64,000 nt of DNA from Exiguobacterium aurantiacum (GTDB taxonomy: Bacteria; Bacillota; Bacilli; Exiguobacteriales; Exiguobacteriaceae). The notes below the pieces were generated by a model, which made no database searches, was not told the DNA's origin, and saw only the letters and a program-made list of their open reading frames with translations. Below, in pieces: positions 1 through 64,000 of the stretch (positions are counted from its first letter, which is position 1; each line of letters begins with the position of its first letter). The translations under genes were made by a program, and so were the position numbers. The DNA is taken from NCBI RefSeq assembly GCF_024362205.1, contig NZ_CP101462.1, positions 586,501-650,500 on the forward strand, written 5' to 3'.

Positions 1-176
1 CAGAGAAGTATTTTGTGGATAAAGGAGCACTTTTTGCTGCTATTTCTCCTAAAATGTCATATTTAATAGCTGCACAATTTCTTTTTCGAAAAAAAAGTAT
101 CGTAGAAAACTTAGGAAGGAAAAAAGTATGGGGGTTGTTATGTCAGGGAATTAAAGAATTTTCGAAAGGTAACTAA
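1..176 (+). CDS. C-terminal fragment, probable glycosyltransferase
   Basis: An open frame runs in from the left edge and stops at TAA 174-176, giving about 57 residues that start EKYFVDKGALFAAISPK and end in a basic tail (IKEFSKGN). No catalytic motif lies in the visible part. It ends 25 bases before the Wzy gene on the same strand, has the same AT-rich composition, and is probably the previous gene of the polysaccharide operon. Calling it a family 2 glycosyltransferase C-terminus is inference from context and from the hydrophobic/basic tail. Confidence 0.45.
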   Translation, partial: EKYFVDKGALFAAISPKMSYLIAAQFLFRKKSIVENLGRKKVWGLLCQGIKEFSKGN

Positions 177-201
177 GAATAATTTTATAGAGGTCATAAT
201 T

Positions 202-1386
202 ATGAATAATAGTAATTTTAATACATGGATAATTATTACGTTTATTTATGCGTCATCTATATCAGTACTTTTTTTTCAAATTTCAAGCCCGTTTTTGATT
301 AAAAGTATAATTGTTGTGACGCTTTTGATATTAACTGTAATATTAAATACAAAAAAATTGAATAAATATTTCTTAGGATATCTTATTAGCTTAATAATCA
401 TTATCGGAGTTAATACTTTATTTGTTGAAAACCCTATGTATGTACTTGGTGACGGAATAAATCTATTACTTTATAGTGCTATTCCATTTTACATTTTTAG
501 TACTCAATCTATTCGAATTGAAGAATTATTGAGAAAGTGGCATGGAGTAGCAGTAGTATTTACATTGTTAATGCCTATTTATTATATTCTTAGGATGAAC
601 TATGTAATCACTTACTATGAAATTGGTTTGTTAGCGTACTACAATATTCTAGCCATTTTTATATATAATAAATTCAATAAATCGTTTTTAAACTTATTTA
701 TGGGTGCAATTAATTTAATCATATTAGGAATATTGGGTTCCCGAATGGTGTTCATCGCATCAATTCTGTCCATTTTTGTTATTTTTTTAGTGTTTTCTTC
801 TAAGAGGAAATTATCTTATTATATTAAAATTTTCTCAGTTGCATTTGCTTCATTATTAGTTTTCACAAATTTATTAAGTCTTCTTACTGCTTTAAATGTT
901 TCACTTACGAATCGTGGAATAAATTCTCGAAACTTATCTTTGTTTATACAACAGCTTCAAGGTACCGCTACGAATGATAGTATTTTGAGTGGAAGACAAG
1001 AGATTTATCCCGTGGTTATCGAATATATTAAAGAAAATGGTTTTTTTCCATCAGGTTTCGGAGTTGCGAGAACTTTAACCCAAGGTAAATATTACCATTC
1101 ACATAATTTCTTGACAGAAATGATTCTTATTTTTGGATTAATTGGTTTAGTACTTGTGGGTGCCTTAATTTTTTTCCAAATATATAAAAATAAAAATAGA
1201 TTAAAAGTATTATCAAAGAGTACAGAATTGAAAGTTGCATTAGTACTACTGTCATCGTTTTTATTCCGATCTATTACAGGGACTCATTTTGTTACCGACG
1301 TAATATTTTTAATTTCTATTGCAATATTACTAAACCTTTTTGCTATAAACGAAACTTATAATAAAACGATTAAAGGGGTTATTTAA
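202..1386 (+). CDS. O-antigen/capsule polymerase (Wzy-like membrane protein)
   Basis: A 394-residue, strongly hydrophobic protein with about ten predicted membrane spans and one large non-hydrophobic loop in the second half (about residues 230-300). After the loop comes HSHNFLTEMILIFGLIG, the pattern typical of the Wzy_C/O-antigen ligase family. Proteins of this kind polymerise lipid-linked repeat units on the outer face of the membrane. A GAGGT ribosome site precedes the ATG. The next gene starts one base after the stop, so translation is probably coupled. The DNA is much more AT-rich than the window average, as is usual for horizontally exchanged polymerase genes. Ligase versus polymerase cannot be settled from sequence; a Gram-positive host and the adjacent Wzx favour polymerase. 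Confidence 0.8.
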   Translation: MNNSNFNTWIIITFIYASSISVLFFQISSPFLIKSIIVVTLLILTVILNTKKLNKYFLGYLISLIIIIGVNTLFVENPMYVLGDGINLLLYSAIPFYIFSTQSIRIEELLRKWHGVAVVFTLLMPIYYILRMNYVITYYEIGLLAYYNILAIFIYNKFNKSFLNLFMGAINLIILGILGSRMVFIASILSIFVIFLVFSSKRKLSYYIKIFSVAFASLLVFTNLLSLLTALNVSLTNRGINSRNLSLFIQQLQGTATNDSILSGRQEIYPVVIEYIKENGFFPSGFGVARTLTQGKYYHSHNFLTEMILIFGLIGLVLVGALIFFQIYKNKNRLKVLSKSTELKVALVLLSSFLFRSITGTHFVTDVIFLISIAILLNLFAINETYNKTIKGVI

Positions 1387-1387
1387 T

Positions 1388-2593
1388 ATGAAAGTAACTT
1401 TCATAAGTTTTATGGGAAGTAAAAATTTAGGGGATTTATTAATTGTAAACCAATTGGAGAAAGAATTATTAGGTGGTTGTAGTATAGAAAGATATGATTT
1501 TAATTTACGTAAATATGTTAGTGAGGATAATCAATCACAGTTAAAATATCCTTATATTGAGAATGAAAAAAAAAGAAAATTGAAACAATTTTATAATGAT
1601 AATTTAAGAAAAAAAACTTTTCTAGATTTACTTCATACCTTAAGAGTTAAAAAGCAAATTGATTTTAATGTAAGTAATTCAAATTTTGAGTTAGATATTC
1701 AGAAAAGTGATTTTATATTAGTGGGTGGGGGAAATGCAATTTTCGATTTGACTCCACATTCAGATTCGGGCTACAAATTCAAAAAAATAATTGACATAGC
1801 CAAAAAGTATGACAAAAAAGTTTTTGTGACTTCTATTGGAATTGGACCGTTTCAAAATGAGAAGCAAGTTCAAAAAACGAGAGAAATTTTGTCTCAAGCC
1901 TATAAGGTTACTCTTCGAGATGAAAAATCTTATCGATACATCAAGGATATTTCTAATAAGCCCGTATTATCGATTGATCCTGTTTTTTTAATGGAAGAAA
2001 ATCAAATAAATGATATTAAAGTACCTAATGAAAAATTAACAATAGGAATTTGTGTTATCGATTTATTGCTGAATAAGGTAGAGGTAGGAATCAATAATAA
2101 GTACTTAAACGATTTGCAAAAAACAATAAAAAAATTGTCTAACGACTACCAAATTATTTTATTTTCAACAGATTACAAAGATTACGCGGCTGTAGACTTG
2201 GTTTATAAACAATTTAAAAACGAACCTAATATTAGAAAAGTAGAATTAAAGAATTTTGAGGATATTAATGAATTGTATCAAACTATTGACTTTTTAATTG
2301 GCGCACGTATGCATTCGCTAATAATAGCAGCTGCTAAAGGCGTACCGTTTATTGGATTGTCGTGGCAGGATAAGGTGGATCAAATGTTTAAAATGATTGA
2401 GTCAACAAATGACGTGTTTGATATTAATAATTTAGAGCATAAGAATGATCAATTATTACAACGCTTAAGAGAAAAAATAAACAATCTAGAGGCTGAGAAG
2501 ATTAAATTAAGAAATATTAAAATAAACAACAAATTACTTTTCAAAGAGAACATTAGAATAATTAACGACTTAAAAGCTTCAATTAAGGTATAA
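1388..2593 (+). CDS. polysaccharide pyruvyl transferase family protein
   Basis: A 401-residue cytosolic protein of the PS_pyruv_trans (CsaB/WcaK-like) family, which adds ketal-linked pyruvate to sugars of surface polysaccharides from phosphoenolpyruvate. Visible family marks are the glycine-rich N-terminus (GSKNLGDLLIVNQL), LVGGGNAIFD near residue 112, SIGIGPF near 150, RDEKSYRYI near 178, and the C-terminal GARMHSLIIAAAKGVPFIGL with its invariant R-M-H. The last 50 residues are lysine-rich and probably coiled. It sits tightly between wzy and wzx, so pyruvylation of the repeat unit before export is the natural reading. The sugar acceptor cannot be told from the sequence. Confidence 0.85.
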   Translation: MKVTFISFMGSKNLGDLLIVNQLEKELLGGCSIERYDFNLRKYVSEDNQSQLKYPYIENEKKRKLKQFYNDNLRKKTFLDLLHTLRVKKQIDFNVSNSNFELDIQKSDFILVGGGNAIFDLTPHSDSGYKFKKIIDIAKKYDKKVFVTSIGIGPFQNEKQVQKTREILSQAYKVTLRDEKSYRYIKDISNKPVLSIDPVFLMEENQINDIKVPNEKLTIGICVIDLLLNKVEVGINNKYLNDLQKTIKKLSNDYQIILFSTDYKDYAAVDLVYKQFKNEPNIRKVELKNFEDINELYQTIDFLIGARMHSLIIAAAKGVPFIGLSWQDKVDQMFKMIESTNDVFDINNLEHKNDQLLQRLREKINNLEAEKIKLRNIKINNKLLFKENIRIINDLKASIKV

Positions 2594-2594
2594 A

Positions 2595-4010
2595 ATGAAA
2601 TCGCGCACAGAAAGTTTATTTAAAGATTCACTCATTCTAAGTATTGGAGACTTGGGAAGCAAACTTCTTATTTTCGCCCTTGTTCCATTCTTTACTTTTT
2701 ATCTTTCTAGCGTAGAGTATGGAAAATTAGATTTGATTCAAGTAACTATCACTTTGCTAATCCCATTAATCACCTTAAGCGTATATGAAGCTACTTTAAG
2801 ATTTGTTTTAGATGGAGAAAATGCAAAAATCGTTTTTAGTAATGGTGCGATTGTAATTTTCTTAGGAATTATTTTTAGTGGCTTATGTTTAGTTATATAT
2901 AGCATATTAATGGGGGTTCCTGATCTTTACTACTTAGTTTTTTTAGTTTTCTGTTTAAATATGTTTTACATCTATCTCTTGAATTTTTGTAGAAGTTTAA
3001 AAAAATTAAAATTGTATGCACTTAACTCTTTGCTATACTCAGTCTCGTTATTTGTGGGAGTTATTTTTCTTGTTGGTTATTTTGAATATGGGTTATACGG
3101 TTTTTTCATTGCCAACATAATTTCATATTTATTTTCTCTTGCTCATCTTTTTAGAGGGATTAATATTAGAAGCTACTTATCAGTAAAAGTACTTAATTTG
3201 AATATGGTTATTCAAATGTTATCTTATAGTCTTCCTTTGATGCCTAACTCATTAATGTGGTGGATAATTAATGCTTCTTCTCGATATCTCATATTATTTT
3301 ATCTAGGTGCATCATTTAATGGTTTATTTGCAGTCTCAAGTAAACTATCTGGAATAATCGCAGTATTTAATTCGATTTTTTTTAAGGCATGGCAACTATC
3401 TGCTATTGAGCATAAAGATAGCAAAGATAGTGGGAAGTACAATCTAGTTGCGTTTCAGTATTTCAGTAGTTTCATATTTTTATTAGTAGGAGTATTGATT
3501 ATCATTGTAAAACCTTTATTTTATACTTTAGGAGAGGAATATATAAAAGCTTGGAAATACACTCCGCTTCTACTTATTGCAGTAGTCTTCTCAAGCTTGT
3601 CCTCTTTTTTAGGAACAAACTATATAGTCAATAAGAATACTAAAGAAGTATTTTATACATCTTTAATAGGAGCAGGAATGACATTAACACTAAATGTTTT
3701 GTTGATACCAGTTCTCGGACTTTATGGGGTAGGTTTTTCTTCGGTTGCAGGTTTTCTAACTATGTCATTCATTAGATGGAGAAGTATATCCGCTTATAAA
3801 AAAGAAACTAAAACTCTTCAAAGTATAATATTAAATTTAATTTCAGTTTCTATAATTACAATTATCACTTATCTAACTATTCCTTTATATTTTTCTGTCT
3901 TTTTATATATTTTAGGATTGATGATAATGATTAAAATCAACAAAAAATTTATACTCTTTATTCTAGCCGTATTAAAAAAAATATTAGATAAGTTAGTTAG
4001 GAGATATTGA
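2595..4010 (+). CDS. Wzx-type polysaccharide flippase (MATE/MOP superfamily)
   Basis: A 471-residue protein with about 12-14 hydrophobic segments and no soluble domain. The N-terminus ([18 protein letters not shown]...LVPFFTFYL) and the mid-protein [22 protein letters not shown] segment match the polysaccharide transporter/Wzx pattern. It is expected to flip undecaprenyl-PP-linked repeat units across the membrane for the Wzy protein upstream. It begins one base after the pyruvyl transferase stop and ends one base before ugd starts. Composition is AT-rich like the two genes before it, so the composition break in this operon falls at its 3' end. Confidence 0.85.
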
Positions 4011-4011
4011 A

Positions 4012-5178
4012 ATGAAAATTGCTGTAGCCGGTACTGGTTATGTCGGTCTTTCAATGGCAGTTCTGCTTGCGCAACATAACGATGTGATTGCACTGGATAT
4101 CATGAAAGACAAAGTCGACATGATTAATGCAAAACAGTCTCCAATCGTTGACGCAGAAATTGAAGACTTCTTACAAAATAAAAAATTAAATTTAGTGGCG
4201 ACAACAGACAACCTGACAGCGTTCAAAGATACCGAATATGTTGTGATTGCAACGCCTACGGATTATGATCCAGTGCGTAACTACTTCAACACGCGTACGG
4301 TTGAGAGTGTCATCGCAACGGTTTTAGCAATTAATCCGGATGCAATCATGGTCATCAAATCGACTGTACCGGTTGGATATACGGATGAAGTCAAAGCAAA
4401 ATTCGATACTGAAAACATCATCTTCTCACCAGAATTTTTGCGTGAAGGTCAAGCGTTGCATGATAACCTTTATCCATCACGTATCGTCGTGGGTGAGCAG
4501 TCGGAGCGCGCTGAAGTGTTCGCGAACTTGTTAAAAGATGCTGCGATCAAAGAAGATATCGAAGTGTTGTTGACTGACTCAACTGAGGCGGAAGCTATCA
4601 AGTTGTTCTCAAACACATACTTAGCGATGCGTGTCGCGTTCTTTAACGAACTCGATACATATGCTGAAGTTCGTGGTCTTGATTCTAAGCAGATCATTGA
4701 AGGGGTTGGTCTTGATCCACGCATCGGCTCACACTACAATAATCCATCATTCGGTTATGGTGGTTACTGCTTGCCGAAAGATACGAAACAGCTTCTTGCC
4801 AACTATGAGGATGTACCGAACAATATCATCGGGGCAATCGTTGACGCGAACCGCACACGTAAAGATTTTGTGGCAGAGTCGATTCTGAAACAAAATCCGA
4901 AGCGTGTCGGTGTTTACCGTCTAACGATGAAGACGGATTCGGATAACTTCCGGGCGTCTTCGATTCAAGGAATCATGAAGCGTATTAAGGCAAAAGGTGT
5001 CGAAGTCGTCATCTATGAGCCGGTTCTAAAAGAAGAATCGTTCTACAATTCACCTGTCATCAACGACTTTGAGACGTTCAAAGAGACAGCTGACGTCATC
5101 GTCACAAACCGCTTGCATCCAGAACTCGAAGATGTAGCAGATAAGGTGTATACGCGCGATTTGTATAGTCGTGACTAA
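4012..5178 (+). CDS. ugd: UDP-glucose 6-dehydrogenase
   Basis: A 388-residue protein, the same length as E. coli Ugd and visibly very close to it along its whole length. It should oxidise UDP-glucose to UDP-glucuronate with two NAD+. Seen are the Rossmann start [25 protein letters not shown] near 80, KSTVPVG near 118, [15 protein letters not shown] near 137, and the active-site [15 protein letters not shown] near 240 with the catalytic Cys. A C-terminal segment [17 protein letters not shown] is also conserved. It supplies uronic-acid precursor for the polysaccharide genes upstream. Base composition returns here to the window norm, unlike the three genes before it, suggesting ugd is the conserved flank of a swapped cassette. 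Confidence 0.95.
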
Positions 5179-5180
5179 TC

Positions 5181-5219
5181 ATATGGCAGCACGAGGAACG
5201 AATCCCCGTGCTGCCATAT
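5181..5219. terminator. bidirectional terminator between ugd and recombinase
   Basis: A 13-bp perfect inverted repeat (ATATGGCAGCACG / CGTGCTGCCATAT) with a 13-base loop lies immediately after the ugd stop. It is followed by TTTTC on the plus strand. It separates the convergent ugd and recombinase genes and probably serves both. Confidence 0.85.
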
Positions 5220-5221
5220 TT

Positions 5222-6097
5222 TCAATCTTCTAAGTCGTCGACGGCATCTCGAACTTCTTGATTCGTCACATGCAAATAGCGTTCGGTCGTCTGGACATGT
5301 TTATGACCGAGTAATTGACGGATTACCATTAGGCTAGCTCCGTTCCGATAACATGAGGTGGCAAAACTATGACGCAACATATGGGTCGTCAAATGCACGT
5401 CGAAGTACTTCTCGGAGATGCATTTCAAATCCTCGTTGACATAATTGGCACGTACTTGTCGCCCGCTTGGCATGAGAAATACGTAAGGGGAATCTGGAAA
5501 CTTAGGGCGGTCTTTTTCGATATAGTCTTTGAGCTCTTTTGCTAGACGGGGTCTCATCGGAATGATGCGTTGCTTCTCACCTTTGCCTTTGTTGACATAC
5601 AAAACGTTGTTCTCAAAGTCGAGGTGAGAAATTTCTAAATCGAGTATTTCGCTGATGCGAAGGCCAGCGTCACCGCCAGTTAAATAGATGGCATATAACG
5701 TCGCGTTTTTAGCCTGATACAATACTAGATTTAACTGCTGTCGGGTGATGACGTTTGGTTTCTTTTGCACGCCGTCTTTCGTGATGATTTGGGCGAACGG
5801 ATTATCCACGACCCATTTTTGTTGCACGGCAAAAGTGAAGAGGGAACGTACGGACATGATATAAGCACGTACCGTACAATTCGATAGATTTTTCTCTTGG
5901 AGCGACAGTTTGTAAGGCAACGCATGTTCGAGGTAGTTCACATCCTGCAAATAGAGAACATTACGTTGGGCAACGAAATTCTCAAATCGGCGCAACGTGT
6001 TTCGATACGTTTTAATAGTCGTCTTTGGCAATTCTCGACGAACAATTAAGTCTTCCATATACAGCTCGATTGCATCTTGCAACAAAATGTTTTCCAT
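5222..6097 (-). CDS. tyrosine recombinase (XerC/D-like integrase family)
   Basis: A 291-residue site-specific recombinase. The N-terminal SAM-like core-binding domain covers about residues 1-85. The catalytic domain carries the full set: Arg in DAGLRISEIL, Lys in GKGEKQR, His-x-x-Arg in HMLRHSF, His in LLGHKHV and the nucleophile Tyr in TTERYLHV. The ATG start at 6097 is preferred to an upstream GTG at 6106 because AAGGAG lies eight bases before it. The sigma-like gene upstream ends inside this leader, so the two genes are probably co-translated. It is not one of the usual chromosomal xer contexts. Linkage to a sigma-like gene and to an inverted-repeat promoter region suggests a dedicated local role, either DNA inversion or mobility; which one is unknown. 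Confidence 0.9.
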   Translation of the reverse strand: MENILLQDAIELYMEDLIVRRELPKTTIKTYRNTLRRFENFVAQRNVLYLQDVNYLEHALPYKLSLQEKNLSNCTVRAYIMSVRSLFTFAVQQKWVVDNPFAQIITKDGVQKKPNVITRQQLNLVLYQAKNATLYAIYLTGGDAGLRISEILDLEISHLDFENNVLYVNKGKGEKQRIIPMRPRLAKELKDYIEKDRPKFPDSPYVFLMPSGRQVRANYVNEDLKCISEKYFDVHLTTHMLRHSFATSCYRNGASLMVIRQLLGHKHVQTTERYLHVTNQEVRDAVDDLED

Positions 6098-6102
6098 GTT
6101 GA

Positions 6103-6555
6103 TCACTCCTTCATTTGGATGGCCTCTCGAAGTTCTCGTTGAACATCTGCCTTATAGGCTCTAAGCCGGCTTGGGGAATAAGGCAGTGTCGACTCGGTCC
6201 CATCGATGAGGTGGCAAAGGAGCTCGAAGTGGCGAGGCGATAGCAACATTTTTTTCTCATCGAGCCAGTCGTGGAATCGGCGTTCGGACTCGATGCACGT
6301 CTCTGGAATTCGTTCAGCTGCGACTTCGTGTTTCAAATGGCGTGCATTCTTTTGTTGGTGGTTGAGTATCGCTCCCCGGATGCGTTGGAAGCAGTACGTC
6401 TTCGATAAAGTACATCCACGGTTCAATGCTTCCCATAATGCGATCCGGGCGATTTGGGCACAGTCCTCCTGTTCGTTAGGGTGGATGGATAGGTGGCGAA
6501 CGACATAATGGATCATCGGTTCCCACTCGCGAATCTGTTCGTCAATCGTGTTCAT
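6103..6555 (-). CDS. small sigma-70-like factor (ComX/SigH-type), putative
   Basis: About 150 residues. The segment from YVVRHLSIHPNEQEDCAQIA to RIALWEALNR resembles sigma region 2 (DLxQxGxIAL-WEA), followed by QRIRGAILNHQQKN as in region 2.3-2.4. A shorter C-terminal helical part (LSPRHFELLCHLIDG, then SPSRLRAYKADVQRELREA) could act as region 4. The open frame extends 51 codons further upstream, but the extra part is low-quality sequence. The ATG at 6555, preceded by AGGAAAGAG, is the likelier start. Overlap with the recombinase gene indicates an operon. The similarity is to the short competence/stationary-phase sigma group; calling it a functional sigma factor is inference, since region 4 is weak. 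Confidence 0.65.
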   Translation of the reverse strand: MNTIDEQIREWEPMIHYVVRHLSIHPNEQEDCAQIARIALWEALNRGCTLSKTYCFQRIRGAILNHQQKNARHLKHEVAAERIPETCIESERRFHDWLDEKKMLLSPRHFELLCHLIDGTESTLPYSPSRLRAYKADVQRELREAIQMKE

Positions 6556-6605
6556 CAAGTTGCTCTTTCCTGAGCGCTCGGTGTGATTCCTAGGTAAGAC
6601 CGAGT

Positions 6606-6747
6606 ATAATCGTTGTTCTTCCCGATGCACCAATGGCCTTGTGCGACTGAAATAGAGGGGATTATCTCCTCGAAGACGCAATGATAAAGAGAGGAGCCTT
6701 AGAGGCAAGGGATATCAACACCCAAAAAGGTAAAGAACAACGATTAT
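6606..6747. promoter_or_regulatory. divergent regulatory region with 15-bp inverted repeat
   Basis: Two perfect 15-base arms, 6606-6620 and 6733-6747, face each other across 112 bases between the sigma-like gene (minus) and the epimerase gene (plus). Read outward toward each gene the arm is AAGAACAACGATTAT. It lies 50 bases before the sigma-factor ATG and 76 bases before the epimerase ATG. The left arm overlaps a TATACT on the minus strand. The core GAACAACGATKAT recurs at 58706-58718 in the same orientation, 59 bases before a glycosyltransferase gene. Possible roles are a promoter element read by the local sigma factor, a regulator-binding site, or recombination sites of the adjacent recombinase. 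Confidence 0.6.
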
Positions 6748-6823
6748 TCCCCGTTCAAGGTAAGTAAATTAGTTATAGATCATAGAAAAATACATAGTTA
6801 AGTTTTATGGAGGAGGGCTATAC

Positions 6824-7690
6824 ATGAAAAAAGTATTAATCACGGGAGCGAATAGCTACGTCGGTAATGCGTTCAAACAATGGATTGAGGCACATCATAC
6901 TAACTCTGTACAAGTCGATACGGTAGGGATGCGAAACGGAGAATGGAAGAACATCTCGTTCGATGGATACGATGCGATTTTACATGCTGCAGGAATCGCT
7001 CACGTTTCGACGGACAAGAGCATGGAGGACTTATACTATAAAGTGAACACAGATTTGACGGCCGAGGTTGCAACGAAGGCGAAGCTTGAAGGTGTAAAAC
7101 AGTTCATCTTCCTCAGCAGCATGATCGTGTACGGGGATGCTTCGAATGCTCAAATGATTACCCGAGATACCGTGCCGAAGCCAACGAATTTCTACGGGAA
7201 CAGTAAGCTTCAAGCTGAGAAGAAACTTGAAGTGCTAGCGGATCGAGATTTCCTCGTCGCGAATATCCGTCCGCCGATGATTTATGGGAAAGGGTCGAAA
7301 GGGAATTACATCAAGCTGGCTGGTCTGTCGAAGAAGATCCCGTTCTTCCCTAGCTATCAAAATCAGCGTAGTATGATCCACATTGATAATTTGTCCGAAT
7401 TTTTGGCACAGATTATTCTACGTGAAGACCATGGTACGTTCCACCCTCAAAACGAAGAGTATGTCTGTACGTCGGAGCTTGTCTCGACTATCGGATCTGT
7501 CCACGGTAATCGTGTAAGAAGATTGGGCTTGTTCAACGGTGTCATCCGTCAGCTCGTGAACCGTAACGTGACCATCAACAAATTGTTCGGGGACTTCGCG
7601 TATGCGAAAGAGTTGTCGACATATGAACATGATTACCATGTGCGTGATTTTAAAGATAGTATCGTTGCGACCGAGAAGAATGAGAATTGA
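6824..7690 (+). CDS. NAD-dependent epimerase/dehydratase (extended SDR)
   Basis: A 288-residue extended short-chain dehydrogenase. The N-terminal cofactor motif is TGANSYVG, a variant of TGxxGxxG. HAAGIAHV near residue 48, LSSMIVYGD near 100 and the catalytic FYGNSKLQAEK (Tyr-x-x-x-Lys) near 127 follow. RPPMIYGKG near 150 is the usual downstream motif. The family interconverts or dehydrates nucleotide sugars; the substrate is not evident. A strong GGAGGAGGG site precedes the ATG. It is a single-gene unit between the divergent regulatory region and a strong terminator, so its expression is probably set by the inverted-repeat element. It belongs functionally with the surrounding polysaccharide genes. 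Confidence 0.85.
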   Translation: MKKVLITGANSYVGNAFKQWIEAHHTNSVQVDTVGMRNGEWKNISFDGYDAILHAAGIAHVSTDKSMEDLYYKVNTDLTAEVATKAKLEGVKQFIFLSSMIVYGDASNAQMITRDTVPKPTNFYGNSKLQAEKKLEVLADRDFLVANIRPPMIYGKGSKGNYIKLAGLSKKIPFFPSYQNQRSMIHIDNLSEFLAQIILREDHGTFHPQNEEYVCTSELVSTIGSVHGNRVRRLGLFNGVIRQLVNRNVTINKLFGDFAYAKELSTYEHDYHVRDFKDSIVATEKNEN

Positions 7691-7736
7691 TGAAAAGCGT
7701 CCTGATTTTATTGTGAAATCAGGACGCTTTTCATCA
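7688..7736. terminator. strong terminator after epimerase gene
   Basis: A 21-bp perfect stem with a 7-base loop begins at the epimerase stop codon and ends in TTTTCATCA. Such a long perfect stem should isolate the epimerase unit from the protease gene downstream. Confidence 0.85.
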
Positions 7737-9683
7737 ATTCAGGGACTATAAAAAGAAAATATTTGAAAAAGGTAAACCTTAAATTCCTGATATAAACTAT
7801 ATTTAGTTGATTTTATGATGATGGAGGAATTTAAGTGAACACATATTTTTCAAAGCTTTTAATCACGATGGGGATAGCTTTTTTGTCTTTTGGGAATCCG
7901 GTTTCAGCGAACGAAAGCGAACCGATGCCGAAACGGGTCATCGTTAAAGTGAAGGGAACGGAAACGGGTGACCTCGACGGTGAGATCATCTCGTCGAAAC
8001 AAGTCAAAAAACAGACGACGCTCACGCTCGAAGTGCCAAAGGGGACGTCCACCGCCGCCTTCATCAAAGAGTTGAAGCAAGAGGATCACGTGATCCATGT
8101 CGAAGAAGATCATTTGATGACATTGACGTATACACCGAGCGACATCTATTTCAGTTCCCAGACGCACCACAGCAACATCCAATCCGAATCCGCCTGGGAG
8201 CGATCGATCGGAACGAACGTGACCGTGGCCGTATTGGATAACGGGATTGATATGAATCATGAGGATTTAAAGGATAAAATCGTCAACCCGTACGACACCG
8301 TCTATGACTCGGCGTACACGTTGACGCCCGGGAAACACGGGACTCACGTCGCAGGGATCGTGGGCAGTCAAATGGATAACTACTATGGCGGGGTAGGGGT
8401 GGCGCCCGATGCGGCCATCATGCCGATTGATGTCTTTATCGGGGAATCGGCCTATACATCGGACGTGATTGAAGGCGTCTATCGCGCCGTCGACCAAGGG
8501 GCTGACATCATCAACATGAGTCTCGGGAGTTATAACTACAATTATTCCTTCCAACAAGCCATCAATTATGCGTATGCGCGAGGTGTCGCCGTCATCGCTG
8601 CTGCAGGGAATGATGCGACCAGTGAGGCGCATTACCCTTCCTCGTATAATCACGTCATCTCGGTCGGGTCGACGACCTCGTACGACACGTTGTCTTCGTT
8701 CTCGAACTACGGATGGAACATCGATGTCACGGCACCGGGAAGCCAGATCGTCTCGACGACGCCATACAATTCATACGGCTCTATGAGCGGGACATCGATG
8801 GCCTCACCGGTCGTCGCGGGTGTCGCCGCGTTGATCAAAGCGACCGAACCTGGTCTGTCGGTTGATGCGCTCACGGAACGCTTGACGAGTACCGCTGACG
8901 ATTTGGGAAGCCCGGGCCGAGATTACTTCTATGGCTATGGACGTGTCAATGCGAAAGAGGCGCTTCACATTCGTCAACTCGATCCGGTCCGTATCGATGA
9001 GTTTTCCGATGCGGCTAATGTCGTCACCGGCACGATCCCGGAACAAAATGGATACGGGACGGTGGTCTTGCACGATTCATTGGGGACGGTGATCGGTTCA
9101 GCGGATGGATTGTACGGCGGAGACCGCTTTAAAATCAATACGCCGCGCTACAAGGCAGGCACGACGTTGAGCGTGATTTATTATGATTCTTATGGGAACC
9201 ACAGCGAGCAAACCTGGTTTACGGTCGTTGATAAGACGGCCCCGATCAAACCGAGCGTGAACCCGGTCAGCGACGCCGTTGGCACGGTGAGCGGAAAAGC
9301 GGAGGCCGCGAGCACAGTGACCGTGAAAGCCGGCACGACGCTCCTCGGCCAATCTGCGACGAACAAAGATGGCACGTACACAGTGACGATTGGGAAACGG
9401 AAGGCCGGGACGGTCCTTCGCGTCGCGAGCACGGACGCTGCTGGTAACGTCAGCCCGATTGTGGAGACGACGGTCATCGACAAGACGGCGCCGTCTATCC
9501 CGACAGTACAGGAAGTGAGTGATCAAACGGTCAAGGTGTCCGGTACCGCGGAAGCGAACGCCCGGATTCAAATCAAACAAGGTGCGCGCGAAGTCGGCAC
9601 AGGAACGGTCCAAGCAGACGGGACGTTCCAAATCTCGATCGTCAAACAAGCCGTCGGTAACGTGTTGACAGTGACTGCCGTTG

Positions 9684-9688
9684 ACGGA
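9684..9688. repeat. target-site duplication, left copy (ACGGA)
   Basis: ACGGA directly precedes the IS21 left end and is repeated directly after the right end at 12054-12058. A 5-bp duplication is within the usual range for IS21-family insertion and shows a simple transposition event. Confidence 0.9.
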
Positions 9689-9698
9689 TGTGTAGTGC

Positions 9699-9755
9699 AA
9701 AATAGGAGTGCAGAAGTGTGCAACGGAAACGTACACAACTCTGCACTCCTATTTT
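9699..9755. terminator. hairpin inside IS21 left end
   Basis: AAAATAGGAGTGCAG (9699-9713) pairs perfectly with CTGCACTCCTATTTT (9741-9755), and a few more partly paired bases extend toward the loop. The run of T on the 3' arm makes it terminator-like. It would protect the transposase genes from read-through transcription out of the host protease gene. The role is inferred. Confidence 0.65.
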
Positions 9756-9829
9756 AGAAAAGAAAAAGGACTTGCCAGCAACCATAATCTCACCCTAACG
9801 TTTAAGTTGCGAAACAAGAACGTTAGGAG

Positions 9830-11275
9830 ATGGAAGGAATGCTAGCAATGTCCGATATCAATTGTATCAAATTTCTTAGAAACCACAAATCACATTCAAT
9901 CAATCGAATCGCTAAAAATCTAGACCTCAATTGGAGGACGGTAAAAAAATACGCGGATTCAGCTCAATTGCCAAGCGAAACCATTCGCCCCAAGAGGGGC
10001 ATGATGTACGGAACGAAATGGGGCGAGATGGTCGAAGATTGGTTGACAGAGGATCAGATGCTTCAGAAAAAGTTGAGACGAACGAATAAAAAGATTTATG
10101 AAACGCTGGTGGCGAACGGATTCGAGGGCTCTTATCGAACGGTGTGCAATTTCATCAAGAACTGGCATATGACAAGCGAAGAGGAAAACGACACAAGGCA
10201 TGAACGACTGCAGCACCCTCCGGGTGAGGCGCAGGTGGATTTCGGGACGATGGAAGTCGTCAAAGATAGTCATGCGGTCGATATGAAGTGCCTCGTCATG
10301 AGTCTGCCCTTCAGCAACCGTACGGCAGCCGTCGCCCTCCCCGCAGAAAACCAAGAGTGCTTCCTGACGGGACTCAAAATGCTTTTTGAAGAAATCGGCG
10401 GTGTGCCGCAACAACTCCGAATTGATAATCTCCCCGCGGCAGTCATCCAACCGCGAACGACGAGGGAAGAGGCGATCTATACCGATGCTTTCATGCAGTT
10501 CATGGCTCATTATGGATTCCAAGTCCAAAGCTGTAATCCTTACAGCGGGAACGAGAAAGGAAGTGTCGAGAACAAGGTCGGATACGTTCGATACAACTTT
10601 CTTGTCCCGGCCCCTGTCATGCATGATTACGATTCGATGAACCGACAGCTCGCAGTTTCCCTACGGGACGACATGGAGCGAGTCCATTACGAAAAGCATG
10701 TGCTGATCCGTGAGCTGTTCGAAAAAGAGCAGAGACATCTATTGCGATTACCTCAAGAAGACTTCCCCGTCTTCAAGGAAGAACTGTTCAAGGTGAACAA
10801 GTACGGCGAAATAACGATCGATAAGACGAAAGTCTTGATCCCTTCAGGGGCTCGTCATGGGCAAGTACGCGCCATCTTAAGGTGGGATTCGATGAAGATT
10901 CTCTCACTTCACGGAGAAATCCTTTACGAAGAAAAACGTCCCTACATGATGACAAAGCGTGCGCTCCCATGGGAAAACATCATCAGCACTTGGCACAAGA
11001 AGCCGAGAAGCTTCGGGCACTCCCGTTATTCCGAATATCTGCCGGGTAGAATCAAAGAATACCTGGGCGTACCCAACTTACTCGTTCGGCAGGAAAGACT
11101 GGCCTGGATCCGAGCCAAGCTCGCACTCTATCCAATCCTCGAGATCAATGAACGCCTATACGAGCTACTGAGCGAGGACGACGATCCAGCCGTGGTTGAG
11201 GACCATCCTTATGATGTGGATTGGAGCAAGTACGATAGCCTGAATCGGCCTTGGGGAGAAGGTGGTGCAGTATGA
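9830..11275 (+). CDS. istA: IS21 family transposase IstA
   Basis: A DDE transposase of up to 481 residues. The N-terminal helix-turn-helix (HKSHSINRIAKNLDLNWRTVKKY) binds the IS ends. The rve integrase core follows, with HPPGEAQVDFGTMEVV carrying the first Asp near residue 137, LRIDNLPAAVI carrying the second near 200, and the Glu near 240 in NPYSGNEKGSVENKVGYVR. All three catalytic residues are present and the length is normal for IstA. Three in-frame ATGs (9830, 9839, 9848) are possible starts. GGAAGGA before 9848 would favour the last one. The stop overlaps the istB start. Confidence 0.92.
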   Translation: MEGMLAMSDINCIKFLRNHKSHSINRIAKNLDLNWRTVKKYADSAQLPSETIRPKRGMMYGTKWGEMVEDWLTEDQMLQKKLRRTNKKIYETLVANGFEGSYRTVCNFIKNWHMTSEEENDTRHERLQHPPGEAQVDFGTMEVVKDSHAVDMKCLVMSLPFSNRTAAVALPAENQECFLTGLKMLFEEIGGVPQQLRIDNLPAAVIQPRTTREEAIYTDAFMQFMAHYGFQVQSCNPYSGNEKGSVENKVGYVRYNFLVPAPVMHDYDSMNRQLAVSLRDDMERVHYEKHVLIRELFEKEQRHLLRLPQEDFPVFKEELFKVNKYGEITIDKTKVLIPSGARHGQVRAILRWDSMKILSLHGEILYEEKRPYMMTKRALPWENIISTWHKKPRSFGHSRYSEYLPGRIKEYLGVPNLLVRQERLAWIRAKLALYPILEINERLYELLSEDDDPAVVEDHPYDVDWSKYDSLNRPWGEGGAV

Positions 11276-11988
11276 GCCTAAAAGAAATGTGCAAATCGCT
11301 CCGCCTTGCCTATGTCGCTGAAATCTATGAATCGATTCCAACGGAATCCCCTGAAAAGTTTCTCACGGAGCTTTTCTCGATGGAAATGCGCCTCCGCGAG
11401 GAAGCGAAAGCGCAACGGTTAATCAAAAAGGCTAAATTCATCAACAACAAGTCACTCGACGATTATCACTGGGGCAATCACATCTATTTCCCGAAGCATT
11501 TGGATAAGGACGAACTGACCTCATTGAATTTCGTCGAGCATTCACAGAACGTCGTTCTGACAGGGTCCCCGGGGACGGGAAAGACCCATTTGGCCATCGG
11601 ACTCGGGAGAGAAGCTTGTCACAAAGGTTATGAGGTGAGGTTCTTCCGGGTCTCCGAGCTCGTAGAGCAACTTAACAAGGCCTGGAGGGATGGGAAGCTG
11701 AGCAGCTTCCATTCACGTCTCGAATCGGCAGACCTGATCATTTTGGACGAGATGGGATACATCCCTCTCACAAAAGAATCTGCGGAACTCCTGTTCCATC
11801 TCATCACTGACTGGTATGAGCGAAAGAGCTTGATCATCACGTCCAACCTTGAGTTCAGCCAGTGGAATCGCATCTTTGGCGACGCGCGCCTAACGGCGGC
11901 ACTCGTCGATCGCGTCATCCATCACGCTCACATATTAAATTTCACAGGTGACAGTTATCGTGTCACGCATGCGTTGTCGAAACACTAA
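11272..11988 (+). CDS. istB: IS21 family helper ATPase IstB
   Basis: A 238-residue AAA+ ATPase of the IstB/DnaC family that loads IstA on target DNA. Walker A is GSPGTGKTHLAIGLG near residue 96 and Walker B is LIILDEMGY near 153. ITSNLEFSQW and the arginine-rich GDARLTAALVDRVIHHA close the core. The ATG at 11272 overlaps the istA stop as ATGA, and GGAGAAGG lies upstream. Earlier in-frame starts inside istA are unlikely. The stop is 65 bases before the IS right end. Confidence 0.92.
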   Translation: MSLKEMCKSLRLAYVAEIYESIPTESPEKFLTELFSMEMRLREEAKAQRLIKKAKFINNKSLDDYHWGNHIYFPKHLDKDELTSLNFVEHSQNVVLTGSPGTGKTHLAIGLGREACHKGYEVRFFRVSELVEQLNKAWRDGKLSSFHSRLESADLIILDEMGYIPLTKESAELLFHLITDWYERKSLIITSNLEFSQWNRIFGDARLTAALVDRVIHHAHILNFTGDSYRVTHALSKH

Positions 11989-12053
11989 AACCCAGCTGGC
12001 AAAGTTCTGTACTTTTCGTTGCATTATTGTGCACATTTGTATTGCAAAATACA

Positions 12054-12058
12054 ACGGA
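12054..12058. repeat. target-site duplication, right copy (ACGGA)
   Basis: Second copy of the 5-base duplication, directly after the ...ATACA right end of the IS21 element. The protease frame resumes with GCC GGC AAT at 12059. Confidence 0.9.
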
Positions 12059-12802
12059 GCCGGCAATACGAGTCAACCATTGTCCGTACGCGTCACTGAT
12101 AAGACGGCACCGGTCATTTCTGGCGTGTCGAATGTGATTGTAGAGGCAGGGCGGGCGTTTGATGTGAGACGAGGGCTGAGTGCGATAGATGGAACGGATG
12201 GCGATTTGACAGCGAATGTTGCCGTGTCTGGGGCGGTCGATGTCAAGAAGCCAGGTGTGTACGTCCTCACGTACACGGTGAAAGACCGCGCCGGCAATGA
12301 AGGGAAAGCGGTGCGTCGGATTACGGTGAAAGACACGGTCAAGCCGGTCCTAACAGGCGTCAAAGCGAAGACCATCCTTTGGAACAGCCGATTCGACGCC
12401 AAGGCAGGAATCACGGCGACAGACAACATTAATGGCAATCTAACGAAGATCATCAAAGTGTCAGGAACGGTCAACGTCAAAAAAGTTGGATCGTACAACC
12501 TGACGTACAGCGTCACGGATAAGTCAGGCAATACCACGACAGCCGTTCGAAAAATCGTGGTTAAAGACCACCTCAAGCCTGTCATTTCTGGTGCGAAGTC
12601 GAAGACGATCAAATTCAAATCGAACTTTAAACCGTTAACAGGCGTGACGGCGAAGGACAACGTGGATGGTACGTTGACGAAGTCGGTCAAAGTTACCGGC
12701 AAAGTGAACACGCAACGGAAAGGTGTCTATCCATTGACGTATACGGTCAAAGATAAAGCTGGTAACAGTGCCATTGTAAAAGTAAAGATTACTGTCAAAT
12801 AA
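12059..12802 (+). pseudogene. 3' remnant of the split protease: three Ig-like modules
   Basis: This stranded end encodes 247 residues. It holds three tandem modules of about 78 residues, each with TAPVISGV or KPVLTGV-like starts, an FDV/FDA...G motif, DGDLT or NGNLT, and a closing GVYxLTYTVKDxAGN. The pattern is that of the DUF5011/HYR-like bacterial surface Ig-like domain. Nothing suggests independent translation: the open frame upstream lies inside the IS and has no good ribosome site. It is the natural C-terminus of the 7835 protease. Confidence 0.85.
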
Positions 12803-12820
12803 GAACATGATTTTTTTTCG

Positions 12821-12857
12821 ACGACTTGGACCCGACGCTTCGGGGCCGAGTCGTTTT
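12821..12857 (+). terminator. terminator of the split protease gene
   Basis: ACGACTTGG pairs with CCGAGTCGT around an inner CCCGA/TCGGG stem and is followed by TTTTTG. It marks the end of the ancestral protease transcription unit. Confidence 0.8.
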
Positions 12858-13012
12858 TGAGTATACAGACATCAGGGGACTGGTTGTCGAATCGTGTCAG
12901 ATGATTGTTCGTCGATTTTCAAAAAACAGTTCCCATATTGCAGAAAAACGGTCTCTTCGATTAGACGAAGCTTTGTATACTGATGAGAGTTTAAATATAG
13001 GGAGGAATCATG

Positions 13013-13906
13013 ATGCGGAATAAAATGACGCTGACTGCGTTAGTTGCATTAATTGGTATGACTGCGTTCGTACATCCAATTGAAGCATCTTCTAGTAAAG
13101 ATCAAATCAATAAGTTAAAAAAAGAGAAAGCTGCTTTGCAAAAACAAGTGAACTCGTTGAAGAAGCAAAAAACTAGTCTGTATTCTAGCCACAATAGTTT
13201 AAAGAGTAAATATTCGAAGCTTGAAAAAAATCATCAATCCCTTTTAAAAGAAAATAAGCTCTTAAAGGGAAAAGTCACAAAATTATCGCAAGGTTATCAA
13301 TTACTTGAAACAAATAAACAATTAACGTGGAATGGAAATGTCGTAGACAAGAAATACAAGTCTACACCATCTCTTCTAGTGTTAAAGAACACGCCATACA
13401 TCCCACTCGACTTAGCTGCTAAGTTAAATAATTTGCCATTACAATCCTCATCTAAATCTTTTGGTCTCGGTATTCCAAAAAATGGAGTGAGTTTGTCTAA
13501 GTTAAAACACGAGAAATCGACGTTTTCTAATATTCTTTATAATCGAACGATAGAAGCAAAAGGAAAGACGGTCGTCAGTAACATTATCTTTGATTCGTTC
13601 TCTATGGAATCCTCTGCTTTATATTACTTGAACGAACGTTTCACCACGTTTGAAGCCGATGTGATGGTAACGCCAATTCCTTATGCAGAACAATTAAAGT
13701 TAGAAGGTGACAATGGAACAGGAATGATCTTTAAAGTCATCGATGCGAAAACAAATAAAGTTTTAGCTGAGCATGAGTTGAACTACGTCGAAGATCCGAT
13801 TCATATCAAGCTAAATGTTAGTAAGGTAAACGGAATCAAATTTATGGTTGAAGGGATAGACAATCAGAAATCAGCAACATTGTTGAATCCGATCCTTTCT
13901 AAATAA
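13013..13906 (+). CDS. secreted coiled-coil protein with NPCBM-like C-terminus
   Basis: A 297-residue protein with a signal peptide (LTALVALIGMTAFVHPIEAS) cut near residue 25. A long heptad-rich coiled coil follows (about 28-95; KLKKEKAALQKQVNSLKKQK type). A short TWNGNVVDKKY...YIPLDLAAKLN segment recalls a copper-amine-oxidase-N-like stalk module. The last 110 residues (about LYYLNERFTTFEADVMVTP to GIKFMVEG) resemble NPCBM carbohydrate-binding domains. The second of two adjacent ATGs (13013) sits seven bases after GGAGG and is preferred. A role in wall or polysaccharide binding is inferred. It is a single-gene unit. Confidence 0.65.
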   Translation: MRNKMTLTALVALIGMTAFVHPIEASSSKDQINKLKKEKAALQKQVNSLKKQKTSLYSSHNSLKSKYSKLEKNHQSLLKENKLLKGKVTKLSQGYQLLETNKQLTWNGNVVDKKYKSTPSLLVLKNTPYIPLDLAAKLNNLPLQSSSKSFGLGIPKNGVSLSKLKHEKSTFSNILYNRTIEAKGKTVVSNIIFDSFSMESSALYYLNERFTTFEADVMVTPIPYAEQLKLEGDNGTGMIFKVIDAKTNKVLAEHELNYVEDPIHIKLNVSKVNGIKFMVEGIDNQKSATLLNPILSK

Positions 13907-13945
13907 TGTTCTTGGCATAGAGTTAAAGTATAAATCGATAGAATG

Positions 13946-13999
13946 ATGGCAAATAGACCGCTCGACGTAAATTGTTGCGCCAAGCGGTCTATTTGTCAT
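13946..13999. terminator. terminator-like hairpin after the coiled-coil gene
   Basis: ATGGCAAATAGACCGCT (13946-13962) pairs with AGCGGTCTATTTGTCAT (13983-13999) through 17 pairs with one G-T. No clear T-run follows, so it could also act as a processing or stabilising stem. The rest of 13907-14188 holds only the putative ROK promoter. Confidence 0.65.
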
Positions 14000-14188
14000 T
14001 GTAGAATGTATGGCTGTCAAATTCTTATTGAATTTGTCCTAACGATTAATCGGAAAATGATATTGATACAACGATTTCTTGTCGGGATATAACTGAGTGG
14101 TGACCTAACATTGGTTTATATGAATTCGGTTGAGCTTTTCCGGGACATGCTATACTAAGAAAAAAGCAAAGAAATGGGTGGAACAGTT

Positions 14189-15340
14189 ATGGGGAAGACG
14201 ACACCACGGAACTCGAAATGGATGCGGACGTATAACCGCTCGCTCATCCTCCGGCTCATCCGGCTCCATCAGCCGGTGTCCCGGGTCGAGCTCGCCAAGG
14301 CGACGAGTTTGACGAAGCCGACGATCTCGAACATCGTCAACGAACTGAAAGAAGAAGGGCTGATCAACGAGCGCGAGCTTGGCGTCTCGAGCGGGGGACG
14401 ACGGCCGATCATGCTCGAACTCGCGGCGAGCGACCGCTTCGTCATCGGCATCGACGCGACGCAGCGGCGTTTGCACGGCGTCGTCACGAACATCCATGGG
14501 GAGATGTTAGGCGAGGCGTGGCATGACGAGCGCTTCGATACGAACGAGGAGTTCATCGAGGCCATCGTGACGCTCTACATAGAACTGGCCGGCAAGGCCC
14601 AAGGCGATGTCATCGGGCTCGGCGTGTCCGTCCACGGGATGGTCGAGGCGGGGAAGGGGATTGTCTTGTTCGCGCCGCGTTTCCACTTGCATGACATCCC
14701 GCTCAAACAAGAACTCGAACAGCGCCTGAATCAAAACGTCTTCGTCGAGAACGACGTGCGGACGCTCGCCTTAGGCGAACTCTATTTCGGCGAGGCGATC
14801 GGCATCGATGAATTCTTTTACGTCTACGCCGGTTACGGTATCGGCGGTGCCTACGTCCACGGCGGCGAACTGATTGACGGGGAGCACCATATCGCCGGGG
14901 AGATCGGGCATATGCGCATCATGCTCGACGGACCGATCTGTTCGTGCGGCAACCGCGGCTGCCTCGAGGCGGTCGCTGGGGAACGGGCCATCTTGAACGA
15001 AGCTCGACAGCTGAACCATGAGCTCAATCTGAACGATTTGCGCGACGCGGTCGAGACGAACGCCGATATTCAGCAGTTATATGAGCGGGCCGGGGAGTAT
15101 ATCGGCATCGCGACGCTCAACATGATCCACCTGCTCAACCCGAACCGGATCCTACTCGGGGGGCCGCTCTTCAACTACGCACCGAATGTCGTCGCCAACA
15201 TCCAGGAGCGGGTCGCCCAGACGGCGCTGACGATGGATGCTCGCCAGACCGATATCCGTGTCGTCCCGTGGAATGCGAACCACGGTGCGCTCGGTGCGGC
15301 CGCCCTCATCACGAACCAAGTGTTCGGTGAAATCCAATGA
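14189..15340 (+). CDS. ROK-family transcriptional regulator (XylR/NagC type)
   Basis: A 383-residue sugar-responsive repressor. The N-terminal winged helix-turn-helix (about 10-75) includes VSRVELAKATSLTKPTISNI. The ROK sugar-kinase-like domain starts at VIGIDATQRRLHGVVT. The zinc-binding pattern GEIGHMRIM...CSCGNRGCLE (His-Cys-Cys-Cys) is intact. ATG 14189 is preferred to 14174, whose upstream sequence is poor; neither has a strong ribosome site. A TATACT -10 lies at 14151-14156. The gene sits directly before the galactoside operon, which has a ROK-like TTAG...CTAA operator, so it probably represses that operon and responds to a galactoside or galactose. Confidence 0.85.
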   Translation: MGKTTPRNSKWMRTYNRSLILRLIRLHQPVSRVELAKATSLTKPTISNIVNELKEEGLINERELGVSSGGRRPIMLELAASDRFVIGIDATQRRLHGVVTNIHGEMLGEAWHDERFDTNEEFIEAIVTLYIELAGKAQGDVIGLGVSVHGMVEAGKGIVLFAPRFHLHDIPLKQELEQRLNQNVFVENDVRTLALGELYFGEAIGIDEFFYVYAGYGIGGAYVHGGELIDGEHHIAGEIGHMRIMLDGPICSCGNRGCLEAVAGERAILNEARQLNHELNLNDLRDAVETNADIQQLYERAGEYIGIATLNMIHLLNPNRILLGGPLFNYAPNVVANIQERVAQTALTMDARQTDIRVVPWNANHGALGAAALITNQVFGEIQ

Positions 15341-15393
15341 TTCAATCGCTCTCACGTCGAGGGCGATTTTTTTGTGTCGAAAAATAATTTTAA

Positions 15394-15407
15394 TGAAACC
15401 GTTTACA
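15394..15407 (+). promoter_or_regulatory. cre (CcpA site) of the galactoside operon
   Basis: TGAAACCGTTTACA matches the cre consensus TGWAANCGNTNWCA at every position. It overlaps the -35 hexamer of the operon promoter, the usual position for CcpA repression in the presence of preferred sugars. Confidence 0.85.
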
Positions 15408-15431
15408 AGTCTAAAAAGGATATGCTATAGT
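15402..15431 (+). promoter_or_regulatory. galactoside operon promoter
   Basis: TTTACA at 15402-15407 and TATAGT at 15426-15431 are spaced 18 bases. The first gene starts 78 bases downstream of the -10. The -35 lies inside the cre site and the start region precedes a ROK-like operator. Confidence 0.75.
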
Positions 15432-15441
15432 CTGTTTGTAG

Positions 15442-15466
15442 TTAGATAATAAATTTAATTTACTAA
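15442..15466. promoter_or_regulatory. putative ROK operator (TTAG...CTAA palindrome)
   Basis: A 25-base imperfect palindrome starting TTAGATAATAAA and ending TTTACTAA lies just downstream of the -10. XylR/NagC-type ROK repressors bind operators with TTAGT...ACTAA ends. The ROK gene ending 100 bases upstream is the obvious candidate ligand. Assignment is by pattern and position only. Confidence 0.6.
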
Positions 15467-15508
15467 GTAAGGGGTGACACTCTCAAACGGGAAAGTGGAG
15501 GGGTAGAC

Positions 15509-15955
15509 ATGGACATAGAGACACCATTGCTGAAAGACAAGTTTCACGATATATTCGGTCGCTACGGCGCGACACGGCTGTTCACACGGGACGGTTCGTC
15601 ATTTAACGAATTGGAAGCGTTCTCAAAAGCTGACGGTGTCGTCGTCACCCGTTCACGACGGGACGGTATCTTCCGGCTCTACGACGAGGAGGCCCGTGAC
15701 ATTCGGCTATTCCGCGTCTCAGACTTGAACGGGGCCCGCACGAACGACTTCGACGGACTGTTCGAGATGCTTCTATGGCGGTTGAAGCAACAGGACGCGC
15801 TACCGTTCGGGGCCGACCTATACGTCGTCGGATCGTACATAGACGACCATTGGCAGTTTGATTTGGAACTGATTGCGTACACACTCACCCGGCTCGGGGA
15901 TCAACCGATGCCAGACCACTTGATTCGGGAGCTTTGCCTCAAGCTGGTCGCATAA
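15509..15955 (+). CDS. uncharacterised 148-residue protein, first gene of galactoside operon
   Basis: I do not recognise this protein. It is acidic, about 148 residues, with no signal peptide or membrane segment. It contains FGRYGATRLFTRDGSSF and a SRRDGIFRLYDEEARDIRLF stretch with alternating charged and hydrophobic residues, compatible with a small beta-rich fold. GGAGGGG lies eight bases before the ATG. It is the first gene after the operon promoter and ends 20 bases before the sugar-binding protein gene, so it is expressed at the highest level of the operon. A sensor, accessory or structural role in galactoside use is possible; none is supported directly. Confidence 0.7.
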   Translation: MDIETPLLKDKFHDIFGRYGATRLFTRDGSSFNELEAFSKADGVVVTRSRRDGIFRLYDEEARDIRLFRVSDLNGARTNDFDGLFEMLLWRLKQQDALPFGADLYVVGSYIDDHWQFDLELIAYTLTRLGDQPMPDHLIRELCLKLVA

Positions 15956-15975
15956 CATTCAAAGGAGAATTGGAC

Positions 15976-17277
15976 ATGAAGAAAACGACAATCGCACTCG
16001 CATCATCGGTACTCGTCTTGTCATCACTGCTCGCCGCTTGCGGCGGCAAGGAAGAGGCGGCCGCGACGACAGAAGACGGCAAGCCGGTCATCAACTGGTG
16101 GGGCTGGGCGCCACAACCAGAAGTCGGGGAAGCCATGGCCAAGGCGTTCAACGAGTCGCAAGACGACTACGTCGTCAAGTTCAAACGTCTCGAGGACTAT
16201 GAACAACAGCTCCAAGTCGCCATGCTTGGGGGCGACGGCCCAGATGTCATCGGCCTCAAGGAACCGATGATCCCGCAATACAAAGACCGCCTCGTCCCGG
16301 CGAAAGATTACATGGACAAAGCGGCCGGCGCGGGCTGGAAAGAGAAGTTGATCGAGCTCGGCGTCGAACAGACGACGGTCGACGGCGAACAGATGGCGGT
16401 ACCGGTCGGATTCACAGGCCAGGCGTATCTCATGTACAACAAGACGATGCTCGACAAATACGGCGTGACACCGCCGAAGACGTATGATGAGACGATTGCG
16501 GCGATTGACAAGATCAACGCCTCGGGCGACAAAGTCATCCCGATGCAGCTCGGCGCGAAAGACGCCTGGGTCGGCACGGACGTCTTCAACGTCTTGAGCC
16601 ACCAGGTCGCACCAGGGTACATCCAAAAAGTACTTGAGGGCGAAGCGAAATGGACGGACAAAGAGATGGTCGAGACGGCTGAACTTTGGCAGCAACTGTT
16701 CGAAGACAAAGTGTTCCAAGAAGGCGCGTTGGGCCTCGCAACATACATGGACGGCATGAACAACTTCTTCGACAAAAAAGCGGCGATGTGGGTCATCGGC
16801 TCGTGGGAAGCCCACTCGATGACGACGGTCGAGAAGCGTGACAAGTGGAACAACTTCGAAGACGAGATCGGCTTCGTGCCGCTCCCGAACCTCGCGGGCG
16901 GCACAGAACAACCGGTCATCGCCTCAATCGACATGGCGCTCGGCGTCAACAAAGAGTCGAAACAACAAGACGGCGCGGCCGCCTTCATCGCCTACATGAC
17001 GCAAGGCGAAGGCCAAGCGCTCTATATGGAGAAGTTCGAGATGGCTCCGGCCGTCAAGGACATCGAAGTGGCGTACGAGGACAAGTTCACGTCTGACGTG
17101 GAACGCGAGTCGTACGAGATCTTGAACGAGACGGTGAAGAACGCCGTCGCGGGCCGCGGCATCCGTGACCCGAAAGTATACGACACGCTCGGCAAAGAGC
17201 TTCAAAACATCGCCGGCGGTCAAGACGCGAAGGAAGCGCTCGCGCGCATCCAAGCCATCGCCGATCAAGGTAAATAA
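15976..17277 (+). CDS. ABC transporter sugar-binding lipoprotein
   Basis: A 433-residue extracellular solute-binding protein of the carbohydrate (SBP_bac_1/8) family. The signal sequence ends in the lipobox LLAAC, so the mature Cys is lipid-anchored outside the membrane. NWWGWAPQPEVGEAMAKAF and the VAMLGGDGPDVIGLKEP segment are typical. The ATG at 15976 has AAAGGAG nine bases upstream; the longer frame overlapping the previous gene is unlikely. A hairpin directly after the stop should raise its transcript relative to the permeases. The substrate is probably an alpha- or beta-galactoside, given the two galactosidases downstream. Confidence 0.92.
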   Translation: MKKTTIALASSVLVLSSLLAACGGKEEAAATTEDGKPVINWWGWAPQPEVGEAMAKAFNESQDDYVVKFKRLEDYEQQLQVAMLGGDGPDVIGLKEPMIPQYKDRLVPAKDYMDKAAGAGWKEKLIELGVEQTTVDGEQMAVPVGFTGQAYLMYNKTMLDKYGVTPPKTYDETIAAIDKINASGDKVIPMQLGAKDAWVGTDVFNVLSHQVAPGYIQKVLEGEAKWTDKEMVETAELWQQLFEDKVFQEGALGLATYMDGMNNFFDKKAAMWVIGSWEAHSMTTVEKRDKWNNFEDEIGFVPLPNLAGGTEQPVIASIDMALGVNKESKQQDGAAAFIAYMTQGEGQALYMEKFEMAPAVKDIEVAYEDKFTSDVERESYEILNETVKNAVAGRGIRDPKVYDTLGKELQNIAGGQDAKEALARIQAIADQGK

Positions 17278-17282
17278 TCGAA

Positions 17283-17321
17283 CGAGCGCCAGTGGCCAGC
17301 CTGACTGGCGCTCGATTTTTT
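17283..17321 (+). terminator. intra-operon attenuator after the binding-protein gene
   Basis: CGAGCGCCAGT and ACTGGCGCTCG form an 11-bp perfect stem with a 10-base loop followed by ATTTTTTG. It lies between the binding-protein gene and the two permease genes. Partial termination here would give the usual excess of binding protein over membrane components. Confidence 0.85.
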
Positions 17322-17343
17322 GATAGGAAAGTGAGGGAACCTT

Positions 17344-18297
17344 ATGCAACACGCAACCGAGTTACCGGAAGAACAGCCGAAGCTGTCGGCGGTCCCGCCG
17401 CAACGACCGGATTCGACGAAGAAGAAAGCGCAGCTGAAGAAGAACTTGATCGGCTGGGCGTTCGTCGCCCCGACCGTCCTGTTCGTCATCGCCTTCATCT
17501 ATTACGGCATCTTCTATAACGCCTATCACTCGCTGTTCTCGTGGGACGGCATCTCGTTCGAGAAGACGTACATCGGCTTCGAGAACTTCGGCCGTATGTT
17601 CAGCGACCCGGAATTTTATAACGCGCTCAAGAATACGGGCATCTTCACCGTCTTGACCGTGACGATTCAAGCCGGGCTCGGGCTCGTCTTGGCGTACCTG
17701 CTCCACACGAAAGGCGTCGGCCGCACGTTCTTCAAGTCGGTGTTCTTCTTCCCGGTCGTGTTGAGCCCGGTCGTATTGGGTGCCGCGTTCTCACAAATCT
17801 TCGACTTCCAGTTCGGCTATATCAACGAATTCCTCCGCATGATCGGTCTCGGTGCGTTCGAACAGAACTGGCTCGGAGACCAGGACGTCGCCTTGTACGC
17901 CATCATCTTGATCAACATCTTCCAATGGACGGGCTCGTCGATGATCATGTACTACATGGCGATGCTCGCCATCGAGCGTGAAGTGTTCGAGGCGGCCAAT
18001 ATCGATGGCGCCGGCTTCTGGCGCACGCTCTGGAGCGTCGTGTTCCCGAACTTGAAAGGGACGACGTTCACGCTGACAATCCTCGGGGTCATCGGCGGAC
18101 TGAAGACGTTCGATATCGTCTGGATCTCGACGCAAGGCGGACCGGGTAACTCGACCGAGGTCATCTCGACGTACCTGTTCCGTAAATCGATGTTGCACCA
18201 AGAGGTCGGCTACGCCAGCGCCGTCGCCATCATCTTGCTGATTATCGCGCTCAGCATCACGTACTTCCAGACACGCGTACAGAAGAAAATGGACTGA
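17344..18297 (+). CDS. sugar ABC transporter permease (MalF-like)
   Basis: A 317-residue inner-membrane permease with a charged N-terminal tail (about 1-35) and six predicted spans. The ATPase-docking EAA loop reads EAANIDGAGFWRTLWSVVFP near residue 220. It pairs with the next gene to form the channel. No ATPase gene lies in the operon, so a shared MsmX-type ATPase encoded elsewhere is expected to power it. Confidence 0.92.
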   Translation: MQHATELPEEQPKLSAVPPQRPDSTKKKAQLKKNLIGWAFVAPTVLFVIAFIYYGIFYNAYHSLFSWDGISFEKTYIGFENFGRMFSDPEFYNALKNTGIFTVLTVTIQAGLGLVLAYLLHTKGVGRTFFKSVFFFPVVLSPVVLGAAFSQIFDFQFGYINEFLRMIGLGAFEQNWLGDQDVALYAIILINIFQWTGSSMIMYYMAMLAIEREVFEAANIDGAGFWRTLWSVVFPNLKGTTFTLTILGVIGGLKTFDIVWISTQGGPGNSTEVISTYLFRKSMLHQEVGYASAVAIILLIIALSITYFQTRVQKKMD

Positions 18298-18309
18298 GGA
18301 GGGATACCC

Positions 18310-19095
18310 ATGGAAATCCAAACGAAAAAAGGAAGATGGCTCACCAATCTCGGCTTGTCGCTCATGGCGGTCGTCTGGTTGTTCCCGATCTTCGTCATGT
18401 TCAAAGAGAGTTTACGGGTCAACGGCTTCAGTAACTATATCGCGACGTTACAGAACCCGAACTTCCCTCAGTTTGTCTTCAACAGTTTCATCGTCGCGTT
18501 CTTTATGATCCTCATCTCGATCTCGTTTCTTGCCTTTGCGGCGTTCGGCTTCTCGAAGCTCGAGTTCGCGGGGAAACGGTTACTCTTCAACCTCGTCTTG
18601 GCCGGACTCATGTTGCCGGTCGCGTCGCTCATCGTCCCGCTCTTCTTCACGCTGCGCAACCTTGACGGCTTAAACAGCTACTGGGGATTGATCGGAGCCG
18701 AGGTGGCGTTCTTCCTCCCGTTCGGGCTCATGCTCATCAAGAGCTACTTCGACGAGCTGCCGAACGAGTTGATGGAAGCGGCCCATATCGACGGGGCGAC
18801 GACGTTCCAAATCTTCTATAAGATCATGATGCCGCTCGCCAAGCCGGCACTCGCGACGGCGACGATTTACGCGTTCCTCAACTCATGGAACGAGTACTTG
18901 ATGGTCCTCACGTTCATGACGGACCCGGCCTATCAGACGGTGACGATGGCCCCGACGTTCTTCACGGAAGCGCTCGGTGGTGATCCAGGTAAACTGTACG
19001 CCTCGCTCGTGTTGATCAGCTTGCCGACGATGGTGTTCTATATCTTCTTCCAACGCTTCTTACAGAAAGGCATGACTTCGGGAGCGGTCAAATAA
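18310..19095 (+). CDS. sugar ABC transporter permease (MalG-like)
   Basis: A 261-residue partner permease with six spans. The EAA loop is EAAHIDGATTFQIFYKIMMP near residue 157. It begins 12 bases after the previous stop with GAGGAGGG in the gap. The C-terminus QKGMTSGAVK is the typical MalG-family ending that contacts the ATPase. Confidence 0.92.
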   Translation: MEIQTKKGRWLTNLGLSLMAVVWLFPIFVMFKESLRVNGFSNYIATLQNPNFPQFVFNSFIVAFFMILISISFLAFAAFGFSKLEFAGKRLLFNLVLAGLMLPVASLIVPLFFTLRNLDGLNSYWGLIGAEVAFFLPFGLMLIKSYFDELPNELMEAAHIDGATTFQIFYKIMMPLAKPALATATIYAFLNSWNEYLMVLTFMTDPAYQTVTMAPTFFTEALGGDPGKLYASLVLISLPTMVFYIFFQRFLQKGMTSGAVK

Positions 19096-19113
19096 TCGAT
19101 TGAGGTGAATCAA

Positions 19114-21102
19114 ATGTATGTAGGAGTAGATTATTATCCAGAACAGACGGACCGCGCCCTGTGGGATGAGGACGTCCGCTTGATGAAAGAGCTTGGTGTC
19201 AACGTGATCCGCATGGCGGAGTTCGCGTGGACGATGATGGAGCCGGCCGACGGCGAGTTCGATTTCTCATTTTGGGATGAGGTCGTCGACACGTTCGGCA
19301 AGGACTTCGACGTCATCCTCGGCACGCCGACGGCGACGCCACCGGCCTGGTTGATCGAAAAATATCCGGACATCTTGCCGGTGACGGCGGACGGGGTCCG
19401 CATCAGTTTCGGCGCCCGCCGCCACTATACGGTCAACAGCTCGGTATACCGTGAGTATTGCGAACGCATCACGCGGAAGATGGCGGAGCGTTACGGGAAA
19501 CATCCGGCCGTCATCGGCTGGCAGACCGACAACGAGTACGGTCACGAGAAATCGGACCGCTCGTACGGCGACGTCGACCAAGTCGCGTTCCAAGCCTGGC
19601 TACAAGACCGCTATGAGACGCTCGACGCGTTGAACGCGGCCTGGGGGACCGTCTTCTGGAGCCATACATACTCGGAATGGAGTCAGATTCCGGTCCCTCG
19701 TACCGTGTTCCAAGAGCACAACCCGTCGCTCCTCGTCGATTTCGACCGCTTCTGTTCGGACGCGTACCGTTCGTTCAACAAGCTCCAAGTCGACACGCTT
19801 CGACCGCTCATCCATGACGACGCGTTCATCACGCATAACCTCGTCTATAGCGACATGGCGATCAACCAGCAACAGATGGCCCAAGATCTCGATTACGTCT
19901 CGTTCGACAACTATCCGGTCTGGGGCGGGTTGCCGGAGCCGAACCGGTTCGAGAAGACGGCGCACGACCATGACTTATGCCGCTCATCGAAACAAGGCAA
20001 AGGCTTCTGGGTGATGGAGCAGCTCAGCGGTGCGCAAGGCTGGAGCCGCATCGGCTACTTGCCGCGACCGGGCCACATCCGTCTATGGACGCATCAGGCC
20101 GTCGCCCGCGGCGCCGAAGCAATCGTCTATTTCCGCTTCCGGGCCGCCCATTTCGGGACCGAGGAGTTCTGCCACGGCATCATCGACCACGACGGCAAGC
20201 CGAAACGGAAGTTCGATGAAGTGCAAGGCGTCATGAAAGAATTGACGACGCATGGTGACATGATTAACGCCGCCGACTATCGAGCTGATGTCGCTGTCTA
20301 TTACGACCAAGAGAACTTATGGGCGTGGACGCATCAGCCGCACTCGGACGCGTTCAACTTCAAGCAAGAGTTCGTCCGTTTCTACGGAGCGGCCGTCCGC
20401 CAAGGTGTCAACACGGACATCGTCTTCCCAGGGGACGCGCTCGACAAATACAAACTCGTCGTCGTGCCGCTCTATTTCCTCGGAAATGATACGTTCGATG
20501 CATCGCTCATCGACTATATCGAGAACGGTGGCCACGTCATCTTCACGTACCGGACGGGCGTCAAAGACCCGATCAACCGTTGTCACTTCGACACGCTACC
20601 GGGCAAGTTCGCGAAATACGCCGGCATCGAGATCGATGAGTACGAAAGCTTGCAGGCAGTGCAGTCGAACCGGGTTCGCTTGGGCGACTATGTCTCTGAG
20701 GCGAATACCTGGTGCGACTTGATCACGCCGAAAGGTGCCGACGTGGTCGCGACGTATGAGCAGGCGTTCTATAAAGGGACGGCCGCCGTCACGCGTCACA
20801 CGTACAAAGGCGACGTGACGTATATCGGCTCATCGGTCGACGATTCGATGCTCGATACGATTTACAATGAGGCGCTCACGCGCGCCGGCATCGATGCGAA
20901 CCGTCTCCCGGACGACGTCGAGAAAGTCGACCGCCATGGCGACGGATACGTCATCCGCTTCTACATGAACCACTCGACAGACGTGACGTCTACGGTCGAC
21001 GTGTCAGGCGACTGGCAAACGCTCGATGGGGATTTGGTATCAGGCAAGCTCGAGCTCAACCCGCTCGATGTCGTCATCTTGAAGCAGGAGGTGGGGGCAT
21101 GA
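19114..21102 (+). CDS. beta-galactosidase, GH42
   Basis: A 662-residue cytoplasmic beta-galactosidase with no signal peptide. The GH42 start VGVDYYPEQTDRALWDEDV is clear. The acid/base Glu lies in WQTDNEYGHE near residue 146, and the nucleophile Glu in FWVMEQLSGAQGW near 302. A trimerisation/Rossmann-like domain (about 390-590) and a small C-terminal beta domain follow. ATG 19114 is six bases after GAGGTG, so the upstream GTG is part of the ribosome site. It hydrolyses imported beta-galactosides to feed the gal genes. The stop overlaps the next start (ATGA). Confidence 0.93.
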   Translation: MYVGVDYYPEQTDRALWDEDVRLMKELGVNVIRMAEFAWTMMEPADGEFDFSFWDEVVDTFGKDFDVILGTPTATPPAWLIEKYPDILPVTADGVRISFGARRHYTVNSSVYREYCERITRKMAERYGKHPAVIGWQTDNEYGHEKSDRSYGDVDQVAFQAWLQDRYETLDALNAAWGTVFWSHTYSEWSQIPVPRTVFQEHNPSLLVDFDRFCSDAYRSFNKLQVDTLRPLIHDDAFITHNLVYSDMAINQQQMAQDLDYVSFDNYPVWGGLPEPNRFEKTAHDHDLCRSSKQGKGFWVMEQLSGAQGWSRIGYLPRPGHIRLWTHQAVARGAEAIVYFRFRAAHFGTEEFCHGIIDHDGKPKRKFDEVQGVMKELTTHGDMINAADYRADVAVYYDQENLWAWTHQPHSDAFNFKQEFVRFYGAAVRQGVNTDIVFPGDALDKYKLVVVPLYFLGNDTFDASLIDYIENGGHVIFTYRTGVKDPINRCHFDTLPGKFAKYAGIEIDEYESLQAVQSNRVRLGDYVSEANTWCDLITPKGADVVATYEQAFYKGTAAVTRHTYKGDVTYIGSSVDDSMLDTIYNEALTRAGIDANRLPDDVEKVDRHGDGYVIRFYMNHSTDVTSTVDVSGDWQTLDGDLVSGKLELNPLDVVILKQEVGA

Positions 21103-23165
21103 TCTATCGCTTCGACAACCGCTTTGTGATTGAAGGAAAAAACCTCGCCTTCGTGTTCGATGTCGACGCTCGCGGACGACTCGTCCATCAATACCTCGGG
21201 GGTCGGCTCCATGAAGCCGATTACGCCGAGCTGCCGGACGCACGCATCCTGCACTCGTCGTTCGAGACACCAGAAGGCGTCGCCGCGTACGAGTTCGCCT
21301 CGTTCGGCGACCTCGTCTATACGGAACCGACGTTGAAAAGCCATACAAAGCGTGAACGGCTGCACGCCTTCACGTTCCAGGATGCCCGCATCGATGGCGA
21401 CACGCTCGAGATTGACCTGTTCGATTCGATTCAACAGTTGACGGTGACGCTGCACTTCACGGTGTATGCGGCGTATGACATCATCGAACGCAAGATGACG
21501 CTTCAGGCTGGCGAGACGGTGACGCTCGAGAGCGCGCAGTCGTTCAGCCTCGGATTGACGGAACGTAAGCTTCGCCTCAGCCATTTATCAGGGGCGTGGA
21601 CGAGCGAGTTCCAGCTCCAGCAAGGCGACTTGCTCCCAGGCAAGAAGACGATCGAGAGCCGCCGCGGTTTGACGAGCCACCAAAGCAACCCGTGGTTCGC
21701 CCTCGACCAATCGGCGACGGAAGAAAATGGTGAGGTTATTTACGGCTTCCTCGGTCACTCTGGTAACTGGGCGATTCACTTCGAACGCGACCAGTTCGGC
21801 TTCACGCAAGTGACGGGCGGGCTCAACTCGTTCGACTTCGCGAAGAGACTCGAAGCAGGCGATTCGTTCACGACACCGACCGGCTATATCGGTTACACGC
21901 AACAGGGCTTCGGCGGCATGAGCCGGAACGCGCACGATTTCGAGCGCGACGTCATCATGCCGGAACGGACGCGCGAGACGCTCCGCCCTGTCTTGTATAA
22001 CTCATGGGAAGCGACGTATTTCGACGTCAGCGAGGACGGCCAGAAACGGCTCGTCGATAAGGCGGCCGCAATCGGCTGCGAACTGTTCGTCGTCGACGAC
22101 GGCTGGTTCGGCGAACGGAACTCGGACGCGGCCGGTCTCGGTGACTGGCACGTCAACACGACGAAGTTCCCGAACGGGCTCGAGCCGCTCATCCGCTACA
22201 TCGAGGATAAAGGCCTCCAGTTCGGTCTCTGGGTCGAACCGGAGATGGTCAACCCGGATTCAGATCTCTACCGGGCGCATCCCGATTGGATTTACCAGAC
22301 AAACGGCCGCCCGTCGACGACGTCGCGCAACCAGTTCGTGTTGAACTTGGCGCTGGCGGAAGTCGAGGCGCACGTGACCGGGTTATTAGATGATTTGCTG
22401 TCGAAGCATACGATCCGCTATATCAAGTGGGACATGAACCGGGCCTTCTCAGAGCCGGACAGCCCGCAGTTACGTGACGCGAAAGAGCTGTGGCTCCGTC
22501 ATACGGAAGCCGTCTATCGCATCTTAGATACGCTCCGGGCGAAACATCCGGACGTCGCTTTCGAGTCATGCGCCGGCGGCGGGGGTCGAATCGACCTCGG
22601 TGTGCTGACGCGTGTCGAACAAGTCTGGACGAGCGACAATACCGACGCGCTCGACCGGCTCGAGATTCAGGAAGGCTTCTCGTACGCCTATAACGCCAAG
22701 ATGATGAGCTGTTGGGTGACGGACGCGCCGAACTGGTTGAACGGCCGCTCGCTCCCGCTCAAGTTTAGGTTCGTCAGCGCGATGCAAGGCACGCTCGGCA
22801 TCGGCGGCAACCTGCTCGAATGGAGTCAGGACGATTTAGATGAGTCGGCAAAATGGATCGAAACGTACAAGGCGATCCGTCCGCTCATCCAGCACGGCAC
22901 GAGCTATCGCCTCGCCTCGCTCAAGACGGACGGGGTACATGCGATGGGTTATACGCACGGGGAGGATTACGTCGTCCTCGTCAACGCCGACCGTCGTCAT
23001 TACGGTAAGAACCGATTGCGCGTCAAACTCGCCGGGCTCGACCCGGAGCGCGTCTACGTCTACGACGACCGACGCGTGAGCGGACGCTATTTGATGGAAC
23101 AAGGCCTTACATTCACACAACAACAGGACTATGACGCGTATTGCCTGGTCATCCGCCCGGCATGA
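21099..23165 (+). CDS. alpha-galactosidase, GH36
   Basis: A 688-residue cytoplasmic enzyme, slightly shorter than the common 720-740 residue bacterial type. The N-terminal beta domain runs to about residue 280. The barrel has NSWEATYFDVSEDGQ, FVVDDGWFG, LWVEPEMVNPDSDLY, the nucleophile Asp in IKWDMNR near 449 and the acid/base Asp in WTSDNTDALDR near 510. SCAGGGGRIDLG is also characteristic. It hydrolyses terminal alpha-galactose from melibiose- or raffinose-type sugars. It overlaps the beta-galactosidase stop by four bases and precedes galK. Confidence 0.93.
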   Translation: MIYRFDNRFVIEGKNLAFVFDVDARGRLVHQYLGGRLHEADYAELPDARILHSSFETPEGVAAYEFASFGDLVYTEPTLKSHTKRERLHAFTFQDARIDGDTLEIDLFDSIQQLTVTLHFTVYAAYDIIERKMTLQAGETVTLESAQSFSLGLTERKLRLSHLSGAWTSEFQLQQGDLLPGKKTIESRRGLTSHQSNPWFALDQSATEENGEVIYGFLGHSGNWAIHFERDQFGFTQVTGGLNSFDFAKRLEAGDSFTTPTGYIGYTQQGFGGMSRNAHDFERDVIMPERTRETLRPVLYNSWEATYFDVSEDGQKRLVDKAAAIGCELFVVDDGWFGERNSDAAGLGDWHVNTTKFPNGLEPLIRYIEDKGLQFGLWVEPEMVNPDSDLYRAHPDWIYQTNGRPSTTSRNQFVLNLALAEVEAHVTGLLDDLLSKHTIRYIKWDMNRAFSEPDSPQLRDAKELWLRHTEAVYRILDTLRAKHPDVAFESCAGGGGRIDLGVLTRVEQVWTSDNTDALDRLEIQEGFSYAYNAKMMSCWVTDAPNWLNGRSLPLKFRFVSAMQGTLGIGGNLLEWSQDDLDESAKWIETYKAIRPLIQHGTSYRLASLKTDGVHAMGYTHGEDYVVLVNADRRHYGKNRLRVKLAGLDPERVYVYDDRRVSGRYLMEQGLTFTQQQDYDAYCLVIRPA

Positions 23166-23187
23166 GCAAAGAAAGGGATGGAGTCGT

Positions 23188-24372
23188 ATGCTTTCATTTG
23201 ATTCAGCACACCTGAACGAACAGTTCGAGACCGTGTTCTCGGCAAGCCCCGAGCGAAGCTTCTTCGCACCGGGCCGCATCAACTTGATCGGCGAACACAC
23301 CGATTACAACGGAGGCCACGTCTTTCCATGTGCCATCACGTTCGGCACGTACGGGCTCGTCCGCAAACGTGAGGATGAATTGATCCGCGTCTACTCGCTC
23401 AACTTCGAGGACGTCGGGGTCGTCTCATTCCCGGTGACGGATGGGACGTATGAGACGGATCACGACTGGGCGAACTACGTCAAAGGCGTCGTCGCGCTCC
23501 TGCGCGCGGATGGGTATGCGGTCGGAGGGTTCGATTTCCTCCTCGCAGGCAATATCCCGAACGGCGCCGGACTGTCATCGTCGGCCTCGCTCGAACTCGT
23601 GACGGCGCTCATGATCAATGAGGTGTACGGACTCGGTCTCGAACGGATTGACCTCGTCCATCTCGGACAACGCGTCGAGAACGACTTCATCGGCGTCAAC
23701 TCCGGCATCATGGACCAGTTCGCCATCGGCATGGGCAAGGCGGACCACGCCATCCTGCTCGACTGCGACACGCTCCATCACGACTATGCGCCGATCAAGC
23801 TCGACGGCTATGACATTTTGATTATGAACACGAACAAGCGTCGCGAACTGGCCGATTCGAAATATAACGAACGCCGCACCGAGTGCGATACGGCGCTCGG
23901 CTTGCTGCAACAACACTTCGATGTCGCCTCGCTCGGGCAATTATCGGTCGAGACGTTCGAGACGGTGGCGGACGAGTTCCCGGAGACGCTCCGGAAACGG
24001 GCCCGTCATGCCATCTCGGAGAACGAGCGGACGAAGCTCGCCTTCACCGCGCTAGAGGATGGACGGCTCGACACGTTCGGTCAACTGATGAACGACTCGC
24101 ACGCGTCACTGAAGCATGATTACGAAGTGACGGGCCGTGAGCTCGACACGCTCGTCGCCACGACGCAAAGTTGCGACGGCGTCATCGGCAGCCGGATGAC
24201 AGGCGCCGGCTTCGGCGGCTGTGCCATCGCCATCGTCGACAAGACGGCGACGGAAGCAGTCATGCAGACGGTGTCGACCGTGTATGAAGCAGAGATCGGC
24301 TACGCGCCGACATTTTATATCGCGTCCGTCGGAGACGGCGCGCGTGAACTCGTAGAGGAGGAAGTGAAATGA
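23188..24372 (+). CDS. galK: galactokinase
   Basis: A 394-residue GHMP kinase that phosphorylates galactose at C1 with ATP. The signature PGRINLIGEHTDYNGG near residue 27, the ATP-binding GNIPNGAGLSSSASLE near 125 and the C-terminal MTGAGFGGCAIAIV near 345 are all present. The ATG at 23188 follows GGGATGGAG; longer frames run into the preceding gene. The stop overlaps galE by four bases. It is the first of four Leloir-pathway genes. Confidence 0.96.
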   Translation: MLSFDSAHLNEQFETVFSASPERSFFAPGRINLIGEHTDYNGGHVFPCAITFGTYGLVRKREDELIRVYSLNFEDVGVVSFPVTDGTYETDHDWANYVKGVVALLRADGYAVGGFDFLLAGNIPNGAGLSSSASLELVTALMINEVYGLGLERIDLVHLGQRVENDFIGVNSGIMDQFAIGMGKADHAILLDCDTLHHDYAPIKLDGYDILIMNTNKRRELADSKYNERRTECDTALGLLQQHFDVASLGQLSVETFETVADEFPETLRKRARHAISENERTKLAFTALEDGRLDTFGQLMNDSHASLKHDYEVTGRELDTLVATTQSCDGVIGSRMTGAGFGGCAIAIVDKTATEAVMQTVSTVYEAEIGYAPTFYIASVGDGARELVEEEVK

Positions 24373-25376
24373 GTGTACTCGTCGTCGGAGGGGCCGGTTA
24401 TATCGGCTCCCATGCAGTCCGCGCCTTGCTTGCGCGCGGGGAAAACGTCATCGTGATCGACAACCTGCAGACCGGGCATATCGAATCGGTTCCGGAACAG
24501 GTCCGTTTATTTAAAGGGGATATCCGCGACCGCGCCTTCATGGATCAGACGTTCGCGAACGAGTCGATCACCGAGGTGCTCCATTTCGCCGCCAACTCGC
24601 TCGTCGGTGAGTCGATGGATGAGCCGTTGAAGTATTACGACAACAACGTCTTTGGGACACAAGTGTTGCTCGAGACGATGCGGAAACATGGCGTGACGCG
24701 AATCGTCTTCTCCTCGACGGCCGCGACATATGGCGACCAGGACGAGATGCCGATCCGAGAGACGGCCGCGACGAACCCGACGAACACGTACGGGGCGACG
24801 AAACTCGCGATGGAGACGATGATGAAATGGTGCGACCGCGCCTTCGGCATCCGTTTCGTGGCGCTCCGTTACTTCAACGTCGCCGGTGCTGACCCGACCG
24901 GTGAGATCGGTGAGGACCATATGCCAGAGACGCACTTGATTCCGCTCGTGCTCGAAGTGGCGAACGGGAAGCGGGACGCCATCACCGTGTTCGGCGACGA
25001 TTACCAGACGCCGGACGGGACGTGCATCCGCGATTACATCCACGTGCAAGACCTCGTCGACGCCCACGTGCGCGCACTCGACTATTTGAAAGAGGGCGGT
25101 GCGAGCGACGTTTTCAATCTCGGCACGGAGACAGGACTATCGGTGCTCGAAATCATCGAGGCGGCCCGTCGCGTGACGGGACATGCCATCCCGGTGCAGA
25201 TGGGCGTCCGTCGTGCCGGTGACCCGGCGATATTGATCGCGTCACCGGACAAGGCGAAACAAGTGCTCGGCTGGACACCATTACGGTCGACGGTCGATAT
25301 CATCCTCGCCGACGCCTGGAACTGGCACAAGCATCATCCGGAAGGTTATAAACATGTCGAAGGGGTGAGACGATGA
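24369..25376 (+). CDS. galE: UDP-glucose 4-epimerase
   Basis: A 335-residue extended SDR that interconverts UDP-galactose and UDP-glucose. VVGGAGYIGSHAVRALL binds NAD. HFAANSLVGESM near 76, FSSTAATYGDQDEMP near 117 and NTYGATKLAME (Tyr-x-x-x-Lys) near 144 are catalytic. ADPTGEIGEDHMPETHLIP near 180 is the GalE substrate motif. It overlaps galK and galT by ATGA at both ends, indicating strict co-translation. Besides galactose use it can supply UDP-galactose for the surface polysaccharides in this window. Confidence 0.96.
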   Translation: MSVLVVGGAGYIGSHAVRALLARGENVIVIDNLQTGHIESVPEQVRLFKGDIRDRAFMDQTFANESITEVLHFAANSLVGESMDEPLKYYDNNVFGTQVLLETMRKHGVTRIVFSSTAATYGDQDEMPIRETAATNPTNTYGATKLAMETMMKWCDRAFGIRFVALRYFNVAGADPTGEIGEDHMPETHLIPLVLEVANGKRDAITVFGDDYQTPDGTCIRDYIHVQDLVDAHVRALDYLKEGGASDVFNLGTETGLSVLEIIEAARRVTGHAIPVQMGVRRAGDPAILIASPDKAKQVLGWTPLRSTVDIILADAWNWHKHHPEGYKHVEGVRR

Positions 25377-26887
25377 TCGAATCTACGATTGAAGCGCTCG
25401 TCGAGGCAGCGATCCGCGAGGAACTGATCACCGAGCAGGATCGCATCTACTCGCGGAACCGTGTCCTCGCCCGAATCAATCAACTCGATTTCACGAAACC
25501 GACGTTCGTCCCGCACGATTCGATTCCGAACCTGCTCGAGACGTTGACGGAGCATGCGGTCGAACGCGGGTTCGTCGACGATTTATTGGAAGAGAAGGAC
25601 CGCTTCATGGCCGAGGTCATGGACGTGTTCGTCTCGAAACCGTCCGAGGTGACGCGCACGTTCAACGCGCTTCGAACTACCGATGTTGAAGCGGCGACGG
25701 CTTTCTTCTATAAGATGAGTCAGGCGTCGAACTATATCCAGACGAAACGGATCGCCAACAACATCACGTACCAGGCACCGACGCGCTACGGCACGCTCGA
25801 CATCACCATCAACCTGTCGAAGCCGGAGAAGGATCCGCGTGAGATTGCGCTCGCTCGTCTGCAACCGACGCCGGAGACGAACTATCCGAAAGGGCTGCTC
25901 GCGATTGAGAATGAAGGTTACGGCGGTCACTTGAAACATCCGGCCCGAGCCAATCACCGCATCATCCCGCTCACGCTCGGCGGACAGGCATGGTCGTTCC
26001 AATATTCGCCGTACCTCTACTACAACGAGCACTCGATTTTGTTGTCGAACGAAGTACGCGACATGGTCATCGACCGGGGTGCGTTCGAGCGTCTGCTCGA
26101 TTTCGTGTCGCAGTTCCCGCATTACTTCGCCGGGTCGAACGCGGACTTGCCAATCGTCGGTGGATCGATTTTGACGCACGACCATTACCAGGCCGGCCGC
26201 TACCGGTTTGCGATGGACGACGCCAAGGTCGTCTCGACGTATCGCTCGGACCGTTACGACCAAGTCGAAATCGAGACGCTCTATTGGCCGCTCTCGATCG
26301 TCCGGCTCCGCTCCCGTCAGAAAGAGCAGCTCGTCATGTTGGCGAATCAGTTGCTCGGCCATTGGCGCGAGTATGCCGACGGTGACATTGTCCCATATTC
26401 GGGTGAGACCCGTCACAATACGGTGACGCCGATTGCGCGCCGCCGCGACGGCCGCTATGAATTAGACCTCGTCCTCCGCAACAATCGGACGAGCGATGAG
26501 CATCCTGATGGGATCTTCCATCCGCACGCCGACGTCCATCACATCAAGCGCGAGAACATCGGGCTGATCGAAGTGATGGGACTCGCCGTGTTGCCGGCCC
26601 GACTGAAGACCGAACTCGAACAAGTCGTCCGCTATGTGGCCGGTGAAGACGTCGACGTCGCGGACATGCATCGCGCTTGGGCCGAAGAACTGAAGGCGAA
26701 GCCAGGTGACGCGAAGACGATCGTCGACCAGGCTGTCGTTGACAAGTTCGTCAAAGGGCTCGAGGACGCGGGCGTGTTCAAACAGACGGTGGAAGGACAG
26801 GAACGTTTCACCGCATTCATGGCTTCGTTTCTCAGCCACGTCGATAAAGTGGAGTACGGGGCGACGACTACGGGAATGAACAGGTAA
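25373..26887 (+). CDS. galT: galactose-1-phosphate uridylyltransferase, class II
   Basis: A 504-residue enzyme of the Gram-positive class II GalT family, which is unrelated in length to the 350-residue E. coli type. It exchanges UMP between UDP-glucose and galactose-1-phosphate. Family segments NYPKGLLAIENEGYGGHLKHP near residue 180, GGSILTHDHYQAG near 262 and NTVTPIARRRDGRYELDLVLRNN near 343 are visible. It overlaps galE by four bases and precedes galM. Confidence 0.94.
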   Translation: MIESTIEALVEAAIREELITEQDRIYSRNRVLARINQLDFTKPTFVPHDSIPNLLETLTEHAVERGFVDDLLEEKDRFMAEVMDVFVSKPSEVTRTFNALRTTDVEAATAFFYKMSQASNYIQTKRIANNITYQAPTRYGTLDITINLSKPEKDPREIALARLQPTPETNYPKGLLAIENEGYGGHLKHPARANHRIIPLTLGGQAWSFQYSPYLYYNEHSILLSNEVRDMVIDRGAFERLLDFVSQFPHYFAGSNADLPIVGGSILTHDHYQAGRYRFAMDDAKVVSTYRSDRYDQVEIETLYWPLSIVRLRSRQKEQLVMLANQLLGHWREYADGDIVPYSGETRHNTVTPIARRRDGRYELDLVLRNNRTSDEHPDGIFHPHADVHHIKRENIGLIEVMGLAVLPARLKTELEQVVRYVAGEDVDVADMHRAWAEELKAKPGDAKTIVDQAVVDKFVKGLEDAGVFKQTVEGQERFTAFMASFLSHVDKVEYGATTTGMNR

Positions 26888-26910
26888 ACGAATCGAAGTA
26901 GGTGAGCCAG

Positions 26911-27873
26911 TTGAGAGAAGCAACGATTGAAAATAAGAACGGCATGCGTTTATCGGCCATTTCTTACGGGTGTGCCATGACCGAGTTGACGGCACCGGAC
27001 CGTGACGGGAATATGGACTCTGTCATTTTGAAGTACGACAGTCCCGAGCAATACCTGGAGAACCCGGTCTATCTCGGTTCTGTCGTCGGACGGATTGCCG
27101 GGCGGATCCGCAATGCGGAGATTGATGGGGTGGCCTTGACCCCAAGCGAGGCCCCGCATCATATCCACGGCGGAGACGACGGCATCACGGCCCGGCACTG
27201 GGACATGAACGTCGAGGGGCAGGCGATCACGTTCACTTATCTCAGTCCGGATGGGGAAGAAGGGTATCCCGGCAACGTCACGTTCAAGGTCGTCTATGAA
27301 TTGACGGACGACAACGAGCTCGTCGTCACGATGACGGCCCAGACGGACAAACGGACGTGGGTCAACTTGAACCATCACAACTATTTCAATCTCGGTGGAC
27401 GGCCGACGATTCATGACCATGTGTTGACGTTACCAGCCGATCATGTCGCAAAACTCGATGACGAGTCACTGCCGACGGGCGAGTTGCTTGAAGTGAAGGC
27501 GACGCCGTTCGACTTCCGTAATGGGAAGCCAGTCGGTGAGGCGATTACATCGGAGGACGAAGCCATCGTCAAGGCTGGGGGACTTGATCATCCGTTCCTG
27601 TTGAAGGAGAGGGTGACCCGGTTGCATGACCCGGTGAGCGGACGCGTCATGGACGTCGAAACGAACCAGCCGGTCATGGTCGTCTATACGGCAAACTTCC
27701 TCAGTGAAGAGACACCGGTCACGCTCGAGGGACGGCAGAAGCATAGTGCGATCTGTTTAGAAGCACAGGCGTTCCCGGACGCACCGAACCATCCAGACAT
27801 CGCCACATCGATCGAACTGAAACCCGAGGAGTTGTATCACTCGAGGACGGTTTATCGGTTTGGGGTGGAGTGA
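26911..27873 (+). CDS. galM: aldose 1-epimerase (mutarotase)
   Basis: A 320-residue mutarotase that converts beta- to alpha-galactose, the form used by GalK. Active-site His residues are seen in APHHIHGGDDGI (near 80) and NLNHHNYFNLGG (near 150), and the catalytic Glu in AICLEAQAFPDAPNHPD near residue 284. A TTG at 26911, five bases after AGGTGA, is the most plausible start; a GTG at 26902 would overlap that site. It is the last gene of the operon and is followed by a strong terminator. Confidence 0.93.
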   Translation: MREATIENKNGMRLSAISYGCAMTELTAPDRDGNMDSVILKYDSPEQYLENPVYLGSVVGRIAGRIRNAEIDGVALTPSEAPHHIHGGDDGITARHWDMNVEGQAITFTYLSPDGEEGYPGNVTFKVVYELTDDNELVVTMTAQTDKRTWVNLNHHNYFNLGGRPTIHDHVLTLPADHVAKLDDESLPTGELLEVKATPFDFRNGKPVGEAITSEDEAIVKAGGLDHPFLLKERVTRLHDPVSGRVMDVETNQPVMVVYTANFLSEETPVTLEGRQKHSAICLEAQAFPDAPNHPDIATSIELKPEELYHSRTVYRFGVE

Positions 27874-27879
27874 AAAAGC

Positions 27880-27915
27880 AGGCCTGACAGCGCGTTACGC
27901 GCCGTCAGGCCTTTG
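27880..27915. terminator. bidirectional terminator between galM and second protease
   Basis: AGGCCTGAC/GTCAGGCCT with an inner GCGCG-TTA-CGCGC stem is followed by TTTG on the plus strand and, read the other way, by GCTTTTTC. It serves the convergent galM and protease genes. Confidence 0.88.
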
Positions 27916-27934
27916 TTTACATCACATACAGTTT

Positions 27935-30307
27935 TTAAAAGTATCTTAATCCAAATGCTCTGACATATCCATTCGAGTCATAATCTGCCCAAAATGTCGT
28001 CTTTTTTGTTGGTTTGTACTCCACAGTTCCTGCATTCTCATAGCTCATGATCAATTTATTACTTACAAAATACGCACTTGTATGGGTTTCATTTTTCGGG
28101 AACTTCCTATGGACCTTTGGTGCTCCAAGCGCGCTTGTCACTTCCGTCAATTTAACTTTTCGATTATCGAAAGATGGCATCGTCATGATGTCACCAATAT
28201 GATTCGGATATTTGTCATCGTATCCAATCGTCCCATAGATAAAAGGTCCTTTTACTTTTCCGAATACGCAACAGCCTGTTTGATAGTATCCATAAGATGC
28301 ATTTTTCCCTGTTATTTTCATGCGGTCATACAATTTTGCCTCTGCCTTATACATCGTGCCTTTTTTCGCAGCTGCGTAATGTTGCTTCAAATAAGTAGCA
28401 TTACTCGTTTTGAAGACAGTGACGGTAATTGTCTTTAGCTTGCTTTTATTTTTCGCAGCATCAACAGCATAGAGTGAGAACTTGGTCCCGCTTGTTTGTG
28501 TCTTGAATGTAAATTTGAAAAGACCTTTTGAGTCAGCTTTTGTACTAGCGACTTTTGTTTTCCCTTTATAGAGGTACACCAATGCCTTGGCTTCCGTTTT
28601 TCCCGTCAGGCTCGTGCTTTTCGTATTTACACTACTAGATGTTGGTGTAGGAGGTGCCGTTTTATCTGTTACTTTAACAAGTACCGACTTGCTCTTGTTT
28701 TTAGCGGCATCTATTACATAAACCGTCAATGTGGATCCTGCTTTTTGTTTAGCTAGTTTTACTGAAAATTTTCCGGAAACAGATGTCGCTTGACCCACTT
28801 TTTTGCTTCCGTTCATAACGATGACCGTGCTTTTACTCTCAGCTGTACCAGTAAGTACAGTCATCGCATCAGAGAACGCTGAGACTTTTGGCGCGACCGG
28901 AGCCGTTTTATCGATGACTTTAAACGTTGTCACGGAGCTTCTGTTCTTTTGGGTGTCTTCTACCGCTACATAGAGAGTGGAGCCGCCTGTTTGTTTTGGA
29001 ACTGGAATTGTAAACTTGCCTTTTTGACTTTGTTTGAGTTGGCCTATGACCTGTTTTGAAGCATTGTATACGTAAATAGTGCCTCCTGGGACATCATATG
29101 GAAGTTGTCCCGTCACTTGCGTTGCTTGATCTGTAAATGCGTCCACGACAACTGGACCGTACATTGACGTATTGACGGCTGCTGACGCATTGACACGACC
29201 GTATCCGTAATCGTCATCTTTTCCTCGTGCTCCGAGATCATCCGCCGTATCAATCAAACGTTTAACGATTTGATCGCCTGTTAAAGAGGGGGCGTTCGCT
29301 TTAATTAGTGCTGCAACACCGGCGACGACAGGAGATGCCATGGAAGTTCCGCTCATCACACCGTAGCTATCATAGGGTAATGTCGAGTAAATAGAGCTAC
29401 CTGGGGCTGAAATATCAATTGTCGACCCATAGTTTGAGAAATAAGACGGTGAATCCCATGATGTCGTCGAGGCAACGGATACCACATGTTCGTAAGCGGC
29501 AGGGTACCATGGATCGTCTGTCGCATCGTTTCCAGCTGCTGCAACGATCACTACTCCAGCATCATGTGCGTATTTAATAGCTTCTTGATTTAACCAGCTG
29601 TAATAATAACTACCTAAACTCATATTAATGATGTCAGCGCCATTGTCTACCGCATAATAAATGGCTTTGATGACATCTGAAGAGTAAGCGCCGTCCCCTT
29701 CAAATACATTGATAGGCATGATTTTTGTTTTTGGAGCAACTCCTGCTCCTCCTGTGTAATTATCAATTTGACCAGCGATGATTCCCGCGACGTGTGTTCC
29801 GTGTTCGCCCACTGGAATTGTCTCATCCCAACCTTCAACCATGTCAAAGGGATGAATGATGTTATTTTCTAAATCCTCATGATATAAATCAATTCCATCA
29901 TCAATCACAGCAACAATGACGTTTGTCGATCCCTTTGTTCTATTCCAAGCCTCTTTTGTCTCAATATTTTTGTGGTGTGATTGAAGAAATAAATCCGAAT
30001 CATTTGGTGTATAAGCGTGTTGTAAAAGATAATCAGGTTCTACTCTTACTACTTCTGGTTGGGACTTTAACTCACTAATATATTCACTCAACGTTTTCTC
30101 TGTCGGTACGTCTACTGTATAAATTGCTGAAGAATTACTTGTTTTCTTTACAAGCATTTCTTGTGATGTGTTTGTCACATTATTTCCTTTAACTTGAACA
30201 ATGACTCGATCAATTTGTTCTTTAGTACCTTCCGCACTCGTAACATCTGACCAACCTATAGCCCCTGATACAAAAAGAAGACCAATTGCCCATTTCGCCC
30301 ACATCAT
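27935..30307 (-). CDS. secreted subtilisin-like (S8) protease with Ig-like modules
   Basis: A 790-residue secreted serine protease, paralogous to the split gene at 7835. A signal peptide ends near TSAEG; an I9-like propeptide (RVIVQVKGNN) follows. Triad residues lie in VAVIDDGIDLYHED (Asp), VGEHGTHVAGII (His) and VMSGTSMASPVV (Ser). Three Ig-like modules beginning DKTAP (about 395-640) come next. The last 150 residues form a domain not shared with the paralogue: YLKQHYAAAKKGTMYKAE through YDSNGYVRAFGLRYF, with a YYQTGCCVFGKVKG segment. I do not recognise that domain. GGGAGG lies upstream of MMW. The coding DNA is more AT-rich than the gal operon beside it. Confidence 0.9.
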   Translation of the reverse strand: MMWAKWAIGLLFVSGAIGWSDVTSAEGTKEQIDRVIVQVKGNNVTNTSQEMLVKKTSNSSAIYTVDVPTEKTLSEYISELKSQPEVVRVEPDYLLQHAYTPNDSDLFLQSHHKNIETKEAWNRTKGSTNVIVAVIDDGIDLYHEDLENNIIHPFDMVEGWDETIPVGEHGTHVAGIIAGQIDNYTGGAGVAPKTKIMPINVFEGDGAYSSDVIKAIYYAVDNGADIINMSLGSYYYSWLNQEAIKYAHDAGVVIVAAAGNDATDDPWYPAAYEHVVSVASTTSWDSPSYFSNYGSTIDISAPGSSIYSTLPYDSYGVMSGTSMASPVVAGVAALIKANAPSLTGDQIVKRLIDTADDLGARGKDDDYGYGRVNASAAVNTSMYGPVVVDAFTDQATQVTGQLPYDVPGGTIYVYNASKQVIGQLKQSQKGKFTIPVPKQTGGSTLYVAVEDTQKNRSSVTTFKVIDKTAPVAPKVSAFSDAMTVLTGTAESKSTVIVMNGSKKVGQATSVSGKFSVKLAKQKAGSTLTVYVIDAAKNKSKSVLVKVTDKTAPPTPTSSSVNTKSTSLTGKTEAKALVYLYKGKTKVASTKADSKGLFKFTFKTQTSGTKFSLYAVDAAKNKSKLKTITVTVFKTSNATYLKQHYAAAKKGTMYKAEAKLYDRMKITGKNASYGYYQTGCCVFGKVKGPFIYGTIGYDDKYPNHIGDIMTMPSFDNRKVKLTEVTSALGAPKVHRKFPKNETHTSAYFVSNKLIMSYENAGTVEYKPTKKTTFWADYDSNGYVRAFGLRYF

Positions 30308-30429
30308 TCCTCATCCTCCCACAATCATTGGTTCTTATAAAAATACCACAAAAAGGTAATATTTACTTTTTGAATAAATGATAATACTTTTAATTACATT
30401 TATCATGGCAAATAGAGTGATTTTATGTA

Positions 30430-31755
30430 TCATGCTTTGATGATATACAAACTAGCGAACACGTCGGTCACCATTTCGCTAAACGAACGGAACGATGAGT
30501 CGTCAATCAGTGACGTCATTGCTTCTTTCACGACAGTTGCATTCGTCCAATCGGGAACGTCGGTCATCTCAGTGTAAATGCGGGTGAACTTTTTCCCTTC
30601 TTGTTTTCCGGACTTCCAAAACGAGATGTTTTTCGCTTCGAGTGCCTCCAGAAGCGGGAGACGTTCGGCATAATCAATCGGTCCAACTTCCACATAGAGT
30701 TTAAGACGCTTGCTACCTTTCCGTTCGAACCAGATGATCAGTCCGTAGTTGAGCCAATAGCGGTTCAATCGGTCCATCTGTTCCAAGTACGGTAGCCAAT
30801 CGTTCATAACGAAGTTCGGCACGCGAGTGTGTGCGGAGTAGGTCATGATCGCCTGTTCGTTCACAAACTCGAGGAACGCTTGGTGGACGATGTTGCCGCC
30901 GGTTTTAAAGATATAGTCGATGGTTTGTCGCTTGCGGTTATAGATAAGCAGGAGATGTCGTCTCGTCTCCGCGTCGAACGTATCAAGCGTTTTGACAGCT
31001 TGGCGTAGCTCGATTTGTTTATGCTTTGCCGGATTGGCATTCGCATACAACAAATGAATCGCGGAGGCATAATCTTGATACAGCTCGAGCGCCGTGTTCA
31101 TCGTCTCCTCGTCATCGACGAGCCGTTCCTCGAGTAGCGCGATATAATACGTTAGAAAGTCGTAAATATTGTCGGCGATTGTCGCACGGTTCAACTCGAG
31201 TTCTTGGGTGATCATCAGACGGACGTCCTCATAGTCGAGGAACCAATAGTCGTTGTGAGACGGGGCATCACTCGAGAGCGTCAAATAGACCGGCAAGATG
31301 TTCCGATTCGGAAATGTCTCGTGGACGTGGTCAAAGTAATGACTGAGTTGGCCGGCCGACTCGTTCGAATGAAACTTGTTTTCGATGAGCAACATCAAGT
31401 TCAGCGATGGAATATCGATCAATAAGTCGATTGAGCCATTCCCGGTCCACCACTCGCGATGGACCGTGACGTCCGAGAGTGGGGCGTGAAGGAATGGTAA
31501 ATAGTCGATGCCGACGATCTTTTCTTCGTTCTCCGGCTTCGTGATTAAGTTCATCAAGACTTTCCGCAAAAAGAAGCTACCGAGCCGATGGTTCTCGTTC
31601 GGGTCGAACAGCCAGGCGAGGACGTTCGAGTGACGAATCTCGTACTGATCGACGCGGAGCACCTTGAGCGGATTGAATTGATGGAACTGCTGGTGGAGAC
31701 GGTTGAATTCGGTCGAGTTTTCGAGTTGTAAGATGGTGTCGAGTGAATAAGTCAT
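30430..31755 (-). CDS. PD-(D/E)XK nuclease superfamily protein (PF14281-like)
   Basis: A 441-residue protein. RHSNVLAWLFDPNENHRLG near residue 40, then a nuclease core with Asp in GNGSIDLLIDIPS and the E-x-K pair in MLLIENKFHSNE near residue 125, give the PD-(D/E)XK signature of the PDDEXK_4 group. DYWFLDYEDVRLMI closes the core. The C-terminal half is helical and ends in a FERKGSKRLKLYVEVG beta segment. ATG 31755 lies five bases after AAAGGAG; the longer frame overlaps the gene upstream. It is the last gene of a three-gene operon with a 16-base gap. Proteins of this group are often found near defence genes, but no function is established here. Confidence 0.75.
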   Translation of the reverse strand: MTYSLDTILQLENSTEFNRLHQQFHQFNPLKVLRVDQYEIRHSNVLAWLFDPNENHRLGSFFLRKVLMNLITKPENEEKIVGIDYLPFLHAPLSDVTVHREWWTGNGSIDLLIDIPSLNLMLLIENKFHSNESAGQLSHYFDHVHETFPNRNILPVYLTLSSDAPSHNDYWFLDYEDVRLMITQELELNRATIADNIYDFLTYYIALLEERLVDDEETMNTALELYQDYASAIHLLYANANPAKHKQIELRQAVKTLDTFDAETRRHLLLIYNRKRQTIDYIFKTGGNIVHQAFLEFVNEQAIMTYSAHTRVPNFVMNDWLPYLEQMDRLNRYWLNYGLIIWFERKGSKRLKLYVEVGPIDYAERLPLLEALEAKNISFWKSGKQEGKKFTRIYTEMTDVPDWTNATVVKEAMTSLIDDSSFRSFSEMVTDVFASLYIIKA

Positions 31756-31771
31756 AAGAACTCCTTTATCA

Positions 31772-33277
31772 TCAATATTCGCCGCTAAGCTTTTTCCATT
31801 CTTGCTCAAGGTGGGCATCAACTGCTTTCCAGTCGTACACGTCTTTCCCGAGCACATGCTTCAGTTCTTGCATCGAGGCGAACGCGAAGCGGCTCCAGGC
31901 GACGTAGTTCAAACGCGTCGCAAATAACATCGGGACGTTACCACTTCGGATATAGGCGTCCATTCCATCGGTCAGGCATAGCGCACCGTGGCCGACGAGC
32001 AGCATCTTCCGGAGCGTCGGTTTATTGCCGACGGGAATCGATTCGAGCCAACCGTTCTTGTGATAAAACAGGCTCTTCAAGCCCCAAAGCAGACGGATGA
32101 CGAGTTCGTTGAAGACGACCGGTACCGCCATCGCCACACCGTGACGTGCATCATAGCCACTCTCGAACACTTTCGTCGAGAAGTCGGCAAACGAGAGTGT
32201 CTGTCCTTTATGCGAAACTTGTCCAAAGTCGGCGAATTGGAACAGCTCAAAGAACGGGAGCGGGATACCGGCGCCGCGACGACCGTTGTCGTGACCGCGC
32301 ACACCACTCGAACCTGATACGTCAGATAAGAGGTGACCGAACCAGTTGGCAAACCCGGCGAACAGCTTAGCCAGTAGGTTGCCACCTTGTAGCCTTTGCG
32401 TACCATCTTCTTTTGGCTCGAGCCGAAGCAGGCGACCGTCCGAGACGAAGCTTGCCTTGTCTGTGAACTGATCCAAAATCGAGAAGAATAAGCCAATGAT
32501 GTCCGGTGCGTGGGCGAGCGATTTCAAATGGTGGTCCGACGGACGCATATTCAGTGTGGCTTCGCCCATCTTCAAATCCTGCGCATACCGCGCGTCATAG
32601 TTCACTTTGAAACGGCGCTCCAAAAAACCAATGGCGCTCGCGATCGAATCCGGTTGCTTACGGAGGCGGGCTCCGTTCTTTTTATCTTGTTTCCAGACGA
32701 GATTCGCAAATTTGATCACGACGTTGTCGACCTTCTCATCTGACCACTTCCCGAGTTTACTGTCTGTCGGGGAGCCGACGAAGAAACTGTCAATCAACCC
32801 AGCGACAAGACCGCTGAAGGACGCCATCATATAATCGTAGCGGTCACATGCCGCTTCCTTCAGCAAGAACTCTTCTTTGAACGTTGTCGCCAAATCGTGA
32901 CGCTGTCGTGCCGTCAACAGATGGGCGAACGGATCGTCGAGCCCGGTCACATCATGTCGCGCCGCATACATATCGAGTTCGGTCAAATACATATTCCAAG
33001 AGACGTCCGATACTTGGACAGGTTCCAGGTCGTCGAATGTTGGGACGGCTAGCGGTGCCAACTGAGGTGAAGCTGTTTCTGGTACCTGTCCATTCATGAG
33101 TCGCATCATGTCGTCGAACAAGTTGTCGAGTGCTGCCGATTGAGCATCTTGCGTATCTTCAAGTTGATGTAAGTGTGAATGGATGTCACCTAAACGTTGC
33201 TTGGCCTGTGCGGCTTGATGTTGCTGGACGAGTAACGCTTTTGCCTTATCAATGATGTCTTGTTCGGACCGGTTCAT
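31772..33277 (-). CDS. uncharacterised 501-residue protein
   Basis: I do not recognise this family. The first 75 residues are a polar coiled coil (KALLVQQHQAAQAKQRLGDI...LHQLEDTQDAQ). The middle has an amphipathic/hydrophobic stretch, MMASFSGLVAGLIDSFFVG (about 150-168), and another around LLAKLFAGFANWFGHLLSD (about 300). The C-terminal third (HGVAMAVPVVFNELVIRLLWGL, KMLLVGHGALCLTDGMDAYI) is moderately hydrophobic without clear spans. The start ATG overlaps the stop of the upstream split gene (ATGA), proving the ancestral operon order. It may associate with membranes and work with the nuclease downstream and the PH-like protein upstream. Confidence 0.75.
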   Translation of the reverse strand: MNRSEQDIIDKAKALLVQQHQAAQAKQRLGDIHSHLHQLEDTQDAQSAALDNLFDDMMRLMNGQVPETASPQLAPLAVPTFDDLEPVQVSDVSWNMYLTELDMYAARHDVTGLDDPFAHLLTARQRHDLATTFKEEFLLKEAACDRYDYMMASFSGLVAGLIDSFFVGSPTDSKLGKWSDEKVDNVVIKFANLVWKQDKKNGARLRKQPDSIASAIGFLERRFKVNYDARYAQDLKMGEATLNMRPSDHHLKSLAHAPDIIGLFFSILDQFTDKASFVSDGRLLRLEPKEDGTQRLQGGNLLAKLFAGFANWFGHLLSDVSGSSGVRGHDNGRRGAGIPLPFFELFQFADFGQVSHKGQTLSFADFSTKVFESGYDARHGVAMAVPVVFNELVIRLLWGLKSLFYHKNGWLESIPVGNKPTLRKMLLVGHGALCLTDGMDAYIRSGNVPMLFATRLNYVAWSRFAFASMQELKHVLGKDVYDWKAVDAHLEQEWKKLSGEY

Positions 33278-33492
33278 TTATCACCGAAGACGTTCTTTAC
33301 GAGACGCTTCGCCCCACCGGTCACTTCGGCCAGACCGCCACCTGACATTTTAACTAAATCAGGCGAGAATTCTCCCTCCTCTAAGCGTCTGGGGGCGAAG
33401 CCCAGCGTAGGTGGGAGATGAATCGCCCGTCTTGGCAAAATTGTATGTGCTTGATATAATCAGTGTAACCAATCAAAAGGACTGATATATCA

Positions 33493-33891
33493 ATGAAAAT
33501 GGACACAAATAAACATTCAGTCTTTCTTCTGAATTACCACCTCGTCTTGGTAGTCAAATATAGACGCAAGGTGATTGACGACGACGTCTCGGAGTTCGCG
33601 AGACAGACGTTCGAACGGATCGGCGCGTCATACCATATCACACTGACCGAATGGAATCATGACGGTGATCATATCCATGTGTTGTTCAAGGCTCACCCGA
33701 ACACAGAGATGTCGAAGTTTCTGAACGCCTACAAGAGCGCCAGTAGCCGACTGATCAAACGAGACTTTCCACACGTCAAGATACGACTGTGGAAAGAAAT
33801 GTTCTGGTCTCGAAGCTACTGCCTCGTGACGACCGGCGGTGCGACGGTCGACGTCATCAGGCAATACATCGAAAAACAAGGAAAGGAGTGA
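33493..33891 (+). CDS. tnpA: IS200/IS605 transposase TnpA (Y1 HUH)
   Basis: A 132-residue single-strand transposase. The HUH pair lies in NHDGDHIHVLFKAHP, and the catalytic Tyr in VIRQYIEKQGKE near residue 126. KYRRKVIDDDV and the FLNAYKSASSRLIKR helix are typical. Length is normal for the family. AAAGGA lies about ten bases before the ATG. Its stop codon overlaps the tnpB ribosome site. Confidence 0.94.
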   Translation: MKMDTNKHSVFLLNYHLVLVVKYRRKVIDDDVSEFARQTFERIGASYHITLTEWNHDGDHIHVLFKAHPNTEMSKFLNAYKSASSRLIKRDFPHVKIRLWKEMFWSRSYCLVTTGGATVDVIRQYIEKQGKE

Positions 33892-33896
33892 TCACT

Positions 33897-34988
33897 TTGC
33901 TGAGGGCGTACAAGTTTCGACTATACCCGACGAAACCGCAACGAGAATCCTTCATGAAGACGTTCGGTTGCGTCCGTTTCGTCTACAACAAGATGCTCGA
34001 AGAACGGATCCGACTGTATGAAGAGTCGAAGCTGAACCCCGACGCAAAGCAGAAGCTCCCGACCCCGGCGAAGTATAAGCCCGAATTCCCTTTCTTGAAA
34101 GAAGTCGATAGCTTGTCTCTGGCGAATGCCCAGATGGACTTAAATAAGGCGTATGCCAACTTCTTCCGCGACAAATCTGTGGGGTTCCCGAAGTTCAAAT
34201 CGAAGCACAGCGACCGTGCCTCCTACACGACCAACAATCAGAACGGGAACGTCCGGATCGAGGACGGGAAGGTGAAACTTCCTAAGATCGGCTTCGTGAA
34301 GTTCAAACAACATCGTTCTTTCGAGGGAATCATCAAGTCCGCGACAATCTCGATGACGAAGACAGGCAAGTTCTTCGTCTCCATTCTTGTCAATCAAGGT
34401 GAAGAAAAGTGGATTCCTGCTAAGAACAAAATCGGCATCGACCTCGGGTTAGAACACTTCGCCATCATGACAAATGATGACATGGTTTCTGAGAAGATCG
34501 ACAACCCTCGTTTCCTTCGCAAGTCGGAAGAAAAGGTCGAGAAGGCACAGCGAGCTTTGTCTCGTAAGAAAATAGGAAGCAAGAATCGAGAAAAAGCCAA
34601 GCTGATTCTCGCCAAGAAGCACGAGAAGATCGCAAATCAACGTAAAGACTTTCTTCATAAGTTGTCGAAACAAATCGTTGACGAGAACCAAGTCATCGTC
34701 GTGGAGACATTGAAATCTAAGAATATGATGAAGAACCACAAGGTAGCTAAGTCTATTGGAGACGTAAGTTGGTACGAGTTCGTCCGCCAATTGGAGTACA
34801 AATGTAAGTTCTATGGTCGAACGCTTATTAAAGCAGACCAGTGGTTTGCATCAACCCAAATATGTTCTTCTTGCGGCGAGAAAGGCCAGAAGAAGACTAT
34901 GGACGTCCGTGAATGGACGTGTACTTGTGGCGCTCATCATGATCGAGATATCAACGCGAGCATCAACTTGTTGATGTTAGCTGACTAA
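33897..34988 (+). CDS. tnpB: RNA-guided nuclease TnpB of IS605
   Basis: A 363-residue TnpB, an ancestor-type relative of Cas12. The RuvC residues are Asp in KIGIDLGLEHFAIM near residue 182, Glu in VIVVETLKSKNM near 265 and Asp in HDRDINASINLL near 350. The zinc finger CSSCGEKG...CTCG is intact. The TTG at 33897, eight bases after AAGGAG, is the likely start; the frame extends upstream through tnpA without a good site. All catalytic residues are kept, so the nuclease is probably active with an omega-RNA made from the element's right end. Confidence 0.93.
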   Translation: MLRAYKFRLYPTKPQRESFMKTFGCVRFVYNKMLEERIRLYEESKLNPDAKQKLPTPAKYKPEFPFLKEVDSLSLANAQMDLNKAYANFFRDKSVGFPKFKSKHSDRASYTTNNQNGNVRIEDGKVKLPKIGFVKFKQHRSFEGIIKSATISMTKTGKFFVSILVNQGEEKWIPAKNKIGIDLGLEHFAIMTNDDMVSEKIDNPRFLRKSEEKVEKAQRALSRKKIGSKNREKAKLILAKKHEKIANQRKDFLHKLSKQIVDENQVIVVETLKSKNMMKNHKVAKSIGDVSWYEFVRQLEYKCKFYGRTLIKADQWFASTQICSSCGEKGQKKTMDVREWTCTCGAHHDRDINASINLLMLAD

Positions 34989-35109
34989 AAAACCTTCAGG
35001 GCAGGGACTTGCCCGACGAGCTTGGTAAACAATCGTGGCTAGTAAAAGTACGGTCTTCCCAAGAAGCTCCCACTTCAATTCGCGAAGCAAATAAGTGGTG
35101 AGTAGTTCA
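34989..35109 (+). ncRNA. putative omega-RNA scaffold / IS605 right end
   Basis: The 121 bases after tnpB contain GGGCA/TGCCC and CTTC/GAAG small stems and the final CCACTT/AAGTGG hairpin, then end at TTCA. In this family the omega-RNA covers the 3' part of tnpB and the right end, and its guide is the first bases of flanking DNA (here from 35110). Limits are not determined. Confidence 0.55.
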
Positions 35110-35718
35110 CATAAGTGAGCTTATACGTTTCCGGCAAGTCGGCGAGCGGTGTCACTTGCGAGACGTTGACGAGTTCGTCTTCTTGATCTTTTAACGCGGC
35201 AATCCCGTTCAATAGCTCGACGACGCCTTCGATGTTATACGTTGCGAGTTTGTCGGACAGACTGTAATCATATTGCTCAGTGTGCATGACGATGTGAAGT
35301 TTCTCTTTTCGTTTGTCATTCTTATACGTGACTTTGCGGTCCAAATCGACGCGCTGCAAATCTTTGTAGTAGACGCAAATCGGTTTTTCGAGCAACGGTT
35401 TGAAATAGAAGCGGTCACCCAAAAACAACATGCCTTCTTTGCCGCTCTTGAAGAGCGTCGAGTCGTATAAGACGATGACATGTTCCGGGATGGCGTCTTC
35501 CGCGTAATTTTTAATGGCTCCATTCAATTTTTGTCGGGTACGCTCGGGGCGATGTGCGTGCCGTCACCGAGCAAGGTGTGGGCGTATTCTTTCAAATATG
35601 TATTAATATTCATCAAATATCACCTTCCATATATTGTTTATACAGTTATTATATACTTATAGAGAATGGCAGGTAGGGAAAATATTCTAGCTGGTAAACA
35701 ACGATGCGAGGAGCGGCT

Positions 35719-36903
35719 ATGGTGAAGATGATAATGTATATCTTGATTGTTGGGTTAAGCGGAGGAGTGGCCGTGCTCTTGTTTTGGACGGGACGTGCGA
35801 CAAGACTCGTCCATCGGGCTTTGCGACGAGAACTTCAAATGATTCGCGATGAATTGAAACAGGCAGAGCATCACCCGGCCCGACAGTTTGACCTGCTCGA
35901 CCCGGTCTATCGGACAGTCGTGTTTCAAGTCCATTCGAAAGTGAAGATGAAGCGACCCGAATTGGAGCAAGTGGTGAGCGATGAGCTGAATCGATTGATC
36001 AAAAACAAACGATCGGCCATCTGGTCTTCGGTGACTGTGACGGGGCGGAGCGCGTTGGCGTTGATGATGTTGACGGTGAGTCTAGTCGGTGGGTATGCAG
36101 CCTATCATGAGGCGCAAACGATGGATTGGCCCGGTTCAACACAAGTGGCGAGTTCATCGGCTACGATTCTCGACGAGACGTTCGAGTTGCCGGCGCAAGT
36201 CTCATCACCAGAGGAACTTGGTCAGGCACTCGCCTATCATATGAGTCAATTCGATGAAACGTTCAGCATCCGCTATATTGGTAAGAGTCGAGACTTTGAA
36301 CAGACGATGGACGAGGCGTGGGACTGGCTCGAGATGAACCATATTTACGTGTTCCGCCTGTCACGCGGCGGAGAGACGGAGTATCGCGACCATGGCGGCT
36401 ATGTCGACCTGGATGTCGAGTTGGCTTACGATATGAACATCGAGGAAGCGAAACAGATTGAAGCGAGAGTCGACCAAGTCATCGCCGATATGCCGGACGG
36501 GCTGAATGATTACGAGAAAGTGAAATACATAAACGACTATGTCGTCCTGAACACGGCCTACAAGTTAGACAGCCGAGCGAGTCCGTACACGCCGTATTCG
36601 ATTCTCTTCAATGGGGAAGGAGTGTGCGAAGGATACGCGTTAACGACGTTACTTCTATTAGAAGCGGCAGGGGTGGAAGCACGATATATCTCTGGAGAGG
36701 CTGGGACGGAACTACATGCGTGGAATCTCGTGAAGCTCGACGGCGCATGGTACCACTTGGACACGACGTGGAACGATCCGGTGCCGAACCGGCCGGGTGA
36801 GGTCGGGTACGATTATTTCTTGGTGTCCGATGCGACGCTTCAGAAAGATCATACATGGGAGGTCGGAGATTATCCGGTAACCTCAATAGCTGACTTCCGG
36901 TAA
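35719..36903 (+). CDS. membrane-anchored transglutaminase-like protein
   Basis: A 394-residue protein. A membrane span at the N-terminus (about 4-24) and another near 112-132 (ALALMMLTVSLVGGYAAY) enclose a charged segment. The transglutaminase-like core has Cys in GVCEGYALTTLLLLEAAG near 298, His in ELHAWNLVKLDG near 330 and Asp in YHLDTTWNDP near 345. The core is expected outside the membrane. Members act as proteases or cross-linkers and often modify the envelope. ATG 35719 follows GAGGAG by five bases. It is divergent from the split PH-like gene. Confidence 0.85.
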   Translation: MVKMIMYILIVGLSGGVAVLLFWTGRATRLVHRALRRELQMIRDELKQAEHHPARQFDLLDPVYRTVVFQVHSKVKMKRPELEQVVSDELNRLIKNKRSAIWSSVTVTGRSALALMMLTVSLVGGYAAYHEAQTMDWPGSTQVASSSATILDETFELPAQVSSPEELGQALAYHMSQFDETFSIRYIGKSRDFEQTMDEAWDWLEMNHIYVFRLSRGGETEYRDHGGYVDLDVELAYDMNIEEAKQIEARVDQVIADMPDGLNDYEKVKYINDYVVLNTAYKLDSRASPYTPYSILFNGEGVCEGYALTTLLLLEAAGVEARYISGEAGTELHAWNLVKLDGAWYHLDTTWNDPVPNRPGEVGYDYFLVSDATLQKDHTWEVGDYPVTSIADFR

Positions 36904-36925
36904 CTCGTTAACTTAGGAATATATT

Positions 36926-36971
36926 AAAAACCCTGAATGGCGGCACTCGAACGTGCGCATTCAGAGTTTTT
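36926..36971. terminator. bidirectional terminator between transglutaminase and GGDEF-EAL genes
   Basis: AAAAAC-CCTGAATG and CATTCAGAGTTTTT pair across an inner GCAC/GTGC stem. The A- and T-runs on both sides allow use in both directions. Confidence 0.8.
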
Positions 36972-36989
36972 GTGCCATCTTCAATTGTC

Positions 36990-39233
36990 TCAATGGATGG
37001 CCGAGAATGTCTTCAAATATCGTTCAAAGTCTGCTCTATCTAGCGGTTTGGAGAGTAGGTACCCTTGGCCGAGCGTACAGCCGTTTTGCTTGAGAAATTG
37101 TAGTTGGAAATCGGTCTCGATCCCTTCGGCGATGATGTCCAAATCGAGGTTCAACCCAAGCTCGATGATGGTTTTGACCATCGGCGAAGATGCCGATTCG
37201 TCCAATCCTCTCACAAACGATTGATCAATCTTTAACGCATCAATCGGCAGATGTTGAAGGACATGCAAGGAAGAATACCCCGTACCGAAATCATCAATTG
37301 AAGTTCGGACACCGAGTTCTTTCAACTGATGCAAGATAATTGTCGTGTCTTTCGTGTTCTGCATGATGGATTCGGTGATTTCAAGTTCAAGACAATGTGG
37401 ACCGAGCTTCGTCTGGTCGAGGATGTGTCTGACCGAATCGATGAATGCATCGTCCTCTAACTGAATGACAGAGACGTTTACGGCGACGTGCAACTCGGTC
37501 GGACCAAGAGACTGCCAAGCTTTCACTTGCTCACACGCCTTCCGCATGACCCAGCACCCGATGTCGACAATCATCCCAGTCTCTTCCGCTGCAGGAATAA
37601 ACTCCATCGGCGAGATGATGCCTAGTCTAGAATGATGCCAGCGCAACAGCGCCTCTACCCCATCCAATTGGCCAGACTGTAAATTGATTTTTGGTTGATA
37701 GACAAGATGGAATTGCTTTTCCTCGAGCGCGTACTTCAATGCTTTTTCGATTTCCATCTTGCGTTGGATTTTGGTCATCATCTCGCTGTCGAACACGAGA
37801 TAATTGTTCTTGCCATTCTCTTTCACCTCATACATGGCGACATCGGCCTTCGTCAACAAATCCTCTGCGTTTTTCGAGTGGTCAGGGAATAGACTGATGC
37901 CGATGCTCGGGGTAAGGTTCATCGTTTTTCCGGCGACCGTCATGTCGATTACGAAGAGATCGAGTAAGGCGTTCGCAAAGAAGCGGGCGTGTTCTTCTGA
38001 GCCGTTGCGTAACAAGACGACGAACTCGTCCCCGCCAAGTCGATAGAGACGCTCCTTCTCCTTGATGATTAGCCCGATATGCTCGGCAACGGCAATCAGC
38101 ACACGATCACCAATCTGATGACCGAGCGAATCATTGATATATTTGAACCGGTCCAAATCGATCATCAGTAAAGCCAAACGCTCGTGCTCAGACGATACGT
38201 GTCGTTTTAGATCGGTGATGAGACTATGGCGATTGGGCAAGCTGGTCAGGCTGTCGTGAAACGCCAAATACTCCATTTGAGATAGAATCTGTTTATTCTC
38301 TCGAATCATGAAAAATTGTCTCCCGACAATTAAAAAATACGTGACAATCAAGGCGACGCTCAACACGTTGAAATGCCAATCATAGCTATTTATGACGAGC
38401 ACAATCAATAAGATTCCGCTCGCATAAGGCAAATACAGTTCATATTCGGGATTCAGAATCGTCCTATGCTCTTTCCATGTATCCGACGGCCGTTCCCGAT
38501 ATAGCAACCCGGTCAACCCGATGAAAAGAGGGGCAATCGTCCATAACAGATACATGGTCGAGGTGGTGTCAGGATATGAAACGACCATCATGACATCGGC
38601 TGTCGCCTGTAGGATTAGTCCGGTCACCAAAAATAAGACTGCGCGCTCCGTTTTTCCGGCTTGGACCATATAGTAGAGAATGATGCCGAGAAACAGGATG
38701 CCTAGATCGACGAATTGATAAACGAACGTGATCGCATAAATGTGGAACGGATAGTCAGCTGCTAGATGGAACGGCTGAATTAAAAAATGATAGCTGACGG
38801 ACATAGCCACGATCATGTAGATGGAGAGATTGAATCGATAATGGCGATCACTGAGTAAAAATCCTCCTGTCTGGGTTCGATTGACGAGTGCCATTAAAAA
38901 TAATGGATAGGACATAATCCAGAACAAGTTCGCGACAAAGCGTCTTGACGGGTTCAAGTACTGCATGTCGAGCAGTAGCCAAATGAAGTTACCGAGAGTC
39001 AAAGTGACCAATGCCAGCAAGATGTACCACCAATACCGTGGACGGGTAGGGTGGCGACGCAACGCCATGATTATCCAGCTCAAACCAATCACGCTTGCGA
39101 AAAACGGGAAGGCGCTGTGTCCTAGAGGATGGCGCTGATCGAGCAACATAAGCATTATCGTACAGATCAGAAAAATTCCACTGATCGTTAAATATAAAGA
39201 TAAGGGGGACCGCCTATGTTTGTTTGTCCTCAT
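36990..39233 (-). CDS. membrane GGDEF-EAL protein (c-di-GMP synthesis/hydrolysis)
   Basis: A 747-residue protein with about eight or nine membrane spans (1-300), a GGDEF domain (about 310-480) and an EAL domain (about 490-745). The cyclase signature RLGGDEFVVLL is intact near residue 400. There is no RxxD five residues before it, so product inhibition at an I-site is unlikely. The phosphodiesterase keeps EALLRWHHS, ETGMI, and DDFGTGYSSL, so it may be active too. The membrane part resembles other seven- to nine-span sensor modules but I cannot name it. It is the only complete c-di-GMP enzyme in the window, 10 kb from a putative c-di-GMP-controlled polysaccharide operon. Confidence 0.92.
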   Translation of the reverse strand: MRTNKHRRSPLSLYLTISGIFLICTIMLMLLDQRHPLGHSAFPFFASVIGLSWIIMALRRHPTRPRYWWYILLALVTLTLGNFIWLLLDMQYLNPSRRFVANLFWIMSYPLFLMALVNRTQTGGFLLSDRHYRFNLSIYMIVAMSVSYHFLIQPFHLAADYPFHIYAITFVYQFVDLGILFLGIILYYMVQAGKTERAVLFLVTGLILQATADVMMVVSYPDTTSTMYLLWTIAPLFIGLTGLLYRERPSDTWKEHRTILNPEYELYLPYASGILLIVLVINSYDWHFNVLSVALIVTYFLIVGRQFFMIRENKQILSQMEYLAFHDSLTSLPNRHSLITDLKRHVSSEHERLALLMIDLDRFKYINDSLGHQIGDRVLIAVAEHIGLIIKEKERLYRLGGDEFVVLLRNGSEEHARFFANALLDLFVIDMTVAGKTMNLTPSIGISLFPDHSKNAEDLLTKADVAMYEVKENGKNNYLVFDSEMMTKIQRKMEIEKALKYALEEKQFHLVYQPKINLQSGQLDGVEALLRWHHSRLGIISPMEFIPAAEETGMIVDIGCWVMRKACEQVKAWQSLGPTELHVAVNVSVIQLEDDAFIDSVRHILDQTKLGPHCLELEITESIMQNTKDTTIILHQLKELGVRTSIDDFGTGYSSLHVLQHLPIDALKIDQSFVRGLDESASSPMVKTIIELGLNLDLDIIAEGIETDFQLQFLKQNGCTLGQGYLLSKPLDRADFERYLKTFSAIH

Positions 39234-39327
39234 GGGATTAATCCTCTCTATTAATTATTAGTTCGATGATGTGTGTTCCCGATGTGAATAGTCACTTTGT
39301 TTCATTTTTTCATCAATCTCCATACGA

Positions 39328-39361
39328 AAATCCCTGAGAGGGGGTGGGGATACTCTCAGGG
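39328..39361 (-). terminator. terminator of the chemoreceptor gene
   Basis: CCCTGAGAG (39332-39340) pairs with CTCTCAGGG (39353-39361). Read on the minus strand it is followed by ATTTTC. Confidence 0.7.
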
Positions 39362-39389
39362 GGAAATCATATGGTGAAAACATTGTCAT

Positions 39390-41129
39390 CTACAGTTTGA
39401 ACTGTTGGCTCATAGTTTCCATGTCTATAGCTGTCGTTGACAGTTCTTTCACAAACTGGTTCATCGTATCACTCGTCACGGCCAACTGTTCAGTAGACGC
39501 TGCCACTTCCTCGTTCCCGGCTGTGCTTTCTTCGGAAATCGAAGCAATATCAGATAGTCCTTGCTCAATGGCTTTTTGATTCGTCTCCACATTTCCTAGT
39601 CTGGTTTGCATCGAATGACTGAGTGAACGCATCTCACGGACACTCATTTCGATGTCTTCAAACGCGACTTTCGTCGACTCAAGCGTTTGCTTACCTGTCT
39701 CTGTTGCCGAGCGGCTCTCTGTGAAAGCACGATCTAGGTCAACAGAATTCCGTTTAACGTTCGCCGCAATTTCTGAGATTTCACTTACTGACTGAGACAC
39801 TTCATCTGATAACATACGAATCTCGGCAGCAACGACAGCGAATCCTTTTCCATGCTCACCAGCGCGCGCCGCTTCGATGGCGGCATTGAGTGCAAGTAGG
39901 TTTGTCTGTTCTGAAATTTGTCGGATTAAGGTCACGAGTTGCGTCACCTCGTCTGCTTGTCTTTCAAAATCTTTCACTTGTCCTTGTGACTGTGTGATCT
40001 GTGCATGGATATATGTCATCTGATCTACCGCCTCCGACATATAAGCTTGTCCTTTTAGAGTCGCCGCGCCTACCTGATCTGCTTGTTGGCTCACTTCTTG
40101 TCCTTCTGCTGTCGCATGTCTGACAAGAGAGGCGAAGTCGTTCATGTGCTCGTAAAGTTTCATCGTGAGTGTACTTTGATTCTCGACGCCTCCAGCGAGT
40201 TCTTCCATCGTATAAGCGATTTGACGTGAAGCGTCATGCACCTCGACGGAAATCGAAGCAACGTTCGCGCTCTCTTTTGAAACTGTGGCTGATGAGGACT
40301 GGATACCCGAAACCAGTTCCTTCAGTGTCCCAGTCATTTGTCGCATCGAACTCGCCAACCGCTTGATTTCATCGTCCTTCTTGACGTGGATTGTCTCAAT
40401 TACCGAAGATGCTGCACCTAGTTCTCCATGAGCGACTTTATTGGCGACTTGGTCCAATATGCTCAACGGTTTTAACTTCCAATCCAAGTACCGCCAGATG
40501 ATAGCGGTTCCGACACTCATTAAAATGAAGAGTCCTAACACGATTTGAGGGATGATGTCTTGCAACACATCTGACGTGATTGCGGCGACTTCATCTGCTT
40601 TTTTATCGAGTCCGAGGACACCAATCACGTTCCCGTCTAGTTTGATTGGGACGAGAACCGTGATGTATTCTCCATACTCAGGATCATGTACGACTCTAGT
40701 GGCTACGTCTTCTCCATTAAAAGCAGCTTCAACATTCTCGGGTGACGTCGAAGATAGAATCTTTCCGATATCGTCAGCTTCATCTGCTTCCGCACCGTCG
40801 ATGATGATTTGAGCCTGATTTTTGTCCAATTCGACCGTGTAAATGTACATGGCTCCGTTTTGTTGACGATATGTATGAAGCTGTTCCCGAAACTGTTCAT
40901 ATACGTCTCCTTTAACCGGAGATTCGACAAACTTGGCATAAGCCGACTTGTCCATATCATCAATCAAACGATTGGCATCATCGATTAGGACCGATTGGAC
41001 GGTCTTTAAAACGGTATTCTTCGTCCCAATATACTGAAACACCCCGAATAGAATAATCAATAAGCCAATAAAAATCAGCATCACCTGCAAAATCCTCGTT
41101 TTTAATGTCCCTATTTTTTTAGTTCTCAT
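39390..41129 (-). CDS. methyl-accepting chemotaxis protein
   Basis: A 579-residue chemoreceptor. The first span is about 12-34, an extracellular sensing domain of Cache-like size about 35-190, the second span about 193-213, then HAMP to about 265. The cytoplasmic signalling hairpin contains the invariant [20 protein letters not shown] tip. PDYGEY-type segments ([28 protein letters not shown]) in the sensor resemble dCache/sCache domains. The ligand is unknown. GGAGG precedes the ATG, and a SigD-like promoter lies directly upstream, consistent with motility co-regulation. Confidence 0.95.
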
Positions 41130-41156
41130 CTTCCAATTCCTCCATTCCCTCCATTC

Positions 41157-41182
41157 TTATCGGCTTAAAAACGATAGTTTGA
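41157..41182 (-). promoter_or_regulatory. putative SigD (flagellar sigma) promoter of the chemoreceptor
   Basis: On the minus strand TCAA is followed after 14 bases by GCCGATAA, close to the SigD pattern TAAA-N14/15-GCCGATAT. The start codon lies 28 bases below the -10, with GGAGG in between. Seven of eight -10 bases match. Confidence 0.7.
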
Positions 41183-41251
41183 ATATCGCTTTTGTTTTTT
41201 TAGTATTTTGTTATTTCCGTGAAATACTATATTTTTTAGTGCATCGCATAC

Positions 41252-41292
41252 AAAAAACCTCGAATGGATTCCCGAACATCCAAGTCGAGGTC
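41252..41292 (-). terminator. terminator of the nanE operon
   Basis: On the minus strand GACCTCGA and TTCGAGG pair around an inner TGGAT/ATCCA stem and are followed by TTTTTTG. It ends the PTS-RpiR-nanE unit. Confidence 0.8.
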
Positions 41293-41349
41293 TTTAAAAA
41301 CTCCTCAAAAACTATACTTCTCAATTCCGATTGGGAAGTGGTCAATCAA

Positions 41350-42048
41350 TCATTTTGTATTTTCCACGTTGAGAGTGAGTGCGGCGTCAAAACGAGCCGT
41401 AATCTGTTGCGGGCGTGTGATCGCCCCGCCGACGACGACGGCGTGGGTGCCGAGGTCCATGCAGCGTTTCGCCATCTCGGGCGTCAAAATGTTGCCTTCG
41501 GCGACGACCGGTTGCGTGACGTGGTCGAGCACGTCCTTCAAGAACTTGAAGTCGTCGTGGAAGAGGAGCGAACCGTTCGTCTCGGCCGTATAGCCGTGTA
41601 GCGTCGTCGAGATGTAGTCGAAGCCGATTCGGTCCGCTTCGATACAATCCTCAAGCGTCGCACAGTCGGCCATCAACAGTTGGTTCGGATAAATCGAGCG
41701 GATGGCGTGGACGAGCTCTTGCAGTGTCATGTTGCCGGGACGCAGACGTTGCGTCGCATCGAGAGCGATGACGTCGACGCCGACTTCAATCAACTCCTCA
41801 ACTTCCTTCATCGTCGCCGTAATGAACACGTCACTGTCCGCATAGTCGCGTTTGACGATCCCGATGATCGGGACGTTCACTTGCTTTTTGATTTCACGGA
41901 TGTCTTTCGCCGAGTTGGCACGGATCCCTTTGGCGCCGCCTTGGACGGCCGCGATGGCCATCCGTCCCATGATGTAGTCGCTATGGAGCGGTTCATCCTC
42001 GAGTGCCTGGCACGAGACGATCAATCCGGTTGGTAAATCGGTCATCAT
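41350..42048 (-). CDS. nanE: N-acetylmannosamine-6-phosphate 2-epimerase
   Basis: A 232-residue TIM-barrel enzyme that converts ManNAc-6-P to GlcNAc-6-[16 protein letters not shown] at the start, [14 protein letters not shown] near 36, IGIVKRDY with the catalytic Lys near 62, [12 protein letters not shown] near 95, and [11 protein letters not shown] and [16 protein letters not shown] near 180-215 are family marks. The start overlaps the regulator stop by one base. In context it processes the sugar phosphate delivered by the PTS encoded upstream. No nanA or nanK lies nearby. Confidence 0.95.
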
Positions 42049-42854
42049 TAATCACTTCTTTCTTTTAATCGGTCGAGCGCTTTTAGTGTCTTCATATAGT
42101 GCGCTTTTAAGTCTTCATTCGTTTCCATCAATGTTTTCGTCACCGCGTCCGCTGTGAAGAGGAGCGGGAGCTGTGTGTTGATCAAGAACGCCTCGCCCGA
42201 CGCACCGGCCGTCAACAGTCGGTGGTCGACGAGCTCGGCGAGCGGGGAGTGCTGATAGCCGACGAAGGCGATCGTCGTGCAGCCCGATTCTTTCGCGAGC
42301 TGGACGGCTTGGACGACCTCACGGCTCTCGCCGCTGTTCGAGAAGGCGATAATCAAATCGTCTTTCGTCGCGATCGAGGCGTCCATGACCATGCTATGGC
42401 TATCGAACGCCGTCGTCGCGAGCAGTCCCATCCGCCGCAAGCGATACTCCATCTCTTGGGCGACGAGTCCGGCGTTACCGAGTCCGTATAAGTGGACCGA
42501 GCGGCACCGTCGAATATGGTCGCAGATGGCGAGCAGTTCGTCTTGGTCGATCAAGTGAGCGGTCGTCTGAATCAATTCGATATACGACCGCTGCATCGGT
42601 TCGAGTGACGTCGCCGTCTGGGGTAAGTTCGTTTCCGTCAATGTCTTTTGCATCATGAGCTTCAGTGCCGAATAGCTCCCGACCCCAATCGTTTTGCAGA
42701 ACCGGGTCACGGTCCCAGGTGAAGTCTGGATGGCTTGCGCCAACTCAGTAATCGTCAACTCGATGGCGTCGTTCATATTCGTCATGAGGTAATCGGCAAT
42801 CTTTTTCTCACTGTCCGTCATCTCTGGATAGACGTCTTTCATTTGTTCCCACAC
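42048..42854 (-). CDS. RpiR/MurR-family transcriptional regulator
   Basis: A 268-residue regulator. The N-terminal helix-turn-helix is [22 protein letters not shown] (about 30-52), and a SIS sugar-phosphate-binding domain covers about 115-245 ([37 protein letters not shown]). The GTG at 42854 is seven bases after GGAGGG and fits better than upstream starts. It lies between the PTS and nanE genes and probably senses an amino-sugar phosphate to control this operon. Confidence 0.88.
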
Positions 42855-42878
42855 GGCTGTTCCCTCCAACACAATTCG

Positions 42879-44420
42879 TTATTCGCCCCGGCCTAACGCC
42901 TCTTGGACTTCATTCTTAATAATTGTAACAGAAGGACCGTAAATTACTTGAATCCCATTTCCTTTTTGCACGACCCCGTGGGCGCCCGTCGCCTTCAACA
43001 AATCCTCGCGGACGTGCTGATGGTCGTTGACGGTGACGCGGAGGCGTGTCGCACAGCAGTCGACCGTGTCGATGTTGGCATCTCCACCGAGAGCGGCGAT
43101 GATTGCTGTCGTGCGGTCCGATGCGTCAACGTCGGCTGCTTTCACAGCTGTCTCGTCTGAACGTCCCGGCGTCATGAAGTTGAACTTCGTGATGAGGAAG
43201 CGGAACGTCACGTAGTAGAGCAAGAACCAGAAGGCACCGATGACCGGTACGAGCATCCAGTTCGTCTTGTCATTTCCCTGTAAAACCCCGAATAAGATAA
43301 AGTCGATGAACCCACCTGAGAACGTTTGACCAATCGTGATCTCGAAGATGTGGGCCATCATGAAGGCGAGTCCGTCAAAGATGGCGTGTACCAAATAGAG
43401 GACCGGTGCCACGAACAAGAAGGCGAACTCGAGCGGTTCGGTGATCCCCGTCAAGAACGACGTGAGCGCCGCTGAGAACAAGAGACCGAAGACGACTTTC
43501 TTCTGTTCTGGTTTCGCGCAGTGGTACATGGCGAGCGCGGCACCGAGCAGACCGAACATCATCGTGATGAAGCGACCTGACATGAAGCGGGCCGTACCTT
43601 CATAGAACTGCGTCGTGCTCGGGTCGGCGAGCTGGGCGAAGAAGATTTTCTGCGTCCCTTCAATCAACGTCCCGTCGATGACCATTGAGCCCCCGAGGCC
43701 GGTCGTCCAAAACGGGATGTAGAAGATGTGGTGCAACCCAAACGGTCCGAGCATCCGGAGAACGAAGCCGTAGATGAACGTCCCGATATACCCTGTCTTG
43801 TCGACGAGTCCACCTAGCGAGAAGATTCCGCTTTGAACCGTCGGCCAGATGAAGTAAAGCGCGATCCCGACACCGATGGCGACGAACGACGTGATGATCG
43901 GCACGAAGCGCGATCCGCTGAAGAAGCCAAGGAACTGCGGGAGCACTTGCTTGTTGTAGCGGTTATGCAAGAGCGCGGTCACAATCCCGATGAGAATTCC
44001 GCCGAAGACGCCTGTCTCGAGCGTTTGAATCCCGAGTGCCATCCCTTGGCCGGCACTGGCAAGGTCCGTCTCCATCAACTCACCCGTGATTTGAAGCATG
44101 GCGTTGATGGTGGCGTTCATGATCAGATAACCAAGCATGGCGGCGAGTCCCGCCGTCCCTTTGTCCGACTTGGCGAGCCCGACCGCGACCCCGATCGCGA
44201 AAAGGACAGCCAAGTTGGCGAAGACGATCGACCCAGCGGCGGCCATGATGGTGAACAGATGCTGGAGCCAGGTGATGTCGAGGAATGGATACGCCTGAAC
44301 CGTGTTCGGGTTCGAGAGCGCACCTCCGATCCCGAGTAATAGTCCCGCTGCCGGTAAGACAGCGATGGGCAACATAAATGATTTCCCGAATTGTTGTGCC
44401 CGTTCGAATAGACGTGACAT
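42879..44420 (-). CDS. PTS EIICB, glucose/amino-sugar family
   Basis: A 513-residue transporter with the IIC channel first (about 1-400) and IIB at the end (about 430-510). IIC has LPIAVLPAAGLLLGIGGAL and FLTGITEPLEFAFLFVAPVL. The phosphorylated Cys of IIB is in IDTVDCCATRLRVTV near residue 457. No IIA domain is present, so a IIA from another protein must phosphorylate it. Linkage to nanE suggests N-acetylmannosamine or a related amino sugar as substrate; the family also moves glucose, GlcNAc and maltose, so this is inference. AAGGAGG precedes the ATG. Confidence 0.88.
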   Translation of the reverse strand: MSRLFERAQQFGKSFMLPIAVLPAAGLLLGIGGALSNPNTVQAYPFLDITWLQHLFTIMAAAGSIVFANLAVLFAIGVAVGLAKSDKGTAGLAAMLGYLIMNATINAMLQITGELMETDLASAGQGMALGIQTLETGVFGGILIGIVTALLHNRYNKQVLPQFLGFFSGSRFVPIITSFVAIGVGIALYFIWPTVQSGIFSLGGLVDKTGYIGTFIYGFVLRMLGPFGLHHIFYIPFWTTGLGGSMVIDGTLIEGTQKIFFAQLADPSTTQFYEGTARFMSGRFITMMFGLLGAALAMYHCAKPEQKKVVFGLLFSAALTSFLTGITEPLEFAFLFVAPVLYLVHAIFDGLAFMMAHIFEITIGQTFSGGFIDFILFGVLQGNDKTNWMLVPVIGAFWFLLYYVTFRFLITKFNFMTPGRSDETAVKAADVDASDRTTAIIAALGGDANIDTVDCCATRLRVTVNDHQHVREDLLKATGAHGVVQKGNGIQVIYGPSVTIIKNEVQEALGRGE

Positions 44421-44453
44421 GAAAAAGTCCTCCTTAAAATTATTTTCACCTGA

Positions 44454-44491
44454 ATCATAATATGAAAAATATTTTTATGCAAGCGGTTACG
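44454..44491 (-). promoter_or_regulatory. nan-PTS promoter with overlapping cre
   Basis: Minus-strand TTGCAT (44477-44482) and TATGAT (44454-44459) are spaced 17 bases. CGTAACCGCTTGCA (44478-44491) matches the cre consensus at 12 of 14 positions and overlaps the -35. Repression by CcpA is expected. Confidence 0.65.
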
Positions 44492-44504
44492 GTAAAAATC
44501 TTTT

Positions 44505-44542
44505 TAATAAAAAATCGAACCAGTCATTGGGACCGGTTCGAT
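44505..44542 (-). terminator. terminator of the beta-glucoside operon
   Basis: Minus-strand ATCGAACCGGTCC pairs with (A)CTGGTTCGAT around a short loop, followed by TTTTTTATT. It lies nine bases below the GH1 stop. Confidence 0.85.
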
Positions 44543-44550
44543 ACGCATGG

Positions 44551-47947
<3,397 letters not shown>

Positions 47948-47992
47948 GTCCGTTCCCTTCCTTTACGTTGGATTTGTAGGTTTGCGTCAAAT

Positions 47993-48081
47993 AAAAAACC
48001 TGACTCGTGTCAGATGAGATACGCGAAATCACGTATGCCATCTGACTCGAGTCAGGTTATGCCCACTAAAGGTAACATTCC
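47993..48081 (-). promoter_or_regulatory. RAT antiterminator and terminator in the bglP leader
   Basis: Read on the minus strand, 48081-48055 is a 27-base match to the ribonucleic antiterminator pattern (GGATTGTTAC...GGCATAACC type). Its last bases overlap the 5' arm of a long hairpin (48058-47993; AACCTGACTCG and CGAGTCAGGTT, then TTTTTTATTT). A BglG/LicT-type protein binding the RAT would block the terminator when beta-glucosides are present. No such protein is encoded next to it in this window. Confidence 0.85.
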
Positions 48082-48118
48082 TGCGCAGGAGACCGTTCAG
48101 TTGTTATTTGATACTTGA

Positions 48119-48156
48119 AATGTAGCATGTGTCAAAACGAAATGTCAACGCTTACA
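48119..48156 (-). promoter_or_regulatory. bglP promoter with perfect cre
   Basis: Minus-strand TGTAAGCGTTGACA (48143-48156) matches the cre consensus fully and contains TTGACA (48143-48148). TACATT (48119-48124) lies 18 bases downstream as the -10. CcpA binding would block the polymerase directly. Confidence 0.8.
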
Positions 48157-48225
48157 TTTACAAATATTCAGATTTCTATTATTGGACACAACTACAGAAG
48201 GGTGGACTAACTGTAGGAAATAAAT

Positions 48226-48251
48226 AAACGAGTGAAGAACCTCACTCGTTT
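48226..48251 (-). terminator. terminator of the ydaJKLMN-like operon
   Basis: AAACGAGTGA and TCACTCGTTT form a 10-bp stem with a 6-base loop, followed on the minus strand by ATTTATT. Nothing else is seen in the rest of 48157-48255. Confidence 0.82.
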
Positions 48252-48255
48252 AGGC

Positions 48256-50301
48256 TTAGCTTGATTTTTTTCTACGACGCATCATGAGTAACAAACCGAC
48301 AGTCAGAGCAATCAGGACAACAAACCCGACAAAGTACCAAATTGAATTCGTAGAACGGGTTTCGGCAACATCGGTATTGATTGCATCTGCCTGATCAGAA
48401 ATCGTCGAACTGTTTGTAAAGATGGCCCCGTTTTGATTTTTAACAGCTACGCTGAACGTCTCATTCGGGAACGCCAAGGTTTGCATGAGAGACGCGTCAA
48501 TCGAGTCCGTGGTTGCTATGACGACTAGCGCCCGATCGGTATTCCAAGGAGAGGGTTGAATCCACGCATACTCTGCTGATGTCTCAGGGGTAAAGCCGTA
48601 CTGTGTTAAATCAATGCCTTTGTCGCCTGAGACAATCCAATCTTCTTGTTTCTCTTTCAAGATAGCTGCGTCTTCTGGATTCCCGACAAACATCACGGAC
48701 CGGTCTTCAAGAATCGACTCATCCAGTTCCGCTGCCCGTACAACTTCGACCTGATGGGTGAGTGGGGTGACAGGCAAGCCGCTGATGACCGTTGCGACAT
48801 TTTTCAACGTGGACAAACTGTCATCATCCGGCACGACGAGCACCACACCTTTTTCAGTAGCGAATAGACTCGCCATATTCAAAAAGACTTCGTTGTTTGT
48901 ATTCCCGTTACTTGTTGGGAGCGTCACTTCACTATCCGATGACACATAAATCCAGCGATCGACATCATTGTCCGTACAAGGAGCTTCAGAGCGAAGGCCT
49001 CTTGCCTCAAAGGATACATCCAGGAAAGTGGCGCGTTCCAAAGTCGAAGCAGCGACACGAACCTTATGGTGATAAAAACCCATGTCGTCCGGATCGTTAT
49101 CCAATGGAATTGAATGTGGGACATTGTTAATCCAAGCAATCAATTCAGCGGTTGATTGCTCTCCTTCCTTTACCGTAAGGCTCTCTGACAGTTTATACGA
49201 TACATCGATTTCTACACTCGATGCCGTATCGATGACTGGGAGTGGATAAAAATAATTGGCACTCTTCGCTTGCGCGCCACTCATGATTAAATCTGATGCA
49301 CCGAGTGTACGGAGCGACACGACATTTTCTGTTGCCTGTGAGGCAGGTATACTCGACAAAATCAGTTTTTCCCCATCGAATTGTTGGCGGTGCCTTTCTA
49401 AGAGGAGATGATCTAATTTTCCTTCAAATGACTCCGAGTTGTTCGTTAGGACGAACAGGGCGTCGACTGAATTCCCTTTGTCGACCAAGTTGACGCGTTG
49501 CAACAACATCTCGTCATCTTCTAGGGAGGTGTCAAGATCGTCAATGAGTGTGGCGACCGGACCGGTAAAGCCGTCCTTTTCCCCGACAAAAATATAGTTG
49601 CCCTTGAACGATTTTAGTTGCCGCTCATATCGAATCAATACGTTATCCGAGTCGGAGGCGTCATTTTTTAATTGACGATACAGCAATAGGGTAGCTTCGT
49701 ATGAAGCTGCGTCAGGACGGTCTGGTAGCACGAGAGTCAATGTTTCGTTGAACGTTTGCGTAAAGGTACTTGAGTATTCGTTCAAGGATAAATTGGTTTT
49801 GTTGCCGATCGAGACAAAGCTGGAAGATCGAACCGTGAACCAACTTCCGGAAGTATTGCCGGTGTCACACATTCGCCCACGAAGAATCCCGGTAAACCGA
49901 ACGGTGATCTCGTGAGTCCCTTTTGTCAAATGCTCATCACGGAGTGGAATCGTCACACGATCTTCAGCAGAATCTTTTGACAATGCGATTGAACGAATCG
50001 GTTCCCCATCGATTTCAATCGTGACTGCTGAGGGGGGGATGAGTAGTTCAGAGTGTGACCATTCCAAAGAGAGAAACTTGGACTTGCTTGCAGTCTCATC
50101 ACGTAACACGGTGTACGTATACGTACGAGATGATGTTTCTCCCGGTAAGATGTCATCAGTTATCGTCAAGGCACGCTCACTGATGGAGTCGGCAGATTTG
50201 ATTGGTAGCGGAGAAGTGATTTCGCCAGATGCATGAACCGGTAGTGCGAATGCTGTGAAGAACAGTATACCACTTAGTAAAATTGAGATTGAGAATTTCA
50301 T
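48256..50301 (-). CDS. ydaN: BcsB-like exopolysaccharide synthase subunit (YdaN-like)
   Basis: A 681-residue envelope protein: a signal peptide (ISILLSGILFFTAFALPVHA), a large extracellular region of the cellulose-synthase-subunit BcsB type (about 30-640), and a C-terminal span (WYFVGFVVLIALTVGLLLMM) with a basic cytoplasmic tail. BcsB-type proteins guide a nascent glucan-like chain and contact the synthase. It is the last gene of an operon with the order of B. subtilis ydaJKLMN and Listeria pssZABCD. The start follows AAAGGAAA, and 12 bases separate it from the glycosyltransferase gene. Confidence 0.82.
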   Translation of the reverse strand: MKFSISILLSGILFFTAFALPVHASGEITSPLPIKSADSISERALTITDDILPGETSSRTYTYTVLRDETASKSKFLSLEWSHSELLIPPSAVTIEIDGEPIRSIALSKDSAEDRVTIPLRDEHLTKGTHEITVRFTGILRGRMCDTGNTSGSWFTVRSSSFVSIGNKTNLSLNEYSSTFTQTFNETLTLVLPDRPDAASYEATLLLYRQLKNDASDSDNVLIRYERQLKSFKGNYIFVGEKDGFTGPVATLIDDLDTSLEDDEMLLQRVNLVDKGNSVDALFVLTNNSESFEGKLDHLLLERHRQQFDGEKLILSSIPASQATENVVSLRTLGASDLIMSGAQAKSANYFYPLPVIDTASSVEIDVSYKLSESLTVKEGEQSTAELIAWINNVPHSIPLDNDPDDMGFYHHKVRVAASTLERATFLDVSFEARGLRSEAPCTDNDVDRWIYVSSDSEVTLPTSNGNTNNEVFLNMASLFATEKGVVLVVPDDDSLSTLKNVATVISGLPVTPLTHQVEVVRAAELDESILEDRSVMFVGNPEDAAILKEKQEDWIVSGDKGIDLTQYGFTPETSAEYAWIQPSPWNTDRALVVIATTDSIDASLMQTLAFPNETFSVAVKNQNGAIFTNSSTISDQADAINTDVAETRSTNSIWYFVGFVVLIALTVGLLLMMRRRKKSS

Positions 50302-50313
50302 GTCGTTTTCCTT

Positions 50314-51561
50314 TCAACCAAAACGGTCTGTTTTATACCATCTAACTTCTTGTTTGAATAACACACGTTTGATTTCTAAATAGAGTGAATAAATGACGAG
50401 TACAATCCATAACTGACTGTACGTGAAGTACATCAGGATCACGGTGAAAAAGTTTTGTGAGTTAAATTCGGAGCGCTCGATACTGAGTGTTACGAAAACT
50501 TCCGTCACGAATAGTAAGAAAGCAAGAATCCAAAGCACGAGTGTGATATTGCCGACTTCAAGACCGATGTCGACAAATAAATTGATGACAAATAGACTGT
50601 TTGACAAGATGACCCCGAAGAAAAATAAAAAATACGTAAAAAAGAAATAGAAAATATCGAATACGATTTTTTTACGTTTTAACGAGAACAGTTGGCGCAT
50701 GAACTTCAGCACGACATATTGATTGCCGCGAGCCCATCGTGTTCGTTGCTTCCACCAAACACTTAGCGTTTGGGGCTCCTGTTCCCACGTCACTGCGGCC
50801 GGGAAAAAACGAATATGCCAGCCAAGTTCATATACGCGAATGGTCAACTCGGTATCTTCAGCAAGGGCTTTTTCATCCCAACCCCCAAGCTCCTCGATAA
50901 TCGAACGTCGAATGGCAAAATTCGTACCCGGGATTGTGGCGATTTTGAACCATTTCCACCGACCCGCTTGGGCCATCCACTGAAAGCAAATCGTTTCGAT
51001 ATTGATTAGTCGAGTGAGCAGCGTTTCATACGCATTGATCACTCGAAACTTTCCGACAACAGCACCTGCTTTTGAATCATTCAGTAATCCCATCACCAAA
51101 TGATAGACGCCATCTTTTTCTGGCGTATTGTCCGCGTCATATACGACGAGTACATCACCAGTCGATTGAGATAGACCAAAATTGAGAGCGGACGATTTTC
51201 CTTTTCCTGCGAAAGCAGGAGTTGTCTTCACCACATGGATGAACGGGAACTTATCCGCAAACGTTTGAGCAATTTCGCCTGTGCGATCGGAGGAATTGTC
51301 ATTGATGAGTAGGATTTCGAGTTTGTCTTTCGGGTATTCGATGCGCGACATGGCACGAAGCGTCGCAGCGACAACGACTTCTTCATTATGGGCTGGAATC
51401 AGGACCGATACTTTCGGTAAATCAGTCATCTTTTTAGACCAATCTGCTATCGGTGCCTGATAGGTCATAAAGTGCCAAAAACCGCCTTGCATTAAAAACA
51501 TATGATACAGCAGCATCGTCCAAATCATGATCAGCGAAAAGAGAAATAGACCATTTGCCAT
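50314..51561 (-). CDS. ydaM: processive family 2 glycosyltransferase (YdaM-like)
   Basis: A 415-residue membrane GT2. One N-terminal span, a cytoplasmic GT-A domain, and C-terminal spans from about 300. VSVLIPAHNEEVVVAATL begins the domain, VVYDADNTPEKDG has the DxD-like site, AEDTELTIR the acceptor-side Asp, and WWKQRTRWARGN the processive QxxRW motif. It should polymerise the exopolysaccharide backbone and extrude it with the BcsB-like partner. There is no PilZ domain at the C-terminus, so c-di-GMP control must come from another protein, probably the YdaK-like gene. Confidence 0.9.
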   Translation of the reverse strand: MANGLFLFSLIMIWTMLLYHMFLMQGGFWHFMTYQAPIADWSKKMTDLPKVSVLIPAHNEEVVVAATLRAMSRIEYPKDKLEILLINDNSSDRTGEIAQTFADKFPFIHVVKTTPAFAGKGKSSALNFGLSQSTGDVLVVYDADNTPEKDGVYHLVMGLLNDSKAGAVVGKFRVINAYETLLTRLINIETICFQWMAQAGRWKWFKIATIPGTNFAIRRSIIEELGGWDEKALAEDTELTIRVYELGWHIRFFPAAVTWEQEPQTLSVWWKQRTRWARGNQYVVLKFMRQLFSLKRKKIVFDIFYFFFTYFLFFFGVILSNSLFVINLFVDIGLEVGNITLVLWILAFLLFVTEVFVTLSIERSEFNSQNFFTVILMYFTYSQLWIVLVIYSLYLEIKRVLFKQEVRWYKTDRFG

Positions 51562-51564
51562 TGT

Positions 51565-53262
51565 TTATCCACGCTCCTTGAAAAGTCGTTTTTTACGTTG
51601 AGCGCGTAAAAAGAGGGTGTACGTCAAAAATGCGATGACGAAGAGCAAGGTGATGCCCGCTAGTGCAGTTAGTGCTTGCTCTAAAAATGATTGAGGCATC
51701 AACAGGCGTAATCGATTCAAAACGGTGCTACGGTTATCCTCAAGCACGAGCATGCCGTCTTCCGCCTGGATTGAAACCTCAGTGGTTCGGACCCGTGCGT
51801 CGCTCGTTCGTAAATCAAGCCATGTAAATCCAGGCACGGACTCCATTAACGCCACGACTTCCGGTAAATACTCTGTGCCGATATAAGGATGATAGAATGC
51901 ACCAATCATCGACTCGCGGACGATGAGTGTCTCCTCGAGAGCCTGTCTCATTTCATCAACGGGTCGGGGAATGTCAGTACGGACGTAACCAATCGTTTCT
52001 GGATAGAGTGTCATACCATGAAGGAGAGACGGTTTTGACACGTAAGGTGTACTCCCCATGACTTCCCAATTGGAATTGCTCCATTGTACTTGACCGAACA
52101 CATTCGTAAAATATTCGGACGTTAACGCATAACCTGAATGAGACATAGTGTAGTGTGGTGCTTCAAAACCTAGTGGATGAAGACCGATTGAGACGAGTTC
52201 ATGAATTGAATTCGATAGCTTCGAGTGAATGTACGTCGCCTCTTTTTCCAATAGCGTATTCAAGTACAATGTATACGCAGATTCACTTGCAAACGACTCA
52301 CGTCCTTTTAATTTTGGTGGCGTTTCATCTGGCTGAGATAGAACGGGTTGATTATTTTCTACGTCCCAAAACTCGAAGCCTTCCCCAGTTTCTGACGAGC
52401 GATATTGATGTGTATAGCCGTGTGCGACGACAGTGGCCCCACGCGCTTCAAGTTCGCGTAGCGTGTCGATTAGTTCGGGACGGTCCGTGAACCGGAGGGT
52501 GTCTCCATTCGCGGCATCGGTATAAACCGGTATGACGGCGAGTATAATCGGAATCCTTCGATCTAATAAATATGTGCCGACTTCTTTGACGAGCTTAGGA
52601 TCTGAGCTTGGATTGATATCTTCAAGGCGTATGTAGCCAACATGGCCAGGAGCGGCTTCGACGTCGAAGAAATCGAATAGACTATCCGCAATAAAAAGAG
52701 AAGGTCGGTTTAATAGATTTTCAATTCCGGCGTAAAAATTGTCTTCTGTTTGGATGAGAACGGGTAGCACTTTATCGTTGCGCACAACACTCGCATGGGT
52801 GATCGATGGAGCGTCTGGTTTTACGGTCGTTACCACATCAGTGGAATCAAATGACAGGCTTTGGTCCGTTCGAGCGTGAAGAAATTTGGAGACTCTGGCG
52901 ACTCGAGTCATCTCGAATCCTTTGAAAGAAGCCAGTTGATCCGAATTTTGACCGATTGCATATAGTGGAACCGACGGATGATTTAGCAACTCACGGGTTG
53001 ACTTAGGTAATGTCGAAGTAGAGGCGCCGTAATAAAAAATGTGGCTAGCCTCTGACAGTGCATCGGCTTGTAAATTGGTGTCCCGAATCAACTTGATTTC
53101 ATCAGAGAAGCGAGACACGAGCGCCTCTAACTTATAGACGTCGGGCGGAATCTCCACTTGTGAAGAACTGTAGACAATGACGACATGTGTAGGTTTTGCC
53201 GCATCAATTGGTGTCGGAAACAGAAGGAACAGCAATAGAATTGTAAGGCACTTATAACGCAT
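51565..53262 (-). CDS. ydaL: DUF2334 polysaccharide-deacetylase-like protein (YdaL-like)
   Basis: A 565-residue secreted or anchored protein with signal peptide CLTILLLFLLFPTPIDAA and a C-terminal span near 530-552 (ALTALAGITLLFVIAFLTYTL). The middle part has GYIRLEDINPSSDPKLV near 215, ATVVAHGYTHQYRS near 285 and LGFEAPHYTMSHSGYA near 375, the pattern of DUF2334, a carbohydrate-esterase-4-like barrel. Asp-His-type metal ligands appear in the ED and HGYTH motifs. It may deacetylate the exported polymer. It overlaps the upstream gene by 11 bases and ends three bases before the glycosyltransferase start. Confidence 0.85.
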   Translation of the reverse strand: MRYKCLTILLLFLLFPTPIDAAKPTHVVIVYSSSQVEIPPDVYKLEALVSRFSDEIKLIRDTNLQADALSEASHIFYYGASTSTLPKSTRELLNHPSVPLYAIGQNSDQLASFKGFEMTRVARVSKFLHARTDQSLSFDSTDVVTTVKPDAPSITHASVVRNDKVLPVLIQTEDNFYAGIENLLNRPSLFIADSLFDFFDVEAAPGHVGYIRLEDINPSSDPKLVKEVGTYLLDRRIPIILAVIPVYTDAANGDTLRFTDRPELIDTLRELEARGATVVAHGYTHQYRSSETGEGFEFWDVENNQPVLSQPDETPPKLKGRESFASESAYTLYLNTLLEKEATYIHSKLSNSIHELVSIGLHPLGFEAPHYTMSHSGYALTSEYFTNVFGQVQWSNSNWEVMGSTPYVSKPSLLHGMTLYPETIGYVRTDIPRPVDEMRQALEETLIVRESMIGAFYHPYIGTEYLPEVVALMESVPGFTWLDLRTSDARVRTTEVSIQAEDGMLVLEDNRSTVLNRLRLLMPQSFLEQALTALAGITLLFVIAFLTYTLFLRAQRKKRLFKERG

Positions 53263-54109
53263 AGCTCTTCAACTCGTTTCCAATCAAACTGAGAATCTCT
53301 GTTGGAGACTCAATGTCAGTTTCTTTTGTGACCGTATAGTGTGCAATATGGTTGGTAAACGTAACGATTTTTCCGGATTCGGTTTTATAGTCGCCCAGCA
53401 TATCACGGAATCGATTTGTCAGAATAGACATATGTTCTTCAGAAGCATGAGGTAGAATCAAAGCAAACTCTTCTACCGAGAGACGAAATTTTTTATCGGT
53501 CGTACGTGTCGAGATATATAATTGCCTACTAAAATAGTTTAGGAAATTTTCATACTCTTGTTGTCCATATAACTTTTTAAACTCCGTTAAATAATCGATT
53601 TTGTATAAAAAGACCGTAAACGCTTCACCGTGCCGTCTCGTCCGATCGATCTCGAGCTGCAACTCGAGGACGAATCTGTCTTGATTGTCGAGCCCGGTTT
53701 CCGTGTCGATTGCAACGAGGCGACGTACTTGCTCGCTTAACGTTTGATTCAGATCACTGATTTCTTTGACCCGCTCATGAAGCGAGCCACTTAAGATTAC
53801 GAGCGCTAGGAGACAGAAGCCATAATAAAGAAGGGTAGCTTCTGAAAACAATAACGACTGATCTTCAGGACGGAAAAAGAGATTCCAAAAATAAAGGCTC
53901 CCTAAGCAAAAGAGGATGACGAGTGAAGTGAACAATCCCGCCCGCAATCCTGTGAACAGGCTTAACACGATTGCGAATGCAATCAACATGATACTTTCAG
54001 TATGAACTTGTCCCATTTCCGGTATATATTGAACAAATAAAACAAGTGAAATCATAAACAAACATACATGTATGCTGACTAGGCTCGTCTTACGGAACGA
54101 TGTATCCAT
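53252..54109 (-). CDS. ydaK: degenerate GGDEF membrane protein, likely c-di-GMP receptor (YdaK-like)
   Basis: A 285-residue protein with about four spans in the first 100 residues, a short coiled linker (VKEISDLNQTLSEQVRRL), then a GGDEF fold. The catalytic signature is lost: the place of GGDEF reads SVEEF in FRLSVEEFALILPHAS. Exactly five residues upstream lies RTTD, an RxxD inhibitory site. This is the arrangement of B. subtilis YdaK and similar effectors that bind c-di-GMP but do not make it. It probably switches on the glycosyltransferase of this operon. AAGGGAG lies eight bases before the start; the gene overlaps ydaJ by 20 bases. Confidence 0.87.
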   Translation of the reverse strand: MDTSFRKTSLVSIHVCLFMISLVLFVQYIPEMGQVHTESIMLIAFAIVLSLFTGLRAGLFTSLVILFCLGSLYFWNLFFRPEDQSLLFSEATLLYYGFCLLALVILSGSLHERVKEISDLNQTLSEQVRRLVAIDTETGLDNQDRFVLELQLEIDRTRRHGEAFTVFLYKIDYLTEFKKLYGQQEYENFLNYFSRQLYISTRTTDKKFRLSVEEFALILPHASEEHMSILTNRFRDMLGDYKTESGKIVTFTNHIAHYTVTKETDIESPTEILSLIGNELKSYAL

Positions 54110-55163
54110 CGAGAAGTCTCCCTTCGGCTAATAAAGGCAATAAATTATCAAATGAGTGAGTATGTTGCGTCAGTTCATCGATGTATCCCCCATAATAATT
54201 GGAAGATTTATCTTTGACGGCTAAGTCTCGTAGACGCTCCATCACGATCTCCGCAAAATCGTCTTCACCACGCTCAAGCAGATAAAAGACGGCTAGCGCA
54301 TAAACAGCTTGTGATTCGTAGGTGACAGTTGGTGTTCTGTTGTTACGATCGTAGCGACCATAAATTGGCCCCATCTCAAATGCTTCTTTAAAGAAGGTAT
54401 AGAAACGGTCTGTAGCGAGATTGAACTGTTCATATCTCAAGGCGACGTACAGTTGATCAATCATATTGATCTCGTCATCAAATGTGTAAGTATGATTTTG
54501 TATCGAATATGCTTTTGCAAAAAATGGCCCATCGGTGGGCGCTTCAACGAGCAGGTTCTTACTATTGGAATAAAGGTTGGACGAAGCAGGCATCAACTTG
54601 AGCGCGGCCTCATCTAAATAGCTGAGTGTAAGGATGTCACTGGATTCCTTTGTCTTCAAATCGACGTAATCAACAGGAAGTCCCTCTTTTGTGGCAATCG
54701 TTGTGAGCGATTTGGAAATATTGTTTGCGAGTTCGGCATAAGTCGGTTCATCGAATGTCGTGGCGGCTAAATAGAGAGCATGAACAATTCGGGCATCATC
54801 AATCCAAGCGTTCACAGGACTAGTAAGTATTGTTTTGTCCTTTTGCTCGAGGCGCCAGGCGACTAGATTCGATTCATCCAGAAAATAGTCGGTCAGGATA
54901 ACGACTTGATCGGCAAATTCTCTTTCTCGATCACGTTCGACTAAAAAAAGTAGGTACAGGCCGATGGATTCGGACAAAAATTCGTTTTGACGGTCTGTGA
55001 TGTTCGTGCGAAGTAGTCCGGTTTCGGTAAGGAGATGAGTTCGGATAAAGGTTTCGACCGGGAACTCGCTCTCATAGTCTTGAGGCGGTATTTTAGGTGG
55101 TTCCCCCGAACATCCTGAGAGCACGAGCAGACAGGAGAGGAAAAGTGGGAAGAAGTTACGCAT
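54090..55163 (-). CDS. ydaJ: lipoprotein, GH8-like (YdaJ/PssZ-like)
   Basis: A 357-residue lipoprotein. The signal ends in lipobox LVLSGC, so the protein is anchored outside the membrane at residue 18. The rest is a helical-toroid-like protein with SIGLYLLFLVERDREREFAD, WRLEQKDKTILTSPVNAWID near 110 and YGRYDRNNRTPTVTYESQAV near 275. The gene position and length match YdaJ of B. subtilis and PssZ of Listeria, which are GH8-like hydrolases acting on the operon's own polymer. It is the first gene of the operon. Confidence 0.8.
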   Translation of the reverse strand: MRNFFPLFLSCLLVLSGCSGEPPKIPPQDYESEFPVETFIRTHLLTETGLLRTNITDRQNEFLSESIGLYLLFLVERDREREFADQVVILTDYFLDESNLVAWRLEQKDKTILTSPVNAWIDDARIVHALYLAATTFDEPTYAELANNISKSLTTIATKEGLPVDYVDLKTKESSDILTLSYLDEAALKLMPASSNLYSNSKNLLVEAPTDGPFFAKAYSIQNHTYTFDDEINMIDQLYVALRYEQFNLATDRFYTFFKEAFEMGPIYGRYDRNNRTPTVTYESQAVYALAVFYLLERGEDDFAEIVMERLRDLAVKDKSSNYYGGYIDELTQHTHSFDNLLPLLAEGRLLDGYIVP

Positions 55164-55310
55164 TGAAGTCTCCTAGATAATTGTGATGTGGTTCGGGATC
55201 GTTCCATGATGTACATCGGATAGAATGGACGATGATTGAAGCGTAATAAAGAGATGGTCTATATCTTTTGACAAAATAGAATGAGGACAGCGAAAAACAA
55301 GCTATTTCGG

Positions 55311-55339
55311 ATTTTCTCAATTTTGTATGAGGATGTCAA
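55311..55339 (-). promoter_or_regulatory. putative promoter of the ydaJKLMN-like operon
   Basis: Minus-strand TTGACA (55334-55339) is followed after 17 bases by GAAAAT (55311-55316). The ydaJ start is about 150 bases downstream, leaving a long leader with no recognised element. Confidence 0.55.
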
Positions 55340-55429
55340 TCATAAACCTGTAATATACAAAATAATTGAGAATTGGAACATATTCTTATTTTTAACCGTA
55401 TACATGAATGAAAAATAGGAGGGGTTTTA

Positions 55430-55885
55430 ATGAGACGTGAACAACATATCCGCCGCCTTGTTGACTATGCGAAACAAAGTCAACGCTGGGCCATCATTTT
55501 AGCAGTCGCATCGTTCATCATCACCGGGACACTCATCCGGACGGTCGAACAATCTGAATATCTCTTGCTTAGTTTGGGTTTTCTTGGCGTCATTCCGCTA
55601 CTCGTTCGTGAGTGGCGGTTCGGCACAATCCGGGCCTCGTTCAACGATAATGCGACGTATCAACGGCTCGTCCGGTTGCCGTTTTGGATGACGTTATTTG
55701 GTTTAGCGATTCTTTACTCGATCTTGGGATGGTACGAGCTTGGTTCACCGGGACCGTCCGTTTTCCTCACACTCATTGTTCTCGTCGGCGGGATGTACCT
55801 GCTCCAGCGCGCTTTCGACCGAGTCATCTTGAAGCTCGAGCCAGACTATATCACCGACCGCGAACTGCATCGTGAGTTGAAATGA
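55430..55885 (+). CDS. small membrane protein, unknown function
   Basis: A 151-residue protein with four predicted spans (about 20-38, 44-58, 84-102, 108-125), charged ends (MRREQHIRRLVDYAKQSQRW; DRELHRELK) and no recognised domain. GGAGGGG precedes the ATG. It is divergent from the ydaJ operon and ends in a strong bidirectional terminator, so it is a single-gene unit. Confidence 0.75.
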   Translation: MRREQHIRRLVDYAKQSQRWAIILAVASFIITGTLIRTVEQSEYLLLSLGFLGVIPLLVREWRFGTIRASFNDNATYQRLVRLPFWMTLFGLAILYSILGWYELGSPGPSVFLTLIVLVGGMYLLQRAFDRVILKLEPDYITDRELHRELK

Positions 55886-55922
55886 AAAACGAGGTCACCC
55901 GGCGCGGGATGACCTCGTTTTT
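55885..55922. terminator. bidirectional terminator
   Basis: AAAACGAGGTCA and TGACCTCGTTTT form a 12-bp stem around CCCGGCGCGGGA, which itself pairs. It lies between the convergent small membrane protein and NeuD-like genes. Confidence 0.88.
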
Positions 55923-55924
55923 GC

Positions 55925-56572
55925 TTACAGATAGCGTTCGTTCATGACCCGCCCCCGGACCGGTTTGGCTGGGGATCCGTAGGCGACGACGTGGTTCGGG
56001 ATGTCTTTCACGACCGTGGACCCGGCCCCGATGACCGTGTCGTGGCCGATGTGAACGTTGTGGATGACCGTCACGCTCATGCCGATGAACGTACGGGCCC
56101 CTATACGGACGTTGCCGCCGAGATGGGCACCTGGTGCGATTGAAGCGAACGGTTCGAGCACACAGTCGTGATCGACCGACGCCATCGTGTTGATGATGCT
56201 GTGGGGGCTGATGACGGCGTTCGGGTTGATGACGCTTCCGGCCATGACGGCTGTGCCTTCACCGAGCGTCACGTTTTTACCGATGACGGCGCTCGGATGA
56301 ATGGCGTTGATGAATTTGAAGTCTGGGTAATGGTACTTAATTTTTTCGGCAATACACTCACGATGGACGTTGTCTCCGACACCAATGATTCCTCTTTGAA
56401 CCACTATCTTCGAATCAATGAATCCCAACACTGGGTATCCTGCGATGAACTTTCCTAAAAGAGATGGACTATCATCATAAATCCCTGCGATACGATAGAC
56501 GCCCATCAATTCGAGAATATCAATCAACACTTGCGCGTGACCGCCTGCACCAAATATTACAATCCATTCCAT
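55925..56572 (-). CDS. NeuD/PglD-like sugar O-acyltransferase
   Basis: A 215-residue enzyme with an N-terminal Rossmann-like nucleotide-sugar domain (WIVIFGAGGHAQVLIDIL) and a left-handed beta-helix of hexapeptide repeats (about 90-205; VIGKNVTLGEGTAVMAGSVI and onward). HDC near residue 134 is the usual catalytic His. It probably transfers an acetyl group from acetyl-CoA to a nucleotide sugar for surface glycan synthesis. AAAGGGG precedes the ATG. It is divergent from the HpaI-like gene. Confidence 0.9.
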   Translation of the reverse strand: MEWIVIFGAGGHAQVLIDILELMGVYRIAGIYDDSPSLLGKFIAGYPVLGFIDSKIVVQRGIIGVGDNVHRECIAEKIKYHYPDFKFINAIHPSAVIGKNVTLGEGTAVMAGSVINPNAVISPHSIINTMASVDHDCVLEPFASIAPGAHLGGNVRIGARTFIGMSVTVIHNVHIGHDTVIGAGSTVVKDIPNHVVAYGSPAKPVRGRVMNERYL

Positions 56573-56854
56573 GATTGGCCACCCCTTTTTTTGCCGAAAC
56601 GTGTCGAATTTTATCTTGTACGTTAGTTATTTCCGATTCTCCGCATTTAAAACAAAATCAAAAAGAAGTTGCGAACATAGTTTGATATCAAAGCATATTC
56701 GAAGTGAAAACGAATGCCTTCATATAATGACGCACGTTCTAAAATTCGAAACAGCGTGATTTGGATTGCAAAAGGATTATCTACATTTCCGTTTTGTTGT
56801 TTATTAGACGGGCTATTTTCCTAAAGTAATCTATCTACGGAGGGAGTGCTCGCC
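56573..56854. other. 282-base divergent intergenic region
   Basis: This region separates the NeuD-like and HpaI-like genes. A TATAAT at 56723-56728 on the plus strand is a possible -10 with no clear -35. The short open frame inside it has no ribosome site. No hairpin of note is seen. Confidence 0.5.
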
Positions 56855-57700
56855 ATGCCTTTGAAACTGATGTATATCACGAACCAGCCGGAGATCGCGC
56901 TGCTCGCTGAACAGAACGGGGTCGACTGGGTGTTCGTCGATTTAGAGTTGAACGGGAAAGAGGAACGGCAAGGTCATCTCGATACGGTCATCTCACGCCA
57001 CGCGATTCGTGATGTAAGCCGGTTGCGTGCGGTCTTGAAGCATGCCGAGCTGCTCGTGCGCGTCAATCCGATTTTTCAAGGCTCGCGCTATGAAATCAAT
57101 GAAGTCGTCAATCGCGGCGCGGACGTCATCATGTTGCCGTACTATAAGACGGTCGACGAAGTCGCGATGTTCATCGAACTTGTCGATAAGAGGGCCAAGG
57201 TCTGTTTATTGTGCGAAACGAAAGAGGCCGTCGCCTGCATGCCGGACGTTCTCAAATTACCAGGCATCGATTATATCCATATTGGCTTGAACGACCTCCA
57301 TTTGAGTTACGGTCAAAGTTTCCTATTCGAGCCGCTTGCCGATGGGACAGTCGAGGCAGTCACTCGTCAAATTCAAGCATCGGGAATCCCATACGGATTC
57401 GGCGGCGTCGCTCGCGTCGGGGAAGGAAAGCTTCCAGCCGAGAAGGTGCTTGGGGAACACGTGAGGCTCGGTTCGTCGCTCGCCATCCTATCGCGCAGTT
57501 TTTGTAATATTGGGGCAATTGGGAAATTTGATGCTAAACAGGCACAAATCTTCCAAGAAGGGGTATGGAAAATTAGAGCGTACGAGCAACAGCTCGAACA
57601 CGCGACTCCGGAGTGGTTGGAATTGAACCGGTTGAACCTTGTCTCGACCGTGCTCGCCATCACGACGGAAATCCAGAACCGGAAAGGAATTTTGTCATGA
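56855..57700 (+). CDS. HpcH/HpaI aldolase-family protein
   Basis: A 281-residue TIM-barrel protein of the HpcH/HpaI (PEP/pyruvate) superfamily. VDWVFVDLELNGKE carries the metal/acid residues near 28-33, RGADVIMLPYYKT is near 90, CLLCETKEAV near 117 has the metal-binding Glu, and GIDYIHIGLNDLHLSYG near 140 has the Asp. These enzymes make or cleave C-C bonds with pyruvate-like substrates. ATG 56855 follows GGAGGGAG by eight bases. The stop overlaps the dehydrogenase start, so the two probably work in sequence in a polysaccharide pathway, possibly making an unusual hydroxy-acid unit. Confidence 0.8.
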   Translation: MPLKLMYITNQPEIALLAEQNGVDWVFVDLELNGKEERQGHLDTVISRHAIRDVSRLRAVLKHAELLVRVNPIFQGSRYEINEVVNRGADVIMLPYYKTVDEVAMFIELVDKRAKVCLLCETKEAVACMPDVLKLPGIDYIHIGLNDLHLSYGQSFLFEPLADGTVEAVTRQIQASGIPYGFGGVARVGEGKLPAEKVLGEHVRLGSSLAILSRSFCNIGAIGKFDAKQAQIFQEGVWKIRAYEQQLEHATPEWLELNRLNLVSTVLAITTEIQNRKGILS

Positions 57701-58602
57701 ATTTGCTGTCGACAGGAGTGCGGTTGGCTCCTGAACAACTCGCAAAACTCGAACAACTCGGCTATTCGGTGACGACGCTCCGCGAAGAGGCGGACGTGAC
57801 GGACATCGACGTCTCCGAAGTCGAGGGCTTGATTTGTAATAATGTGTTTCAGTATTGTCACGTCGACGATTTTGAACGGCTACGGTTCGTCCAAGCCGTC
57901 AGCGCCGGACTCGATCGTCTCCCGCTCGACGAGCTCGAGGAGCGAGACATCCGCATTTATAATGCCGGTGACACGTACGCCGTGCCGATGGCCGAATGGG
58001 TCGTCTGGCAACTGCTCGACTTCATGAAGCACGGGGCGGCGTTCCGGGAGAAGCAGGCAAACCGGCATTGGGAGAAAGAGCGCCGATTGCGTGAATTGAC
58101 CGGAAAGACCGTGGCCTTGCTCGGACTCGGTCATGTCGGAGAGGCGGTCGCGACACGGCTCCGGGCGTTTGATATGAAAATCATCGGTGTCGGGCATCGT
58201 GAGAAACAGGTGCCGTTCGTCGATCGTTACGTGCTGATGGATGAACTGCACGACGTCTTGGCGGAAAGCGATGTCGTCGTCGTCGCCTTGCCGCTCACCG
58301 ATGACACGTATCATGTGATTGACGAAGGGGCGATTGCGTCGATGAAGGAAGACGCCGTCTTATTGAACGTCGCGCGCGGATCAATCATCGACGAGGAGGC
58401 GCTCATCGCCGCACTCGAGGAAGGTAAGTTTTTCGGGGTCGCCTTGGATGTTTTCGAGACGGAGCCACTACCATCCGATCACGCGCTCTATAACTTCGAA
58501 TGGGTGTCGCTCACCCCACACAACTCGTACGTGTCGGACCGCGTGAATGAGCGACTGTTCAACAACATCTTTCACAACTTGCGACAAGAACAGTTACAGT
58601 AA
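57697..58602 (+). CDS. D-isomer-specific 2-hydroxyacid dehydrogenase
   Basis: A 301-residue NAD-dependent dehydrogenase. The NAD motif is ALLGLGHVGEAVATRL near residue 143. LNVARGSIIDEEAL near 225 has the substrate-binding Arg, ALDVFETEPLP near 250 has the catalytic Glu, and SLTPHNSYVSDRVNE near 275 has the catalytic His. It would reduce a 2-keto acid or oxidise a 2-hydroxy acid. It is coupled by ATGA to the HpaI-like gene, a pairing that suggests a two-step route to a hydroxy-acid modifier. The substrate is unknown. Confidence 0.9.
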   Translation: MNLLSTGVRLAPEQLAKLEQLGYSVTTLREEADVTDIDVSEVEGLICNNVFQYCHVDDFERLRFVQAVSAGLDRLPLDELEERDIRIYNAGDTYAVPMAEWVVWQLLDFMKHGAAFREKQANRHWEKERRLRELTGKTVALLGLGHVGEAVATRLRAFDMKIIGVGHREKQVPFVDRYVLMDELHDVLAESDVVVVALPLTDDTYHVIDEGAIASMKEDAVLLNVARGSIIDEEALIAALEEGKFFGVALDVFETEPLPSDHALYNFEWVSLTPHNSYVSDRVNERLFNNIFHNLRQEQLQ

Positions 58603-58607
58603 TTTGC

Positions 58608-58633
58608 AAAGCTGACCGAAGGGTCGGCTTTTT
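58608..58633 (+). terminator. terminator after the dehydrogenase gene
   Basis: AGCTGACC and GGTCGGCT pair with one mismatch-like G-T around a 4-base loop, followed by TTTTTTCG. Confidence 0.82.
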
Positions 58634-58705
58634 TCGTTTTTTATACTTCACAAAAAGATTATCCACGGCTCATTCCGTTTGTGAGTTACCTGAAAGAGCT
58701 TACGG

Positions 58706-58718
58706 GAACAACGATGAT
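58706..58718 (+). promoter_or_regulatory. third copy of the GAACAACGATKAT element
   Basis: GAACAACGATGAT lies 59 bases before the glycosyltransferase ATG, in the same orientation and at a similar distance as the two copies in the 6.6-6.75 kb divergent region. It is a candidate promoter or regulator site linking the two loci. Confidence 0.5.
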
Positions 58719-58777
58719 AGAATCACACCCGCTTTTCACTCACATCATGAAACGACAACCTAGAAGGAGTGACCCAC

Positions 58778-59830
58778 ATGCCAAGCCTTACCCCCCTCAT
58801 CAGCCTGGTCGTACCCATCTACAATACAAGCGCCTTTTTGAGACAGTGTCTCGATAGCCTTGTCCACCAAACGTATCCTCATCTCGAAATCATATGTATC
58901 GATGACGGCAGTACGGACCACAGTCTCGACATTGCATTGAGCTACGATAAGGACCCGCGGGTTCGTGTCCTGAGTCAGACGAATCGAGGATGCTCGTCTT
59001 GCCGGAATCGAGGTCTTCAAATGGCATCGGGCGAGTATATCATGTTTATCGACAGCGACGATTGGCTCGATCTAGATGCGATTCGATTAATGGTCGAGCA
59101 CGCGGAGGCTGAACGTGCCGATGCGGTCATGGGGACGTATGTGCGCGAATACGAAGGGCGTTCACTTCCTAAACGAATCTTTGAAGCGGACTTTTTGTCG
59201 TATGACGCAGAGGAAACGAGACGTTATGTCCATCGCCGTCTGTTCGGACTCGTCGGTGAGGAGCTCGCTCATCCAGAAACCGTGGATGCGCTCAATTCAA
59301 ATTGCATCACGCTCTATCATCGTGACCTCATCAAACATTTGTCGTTTGGCGGCCCATACGGCACGTTCATCGATTTATATTTTCAAATCCAGGCGTTGGA
59401 GCATTGCCAGCGATTTATCTATATCGACTATCCAGTCTACCACTATCGAAAAACGAATGCGGATTCGGAAACCAGCTCCTACAATAAAGAGCTTATCAAC
59501 TCACGGTTACAGTTTTTCCGTATTTTAATGCGTTATATCGAGACGCACCAGCTCGGAGAGGAGTACAATCGGGCGCTCTATAATCGAATCGCACTCAGTA
59601 TGATTGGAATCGGGCTAAATGAACTGGCGGCACCAAAGTCGTTTATCGATCAAGCCGAATCCCTCAAGCAAGTGCTCCGAAACGAAGAGTACAAACGAGC
59701 CTATTCGCAGATGGACATGCAATATTTCGATATGAAGTGGCGGACGTTCTTTCAGCTTTGTAAACATGAAAAAACGGTCCCGCTCGTCTTGATGTTGCGT
59801 GGTGTCGACTACTTACGGAAACGCGTGTGA
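58778..59830 (+). CDS. family 2 glycosyltransferase
   Basis: A 350-residue cytosolic or membrane-associated GT-A enzyme. SLVVPIYNTSAFLRQCLDSL starts the fold, IICIDDGSTDHSLDIA has the nucleotide-binding Asp, and IMFIDSDDWLDLDAIRL near 85 has the DxD site. The C-terminal half is helical. ATG 58778 lies eight bases after AAGGAG. The next gene starts 13 bases after its stop. It adds one sugar to a surface glycan repeat; donor and acceptor are unknown. Confidence 0.92.
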   Translation: MPSLTPLISLVVPIYNTSAFLRQCLDSLVHQTYPHLEIICIDDGSTDHSLDIALSYDKDPRVRVLSQTNRGCSSCRNRGLQMASGEYIMFIDSDDWLDLDAIRLMVEHAEAERADAVMGTYVREYEGRSLPKRIFEADFLSYDAEETRRYVHRRLFGLVGEELAHPETVDALNSNCITLYHRDLIKHLSFGGPYGTFIDLYFQIQALEHCQRFIYIDYPVYHYRKTNADSETSSYNKELINSRLQFFRILMRYIETHQLGEEYNRALYNRIALSMIGIGLNELAAPKSFIDQAESLKQVLRNEEYKRAYSQMDMQYFDMKWRTFFQLCKHEKTVPLVLMLRGVDYLRKRV

Positions 59831-59843
59831 GGAGGAGAGAGTG

Positions 59844-61001
59844 ATGAAACGAGTACTCATGGTCGCCTCGGTCGTCTCCATGATCGAAAGCTTTAACCGG
59901 GACAACATCCGAATGCTCCAAGAGATGAACTACGAAGTGCATGTCGCCACGAACTTCGAGTGGGGCAGCATGTATTCGCCTGAGAAGATAGCCCGCATCA
60001 AACAGGATTTAGAGGCGAACGGGGTCACTTTGTTCCAAATCGATTTCGAGCGCGACATCAAGAAGATGAACGGCCACGTCCGGGCCTATCAACAGTTGAA
60101 GGCCGTGATGACGGCGAACCGGTATCACTTCATCCACTGTCACTCGCCGATCGGCGGGGTCATCGGGCGGCTCGTCGCGCGTCAGACGCATACCCCGTGC
60201 ATGTACACGGCCCATGGCTTTCACTTCTTCAAAGGCAGCCCATCCCTCAACTGGATGCTCTATTATCCGGTCGAACGAACGCTTGCCCGGATGACCGATA
60301 CGATTGTCACCATCAACGAAGAGGACTTTTCACGGGCGCAAACGTTCAAAACGTCGCATACGTTCCGAATCCCCGGGATCGGGGTCGACACGAAGAAAAT
60401 CGAGGCGGTCACGATCGACCGGCCCGCAAAACGTCGAACGCTCGGCATCGACACCGACACGGATTTCGTCTTGTTGTCGGTCGGCGAGTTGAATGAAAAC
60501 AAGAACCACGAAACGATCATCCGGGCCATTGCCACGTTGAACGAGCCGACGCTCCATTATTTGATTGCCGGGACAGGGGAGAATAAGGATCATCTCGACC
60601 GGTTCGTCCGTGAACTTGGACTCGAACGACAAGTCCGATTGCTCGGTTTCCGAGATGACGTGATTGAAGTGATGAAGGCGTCGGACTGCTTTGTCTTCCC
60701 CTCGAAACGTGAAGGTCTTGGTATGGCCGCGCTTGAGGCGATGGCCGCCGGGCTTCCGCTTATCACATCGAACGTCCACGGCATCAATGACTATTCGATT
60801 GATGGGGTGACCGGCTACAAATGCTCCCCGGAAGATGTGGTAGGTTTCGCCAAGTCCATTCGCACGATGCAACTTGACTTTGATTTGTCGCATCAAATGG
60901 GCTTGCATAACAGCGAATCGGTCAAAGCGTTCGATGTGGAACGCTCGAAGAACGAGATGCGGCGTATCTACTCGCAATTTATCCAAGATAAGCCGACATG
61001 A
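59844..61001 (+). CDS. family 4 glycosyltransferase (EpsD-like)
   Basis: A 385-residue GT-B enzyme. The acceptor domain has HFIHCHSPIGGVIGRLVARQ near 94 and YTAHGFHFFKGSPSLNWML near 122, as in B. subtilis EpsD. The donor domain has LLSVGELNENKNHETII near 215, FPSKREGLGMAALEAMAAG with the catalytic E-x7-E near 284-292. ATG 59844 follows GAGGAGAG. It follows the GT2 gene closely and precedes the Wzz/Wze pair. Confidence 0.92.
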   Translation: MKRVLMVASVVSMIESFNRDNIRMLQEMNYEVHVATNFEWGSMYSPEKIARIKQDLEANGVTLFQIDFERDIKKMNGHVRAYQQLKAVMTANRYHFIHCHSPIGGVIGRLVARQTHTPCMYTAHGFHFFKGSPSLNWMLYYPVERTLARMTDTIVTINEEDFSRAQTFKTSHTFRIPGIGVDTKKIEAVTIDRPAKRRTLGIDTDTDFVLLSVGELNENKNHETIIRAIATLNEPTLHYLIAGTGENKDHLDRFVRELGLERQVRLLGFRDDVIEVMKASDCFVFPSKREGLGMAALEAMAAGLPLITSNVHGINDYSIDGVTGYKCSPEDVVGFAKSIRTMQLDFDLSHQMGLHNSESVKAFDVERSKNEMRRIYSQFIQDKPT

Positions 61002-61134
61002 TAGTTCATGAAAAGATGGTAACCTTTTCTTTTCGATTTGCAGAGAACGGCGGGTAAGAAGGTAAGACAGAGATCGACCTCATCATCACGTCTGAGTTTT
61101 GTATAGGCAACTTCGTCTGAAGGAGGGTTTACGT

Positions 61135-61911
61135 GTGAAAAGTCAAACGATGTTATTATCAGAAATATTTAATGTATTTAAGAAAAACGTCCTGCTCCTC
61201 ATGCTCATGATGCTCATCGGTGGTGGTGCCGCCTATTATTTAAGCCAATATGTGATCGCACCGACCTATGAGGCCTCGACACAAGTGTTGATCGTTCCGA
61301 AGGAAGAGGCGGGCACGAACGTCGTCGACAGCGCCCAAGTGTCATCATCCCTGTCATTGGTGAACACGTATCGGGTCATCATGCGCAGCCCTGCCATCTT
61401 GAATGAAGTGCAAGAGCGAGTGGCACAAGCACCGACGGATATCAGCGAGATCTTGCTCGTTGAAAGTGAGGAAGAGTCTCAAGTCATCAATATTGTCGTC
61501 CAGTACGCCGATCCAGTCGTGGCGACTGACATCGCGAACGTAATCACTCAGGTGTTCGCGAATGAAATTCCAGACTTGATGAACATCGACAATGTTCGCA
61601 TCCTATCGGAAGCCGTCGTACCAGGCGAACCGATTGCACCAAGTGTCGTCATGAACACCGCGCTCGGCCTGGTCGCAGGTTTTATAGTTGGAGGGGTGCT
61701 CGCCCTCATCCGTCACACGTTTGACAAACGGATTCATGATGAGCGGGAGGCCGAACTGATTTTGTCCATGCCGGTCATCGGTTCAATCCCAATCATTGAA
61801 AAGCGTGATATGAACCCAAAGGTAGTAAAACCAAAAGCTGAGGCTGGCAAAGAGCCGAAAGGAGACGATCCGCATGTTCCACCTGTCAAAGAAACAAGAC
61901 AAACATCGTGA
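61135..61911 (+). CDS. polysaccharide chain-length/kinase modulator (Wzz/CapA/EpsA-like)
   Basis: A 258-residue membrane protein with two spans (about 17-38 and 174-195) enclosing an extracellular Wzz domain. PTYEASTQVLIVPKE and the proline-rich VPGEPIAPSVVMNTALG before the second span are family marks. The cytoplasmic tail should bind and activate the tyrosine kinase encoded next. A GTG at 61135 is eight bases after AGGAGG and is preferred to upstream frames. The last 38 bases overlap the kinase gene. A possible promoter lies in the 133-base gap upstream but no good hexamers are seen. Confidence 0.88.
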   Translation: MKSQTMLLSEIFNVFKKNVLLLMLMMLIGGGAAYYLSQYVIAPTYEASTQVLIVPKEEAGTNVVDSAQVSSSLSLVNTYRVIMRSPAILNEVQERVAQAPTDISEILLVESEEESQVINIVVQYADPVVATDIANVITQVFANEIPDLMNIDNVRILSEAVVPGEPIAPSVVMNTALGLVAGFIVGGVLALIRHTFDKRIHDEREAELILSMPVIGSIPIIEKRDMNPKVVKPKAEAGKEPKGDDPHVPPVKETRQTS

Positions 61912-62578
61912 TTCCGGGCGCAGACTCATCACGTTAGCCAATCCTAAATCCCCGATTGCCGAACAATATCGAACGATTCGGACCAACCTACAGTTCACGG
62001 CGCTTGGGGCCACGTTACAAACGATTGTCGTCACCTCGGCTTCACCAGGCGAAGGGAAATCGACGACGGCTTCGAACTTGGCCATCGTCTATGCCCAGCT
62101 TGGAAAACGAGTGTTACTTATGGACTGTGATATGCGCAAGCCGACGGTCCATTTCACATTTCAGCTTTCGGGTCAAACGGGAATGTCCACTGTCCTCGCC
62201 AAACGGACAACGTTTGATCGTTCGGTTCAAATGACGAAAGTACCGAAGCTTCATTTGTTGGCAGCGGGTCCAATCCCACCTAACCCGTCGGAGTTGCTCG
62301 CATCGCCGATGATGAAGCAACTGTTGGATGAGGTGAAGGAAAAGTACGACTTGATCATCTTGGATGCGCCGCCGCTCATGCACGTGGCGGACAGCCGACT
62401 GCTTGCGAGTGAGACCGACGGGACAATCCTCGTCGTCGGTTGTGATAATTCAAACCGAGACCTCGTGTTAAAGGCGAAAGAACAGCTCGTCTTGTCTGGT
62501 GCCCACATGCTAGGGATTGTCATGAACAAGCGGGAACGAGGCGGCAAGGACGCCTACTACGCCTATACGTATGAGTAA
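61874..62578 (+). CDS. bacterial tyrosine kinase (CpsD/CapB/EpsB-like)
   Basis: A 234-residue BY-kinase. Walker A is SASPGEGKSTTASNLA near 57, Walker A' is VLLMDCDMRKP near 83, and Walker B is LIILDAPPLMHVADSRL near 158. The tyrosine cluster at the C-terminus (DAYYAYTYE) is the autophosphorylation site. With the Wzz partner it controls polymer length and export, and may phosphorylate Ugd-type enzymes. AAAGGAG is nine bases before the ATG. Confidence 0.93.
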   Translation: MFHLSKKQDKHRDSGRRLITLANPKSPIAEQYRTIRTNLQFTALGATLQTIVVTSASPGEGKSTTASNLAIVYAQLGKRVLLMDCDMRKPTVHFTFQLSGQTGMSTVLAKRTTFDRSVQMTKVPKLHLLAAGPIPPNPSELLASPMMKQLLDEVKEKYDLIILDAPPLMHVADSRLLASETDGTILVVGCDNSNRDLVLKAKEQLVLSGAHMLGIVMNKRERGGKDAYYAYTYE

Positions 62579-62590
62579 GGAGGAAGAACC

Positions 62591-63862
62591 ATGCGGATTT
62601 TACACATCAATGCCATCCATGAAGAAAAAAGTACAGGACGAATCTGTAAAGAGATTTCGTCCGTAGCGCTTGCCCATGGCCATGAGAGTGTCGTCGCTTA
62701 TGCGACAGGTCCAGATACGGGAAGCGGGTTCCGCATCGGTTCATCCCTTGATCAAAAACGACATGCCTTCTTGTCCCGCTTGAGCGGGAAACAAGGCTAT
62801 TTTTCAAAAGGGGCGACGGTTGAACTCATCGATTTTATCGAATCGTACAAGCCTGACGTCGTACACTTGCATAATCTTCACTCCAATTACATCCATCTCG
62901 ATACCTTGTTTAACTGGCTCAGTCACACCGACACGCCGACGGTATTGACGCTCCATGATTGTTGGTTTTACACCGGGAAGTGCACACATTATACACGGAC
63001 CGGTTGTGAACGTTGGCGTGATGGCTGCGGCAGCTGTCCAAGACTCAAATTAGATAATCCGAGTTGGGGTCTTGATCGGACTGCCGAGATGTGGCACGAC
63101 AAACAACGCTGGTTCGAAAATATCTCACGACTCGCCGTCATCGGCGTCTCCGATTGGATCACGATGGAGGCGCGATTCTCGCTCCTCGGTAATGCGAAAG
63201 TGATTCAGCGGATTCATAACTGGGTCGACCTCGATATTTTCTACCCTCGGGACACGTCGGAAATACGGGCGGCACTTGGGTTCGAAAACCGTTTCATTCT
63301 ATTAGGCGTCGCTAGTTCCTGGGACGATTCAAAAGGGTTGTCTGATTTCTTAAAAGTGGCACGAGCGTTGCCGGAAGCACGTTTGTTGCTCGTCGGAGAC
63401 ATTCCCGACATCAGGTTACCGGTGAATGTGATTCATATTCCTTCGACGAATCGTATCGAGGAGTTGGCTGACTATTATGCGCTCGCAGATGTGTTCCTCA
63501 ACTTATCGGTCGAAGAATCGTTCGGGAAAGTGACCGCGGAAGCGATGGCCTCGGGGACGCCGGTCGTTGTACTTGATGCGACAGCGAACCCAGAGCTGGT
63601 CCCCAGCACGTGTGGTGAAGTCGTAGCTCCCGATCGCATGGAGGACATATTGGGCGCAATCGAAAAAATTCGGCGACTCGGCAAGGAACACTATGCGGAT
63701 TCCTGCGTCGAACATGCACGTTCCTCCTTTTCAATGGAAGAGCGGGTCATGGATTATCTATACGTTTATGAAAGCCTTGTTCACGATAAAAGGAGGAATC
63801 TAGCATGGAACGTCCCCTCGTCTCAATCGTCATCCCCGTCTACAATGGAGTGGACTATCTAA
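62591..63862 (+). CDS. family 4 glycosyltransferase
   Basis: A 423-residue GT-B enzyme. The N-terminal domain has [20 protein letters not shown] and [18 protein letters not shown] near 90. A cysteine-rich stretch near 127-150 ([18 protein letters not shown], then GCGSCPRL) occurs in several WcaC/CapG-like transferases. The donor domain has [18 protein letters not shown] near 233 and the catalytic [20 protein letters not shown] near 312. The start is 12 bases after the kinase stop with AGGAGG between them. The C-terminus overlaps the next gene by 58 bases. Confidence 0.9.
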
Positions 63863-64000
63863 AAGAAACCATCGAGAGCGCCCTTGCTCAAACGTATGAG
63901 CGAATCGAGGTGCTGGTGATCAATGACGGGTCGACCGATGGCGGGGCGACCGCTGAGATTGCTCGTCGCTTTGGGAGTCAGATCAGATATTATGAAAAGC
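63805..64000 (+). CDS. family 2 glycosyltransferase, partial at right edge
   Basis: The ATG at 63805 follows AGGAGG by eight bases. The visible 65 residues read [20 protein letters not shown] and [12 protein letters not shown], the start of a GT-A fold with its nucleotide-binding Asp. It overlaps the preceding gene by 58 bases in another frame and continues beyond the window as part of the same polysaccharide operon. Confidence 0.9.

Follow-up and report, generated by a model that had tools for sequence, protein, structure and literature searches.

What keeps a transposon from being activated by the transcription of a gene that it has entered? The question is raised by a 64,000-nucleotide stretch of the Exiguobacterium aurantiacum chromosome (hereafter the window), in which a complete IS21-family element lies within the gene for a secreted S8 protease. 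The element points in the same direction as the protease gene, so that protease RNA would enter it, and the locus is thus a clean case of an arrangement in which read-through is expected. Its main parts are the following.

7835-9757, plus strand: truncated secreted S8 protease, 640 amino acids, with the catalytic domain and three Big_6 stretches, the last incomplete
9684-9688, no strand: left copy of the target duplication ACGGA
9689-12053, plus strand: IS21-family element, 2365 bp (NCBIfam matches, duplication, copies in the genome)
9830-11275, plus strand: istA, 481 amino acids from the first ATG (open frame, NCBIfam)
11272-11988, plus strand: istB, the IS21 helper ATPase, 237 amino acids, with its ATG at 11272 (open frame, NCBIfam)
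12054-12058, no strand: right copy of the target duplication ACGGA
12059-12802, plus strand: severed 3' part of the protease gene, 247 codons, with three Bact_surface_Ig-like stretches

Assignment to the IS21 family follows from an IstA transposase and an IstB helper ATPase in tandem, both above their NCBIfam cut-offs (246 bits against 160 for the transposase, 255 against 200 for the helper), and from a short target duplication, 5 bp long at every one of the six genomic copies. A 5-bp duplication is also given for IS21 in an excerpt of PMC10122671. The start of istB overlaps the stop of istA in an ATGA overlap, and the ends of the element are related inverted repeats whose first 56 bases align with mismatches and one gap. 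The original prediction had reported the ACGGA duplication, intact istA and istB, and exact in-frame repair to an 865-residue product; all three are confirmed, with 618 codons to the left and 247 to the right of the element sharing one frame. With its ATGA overlap, similar ends and 5-bp duplications, the organisation seen here is no different from that of the family at large (type element IS21; IS5376 in structural work), and the nearest named copy, on Exiguobacterium arabatum plasmid NC_010608.1, is 94.9% identical to the window element. The element is complete and probably still mobile. As such, an IS21 insertion in a secreted protease gene is ordinary.

The insertion had been predicted to be young, and a count of the element's copies in the genome had been proposed as a check. 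There are six in the genome (3.15 Mb, two contigs), all on contig C1, with istA and istB open in every one and a perfect 5-bp duplication at each (ACGGA, ACAGA, GCCGT, CAACC, TCTAC and TATGG). Over 2365 bp, three are identical to the window copy, making four identical copies, while one has 5 differences and one has 120. Related element DNA occurs in 5 of 19 genomes of the genus, the source genome counted. A search of the same number of genomes, again including the source, found close orthologues of the protease in two others, both uninterrupted. No relaxed constraint is seen in the severed part of the protease against these two orthologues: its dN/dS is 0.11 and 0.09, compared with 0.15 and 0.10 in the catalytic part and 0.17 and 0.22 in the first Big_6 modules. 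Because the duplications are perfect, four copies are identical, the orthologues are uninterrupted and the severed part remains constrained, the sequences support an insertion that is young beside the divergence of the species. That it is instead old and fixed is extremely improbable. The genome collection holds one genome per species, and hence no sibling strain, which gives the idea of an old insertion what room it has; we reject it because all six copies have perfect duplications and unbroken istA and istB frames, because four of the six are identical, and because the severed part is still under constraint.

Five of the six copies, the window copy included, interrupt a reading frame. One identical copy (L062, G000:C1:947427-949791, minus strand) breaks the coding sequence of a GajB-like helicase (PADLOC, 623 bits), next to a frame that resembles GajA by eye only; through that insertion the strain may lack a working Gabija-type defence system. 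Another identical copy (L061, G000:C1:2162176-2164540) disrupts the gene of an AbiU-like protein with an AIPR domain (Pfam 120 bits, PADLOC E 1.7e-37), which from these matches is likely a second phage-defence gene struck by the element. The others lie in a Big_6 surface-protein gene (L063, G000:C1:544533), in a frame resembling a tyrosine recombinase by eye (L065, G000:C1:2085016) and among short tandem repeats outside long frames (L064, G000:C1:2318978). In a relative, a metagenome-assembled contig (NZ_JAFIFD010000019.1, L066 1-140) starts with the right end of an element of the same kind, about 1.1 kb upstream of that relative's uninterrupted protease gene.

The host gene has paid for this insertion with its 3' end. 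The frame has 865 codons without the element and yields a product of 640 residues with it, the predicted truncated size; the last 22 (residues 619-640) are read from the element and include two cysteines. The protease belongs to family S8 by its Asp-His-Ser motifs within a Peptidase_S8 domain (Pfam 211 bits, cut-off 21.8). These motifs begin at residues 135 (DNGID), 168 (HGTHVAG) and 319 (GTSMASP) and are all complete, in agreement with the predicted retention of the catalytic triad. A signal peptide and a propeptide are judged present by eye only. Where two Ig-like modules had been said to remain, Pfam instead gives three Big_6 stretches, the third of which is without its end in the alignment. 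The expected loss of the last three modules holds, in that three Bact_surface_Ig-like stretches (Pfam) lie beyond the insertion. The same domain order and catalytic motifs characterise S8 (subtilisin-like) secreted proteases with Ig-like modules, from which the present protease differs in being truncated by an element and in a Big_6 number that varies among its orthologues. Its named relatives comprise one close orthologue (from a metagenome-assembled Exiguobacterium) and two distant proteases.

The two orthologues have 781 and 1029 residues and are 90 and 77% identical in the first part. By alignment they contain two and five Big_6 modules, against three here, while three end modules are present in the window protease frame and in both orthologues. 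Since the end modules are constant where the Big_6 number differs, the part lost through the insertion was, by this comparison, conserved. Synonymous divergence is uneven along the gene (against L002, 0.28 in the catalytic and 0.83 in the 3' part; against L003, 1.20 and 0.75), which suggests past recombination within it.

As read from its present sequence, then, the gene encodes a 640-residue protein with the catalytic domain and without the three conserved end modules. Quite possibly the protease has simply been lost, the broken module leading to degradation and the gene becoming a pseudogene: the third Big_6 stretch breaks off short of its end and runs on into 22 foreign residues with two cysteines, and a second secreted S8 protease is encoded nearby. 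Set against such a loss are the complete catalytic domain and the natural variability of the Big_6 number in orthologues. The truncation is compatible with secretion of a shortened enzyme as well as with degradation of the product. The further idea of the original prediction, that the enzyme is now released rather than retained at the wall, does not stand. The 865-residue frame contains no LPXTG-like motif of the sort that marks a sortase anchor, and the Pfam and NCBIfam matches of either protease part include no wall-binding family, so retention of the 865-residue form is itself unsupported. The second protease (window 28418-30256, minus strand) has 791 residues, is open, carries related modules and is 47% identical; a counterpart lies near the orthologue in G015.

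An answer to the opening question is suggested by the element's left end. The RNA from 9684 to 9850 is predicted to fold at -59.3 kcal/mol, compared with -32.9 (sd 3.7) for shuffles, forming two structures. The parts of this leader, arms and stem-loops being taken from the fold prediction, are as follows.

9699-9755, plus strand: left-end hairpin, a 16-pair stem with an inner loop, overlapping the terminal repeats
9768-9779, plus strand: 5' arm of a predicted start-hiding stem, containing a putative -35 (TTGCCA, 9772-9777)
9788-9832, plus strand: inner stem-loop of the leader
9796-9801, plus strand: putative -10 (TAACGT), 18 nt after the -35, the total being 8/12 to consensus
9841-9853, plus strand: 3' arm of the stem, containing the conserved istA start codon at 9848

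The istA start region of the window is 0.79 paired in the predicted fold, a value that none of 40 shuffles equals. Further in-frame istA ATGs stand at 9830 and 9839. Two in-frame start codons 9 nt apart (window 9839-9850) both lie in or next to the 3' arm, and either may be the true start; an in-frame start codon 9 nt before the conserved one is found in all 36 clusters of Bacilli leaders (ATG in 33, GTG in 2, TTG in 1). All three frames that enter the element from the left run into stops before the stem (at 9693, 9703 and 9755), so ribosomes of the host gene would halt before reaching it. A search of 9600-12200 against Rfam release 15, with E up to 5, left the leader unmatched and yielded two chance-level matches only, both within istB on the minus strand. 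The left-end hairpin recurs at this place in many relatives (L071-L097), with differing sequence and overlapping the terminal repeats. We considered it as a terminator on account of its suggestive shape but do not claim this, as no terminator was called there by the scan and an A-rich stretch lies 3' of it in most of the relatives displayed. It may be a transposase site or an RNA element.

The predicted pairing is not peculiar to this copy. Relatives were chosen by IstA similarity alone, from Bacilli searches with matches in 118 of 299, 149 of 398 and 151 of 398 genomes (partly shared between searches; 30 loci each), to which 20 further regions and eight named plasmid copies were added. Left out of the first 30 loci were L077, L082 and L096 (match without the N terminus), L090 (start pairing 0.75) and L085 (the same place used as L102); 21 of the 60 later loci were used, the rest being repeated places or lacking the N terminus. 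The final set comprises 74 leaders in 50 clusters, and the set of 36 Bacilli clusters leaves aside the eight named plasmid copies as well as L173-L178, which are distant and whose start codon is uncertain. Across the 74 leaders, start-region pairing averages 0.78, against about 0.52 in shuffles, although single leaders are often equalled by shuffles (among the 36 clusters by up to 14 of 40, in L122), and L173 and L174 do not pair beyond shuffles. In the 36 Bacilli clusters the mean is 0.80, and 32 of them exceed 0.7. Such pairing is on average absent from other starts: host starts of the window average 0.53, with 6 of 48 above 0.7, and istB starts also average 0.53, with 3 of 17 above 0.7, this control covering those of the 36 clusters in which istA and istB are complete in the stored stretch. 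The Mann-Whitney p values (2.7e-12 against host starts, 3.8e-7 against istB) are descriptive, since the elements are related.

The two arms also change together. Within the 36 clusters, the mean pairing energy is -15.6 kcal/mol for the two arms of one leader, compared with -9.7 when arms are swapped, and none of 20000 permutations is as low, although only 9 clusters have their own arm as the best partner of all. Because subgroups of leaders pair in shifted registers, pairs were counted on 17 leaders of one register. Among these, 93.1% of cells pair, against 14.7 to 54.9% when the arms are slid, a percentage that is favoured by the picking of these leaders for their register; the arm-swap test and the host and istB controls are independent of this selection. 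Seventeen cells are changed on both sides, against 5.7 in shuffles. Two-sided change affects 4 of the 12 pairs, one of them being A-U in 8 leaders, G-C in 6 and C-G in 3. The number of pairs with double change exceeds shuffles modestly (20 of 500 reach it), and the count of pair types in the 17 leaders is not above that of shuffles, 476 of 500 of which equal it. A mixed alignment of 24 sequences yielded no common structure in RNAalifold.

A covariance model built from the 17 leaders matches in 59 of 398 Bacilli genomes (E 0.01, strict filters). An IstA-like frame begins at the modelled start codon in 26 of the 30 places fetched. In the remaining four the frame is short, and three of these (L195, L200 and L211) resemble decayed istA starts by eye. 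Several of the 30 places belong to the training set or lie close to it. Some weak matches fall on the opposite strand at the same places, as a near-palindrome would give. Beyond the Bacilli, the start region of IS21 itself, from an E. coli plasmid, is 0.92 paired, with no shuffle of 40 as high. Values for Streptomyces griseorubiginosus (0.88, via a short local hairpin), Roseomonas (0.77) and Phyllobacterium (0.76) are reached by 2, 6 and 8 of 40 shuffles, respectively. For Acetobacter, Streptomyces NBC_01220, Sphingobium and Pseudomonadaceae T75, and thus for four of the eight copies from other phyla, the pairing does not stand out from shuffled sequence, 14 to 28 of 40 shuffles reaching it. 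Conservation of the leader pairing is well supported by these comparisons; its spread outside the Bacilli is uncertain.

A palindromic end may of course matter as DNA, with the inverted repeats serving as IstA binding sites or an operator at the left end and the start codon lying inside them by position only. Both strands fold equally well, and the plus strand is the more stable in 17 of 36 clusters (p 0.64, no difference), so that the pairing is conserved but the data themselves do not single out RNA as what matters. Furthermore, IstA binds the repeated end sequences and has been proposed to cover promoter boxes there (PMC10122671, excerpt). We nonetheless consider this reading improbable, since constancy of sequence is what one would expect of a protein site: in 32 of the 36 clusters the 3' arm stays at the start codon while its sequence changes together with that of the 5' arm.

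The pattern TTGnnn-16..18 nt-TAnnnT is found 70-86 nt before the start in 27 of the 36 clusters, compared with 2 on the reverse complement and a mean of 1.3 in shuffles, and its TTG is located at the 5' arm of the stem. Because of this placement, RNA begun inside the element would be without the hiding arm. When internally begun RNA is modelled from about 7 nt after the pattern, and hence without the 5' arm, the predicted cost of opening the start site in the 27 leaders falls to 5.4 kcal/mol from 15.1 in the long RNA, L073 being the one leader in which it rises. In a host control, cutting 48 host genes to 41 nt upstream changed the opening cost from 7.3 to 6.2 kcal/mol. The pattern in the window, TTGCCA-18-TAACGT, is weak, and a promoter scan listed none on the plus strand, this pattern included.

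The fold could also be a general brake on IstA translation, acting in every istA RNA, that from tandem junctions included. The stem is kept in the 9 clusters of 36 that are without the promoter pattern, and the IS21 promoters described in an excerpt of PMC10122671 lie in the terminal repeats; in tandem arrays a strong promoter is reported to arise there from the right repeat's -35 box and the left repeat's -10 box. RNA from such a junction would carry the whole leader, which favours either a general brake or a leaky shield. The placement of the pattern in the other 27 clusters, such that RNA begun there would be without the arm, speaks against a brake on every istA RNA, and we hold it to be rather unlikely.

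The reading that we prefer is a shield against read-through. In RNA entering from the protease gene, the istA start region (9841-9853) would be sequestered in a stem with the 5' arm (9768-9779), hindering translation of the transposase, whereas RNA from the putative internal promoter (-35 at 9772, -10 at 9796) would be without the arm and leave the start open. The fold would then serve to stop activation of the transposase by outside transcription, here from the protease gene. From the pattern and the models above we infer a working promoter, formation of the fold in living cells, and the protective use just described. A recent insertion carrying an IS10/IS50-like fold-back shield is, taken as a whole, the best explanation of the locus, and one in which we have moderate confidence. 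More tentatively, it is quite conceivable that Bacilli IS21 elements, and perhaps IS21 itself, have in common an undescribed leader whose hiding arm overlaps an internal -35, so that the transposase is translatable only from internally begun RNA, as a family-wide shield that arose apart from that of IS10 and IS50.

As regards earlier descriptions, a start-hiding leader is not mentioned in the excerpts of PMC10122671 and PMC11208146, and nothing on an IS21 leader fold appears in those of PMC7314908, PMC4265352, PMC5006887 and PMC11208146. We found no report of such a fold in open PubMed Central papers, and an earlier description in older subscription papers is possible. Should the leader act in this way, it would account for the ability of IS21-family elements to reside in expressed genes without being activated by them, and would add a short, testable control element to a widespread family of transposons that now serves structural work as a model of AAA+-assisted transposition.

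Transposase mRNAs of IS10 and IS50 are protected from outside transcription by folding back. The leader described here would resemble them in that read-through RNA would hide the transposase start and internally begun RNA would not. It differs in having an unrelated transposase and sequence, in a hiding arm that overlaps the putative -35, and in being known from prediction. ISPpu9, a different element from the IS21-family one studied here, offers a further likeness, as expression of its transposase is linked to the structure of the mRNA leader, a 5'-UTR structure being accompanied by two small RNAs (PMC8450116, excerpt). By the mechanism that we infer, the IS21 leader would be a variant of an already known type of control.
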